Assembly (NCBI GenBank): GCA_030523505.1
Contig: JAUNIK010000051.1
Span: 1-11,028 of the forward strand
Direction of reading: 5' to 3'
Source of the DNA: Prevotellaceae bacterium
GTDB taxonomy: Bacteria > Bacteroidota > Bacteroidia > Bacteroidales > Bacteroidaceae
Length of the DNA: 11,028 nucleotides
Part shown: one piece after another, positions 1 through 11,028 of the stretch
Layout of the letters: each line of letters opens with the position of its first letter
How positions within the stretch are numbered: position 1 is the first letter of the stretch
Translations under genes and position numbers: made by a program
Notes under the pieces: generated by a model
Told to the model about the DNA's origin: nothing
Databases searched by the model: none
What the model saw: the letters and a program-made list of their open reading frames with translations, nothing else

Positions 1-1784
1 CGCAGTGGCTGGTATTGTTCGCGAAGGAATGCATCGGTCATACAGCCGTAAGTGTCAATCACGAACTTTACACGAGCGGCATTGCCCTTGCTAATGTGTT
101 CGCATAGAAGTCCCCAGATGATAGTTTTATCCTTGCTCTTTAGTATTTGCGTGAAGAGGGATTCTTCGTCCTTTTCGTCTTTTTGGCTTTTCTTAAAGTT
201 ACTACGAATGAGGAGGTAGATAGCAAGAATAATCGCCAGAGCCATGGCAACGTAACTGCCAAAATACATAGTGTTAGTGAGAAGGAAACAGAATACGAAT
301 GCCACACCTGCAGTTATGAACCAACCACCGATGACGCTTATCACACCCGTTATGCGAAAGACGGCTGACTCGCGTCCCCACGCACGGTCGGCAAGTGAAG
401 TGCCCATGGCAACCATAAAGGTAACGTAGGTGGTGGAGAGCGGAAGCTTCATGCTTGTGCCGATGGCAACGAGAAGTCCAGCAAGCACAAGGTTTACGGC
501 TGCGCGAATGAGGTCGAAGGCTGCACCCTGCGGCAACTTCATCTCCTCGCTGTTGAAGCGTGTGTCAATCCAATGCAGAAGGCTGTCGGGTATGAACTTG
601 GTAATGAAATTTGATGTGACGTGGCTGTTACGAACGAGAGCTCTTGCCACAGGTGACGAACCAAACATCTCGTCACCATCATCCTGACGCGATAGGTCAA
701 CGGAGGTTTTTACAACATTTTGTGCCTTTTTTGAGAAAATGAGCGAGAGTACCATCACCACGCCAGCACCAATAAGGAAGATCGTTGGCGTGTGGGCACA
801 GTCCATCAACGATTGCATAAAGAATGTATCGGGATTGCCGGCACCATTAGCCACATAATCCTGATAAGCTTCAAGACCAGTGAGAGGTACACCCACGAAG
901 TTCACAAGGTCATTGCCGGCAAACGCCATGGCAAGCGCAAAGGTTCCGAGGAGTACAACGAACTTCAATACAGGCAGTTTGATGGCACTTGCAATGGTCA
1001 TAATGATACTGAAGACAGCTACGCCACCACATAATATATATAAGGTGTTTGAATTGATCATCTCCTTTAGTTCTGGGGACATGAATGAACTGTTCTTCAA
1101 TCCATTTATAAGTAAGAACCAGACGATGCTCGTTACTGCAATGCCCGAAAAAATACCAATCTTCAACGAACTGCTTGTCAATCCTCCCATGTTGCCATTG
1201 TAAGCAGTGGTCTTGCCGTTTACTCTGTAAGTAAATGTGAACACCATACGGCTCACCCACATCACCACCATACCCACGATAAAGGCAATGGCAACACTCA
1301 GGAAGATACCCATGATAACAGAGATGGCTTTCTCCGTGTTGAGCAGATCACCAAGAGCGAGTAATGTGCCGTCAGAAGAAGTCGCTCCATGTGCTATCTT
1401 CAAGATTGCTACAGCAAAAGCACCACCCAGTAACTCGAAGACCATGCTCACGGTTGTTGATGTGGGCATACCGAGGGTATTGAAGATATCGAGCAGAATG
1501 ACGTCTGTTACCATCACAGCGAGAAACACACACATTACCTCATAGAACGAGAAGTACTCCGGTGTCATGATGCCATGGCGTGCCACGTCCATCATACCGT
1601 TACTCATAGCCGCTCCAGCAAAGACGCCCACAGCTGCTATTGCTACTATCGTGCGGAACTTTGCCACCTTGGCACCAATCGCCGAATTGAGGAAGTTCAC
1701 CGCATCATTGCTGACACCGACCACAAGGTCAAATACTGCCAGCATACAAAGGAATATTACTATTCCGAGAAATATTGTATTCAT
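1..1784 (-). CDS. pit: PiT-family inorganic phosphate transporter (3' end cut by window edge)
   Basis: Inner-membrane permease that imports orthophosphate, in this family by symport with H+ or Na+. The frame is open from ATG 1784 to the window edge, giving 594 residues and no stop. Both halves of the PiT fold are visible. The signature Asn-Asp motifs are VSNDAVNFLNSAIG (about 24-37) and FAGNDLVNFVGVPLTG (about 288-303). The paired Pro-Ser/Thr-Thr-Thr motifs are GMPTSTTVS (105-113) and KLPLSTTYV (446-454). Many hydrophobic segments are interrupted by a polar linker (about 352-415). After the last membrane segment (about 507-527) comes a charged, cytosol-like tail that continues past the edge, so the protein is longer than E. 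coli PitA (about 500 residues). ATG 1784 is supported by a GGAGG seven bases upstream, unusual in this phylum. It is last in the ppk-ppx-microprotein-pit run, which fits feeding phosphate to PPK. Family assignment is firm; the symbol and ion coupling are inferred. Confidence 0.93.
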   Translation of the reverse strand, partial: MNTIFLGIVIFLCMLAVFDLVVGVSNDAVNFLNSAIGAKVAKFRTIVAIAAVGVFAGAAMSNGMMDVARHGIMTPEYFSFYEVMCVFLAVMVTDVILLDIFNTLGMPTSTTVSMVFELLGGAFAVAILKIAHGATSSDGTLLALGDLLNTEKAISVIMGIFLSVAIAFIVGMVVMWVSRMVFTFTYRVNGKTTAYNGNMGGLTSSSLKIGIFSGIAVTSIVWFLLINGLKNSSFMSPELKEMINSNTLYILCGGVAVFSIIMTIASAIKLPVLKFVVLLGTFALAMAFAGNDLVNFVGVPLTGLEAYQDYVANGAGNPDTFFMQSLMDCAHTPTIFLIGAGVVMVLSLIFSKKAQNVVKTSVDLSRQDDGDEMFGSSPVARALVRNSHVTSNFITKFIPDSLLHWIDTRFNSEEMKLPQGAAFDLIRAAVNLVLAGLLVAIGTSMKLPLSTTYVTFMVAMGTSLADRAWGRESAVFRITGVISVIGGWFITAGVAFVFCFLLTNTMYFGSYVAMALAIILAIYLLIRSNFKKSQKDEKDEESLFTQILKSKDKTIIWGLLCEHISKGNAARVKFVIDTYGCMTDAFLREQYQPL

Positions 1785-1852
1785 AGAAGTCCCTCCAACC
1801 CCAAAAGGGAATTTTTTTATTGACTTGGAGGTAGAGCCAAATCTTAATTAAT
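1785..1852 (-). promoter_or_regulatory. pit leader with Shine-Dalgarno and possible masking hairpin
   Basis: This 68-nt spacer separates the membrane microprotein from pit. In transcript sense it holds CCTCCAA (1831-1825) and, 26 nt later, TTGGAGG (1798-1792), which are exact complements. The GGAGG inside the second arm sits seven bases before the ATG and is the only good Shine-Dalgarno in the window. Folding would bury it. A smaller CCC/GGG stem lies in the loop. It is not followed by a T-run, so it does not look like an intrinsic terminator. Translational control is an inference from pairing alone. Confidence 0.5.
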
Positions 1853-1954
1853 TTATAATGTAAAATACGCTAAAAGTCCTACAACGATGATTACTACTGC
1901 CAGACGGAAATAATCGTACCAGCGCTGGATTTTCATAGCTTTTTCTATGTTCAT
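1853..1954 (-). CDS. 33-residue single-span membrane microprotein
   Basis: A short frame translates to a 33-residue peptide: MNIEKAMKIQRWYDYF, then RLAVVIIVVGLLAYFTL. The first 17 residues are charged and amphipathic (K5, K8, R11, R17 against E4, D14). Residues 18-33 form one uninterrupted hydrophobic segment running to the C-terminus. The composition suggests an inner-membrane peptide with its N-terminus in the cytoplasm. The ATG lies 2 nt after the ppx stop, typical of translational coupling, and pit begins 68 nt downstream. An internal Met7 could also start it, but the first ATG fits the coupling better. I do not recognise a family. By position it may be a small partner of the PiT transporter or a membrane anchor for polyphosphate enzymes; both are guesses. 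Against it: the frame is short and could be chance, although the compact charged-then-hydrophobic arrangement argues for a real gene. Confidence 0.65.
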   Translation of the reverse strand: MNIEKAMKIQRWYDYFRLAVVIIVVGLLAYFTL

Positions 1955-1956
1955 GA

Positions 1957-2880
1957 TTATCTGTTATTTAATGTTTTTTCCACTAATTCGTTTATGATAC
2001 CGTCTGTCAAACCCATGGTTGGAACAATAATGGTGTCGGTATTAATGATTCCTGCTACCATGAGGAACAGTTGAGCCGCAGGTACAATAACGTCTGCCCG
2101 GTCTTCCCTCAGATCGTATTGTTTCATTCGCTCTTCTAAACTAAGCACGGAGAGGTGATTGTAAAGCTTATTCAAAGTGCTGACCATCAGACATTCCTTT
2201 TTCTTCTCACGCTTAGGAGTTAGTCTATGGAGCTTGTTAATGTTTCCTCCCGAACCGATGATGTTAATATTCTCATAGCCTTCCGTCAAGTTTCTGACTA
2301 CTTCACCCATTTCGTTCCACTGTTCTGTCGAAACGGATTCGATCAGCAGTCTTATTGTTCCGATATTGAATGAGCGAACTGCTACAAGTTTTCCATCGGA
2401 GATGAGAGACAATTCCGTAGAACCACCACCCACATCCATATACAGATAGTTCTTGCCATCTTCTTGCACATGGTTGTCGCGAATGATCTTTGCCTCCTCG
2501 TCACCTGTCACAATCTCGATGTCGAGTTTTGCCTTGCTGTATATCTGTTTCAAAATCTTCTTGCCGTTCTTTGCATCGCGGAAAGCTGCAGTAGCACAGG
2601 CGCGGTAGTCTTCCACATTATAGATGACAAGCAACTGGCGGAAGATTTTCATGGTACGCATCAGTTGCTTTTCCCTTTCTTCGCTGATTCGTCCGATACT
2701 GAACACGTCCATTCCAAGGCGTAGGGGTATGCGTAGAAACTGTAGTTTCTTCAGACGAACAGAAGGTTTTCCGTCATCATCCGTGCTAAGTTTCACATTC
2801 TTTATAAGGATTCTTGCTGCATTGGAACCTATATCGATGGCAGCAAGGTTAAAATCGTTTGGATTTATTTCTCGTTTCAT
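1957..2880 (-). CDS. ppx: Exopolyphosphatase, Ppx/GppA family, short form
   Basis: A 307-residue cytosolic enzyme of the Ppx/GppA branch of the ASKHA (actin-like ATPase) fold. Members remove terminal phosphate from polyphosphate or convert pppGpp to ppGpp. Visible motifs: phosphate-binding loop AAIDIGSNAARILI (13-26), acidic catalytic stretch TGDEEAKII (125-133), second loop MDVGGGSTELSLI (148-160), adenosine-type motif IIGSGGNINKL (207-217), and the closing motifs RADVIVPAA (261-269) and GLTDGIINEL (290-299). It contains only the two actin-like domains. E. coli PPX (about 510 residues) has an extra C-terminal HD-like part that is absent, as in the short PPX proteins of mycobacteria. It starts 17 nt after the ppk stop, so co-transcription is likely and exopolyphosphatase fits better than guanosine pentaphosphatase. 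Sequence alone does not exclude pppGpp activity. No Shine-Dalgarno precedes it. Confidence 0.93.
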   Translation of the reverse strand: MKREINPNDFNLAAIDIGSNAARILIKNVKLSTDDDGKPSVRLKKLQFLRIPLRLGMDVFSIGRISEEREKQLMRTMKIFRQLLVIYNVEDYRACATAAFRDAKNGKKILKQIYSKAKLDIEIVTGDEEAKIIRDNHVQEDGKNYLYMDVGGGSTELSLISDGKLVAVRSFNIGTIRLLIESVSTEQWNEMGEVVRNLTEGYENINIIGSGGNINKLHRLTPKREKKKECLMVSTLNKLYNHLSVLSLEERMKQYDLREDRADVIVPAAQLFLMVAGIINTDTIIVPTMGLTDGIINELVEKTLNNR

Positions 2881-2897
2881 ATTCTGTCGTTTGGGGA

Positions 2898-4979
2898 TTA
2901 ATCGTTTGGTTGTATAGAGGACTTGACATCAACGTTATTGTCATCGTTATAATGCAAATACAACGCCTCCTGACTCCTGAACTCCACGTCATTGTCCTGA
3001 TAGCCAGCCACCACTCTGCCTTGCTTAGTGTCGTCCAAGCCGTAATCCACAATAGTAAGCAGTTCCTGTTGAATGTATTTGTCATAAACAGGTGTTACGA
3101 CTTCCACTCTGCAATCCAGGTTGCGAGGCATCCAGTCGGCAGAGCCGATGAAGTAAAGAGGTTCGCCTCCGTTGGCAAAGATAAAGATACGCGAATGTTC
3201 CAAGTAGCGGTCAATGATGCCCACAATCTTCAGCCGTCCGTCGAAGTCCTCATTATCCACCAACGAACAGTTGCCCCTCACCAGGGCCTCCACCTTGATG
3301 CCAGCCTCCACGGCTTCGTAGATTTTGCTCACCATCAGTGGTTCGGTGATGTGGTTCACCTTCATCTTTATCCATGCAGGCATGCCTTGCAGGTGGTTCT
3401 TTATCTCATTGTCAATAAGACGCAGGAACTTGTCTTTCATCTCATTAGGCGACACAAGCAACTGCTTGAACTTGACGGGTGTGTATGGCTTCTCAATAAA
3501 CTTGAACACACGCTCCACGTCCTGCACGATGTTCTTGTTGGCAGTCATCAACATCACGTCAGTATAGCGTGACGCATTGCCCTCGTGAAAATTGCCCGTA
3601 GAGACAACTGCAATGTTCTGACCACTCTTGAAACCGATGTGTGTAATCTTAGAGTGAACCTTCAATCCCTCCACACCGAAGATAACATTGATGCCAGCCT
3701 CCTGCATTTTCTTCGCCCAACTGATGTTTGGCGCTTCGTCAAAACGCGCCAGCAGTTCGATAATAACCGTAACCTTCTTGCCATTGAGAGCGGCACAGAT
3801 GAGCGCACGTATTACTTTTGAATCTTTAGCCAGTCGGTAGAGCGTTGTCTTGATACTCTTCACCTTCGGGTCGATAGCTGCTTCATTCAGCAGACGGATG
3901 TAACCATCGAATGAATGATAGGGCACGTGCAACATGCGATCTTTCTCCCTGATTACCTTGAAGATGCTTTCTGCACCGTGCAGCTCTTTATTTGCAATGG
4001 GTGTCCACTTTGGATAGGTCATGTTCTTCTTTCCACAATCGGGAAACGACATAAAGTCGCGGTGGTTCTGATAACGACCGCCAGCCAATGCTGTATCCAA
4101 CCTTTCACCTTCAGCCAGCAATGATTTGATTCTGCGCAATGCACCATTAGGCATCTCGGAATCATAAACTATGCGCACGGGGCTTCCTGCCTTGCGGGAT
4201 TTGACTCCCTTCTGAATCTTCTGCATGAAGCCTTCACGAAGATCATTGTCAATCTCCATCTCTGCATCGCGTGTAAACTTGAATGTCCATGCTTCGAAAT
4301 GCTCGCGCTGAAGTCCCGGAAACACTAGTGGAAGACAAGCCCTGACCACATCATCCAGATACATTACGTTTGCACAAGTGTTACCGTCATCGTTATCGTT
4401 GACTACATACCATCTTCCCACCGCATCCACAGGCAATGGAAAGAGAGCATAGTGAGCCTTGCATCCTTCGCTCTTCATGCGGACAATCATATAGATGTTG
4501 TCATCGGCTTCCTTGTCAAAGTCATGGAGATTTTCAAACCATACAGGTGAAATTCTTCCGATGAGTTTTGCCTTATAGAACAGATACACCCTTTGGCGTT
4601 GTTCGTCGTTCAGTTCATCGTCACGCAGTATGCGTATATTGTTGGCAGCAAGCGATGTGCGTACGGCATCCACTGTCTGAGCATACTCCTTGGCATACTT
4701 TGCATTCAGGCGGTTTATCTCCTTCAACTGCTGCACAGCTTTCTCTGCTTCTGCCTTGATTTCCTTCGTTGGATGATCGTCTGCAAGCGCTGCCACTCTG
4801 CCCAGATTTGCCATCCTTACCCTGAAGAATTCATCCAGATTGTTGGAGTAGATACCGAGGAATGCCATGCGCTCCAGCACGGGTACATTCTCGCGCTGCG
4901 CCTCCTCCAAAATCCTGTGATTGAAGTACATCCATGACACATCGCGATCTACATAATTTCGTTTTGTCAGTTTTACCAT
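2898..4979 (-). CDS. ppk: Polyphosphate kinase 1
   Basis: PPK1 reversibly builds inorganic polyphosphate from the gamma-phosphate of ATP; it is cytosolic or membrane-associated. The 693-residue length is normal for the family. The N-terminal domain begins with DRDVSWMYFNHRILEEA (11-27) and NNLDEFFRVRMA (46-57). The two phospholipase-D-like C-terminal domains carry LYRLAKDSKV (380-389), ELLARFDEAPNISWA (408-422), VHSKITHIG (441-449) and YLEHSRIFIFANG (592-604). His442 aligns by motif with the phosphorylated catalytic His435 of E. coli PPK, and His595 with His592. TGNFHEGNA (461-469) and SADWMPRNLDCRVEVVTPV (613-631) complete the active site. No key residue is missing. It is the first gene after a clear promoter and is followed at 17 nt by ppx, so synthesis and breakdown of polyphosphate share a transcript. 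The ATG is preceded by an AT-rich leader without a Shine-Dalgarno, as usual here. Confidence 0.97.
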   Translation of the reverse strand: MVKLTKRNYVDRDVSWMYFNHRILEEAQRENVPVLERMAFLGIYSNNLDEFFRVRMANLGRVAALADDHPTKEIKAEAEKAVQQLKEINRLNAKYAKEYAQTVDAVRTSLAANNIRILRDDELNDEQRQRVYLFYKAKLIGRISPVWFENLHDFDKEADDNIYMIVRMKSEGCKAHYALFPLPVDAVGRWYVVNDNDDGNTCANVMYLDDVVRACLPLVFPGLQREHFEAWTFKFTRDAEMEIDNDLREGFMQKIQKGVKSRKAGSPVRIVYDSEMPNGALRRIKSLLAEGERLDTALAGGRYQNHRDFMSFPDCGKKNMTYPKWTPIANKELHGAESIFKVIREKDRMLHVPYHSFDGYIRLLNEAAIDPKVKSIKTTLYRLAKDSKVIRALICAALNGKKVTVIIELLARFDEAPNISWAKKMQEAGINVIFGVEGLKVHSKITHIGFKSGQNIAVVSTGNFHEGNASRYTDVMLMTANKNIVQDVERVFKFIEKPYTPVKFKQLLVSPNEMKDKFLRLIDNEIKNHLQGMPAWIKMKVNHITEPLMVSKIYEAVEAGIKVEALVRGNCSLVDNEDFDGRLKIVGIIDRYLEHSRIFIFANGGEPLYFIGSADWMPRNLDCRVEVVTPVYDKYIQQELLTIVDYGLDDTKQGRVVAGYQDNDVEFRSQEALYLHYNDDNNVDVKSSIQPND

Positions 4980-5022
4980 ATAAAAGTATAAAGTTTTGTT
5001 CTGTAGTAACTTGCAAAAATGA

Positions 5023-5058
5023 AATTGCGCTGCAAAGGTATTCAGAGCATATTACAAA
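5023..5058 (-). promoter_or_regulatory. Promoter of ppk (Bacteroidetes type)
   Basis: The minus strand reads TACCTTTG at 5040-5033, a full match to the Bacteroidetes -7 consensus TAnnTTTG. It continues into the partial palindrome TTTGCAGCGCAATT (5036-5023), where transcription should start, leaving a leader of about 47 nt before ppk. A TTTG lies upstream at 5058-5055, but only 14 bp from the -7 box rather than the usual 19-21. The -33 element is therefore weak, which would fit a promoter that needs an activator. Confidence 0.7.
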
Positions 5059-5106
5059 CCGTTTGCAGAATTATGAAAATAATGTGTCGTAACGAGATTG
5101 TAATAT
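5049..5106 (-). repeat. 9-bp inverted repeat in the HD gene-ppk gap
   Basis: ATATTACAA and its exact complement TTGTAATAT occur at 5106-5098 and 5057-5049 on the minus strand, 40 bp apart, with a small ATTAT/ATAAT hairpin between them. The upstream arm is part of the candidate operator; the downstream arm overlaps the -33 region of the ppk promoter. It may be a third regulator half-site in reverse orientation, or a weak 3'-end structure for the HD-domain gene that stops at 5108. Confidence 0.4.
5087..5105 (-). promoter_or_regulatory. Candidate operator (Pho-box-like), copy A, upstream of ppk
   Basis: The minus strand reads TATTACAATCTCGTTACGA. It matches copy B upstream of the lipoprotein gene at 16 of 19 positions. 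Its near edge is exactly 46 bp from the -7 element, as in copy B. Two 7-bp half-sites, ATTACAA and GTTACGA, are separated by 4 bp, giving the 11-bp period of tandem PhoB-type sites. The bound protein is unknown; a PhoB-type phosphate regulator is the natural guess. Confidence 0.6.
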
Positions 5107-5107
5107 C

Positions 5108-5947
5108 CTACAGATACCGCTTTGCATCCTCTCTTTCCACACAGGCGTATAGCTCCACCAAATGCTTAGCAGGACTTGACTGAATCTTGGGCATGAGGAC
5201 ACCCTCTATCTGAAAGAGACCGACCTCTGCTTTCATGTGAACTTCAATCTTTATCGGACGGTCGTTTCCCTTTGTGATGCGCACCTTCTCAATGGAATTG
5301 GCAGAGTATTTATGTATGTCACCTTCCATGGGCTTGGTGGGAATTTCAAGGGCAATGCGAGCTCGCCCTTTGGTCATATCGCAACCGTCGGCAATGAGTA
5401 TCAATCCTGCCTCGATGGAGTGAATGGGGTGCGTACCCATGTGTCCGAGGATGCCTTCCATCGCCATTGACCGGATAATGGTTCTGCGCTTGACGTCATC
5501 GGGCAGAACTTTTAGGAGAATGTCTGTCAGTATTTGATAGGCAATGATGCCGGAGTAGAGTTCGTGATCTTTCCTGCCTATGGTCATGCCGGCATCATGC
5601 AGGAAGGCGGCAAGCATCACGGCTACAACACTATCAACGAAACTGCCCGAATGCTCTTTCTGCAAACTAGTCTCAACCCCGGCCTCGTGCAGTATGTCGA
5701 GCATCTTCATCGCATTTTTGCATACGGTACGCATGTGAACAGGACCATGATCATTCAATCCCAATCTCGTGATTGATACCGTGTTTGCATAATCTTGAAT
5801 AGTCTTTATCTCTTCATCTTCGAGCAATTCCGTTATCACCCTTTGTGGCAGATCATCAGCACTACCCAAGCGTTCCACTATGCCATCCACAAGTTTTTGC
5901 AACTTACCATCAAGCGTAACTTCTTTCTGTGATTTATTGTTTTGCAT
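5108..5947 (-). CDS. HD-domain phosphohydrolase
   Basis: A 279-residue soluble protein without signal peptide or membrane segment. It carries an HD metal-dependent phosphohydrolase core: first histidine region NDHGPVHMR (65-73; H67 and H71), the HD pair in AAFLHDAGMTIGRKDHE (113-129; H117-D118, with H128), further histidines in GHMGTHPIHSIEAG (168-181), and an acidic segment LIADGCDM (184-191; D187, D190) that can supply the last metal ligand. The C-terminal 90 residues look like an alpha/beta domain with no motif I recognise. HD enzymes cleave phosphomono- or diester bonds, often in nucleotides; the substrate here cannot be told from sequence. It lies between the lipoprotein gene and ppk, each side separated by a structured gap, so it may be its own unit or a read-through gene. 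Its setting suggests phosphate or nucleotide-signal metabolism. The ATG at 5947 lacks a Shine-Dalgarno. Confidence 0.85.
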   Translation of the reverse strand: MQNNKSQKEVTLDGKLQKLVDGIVERLGSADDLPQRVITELLEDEEIKTIQDYANTVSITRLGLNDHGPVHMRTVCKNAMKMLDILHEAGVETSLQKEHSGSFVDSVVAVMLAAFLHDAGMTIGRKDHELYSGIIAYQILTDILLKVLPDDVKRRTIIRSMAMEGILGHMGTHPIHSIEAGLILIADGCDMTKGRARIALEIPTKPMEGDIHKYSANSIEKVRITKGNDRPIKIEVHMKAEVGLFQIEGVLMPKIQSSPAKHLVELYACVEREDAKRYL

Positions 5948-5965
5948 AAGCGTATAAAATGTCTA

Positions 5966-6008
5966 AAAGTGTATGGCCAATTCCACGATAGGAAAGACCA
6001 TACACTTT
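5966..6008 (-). terminator. Strong hairpin, likely terminator of the lipoprotein gene
   Basis: In transcript sense a 13-bp stem forms between AAAGTGTATGGTC (6008-5996) and GGCCATACACTTT (5978-5966), with one G-U pair. A second TTCC/GGAA stem closes a TATCGT loop. It starts 33 nt after the lipoprotein stop. The tract after it (TAGACATTTTAT) is only moderately T-rich, so it could instead be an attenuator or an mRNA-stabilising 3' structure. It ends about 18 nt before the HD gene ATG. Confidence 0.75.
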
Positions 6009-6041
6009 ATGTGATTAACTAATACCTACGTCCGAAAAATC

Positions 6042-7592
6042 TTAGTACTCTGCATTCTGAGGGTCAAACTCTGTCCAGCCACGAAGCCAATTGTCATCGT
6101 TTCCGAAGGCACCGATGTAGGGAACCTTGTCGAACCACGATGAGAGCAAACCGTCGGTGAAGGAAGCAGCTCCGAGCAACGGAGAACCGCTCTGAGGCAG
6201 ATACTGAGCACCAGCATAGATGCCCGAAGTAAGCATCAGGTCAGCAATGTTTTGGAATACCTTGTTGCCCGTCTGTGCCTTGAAGAATGTTGAGCTGTAT
6301 GACTCTTTTGTTACGTCAATTACGCTCTTGCCAGCCGCATCATAGAGGTCGTCAGTATAGCGCTTATTGGCATCGCTACCGGTAATACCCATGCCGGCAA
6401 AGAAGATGTTCTGCAACTTCAATCCACCTTCCTTTGCAAACTTCTGGGTTTCACCCTTCTCGCCATCAATTATCAAGCCGATAGGATAGCCTACTGCCAC
6501 AGAGTTGAAGCAAGCAAGGTGGCTGCTGCGACGAATCTGCATGGCACTCTGGAACTTGCCAAGTGCAGAACCATTCTGTGGGAATACCGAACCACCATTG
6601 ATGTATTCAGGCGTGTTCTCGAAACCATTGCGTCCCATAGGACCAATGAACGTGACGTTCGAGAATGTGGCAGATGTGAAAGGTTCGGTCAGCGAACCGT
6701 CGGCATCGTTGTCGCTCTCGAAACCGTTTGACTGCGAAGTATCTGCAATGCGAGGATCGCGGATGGAGAGAGCGAACTGCACTTTGCCGCTGTAGCCATT
6801 GTCGGTGTCAAACTCATCATCCCAACCGTTGAAGGCTACGAGGTAACGGCAGTTCACATTTCCGCCAAACCACTCATAGGAGTCGTCGTTGGTGTAGCTC
6901 ACCTGAATATGGTCAACCTGCGTGCCTGCACCTACCGAACCGAAGGTTATACCGTTAATTTCTTTGTCTTTCTGGAAGGGATAGCCAGCAAACTCCACAC
7001 GAACGTAAGAGAGAATACCGCTGTTGTCATTCACATTGTTACCACCGTGCTTCGTACGAGGACCACCCTCAATCTGCTGTCCTAACTCACCCTTGTTATT
7101 AGTGCCGCGACCGCAGATAACCAATCCACCCCAGTCACCAGGCTTTCGGTTGCCCTTTGCCTGAGCGGAAGTAAAGACGATAGGAGCCGACTCCGTTCCC
7201 TTGGCAAAGAGTTTTCCGCCTGGTTCCACGATGAGCGAGGCAGCCGATTCTTTCTCTCCCTTTATTATCGTACCCGGTTCGATGGTCAGTTCTGCACCGT
7301 TAGCCACATAGATCCATCCTTTCATCAGGTAAGTACCCTTCTTCAATGTCTGCTTGCCTGTAAAGATAAATTCTTTGTCGCCATTGCCGATGACGGTTCC
7401 GTTGGCATCATCCTTACCATCGGCTGAGAACGTGAGATGGTCGCACGTCTTGATGCTTCCGTCCGTGCCCCAGACATAAGCCGTTTGTCCCTCATTACCA
7501 TTTGTCACATCATCATCATTGCTGCACGACACCATGGTCATTGTCAGCGCTGTAGCCATCAAAGCCACCGAAAGAAAACTTTTTTTCTTCAT
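6042..7592 (-). CDS. Surface-type lipoprotein with beta-helix-like repeats (GDWGGL family)
   Basis: A 516-residue exported lipoprotein. A basic N-terminus and hydrophobic stretch lead to a lipobox-like MVSC with the lipidated Cys at 23. The following SNDDD is an acidic run of the kind that sends Bacteroidetes lipoproteins to the cell surface. The body is rich in short beta-strand and Gly/Asn turn patterns, such as ANGAELTIEPGTIIKG (97-112), then PGDWGGLVICGRG (151-163), VDHIQVSYTNDDSYEWFGG (226-244), GWDDEFDTDNGYSG (256-269) and a conserved-looking C-terminus ending PYIGAFGNDDNWLRGW (491-506). This resembles a right-handed beta-helix family often found beside TonB-dependent receptors; I know no proven function. 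It lies 140 nt after the receptor gene, with its own promoter and the operator shared with ppk. It may act as the ligand-binding partner of the receptor, in place of SusD. The Asp/Asn-rich loops suggest calcium binding (inference). Confidence 0.85.
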   Translation of the reverse strand: MKKKSFLSVALMATALTMTMVSCSNDDDVTNGNEGQTAYVWGTDGSIKTCDHLTFSADGKDDANGTVIGNGDKEFIFTGKQTLKKGTYLMKGWIYVANGAELTIEPGTIIKGEKESAASLIVEPGGKLFAKGTESAPIVFTSAQAKGNRKPGDWGGLVICGRGTNNKGELGQQIEGGPRTKHGGNNVNDNSGILSYVRVEFAGYPFQKDKEINGITFGSVGAGTQVDHIQVSYTNDDSYEWFGGNVNCRYLVAFNGWDDEFDTDNGYSGKVQFALSIRDPRIADTSQSNGFESDNDADGSLTEPFTSATFSNVTFIGPMGRNGFENTPEYINGGSVFPQNGSALGKFQSAMQIRRSSHLACFNSVAVGYPIGLIIDGEKGETQKFAKEGGLKLQNIFFAGMGITGSDANKRYTDDLYDAAGKSVIDVTKESYSSTFFKAQTGNKVFQNIADLMLTSGIYAGAQYLPQSGSPLLGAASFTDGLLSSWFDKVPYIGAFGNDDNWLRGWTEFDPQNAEY

Positions 7593-7637
7593 TGTTTTTT
7601 ATTGTTTGTTATTACGTCATGCAATCCAGCCTTTCTG

Positions 7638-7655
7638 AATTGCGCTGCAAAATTA
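7638..7655 (-). promoter_or_regulatory. Promoter of the beta-helix lipoprotein gene
   Basis: The minus strand reads TAATTTTG at 7655-7648, a full match to the Bacteroidetes -7 consensus. It runs into TTTGCAGCGCAATT (7651-7638), identical over 14 bases to the same position of the ppk promoter. No good TTTG -33 element is present at the usual distance. The predicted leader is about 50 nt and ends in an A-rich tract before ATG 7592. Confidence 0.7.
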
Positions 7656-7701
7656 CAGAGTTGTTGTTTCTACCTTGTTACAATCCCGCTACGATATTGT
7701 T

Positions 7702-7720
7702 TCGTAACTGGATTGTCATA
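7702..7720 (-). promoter_or_regulatory. Candidate operator (Pho-box-like), copy B, upstream of the lipoprotein gene
   Basis: The minus strand reads TATGACAATCCAGTTACGA, with half-sites ATGACAA and GTTACGA 4 bp apart. On the plus strand the first half-site is TTGTCAT, one base from the E. coli Pho-box half-site CTGTCAT. The site starts 12 nt after the receptor gene's stop codon. Its near edge is exactly 46 bp from the -7 element, matching copy A. A reversed half-site, TTGTAAC, lies at 7683-7677. Confidence 0.6.
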
Positions 7721-7732
7721 AATTACTTTGTA

Positions 7733-10423
7733 TTAGAATTTATAACCAACGGAGAGTTGGATGGTTCGCCCTGGGCGGTAGGAGCGAGTTATCTGTTCAA
7801 TCTCGCCGTGAGGGGTATTCTCGCATTGCTTGAACTGAACCTTTTGCGCCAGAAGGTCGCGGACGGAGAAGCGGAGGGCTAAGTGGCCAATCTCCTTACT
7901 TACGTTGAGATCGAGCTGGTGGCGTGGCATCTCGTAACTGTCGGGCACACGAACCTCGGTGGCTCCTGTTCCAACGCTGCGACCAACACCTATCAGTCGT
8001 TTGCCTATTACGTTGTAGAGGAGAGACGCTGTCCAACCTTTCTGCCATTCGCGATTTGGATTGCCTTGGTTGCTGTTATAGAAAAGTCCAATGTTGACCA
8101 GATAGGGCGATTGTCCTTGCATTGGTCGCGATTCCTCCTTACTACCTTCAGGGAAGGTGACGTAACTCTTTATCAACGAGGCATTGAGTGAAACTGAGAA
8201 CTGAGGCAGGTGCAGAAAGTCGAACTGCTTGCGGATGTCGAGTTCAATGCCGTAGTTGTCCGCTCCCTCAGCATTGAGGTAGGAATAAACGAGGTCGGTG
8301 CCACCAGCCACGGTGTACGTCCACTCGATAGGATTGCGAAAATGTTTGTAGAAGAGCGAGAGACTCACCACCTCGCCAGCATGGGGATACCACTCCCAAC
8401 CGAGGTCGAGATTGTCGATGTAGGCAGGCTTCAGGTTGTGATTGCCCTGCACGTTCGAGGCGAGGTCGAAGTCATAATAGACACTAGACGAGAGTTCGCG
8501 AAACTCTGGTCGGTTGGTTGTGCGACCGTATGCCGCACGCAACTGATGTTTGTCTGTCAGGTGGTAGGCAAGGTTGAGTGAGGCGAAGAGGTCGTTGTAA
8601 TCGTAGAACGTGGAGAGGGGCGAGGGCTCATGACGGCGTGTGTTGGAGATAAGTTCTGTGCGAACATGCTCAAAACGAACACCACCATACACGTCGAATC
8701 GTCGGATGGGAAGTTTCGCGCTCACATAGCTGCTACCCTGTGTGCTGCGAGCCGAATAGTTGTTGCTCCAGTCGATGAGTTCGTGCTGGCTGATGCCTAT
8801 CGTGTTGGTTGGTGAGCCTGTCGAACCATCATCCATGGTCAGGATAATAGGCAGATTATTTGCGTCGTCCCAACCATCAAGCGACTGTGGCAACTGACCA
8901 CCATCGTACTGCAACGTCCACTGTTGTGTTTCATACACACGGCGACGATGCTCTACGTATGCACCTGCAAAGAGAGAGGGCGTGAACGTGCCAAATGTAA
9001 AGTCATGTTTCCAATTGGCAGAAGCCGAAAGGATGTGCTCATCGAGTCGGGAAGTCTCGCGGTTGAAGTCGTTGAGATTGTCTATCACGAAGCGTTTTTC
9101 CTCCTCCATCATGCTGTAACGTTGGCGATTGGGCAGGTGACGATTGGCGTATGCGTAGCCAAGACTCCAATCAAGTTTGTCAGCATCCGATAGCTTGTGC
9201 TTGCCATCCAATTGCACGTTATAGGTAAGCCTTCGCTGACGGTAGTATTCTGCTTGACGTACATGGTCGCTCTGCGCATCATAGCCGTCACGATCCGTAT
9301 AGCGGTCTTTGCCAAGACGATTCAGTATCTGCTTGAATTCGTAGCGATTACGCCCTGAGGCAGAGAGATAGGTGAGATTGAGCAATGCCCCGAGACGGCG
9401 GTTGAGGTTATACTGATGGTCGGTCATCTGGCGCAGATAGTTCGAGCGGTCGTGCGTCACGTCGTATGCACCGAAGAGGTTATTCTCCATGTCGCGCAAC
9501 GTGCGGTATTGCTGCGTGAAGTTGGCGCTTGCCACCAGAGCCCACGTCTGCCCTTCATCAGTGCGCCATCGCTGTGCCGTGCTTGCCGATGCGCTAACAT
9601 CCCCGATGGGCGAGAATGAGTGTGTCTGCCAACTGCTCTCTTTTGCAGAAAGAAACGTACGGAAGTGCGATGACTCGTTCCACGAAGTGCCAAGTGAGAA
9701 ATCCGTCTTGTTCTCGCTCGGCACGTCCTTCGTGTTGACCAGAATGAAACCACCGGAAAAGTCCGCAGGGTATTCGGGAGCGGATGACTTTACGACCATC
9801 ATATTGTCGAGTTGCGATGAGGGAATGATGTCGAACGAGAAGGCACGCTGGTCGGCTTCGCTCGAAGGAACAGCAGCTCCATTCAGCCATACATTATTAT
9901 ATCGTTGCGACAGACCTCGTACCATGACAAACTTCTCGTCGATGATACTCACGCCTGGAATGCGGCGTATCACCTCGCCGGCGTCCTTGTCCTGTGTGCG
10001 CTTGATGTGCTGCTCGCTCACGCCAGTCATCGTGACGTGCGCCTCCTGCTGCTCACGAGTGGTGGCGGCTTCAGTGTTGTGGCGTACGGTTCCTGTAACA
10101 GTCACTTCACCGAGTGTTGCATTGTCAGGTTCAAGGATGAAGTCGAGCACAAGATCTTCTTTTGTTACCTTAACACCTTCTTTTATAACAGGTTTATATC
10201 CGATGAAGCGCACCGTCAGCGTGTATGTGTCGTTCTTTAAATTCAGCGAATAGTTACCATCAATGTCGGCCGTAGTTCCTTGCCCATTCTGAGTCACGAT
10301 GGTAGCACCTGTCAGCGGTTCGCCAGTGCCTTGTTCTGTGATTCGCCCCTTCACGATGCCTGCAAAACTAAGGATAGGCATTAGGAGGAAAAGAACAGTT
10401 GTAATTATACCTTTGAGTTTCAT
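7733..10423 (-). CDS. TonB-dependent outer-membrane receptor (SusC-like, no SusD neighbour)
   Basis: An 896-residue receptor that uses TonB energy to import a ligand across the outer membrane. I place the start at ATG 10423, where a normal signal peptide begins (MKLKGIITTVLFLLMPILSF, residues 1-20). The frame stays open upstream to ATG 10537, but that 38-residue extension is Met/Thr-rich, lacks signal features and overlaps the acidic microprotein. After the signal comes a carboxypeptidase-regulatory-like domain (about 23-98: VKGRITEQGTGEPLTGATI, GYKPVIKEGV). A TonB-box-like GEVTVTG (105-111) follows, then a plug domain with VIRRIPGVSIID (151-162) and MVRGLSQRYNNVWLNG (167-182), and a long beta-barrel ending in an aromatic strand, LSVGYKF. 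The gap to the microprotein is 4 nt and the porin lies just beyond. The ligand is unknown; the neighbours point to phosphate or a phosphorylated compound. No SusD gene follows; the next gene is the beta-helix lipoprotein. Confidence 0.92.
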   Translation of the reverse strand: MKLKGIITTVLFLLMPILSFAGIVKGRITEQGTGEPLTGATIVTQNGQGTTADIDGNYSLNLKNDTYTLTVRFIGYKPVIKEGVKVTKEDLVLDFILEPDNATLGEVTVTGTVRHNTEAATTREQQEAHVTMTGVSEQHIKRTQDKDAGEVIRRIPGVSIIDEKFVMVRGLSQRYNNVWLNGAAVPSSEADQRAFSFDIIPSSQLDNMMVVKSSAPEYPADFSGGFILVNTKDVPSENKTDFSLGTSWNESSHFRTFLSAKESSWQTHSFSPIGDVSASASTAQRWRTDEGQTWALVASANFTQQYRTLRDMENNLFGAYDVTHDRSNYLRQMTDHQYNLNRRLGALLNLTYLSASGRNRYEFKQILNRLGKDRYTDRDGYDAQSDHVRQAEYYRQRRLTYNVQLDGKHKLSDADKLDWSLGYAYANRHLPNRQRYSMMEEEKRFVIDNLNDFNRETSRLDEHILSASANWKHDFTFGTFTPSLFAGAYVEHRRRVYETQQWTLQYDGGQLPQSLDGWDDANNLPIILTMDDGSTGSPTNTIGISQHELIDWSNNYSARSTQGSSYVSAKLPIRRFDVYGGVRFEHVRTELISNTRRHEPSPLSTFYDYNDLFASLNLAYHLTDKHQLRAAYGRTTNRPEFRELSSSVYYDFDLASNVQGNHNLKPAYIDNLDLGWEWYPHAGEVVSLSLFYKHFRNPIEWTYTVAGGTDLVYSYLNAEGADNYGIELDIRKQFDFLHLPQFSVSLNASLIKSYVTFPEGSKEESRPMQGQSPYLVNIGLFYNSNQGNPNREWQKGWTASLLYNVIGKRLIGVGRSVGTGATEVRVPDSYEMPRHQLDLNVSKEIGHLALRFSVRDLLAQKVQFKQCENTPHGEIEQITRSYRPGRTIQLSVGYKF

Positions 10424-10427
10424 TGTC

Positions 10428-10568
10428 TTAATCGTCGTCATCATCATTGTCATCCCATTCGTCTTCATCATCCTCTTCAAAACCTGTGGAAAGAGACTTG
10501 GGAAATTCCAGTTCGTCAACATCGTCAAATTTTGCAATTAAATCTTGATTATATTTTGCCATAGTCAT
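10428..10568 (-). CDS. Highly acidic microprotein (46 aa; 44 aa from the second ATG)
   Basis: A short frame lies between the porin stop (5 nt upstream) and the receptor ATG (4 nt downstream), the spacing of translationally coupled genes. It may start at ATG 10568 or in-frame ATG 10562, which differ by two residues. Counted from the second ATG, the 44 residues include 14 Asp and 6 Glu against 3 Lys. Residues 29-44 are 14 acidic out of 16, interrupted by Trp36 and Asn39. The first half has a short amphipathic pattern (MAKYNQDLIAKFDDVDELEF). There is no signal peptide or membrane segment, so it should stay in the cytosol. The acidic tail mixes GAA, GAG, GAT and GAC codons, which favours selection on the protein over simple repeat slippage. 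I recognise no family. Possible roles are metal binding or a polyanion mimic acting on a phosphate or polyphosphate factor; both are speculation. Confidence 0.65.
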   Translation of the reverse strand: MTMAKYNQDLIAKFDDVDELEFPKSLSTGFEEDDEDEWDDNDDDDD

Positions 10569-10573
10569 TTGCG

Positions 10574-11028
10574 TTAGAATCTAATCATCAGTTCGACAAC
10601 AAGTTTATCCTGTTCGCTCTCCTTTGGAGTACAACCATGTGGGTACCAGTACTTCTCGTAGTTGAGACGAATGTCGGTTGGGAAGTATTTGTTGGCAACA
10701 TGGAAGGTCAGACCTGCCGTGAGTCTATGACGTTCTGCGTCGGATTGTTGTAAACGAGTAGTACCCTCCACGAAGCCCTTCTTGCCATCGCTGTGGTTGT
10801 CCATGTAATCGTAGCGGAGAAGATAGCTGATGCCGCCCAAGAAGCCTTTCTTCATTGGCATCTTGTAGATTGTCATGACATCAACGGCATTGCAGTCGTC
10901 AAAAGTATCCTTTGCATAAAACTTACGGAGGTATTCTGCTTCAACATGAAGACCATTCCACTCATAGTAAGCTCCGAAGTCAAACGACGTGTACGAAGCC
11001 TCACGACTCGCAATAAGCTGGTGCTGAA
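10574..11028 (-). CDS. Phosphate-selective porin O/P-like protein, C-terminal part (5' end cut by window edge)
   Basis: The last 150 residues of an outer-membrane beta-barrel; the frame is open to the right edge and ends at TAA 10574. Alternating hydrophobic/polar strands with aromatic girdle residues are visible: FDFGAYYEWNGLHVEAEYL, the strand with GISYLLRYDYMD, an extracellular-type loop rich in Gly, Lys and Asp, AERHRLTAGLTFHVA, then DIRLNYEKYWY. The C-terminal strand LVVELMIRF ends in Phe, the usual signal for barrel assembly. The closing pattern (GLTFH, then RLNYEKYW) is what I associate with the OprO/OprP family (phosphate or pyrophosphate-selective porins). Specificity cannot be judged, since the lysine ladder of the channel would lie in the missing N-terminal part. 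An internal Met at 10876 is not the start, because the barrel continues upstream of it. It leads the operon with the acidic microprotein and the TonB receptor. Confidence 0.8.
   Translation of the reverse strand, partial: QHQLIASREASYTSFDFGAYYEWNGLHVEAEYLRKFYAKDTFDDCNAVDVMTIYKMPMKKGFLGGISYLLRYDYMDNHSDGKKGFVEGTTRLQQSDAERHRLTAGLTFHVANKYFPTDIRLNYEKYWYPHGCTPKESEQDKLVVELMIRF

Follow-up and report, generated by a model that had tools for sequence, protein, structure and literature searches.

The window analysed here, i.e. the whole stretch of 11,028 nt, contains a promoter preceding the polyphosphate kinase gene ppk1 (promoter A) and another one preceding a lipoprotein gene (promoter B). It raises the question of whether both promoters answer to the same regulator and, if so, to which one. 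The following genes are present:

2898..4979, minus strand: ppk1, polyphosphate kinase (NF003925 above cut-off), first gene downstream of promoter A
1957..2880, minus strand: ppx, Ppx/GppA phosphatase
3..1784, minus strand: PiT-type phosphate permease (PF01384), continuing past the contig end
6042..7592, minus strand: lipoprotein gene downstream of promoter B, a member of a large family (PF28492 precomputed for relatives)
7733..10423, minus strand: TonB-dependent receptor (PF07715, PF13715, PF14905)
10574..11026, minus strand: porin C-terminus (69% identity over 156 columns to a porin-labelled protein of L263; no Pfam match of its own)

In the promoter regions, “distal box” denotes a 19-mer located 46 bp from the -7 element, and “proximal half-sites” denotes TTGTAA-like sequences at 11-bp steps from this element:

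5033..5040, minus strand: -7 element of promoter A, TACCTTTG
5052..5079, minus strand: proximal half-sites of promoter A, namely TTGTAA at 5052-5057 (11 bp from the -7 element), CTGCAA at 5063-5068 (22 bp) and TTTTCA at 5074-5079 (33 bp)
5087..5105, minus strand: distal box of promoter A (copy A of the original prediction), TTACAA-N5-TTACGA, opposite to the canonical direction
7648..7655, minus strand: -7 element of promoter B, TAATTTTG
7667..7694, minus strand: proximal half-sites of promoter B, namely TAGAAA at 7667-7672 (11 bp, weak), TTGTAA at 7678-7683 (22 bp) and TCGTAG at 7689-7694 (33 bp)
7702..7720, minus strand: distal box of promoter B (copy B of the original prediction), TGACAA-N5-TTACGA

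The description of the two 19-mers as a common operator proved accurate in that they agree at 16 of 19 positions, lie exactly 46 bp from an element of the form TAnnTTTG, the -7 consensus, and comprise two half-sites each with an 11-bp period. The TTGTCAT present within copy B accounts for one half-site only. The 46-bp spacers, which had been called largely different, do differ at most positions but are not quite unrelated, as 19 of 46 positions agree versus a shuffle mean of 12.0 (p = 0.014). Allowing up to three mismatches, TATKACAATCYMGTTACGA matches three times within the window, while 200 shuffles yield a mean of 0.01 and none of them reaches three. That the two AT-rich stretches are alike merely by chance is a practically negligible possibility. 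Although a looser whole-genome scan provides as many matches as the reversed control, the shuffles speak against it, as do the register described below and the fact that relatives show the motif again at an unchanged distance. With up to two mismatches, TKACAATCNNGTTACGA is found ten times in the organism's own genome (3.32 Mb) and likewise ten times in the reversed control, from which we conclude that the strict 19-mer is not spread through this genome; matches with zero or one mismatch are confined to the three sites of the window.

The third of these sites, overlooked by the original prediction, is an inverted copy on the plus strand (7676-7694) which adjoins copy B and is included in the proximal stretch of promoter B. 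Together with copy B it forms a dyad (7675-7721) whose arms of 20 nt are 80% complementary and separated by 7 nt. Rather than being a DNA site, this dyad might constitute an RNA hairpin which ends or stabilises the receptor mRNA. It folds at -18.8 kcal/mol (z -4.24) with none of 200 shuffles being equally stable, and a weaker form persists in relatives (-9.3 and -10.9, the corresponding part of B giving -17.8). However, neither a T tract nor a terminator was found at the dyad, Rfam gave no match and the box at promoter A reaches a hairpin z of only -1.78. A function of the dyad as an RNA hairpin or terminator was therefore rejected as very improbable.

A core Pho box is situated just upstream of the promoter core, where it replaces the -35 or -33 element. 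The 19-mers alone, being 46 bp away and reversed, do not hold such a position; it is held, both in A and in B, by the proximal half-sites at 11, 22 and 33 bp, which are imperfect except for one TTGTAA in each promoter. These half-sites, in register with the -7 element and absent from the original prediction, are likely to represent the core Pho boxes. Judged from the sequence, the 19-mers are additional boxes which point opposite to the direction observed at phosphate promoters and are more distant from the promoter core than a core box would be. The genome encodes both PhoB (NF053854, 337.5 bits, cut-off 270) and PhoR (NF053855, 523.6 bits, cut-off 500) of the Bacteroidota type.

In relatives, TTACAA half-sites (equal to TTGTAA when the coding strand is read) with an 11-bp period mark the promoters of PiT and Na/Pi transporters, pstS/pstC, porin, phoB and the ppk operon. 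Around the ppk genes of relatives, TTACAA pairs occur 12 times at a distance of 11 bp and nine times at 22 bp, versus zero to four times at other distances between 6 and 35 bp. Arrays precede 23 of 120 phosphate genes versus 21 of 477 others, and control spacings give 3 to 10 arrays; by gene, they are present at 4/53 ppk, 0/18 ppx and 0/5 lipoprotein genes. A TTGTAA half-site ends 11, 22, 33 or 44 bp before TAnnTTTG at 33 of 62 phosphate promoters versus 14 of 234 others (p = 4e-16), a register for which seven off-phase distance classes reveal no significant excess and which is retained in a set thinned by similarity (16/37 versus 7/178). The LRR gene before ppk, identified by a single Pfam test (L057) and by the likeness of protein starts, is excluded from the array, register and thinned-register counts; in some other comparisons it was scored as a phosphate gene, a choice made after the motif had been seen. 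Gene labels were assigned by BLAST with the proteins of the window and proteins from L021, L147, L153 and L154 as queries. L147, L153 and L154 had been found through the motif, which introduces some circularity into the queries for porin, pst and Na/Pi; Pfam is consistent with the BLAST labels of these three loci.

A blind search of 151 genomes for three half-sites resulted in 24 matches versus 15 in the reversed control. Since these counts barely exceed the control, they constitute weak evidence, and it is the gene context which sets the motif apart from the control: transporter, pst or phoR-porin genes lie next to 12 of the 21 distinct sites, compared to 0 of 13 in the reversed control. Within motif-selected loci, where the register is checkable at few promoters, it holds at six and fails at four distinct promoters having TAnnTTTG (L149, L154, L156 and phoR of L160), while the remaining ones, including both pst loci, show no TAnnTTTG within 260 bp.

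The layout with a distal box at 46 bp recurs within the genus in 18 matches, 12 of them phosphate-linked. Conservation before orthologous genes, on which the original prediction depended, is partly borne out. Relatives show the layout again ahead of lipoprotein and PiT genes, but of 12 lipoprotein loci read, six of the seven on the plus strand lack the box (L185, L188, L191, L193 and L195, whose match is on the other strand, were left out of this count). L184 being the sole case, a box before the lipoprotein gene in every relative had to be rejected. In L186, L187, L189, L190 and L194, which show no box, the lipoprotein gene begins 17-62 bp past the receptor stop, and in L192 it is preceded by 133 bp without an array.

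Across five promoters compared, the distal box conserves 15 of 19 positions versus 12 of 46 in the spacer. This speaks against the alternative that A and B arose from one duplicated promoter, the distal box being left over from a former divergent promoter and having no present role; core Pho regulation would be valid in that case too. Moreover, no TAnnTTTG is present within 80 bp beyond the box in A, B, G239 and G302; for the same reason a reverse promoter using the distal boxes was rejected. Yet the spacer of the PiT promoter of G302 is identical to that of A at 32 of 46 and to that of B at 26 of 46 positions, in addition to the likeness of A and B, and many boxes of the distal direction in relatives belong to a divergent neighbour. 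We regard this origin as rather doubtful. Far less probable is that another regulator uses the distal 19-mer as its operator and that this 19-mer lies beside the Pho boxes by chance: it is more conserved than the proximal half-sites, but its half-sites and 11-bp period match the phosphate boxes and the phosphate linkage of its layout also argues against it.

As originally predicted, the comparative evidence speaks for tandem sites of the PhoB type, for promoters dependent on an activator and for a single regulon; that polyphosphate synthesis and the lipoprotein share it appears well supported by sequence. As A and B carry the type of switch found at the phosphate-uptake genes of relatives, they are probably co-activated at low phosphate. 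The Pho reading is based on the sequence, its geometry and register, the fact that it recurs at phosphate promoters, and the phoB/phoR genes; according to it, A (ppk-ppx-PiT) and B (lipoprotein) are very probably Pho-regulon promoters under the genome's own PhoB. At each promoter, phosphorylated PhoB would bind head to tail to the TTGTAA-like half-sites, which recur every 11 bp and keep register with the -7 element. Bound PhoB would recruit RNA polymerase, presumably by direct contact, where a good -33 element is absent. The opposed distal 19-mer probably binds another PhoB dimer, positioned on almost the same side of the helix, which would raise occupancy. Phosphate shortage would be expected to induce both promoters.

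The E. coli Pho box runs in the coding-strand direction close to the promoter core, and the proximal half-sites of the window are similar in this respect. As stated in a review (PMC4415409), it consists of two 11-nt direct repeats with the core CTGTCAT bound by PhoB, and the consensus differs among species. The window shares with it tandem half-sites of 11-nt period before phosphate genes and a PhoB-family regulator encoded in the genome. It differs in that its core is TTGTAA, an E. coli-type core not being found, and in possessing a TAnnTTTG promoter core and an extra opposite box.

Published data on B. fragilis and F. johnsoniae are mostly in line with the Pho reading. In B. fragilis (PMC3547664), ppk, ppx, permease, porin and pst genes of the PhoRB regulon are PhoB-dependent. 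At phosphate limitation ppk (BF2645) is up 24-fold and ppx (BF2646) 42-fold in the wild type but not without phoB. PhoB binds a pstC promoter fragment, and pstS and pstC are arranged head to head, likewise in L147 and L155. A second polyphosphate kinase (BF3714) is PhoB-independent, and the porin BF2289 and the Na-phosphate transporter BF4351 are down under limitation. While this regulon includes pstC, no TIGR02138 match is present in the window's own assembly, which is 80% complete. In F. johnsoniae (PMC8115612), the receptor Fjoh_0545 and the lipoprotein Fjoh_0546 of the phoBR cluster are induced by phosphate depletion, whereas OprP is not; as in the window, porin, receptor (with the same three Pfam domains) and lipoprotein are grouped, the lipoproteins being likened by gene setting. 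The text of the former paper does not contain the words “motif”, “consensus” or “binding site”, nor that of the latter “pho box” or “motif”. For Riemerella anatipestifer PhoP, a Bacteroidota regulator of the same class reported to control pathogenicity, a DAP-seq motif is available, the most conserved part of which is TTTAACA as opposed to TTGTAA here (PMC9603813). Within the literature searched, no Pho-box sequence of Bacteroidota was found, though expression and binding data exist.

Tentatively, the Pho reading may be extended to a compound operator in which two opposed PhoB arrays lie on nearly one helix face, the proximal array keeping to 11-bp steps from the -7 element and the distal array to a constant distance of 46 bp, and in which half-site position also sets the sign of control. 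Half-sites at least 11 bp from the -7 element would activate, while a half-site touching it (0 bp), as observed in the Na/Pi promoters of C447 and G482, would repress; the latter would agree with B. fragilis, in which BF4351 decreases in a PhoB-dependent manner when phosphate is limiting. If so, one phosphate signal would govern both the storage of polyphosphate and a receptor-lipoprotein system at the cell surface. The outcome of the analysis is a sequence and spacing rule for the phosphate-starvation box of gut Bacteroidota. By means of this rule the regulon, including uncharacterised genes of the outer membrane, becomes readable from genome sequences, and the part played by the register of activator sites relative to the unusual -7 element is directly testable.

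In the organism's own genome, the strongest array is located between Na/Pi and PiT genes. Two half-sites with at most one mismatch are found 19 times, compared to 20 in the control, the two exact matches among them both falling within the C447 array. TTGTAA-N10-40-TAnnTTTG matches 33 times versus 17 in the control, and five of the 33 show a gap of 11, 22 or 33 bp (A, B, C447 Na/Pi, C562 and C292). The C562 gene reads like a receptor N-terminus; the C292 gene is unrelated. Six further matches have a gap of 16 bp, which fits the usual -33/-7 spacing.

Every major gene of the window lies on its minus strand:

Genes and small reading frames of the window
minus strand: porin C-terminus, 69% identical to the porin of locus L263
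10428-10562, minus strand: acidic reading frame of 44 amino acids between porin and receptor
minus strand: TonB-dependent receptor
minus strand: lipoprotein
5108-5947, minus strand: protein of 279 amino acids, no family match in Pfam or NCBIfam
minus strand: ppk1, then ppx
1853-1954, minus strand: reading frame of 33 amino acids
minus strand: PiT permease

Given this gene content, the ppk-ppx-PiT promoter (A) and the lipoprotein-gene promoter (B) both reside within a block of phosphate genes. The original prediction of one 19-bp box at an equal distance from either promoter proved accurate: the copies (A, 5087-5105; B, 7702-7720; minus strand) agree at 16 of 19 positions, and each is separated by 46 bp from TAnnTTTG, the -7 consensus. 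A third, inverted copy (7676-7694) adjoins copy B. Shuffling the window 200 times gave a mean of 0.01 matches and no shuffle with three. Within the window's own genome only these three sites match TKACAATCNNGTTACGA with zero or one mismatch, while up to two mismatches yield ten matches versus ten for the reversed control.

A periodicity is observed for a shorter element, TTACAA, which reads TTGTAA on the coding strand and is oriented opposite to the 19-mers in phosphate promoters. In 81 sequences (1.38 Mb) made up of the window and the best 80 of 101 loci around ppk relatives, two TTACAA words are spaced 11 bp apart in 12 instances and 22 bp apart in nine, compared to zero to four instances for each other distance from 6 to 35 bp; no peak at 11 bp is seen there for TTACG, TGACA, AACATT, ACATTA, TTCAAA, TTGACA or TAACAA. 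Among the 597 upstream regions 60 bp or longer, the array precedes 23 of 120 phosphate genes versus 21 of 477 others (p = 7e-7); the gene labels are homology-based, with some circularity for porin, pst and Na/Pi genes, and the genomes, being related, are not independent. It is found upstream of porin (10/17), PiT (5/9), phoB (3/7), ppk (4/53) and receptor genes (1/10), and upstream of none of the ppx (0/18), lipoprotein (0/5) or phoR genes (0/1). The 11-bp spacing occurs in 44 regions, each of eight control spacings in 3 to 10. Read by eye, the 21 array-bearing "others" comprise 13 LRR_5-like starts, five genes divergent from phosphate genes and three unrelated ones, the LRR_5 family having been tested on locus L057 and the identity judged elsewhere by similar starts. 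In Prevotella-type loci this LRR_5 gene comes first in the ppk operon.

The half-sites are, moreover, in register with the -7 element. In 76 phosphate promoters (LRR gene included, measured to the last TAnnTTTG), TTGTAA lies 11, 22, 33 and 44 bp away in 11, 12, 25 and 14 cases, and exact multiples of 11 account for 68 of 92 sites at 0-65 bp versus 11 of 39 in 220 other promoters. With homology-only labels, an in-phase half-site is present in 33 of 62 phosphate promoters versus 14 of 234 others (p = 4e-16), and none of seven off-phase distance classes shows a significant excess in this comparison. The effect survives thinning by similarity (22/48 vs 10/210; 16/37 vs 7/178; 8/20 vs 6/131). At motif-selected loci the register is kept at six promoters and broken at four distinct ones possessing TAnnTTTG; the others, including both pst loci, have no TAnnTTTG within 260 bp. 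Three Bacteroides loci contain receptor genes close to ppk (L024 13186, L025 7525, L028 13222) with TTGTAA exactly 22 bp before TAnnTTTG.

A blind search of 151 family genomes for three half-sites in tandem, allowing no more than one mismatch, gave 24 matches at 21 distinct places, 12 of which lie next to PiT, Na/Pi, pstS/pstC or phoR-porin genes; the remainder are three receptors of weaker similarity, one pstS-like gene and five places without such neighbours. The reversed pattern gave 15 matches at 13 places, none adjoining such genes. At L147 and L155 the array lies between head-to-head pstS and pstC, an arrangement reported likewise for B. fragilis, whose PhoB binds a pstC promoter fragment (PMC3547664).

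Promoters A and B follow the 11-bp register, as do two further promoters of the same genome:

Half-sites and their distances from the -7 element
Promoter A: TTGTAA at 11 bp, CTGCAA at 22, TTTTCA at 33
Promoter B: TAGAAA at 11 bp (poor), TTGTAA at 22, TCGTAG at 33
Na/Pi promoter, contig C447: 0, 11, 22, 33 and 44 bp, each with at most two mismatches
Second PiT promoter: 11 to 44 bp, each with at most two mismatches

In the phoB promoter TTGTAA is found at 34 bp, one base out of register. The assembly (662 contigs, 80% complete) encodes PhoB (contig C273) and PhoR, which score above cut-off with the NCBIfam models NF053854 and NF053855, respectively. At contig C562, 6449-6495, TTTTAA-N5-TTGTAA is followed 22 bp on by TAATTTTG; the downstream gene reads like a TonB-receptor N-terminus, making this site another possible regulon member.

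The distal 19-bp box also recurs at promoter spacing. In 299 genus genomes the layout of array, 44-48 bp and TAnnTTTG is matched 18 times in 16 genomes versus once for the reversed pattern. Twelve matches are linked to phosphate genes and six are not. The linked ones are promoters A and B themselves, the promoters of five lipoprotein genes, four of them identical, one PiT promoter (genome G302, 269 bp from the start codon), two intergenic regions between phoB and PiT, and two Na/Pi genes. Across A, B and the G239, G296 and G302 promoters, 15 of 19 box positions are invariant versus 12 of 46 spacer positions. Because the spacers of A and the G302 PiT promoter agree at 32 of 46 positions, these promoters probably descend from a common source. 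Since a PiT gene follows such a promoter in G482 and G302, ppk-ppx may have been inserted ahead of PiT in the lineage of the window. Within 80 bp on the far side of the distal box, the opposite strand carries no TAnnTTTG in A, B, G239 or G302.

Judging from the observed geometry and recurrence of the sites, phosphorylated PhoB would most likely bind head to tail along the in-phase half-sites, inducing transcription by touching RNA polymerase in place of the missing good -33 element, while the distal box would probably hold a further PhoB dimer. At the Na/Pi promoters of C447 (924-984) and G482 (L286) a half-site abuts the -7 element, which would block polymerase and suggests repression rather than activation. 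Such repression would fit the B. fragilis Na-phosphate transporter BF4351, a possible orthologue, reported to fall 101-fold under limitation in the wild type, a drop that the phoB mutant does not show (PMC3547664).

The same report lists wild-type rises of +24.4 for ppk BF2645 and +42.1 for ppx BF2646 with no such rise in the mutant, permease BF3715 at -52.2 in the mutant, a roughly fivefold rise of a second ppk, BF3714, with or without phoB, and porins that fall (BF2289) or rise (BF0375) (PMC3547664). In F. johnsoniae, phosphate depletion is described to induce receptor Fjoh_0545, sharing its three Pfam domains with the window receptor, and lipoprotein Fjoh_0546, both beside phoBR, and not OprP (PMC8115612). 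Pho boxes are described as 11-nt direct repeats with species-dependent letters (PMC4415409), and the Riemerella PhoP motif contains TTTAACA (PMC9603813). A Pho-box sequence for Bacteroidota was not found in the titles, abstracts and text passages searched, a scope beyond which most subscription papers lie.

Relatives of the 279-residue protein adjoin lipoprotein or PiT genes in G482 and G296 and stand alone in G499. The 33-residue microprotein MNIEKAMKIQRWYDYFRLAVVIIVVGLLAYFTL, probably a single-helix membrane protein, directly precedes the window PiT; with its relative MNETKAKKIQRYYDYLRLAIIIMFVGLLAFFTL at L091 1076-1177 (plus strand), both PiT genes of this genome are thus preceded, and a pattern search of the other scanned loci did not find it. 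The 44-residue frame in the porin-receptor gap ends in an aspartate run, and frames of this kind lie directly upstream of ppk at L011 406-543 and L021 9689-9973. Finally, the ppk matches of L214 (G228) and L221 (G210) contain internal stop codons, reflecting either broken genes or assembly errors.
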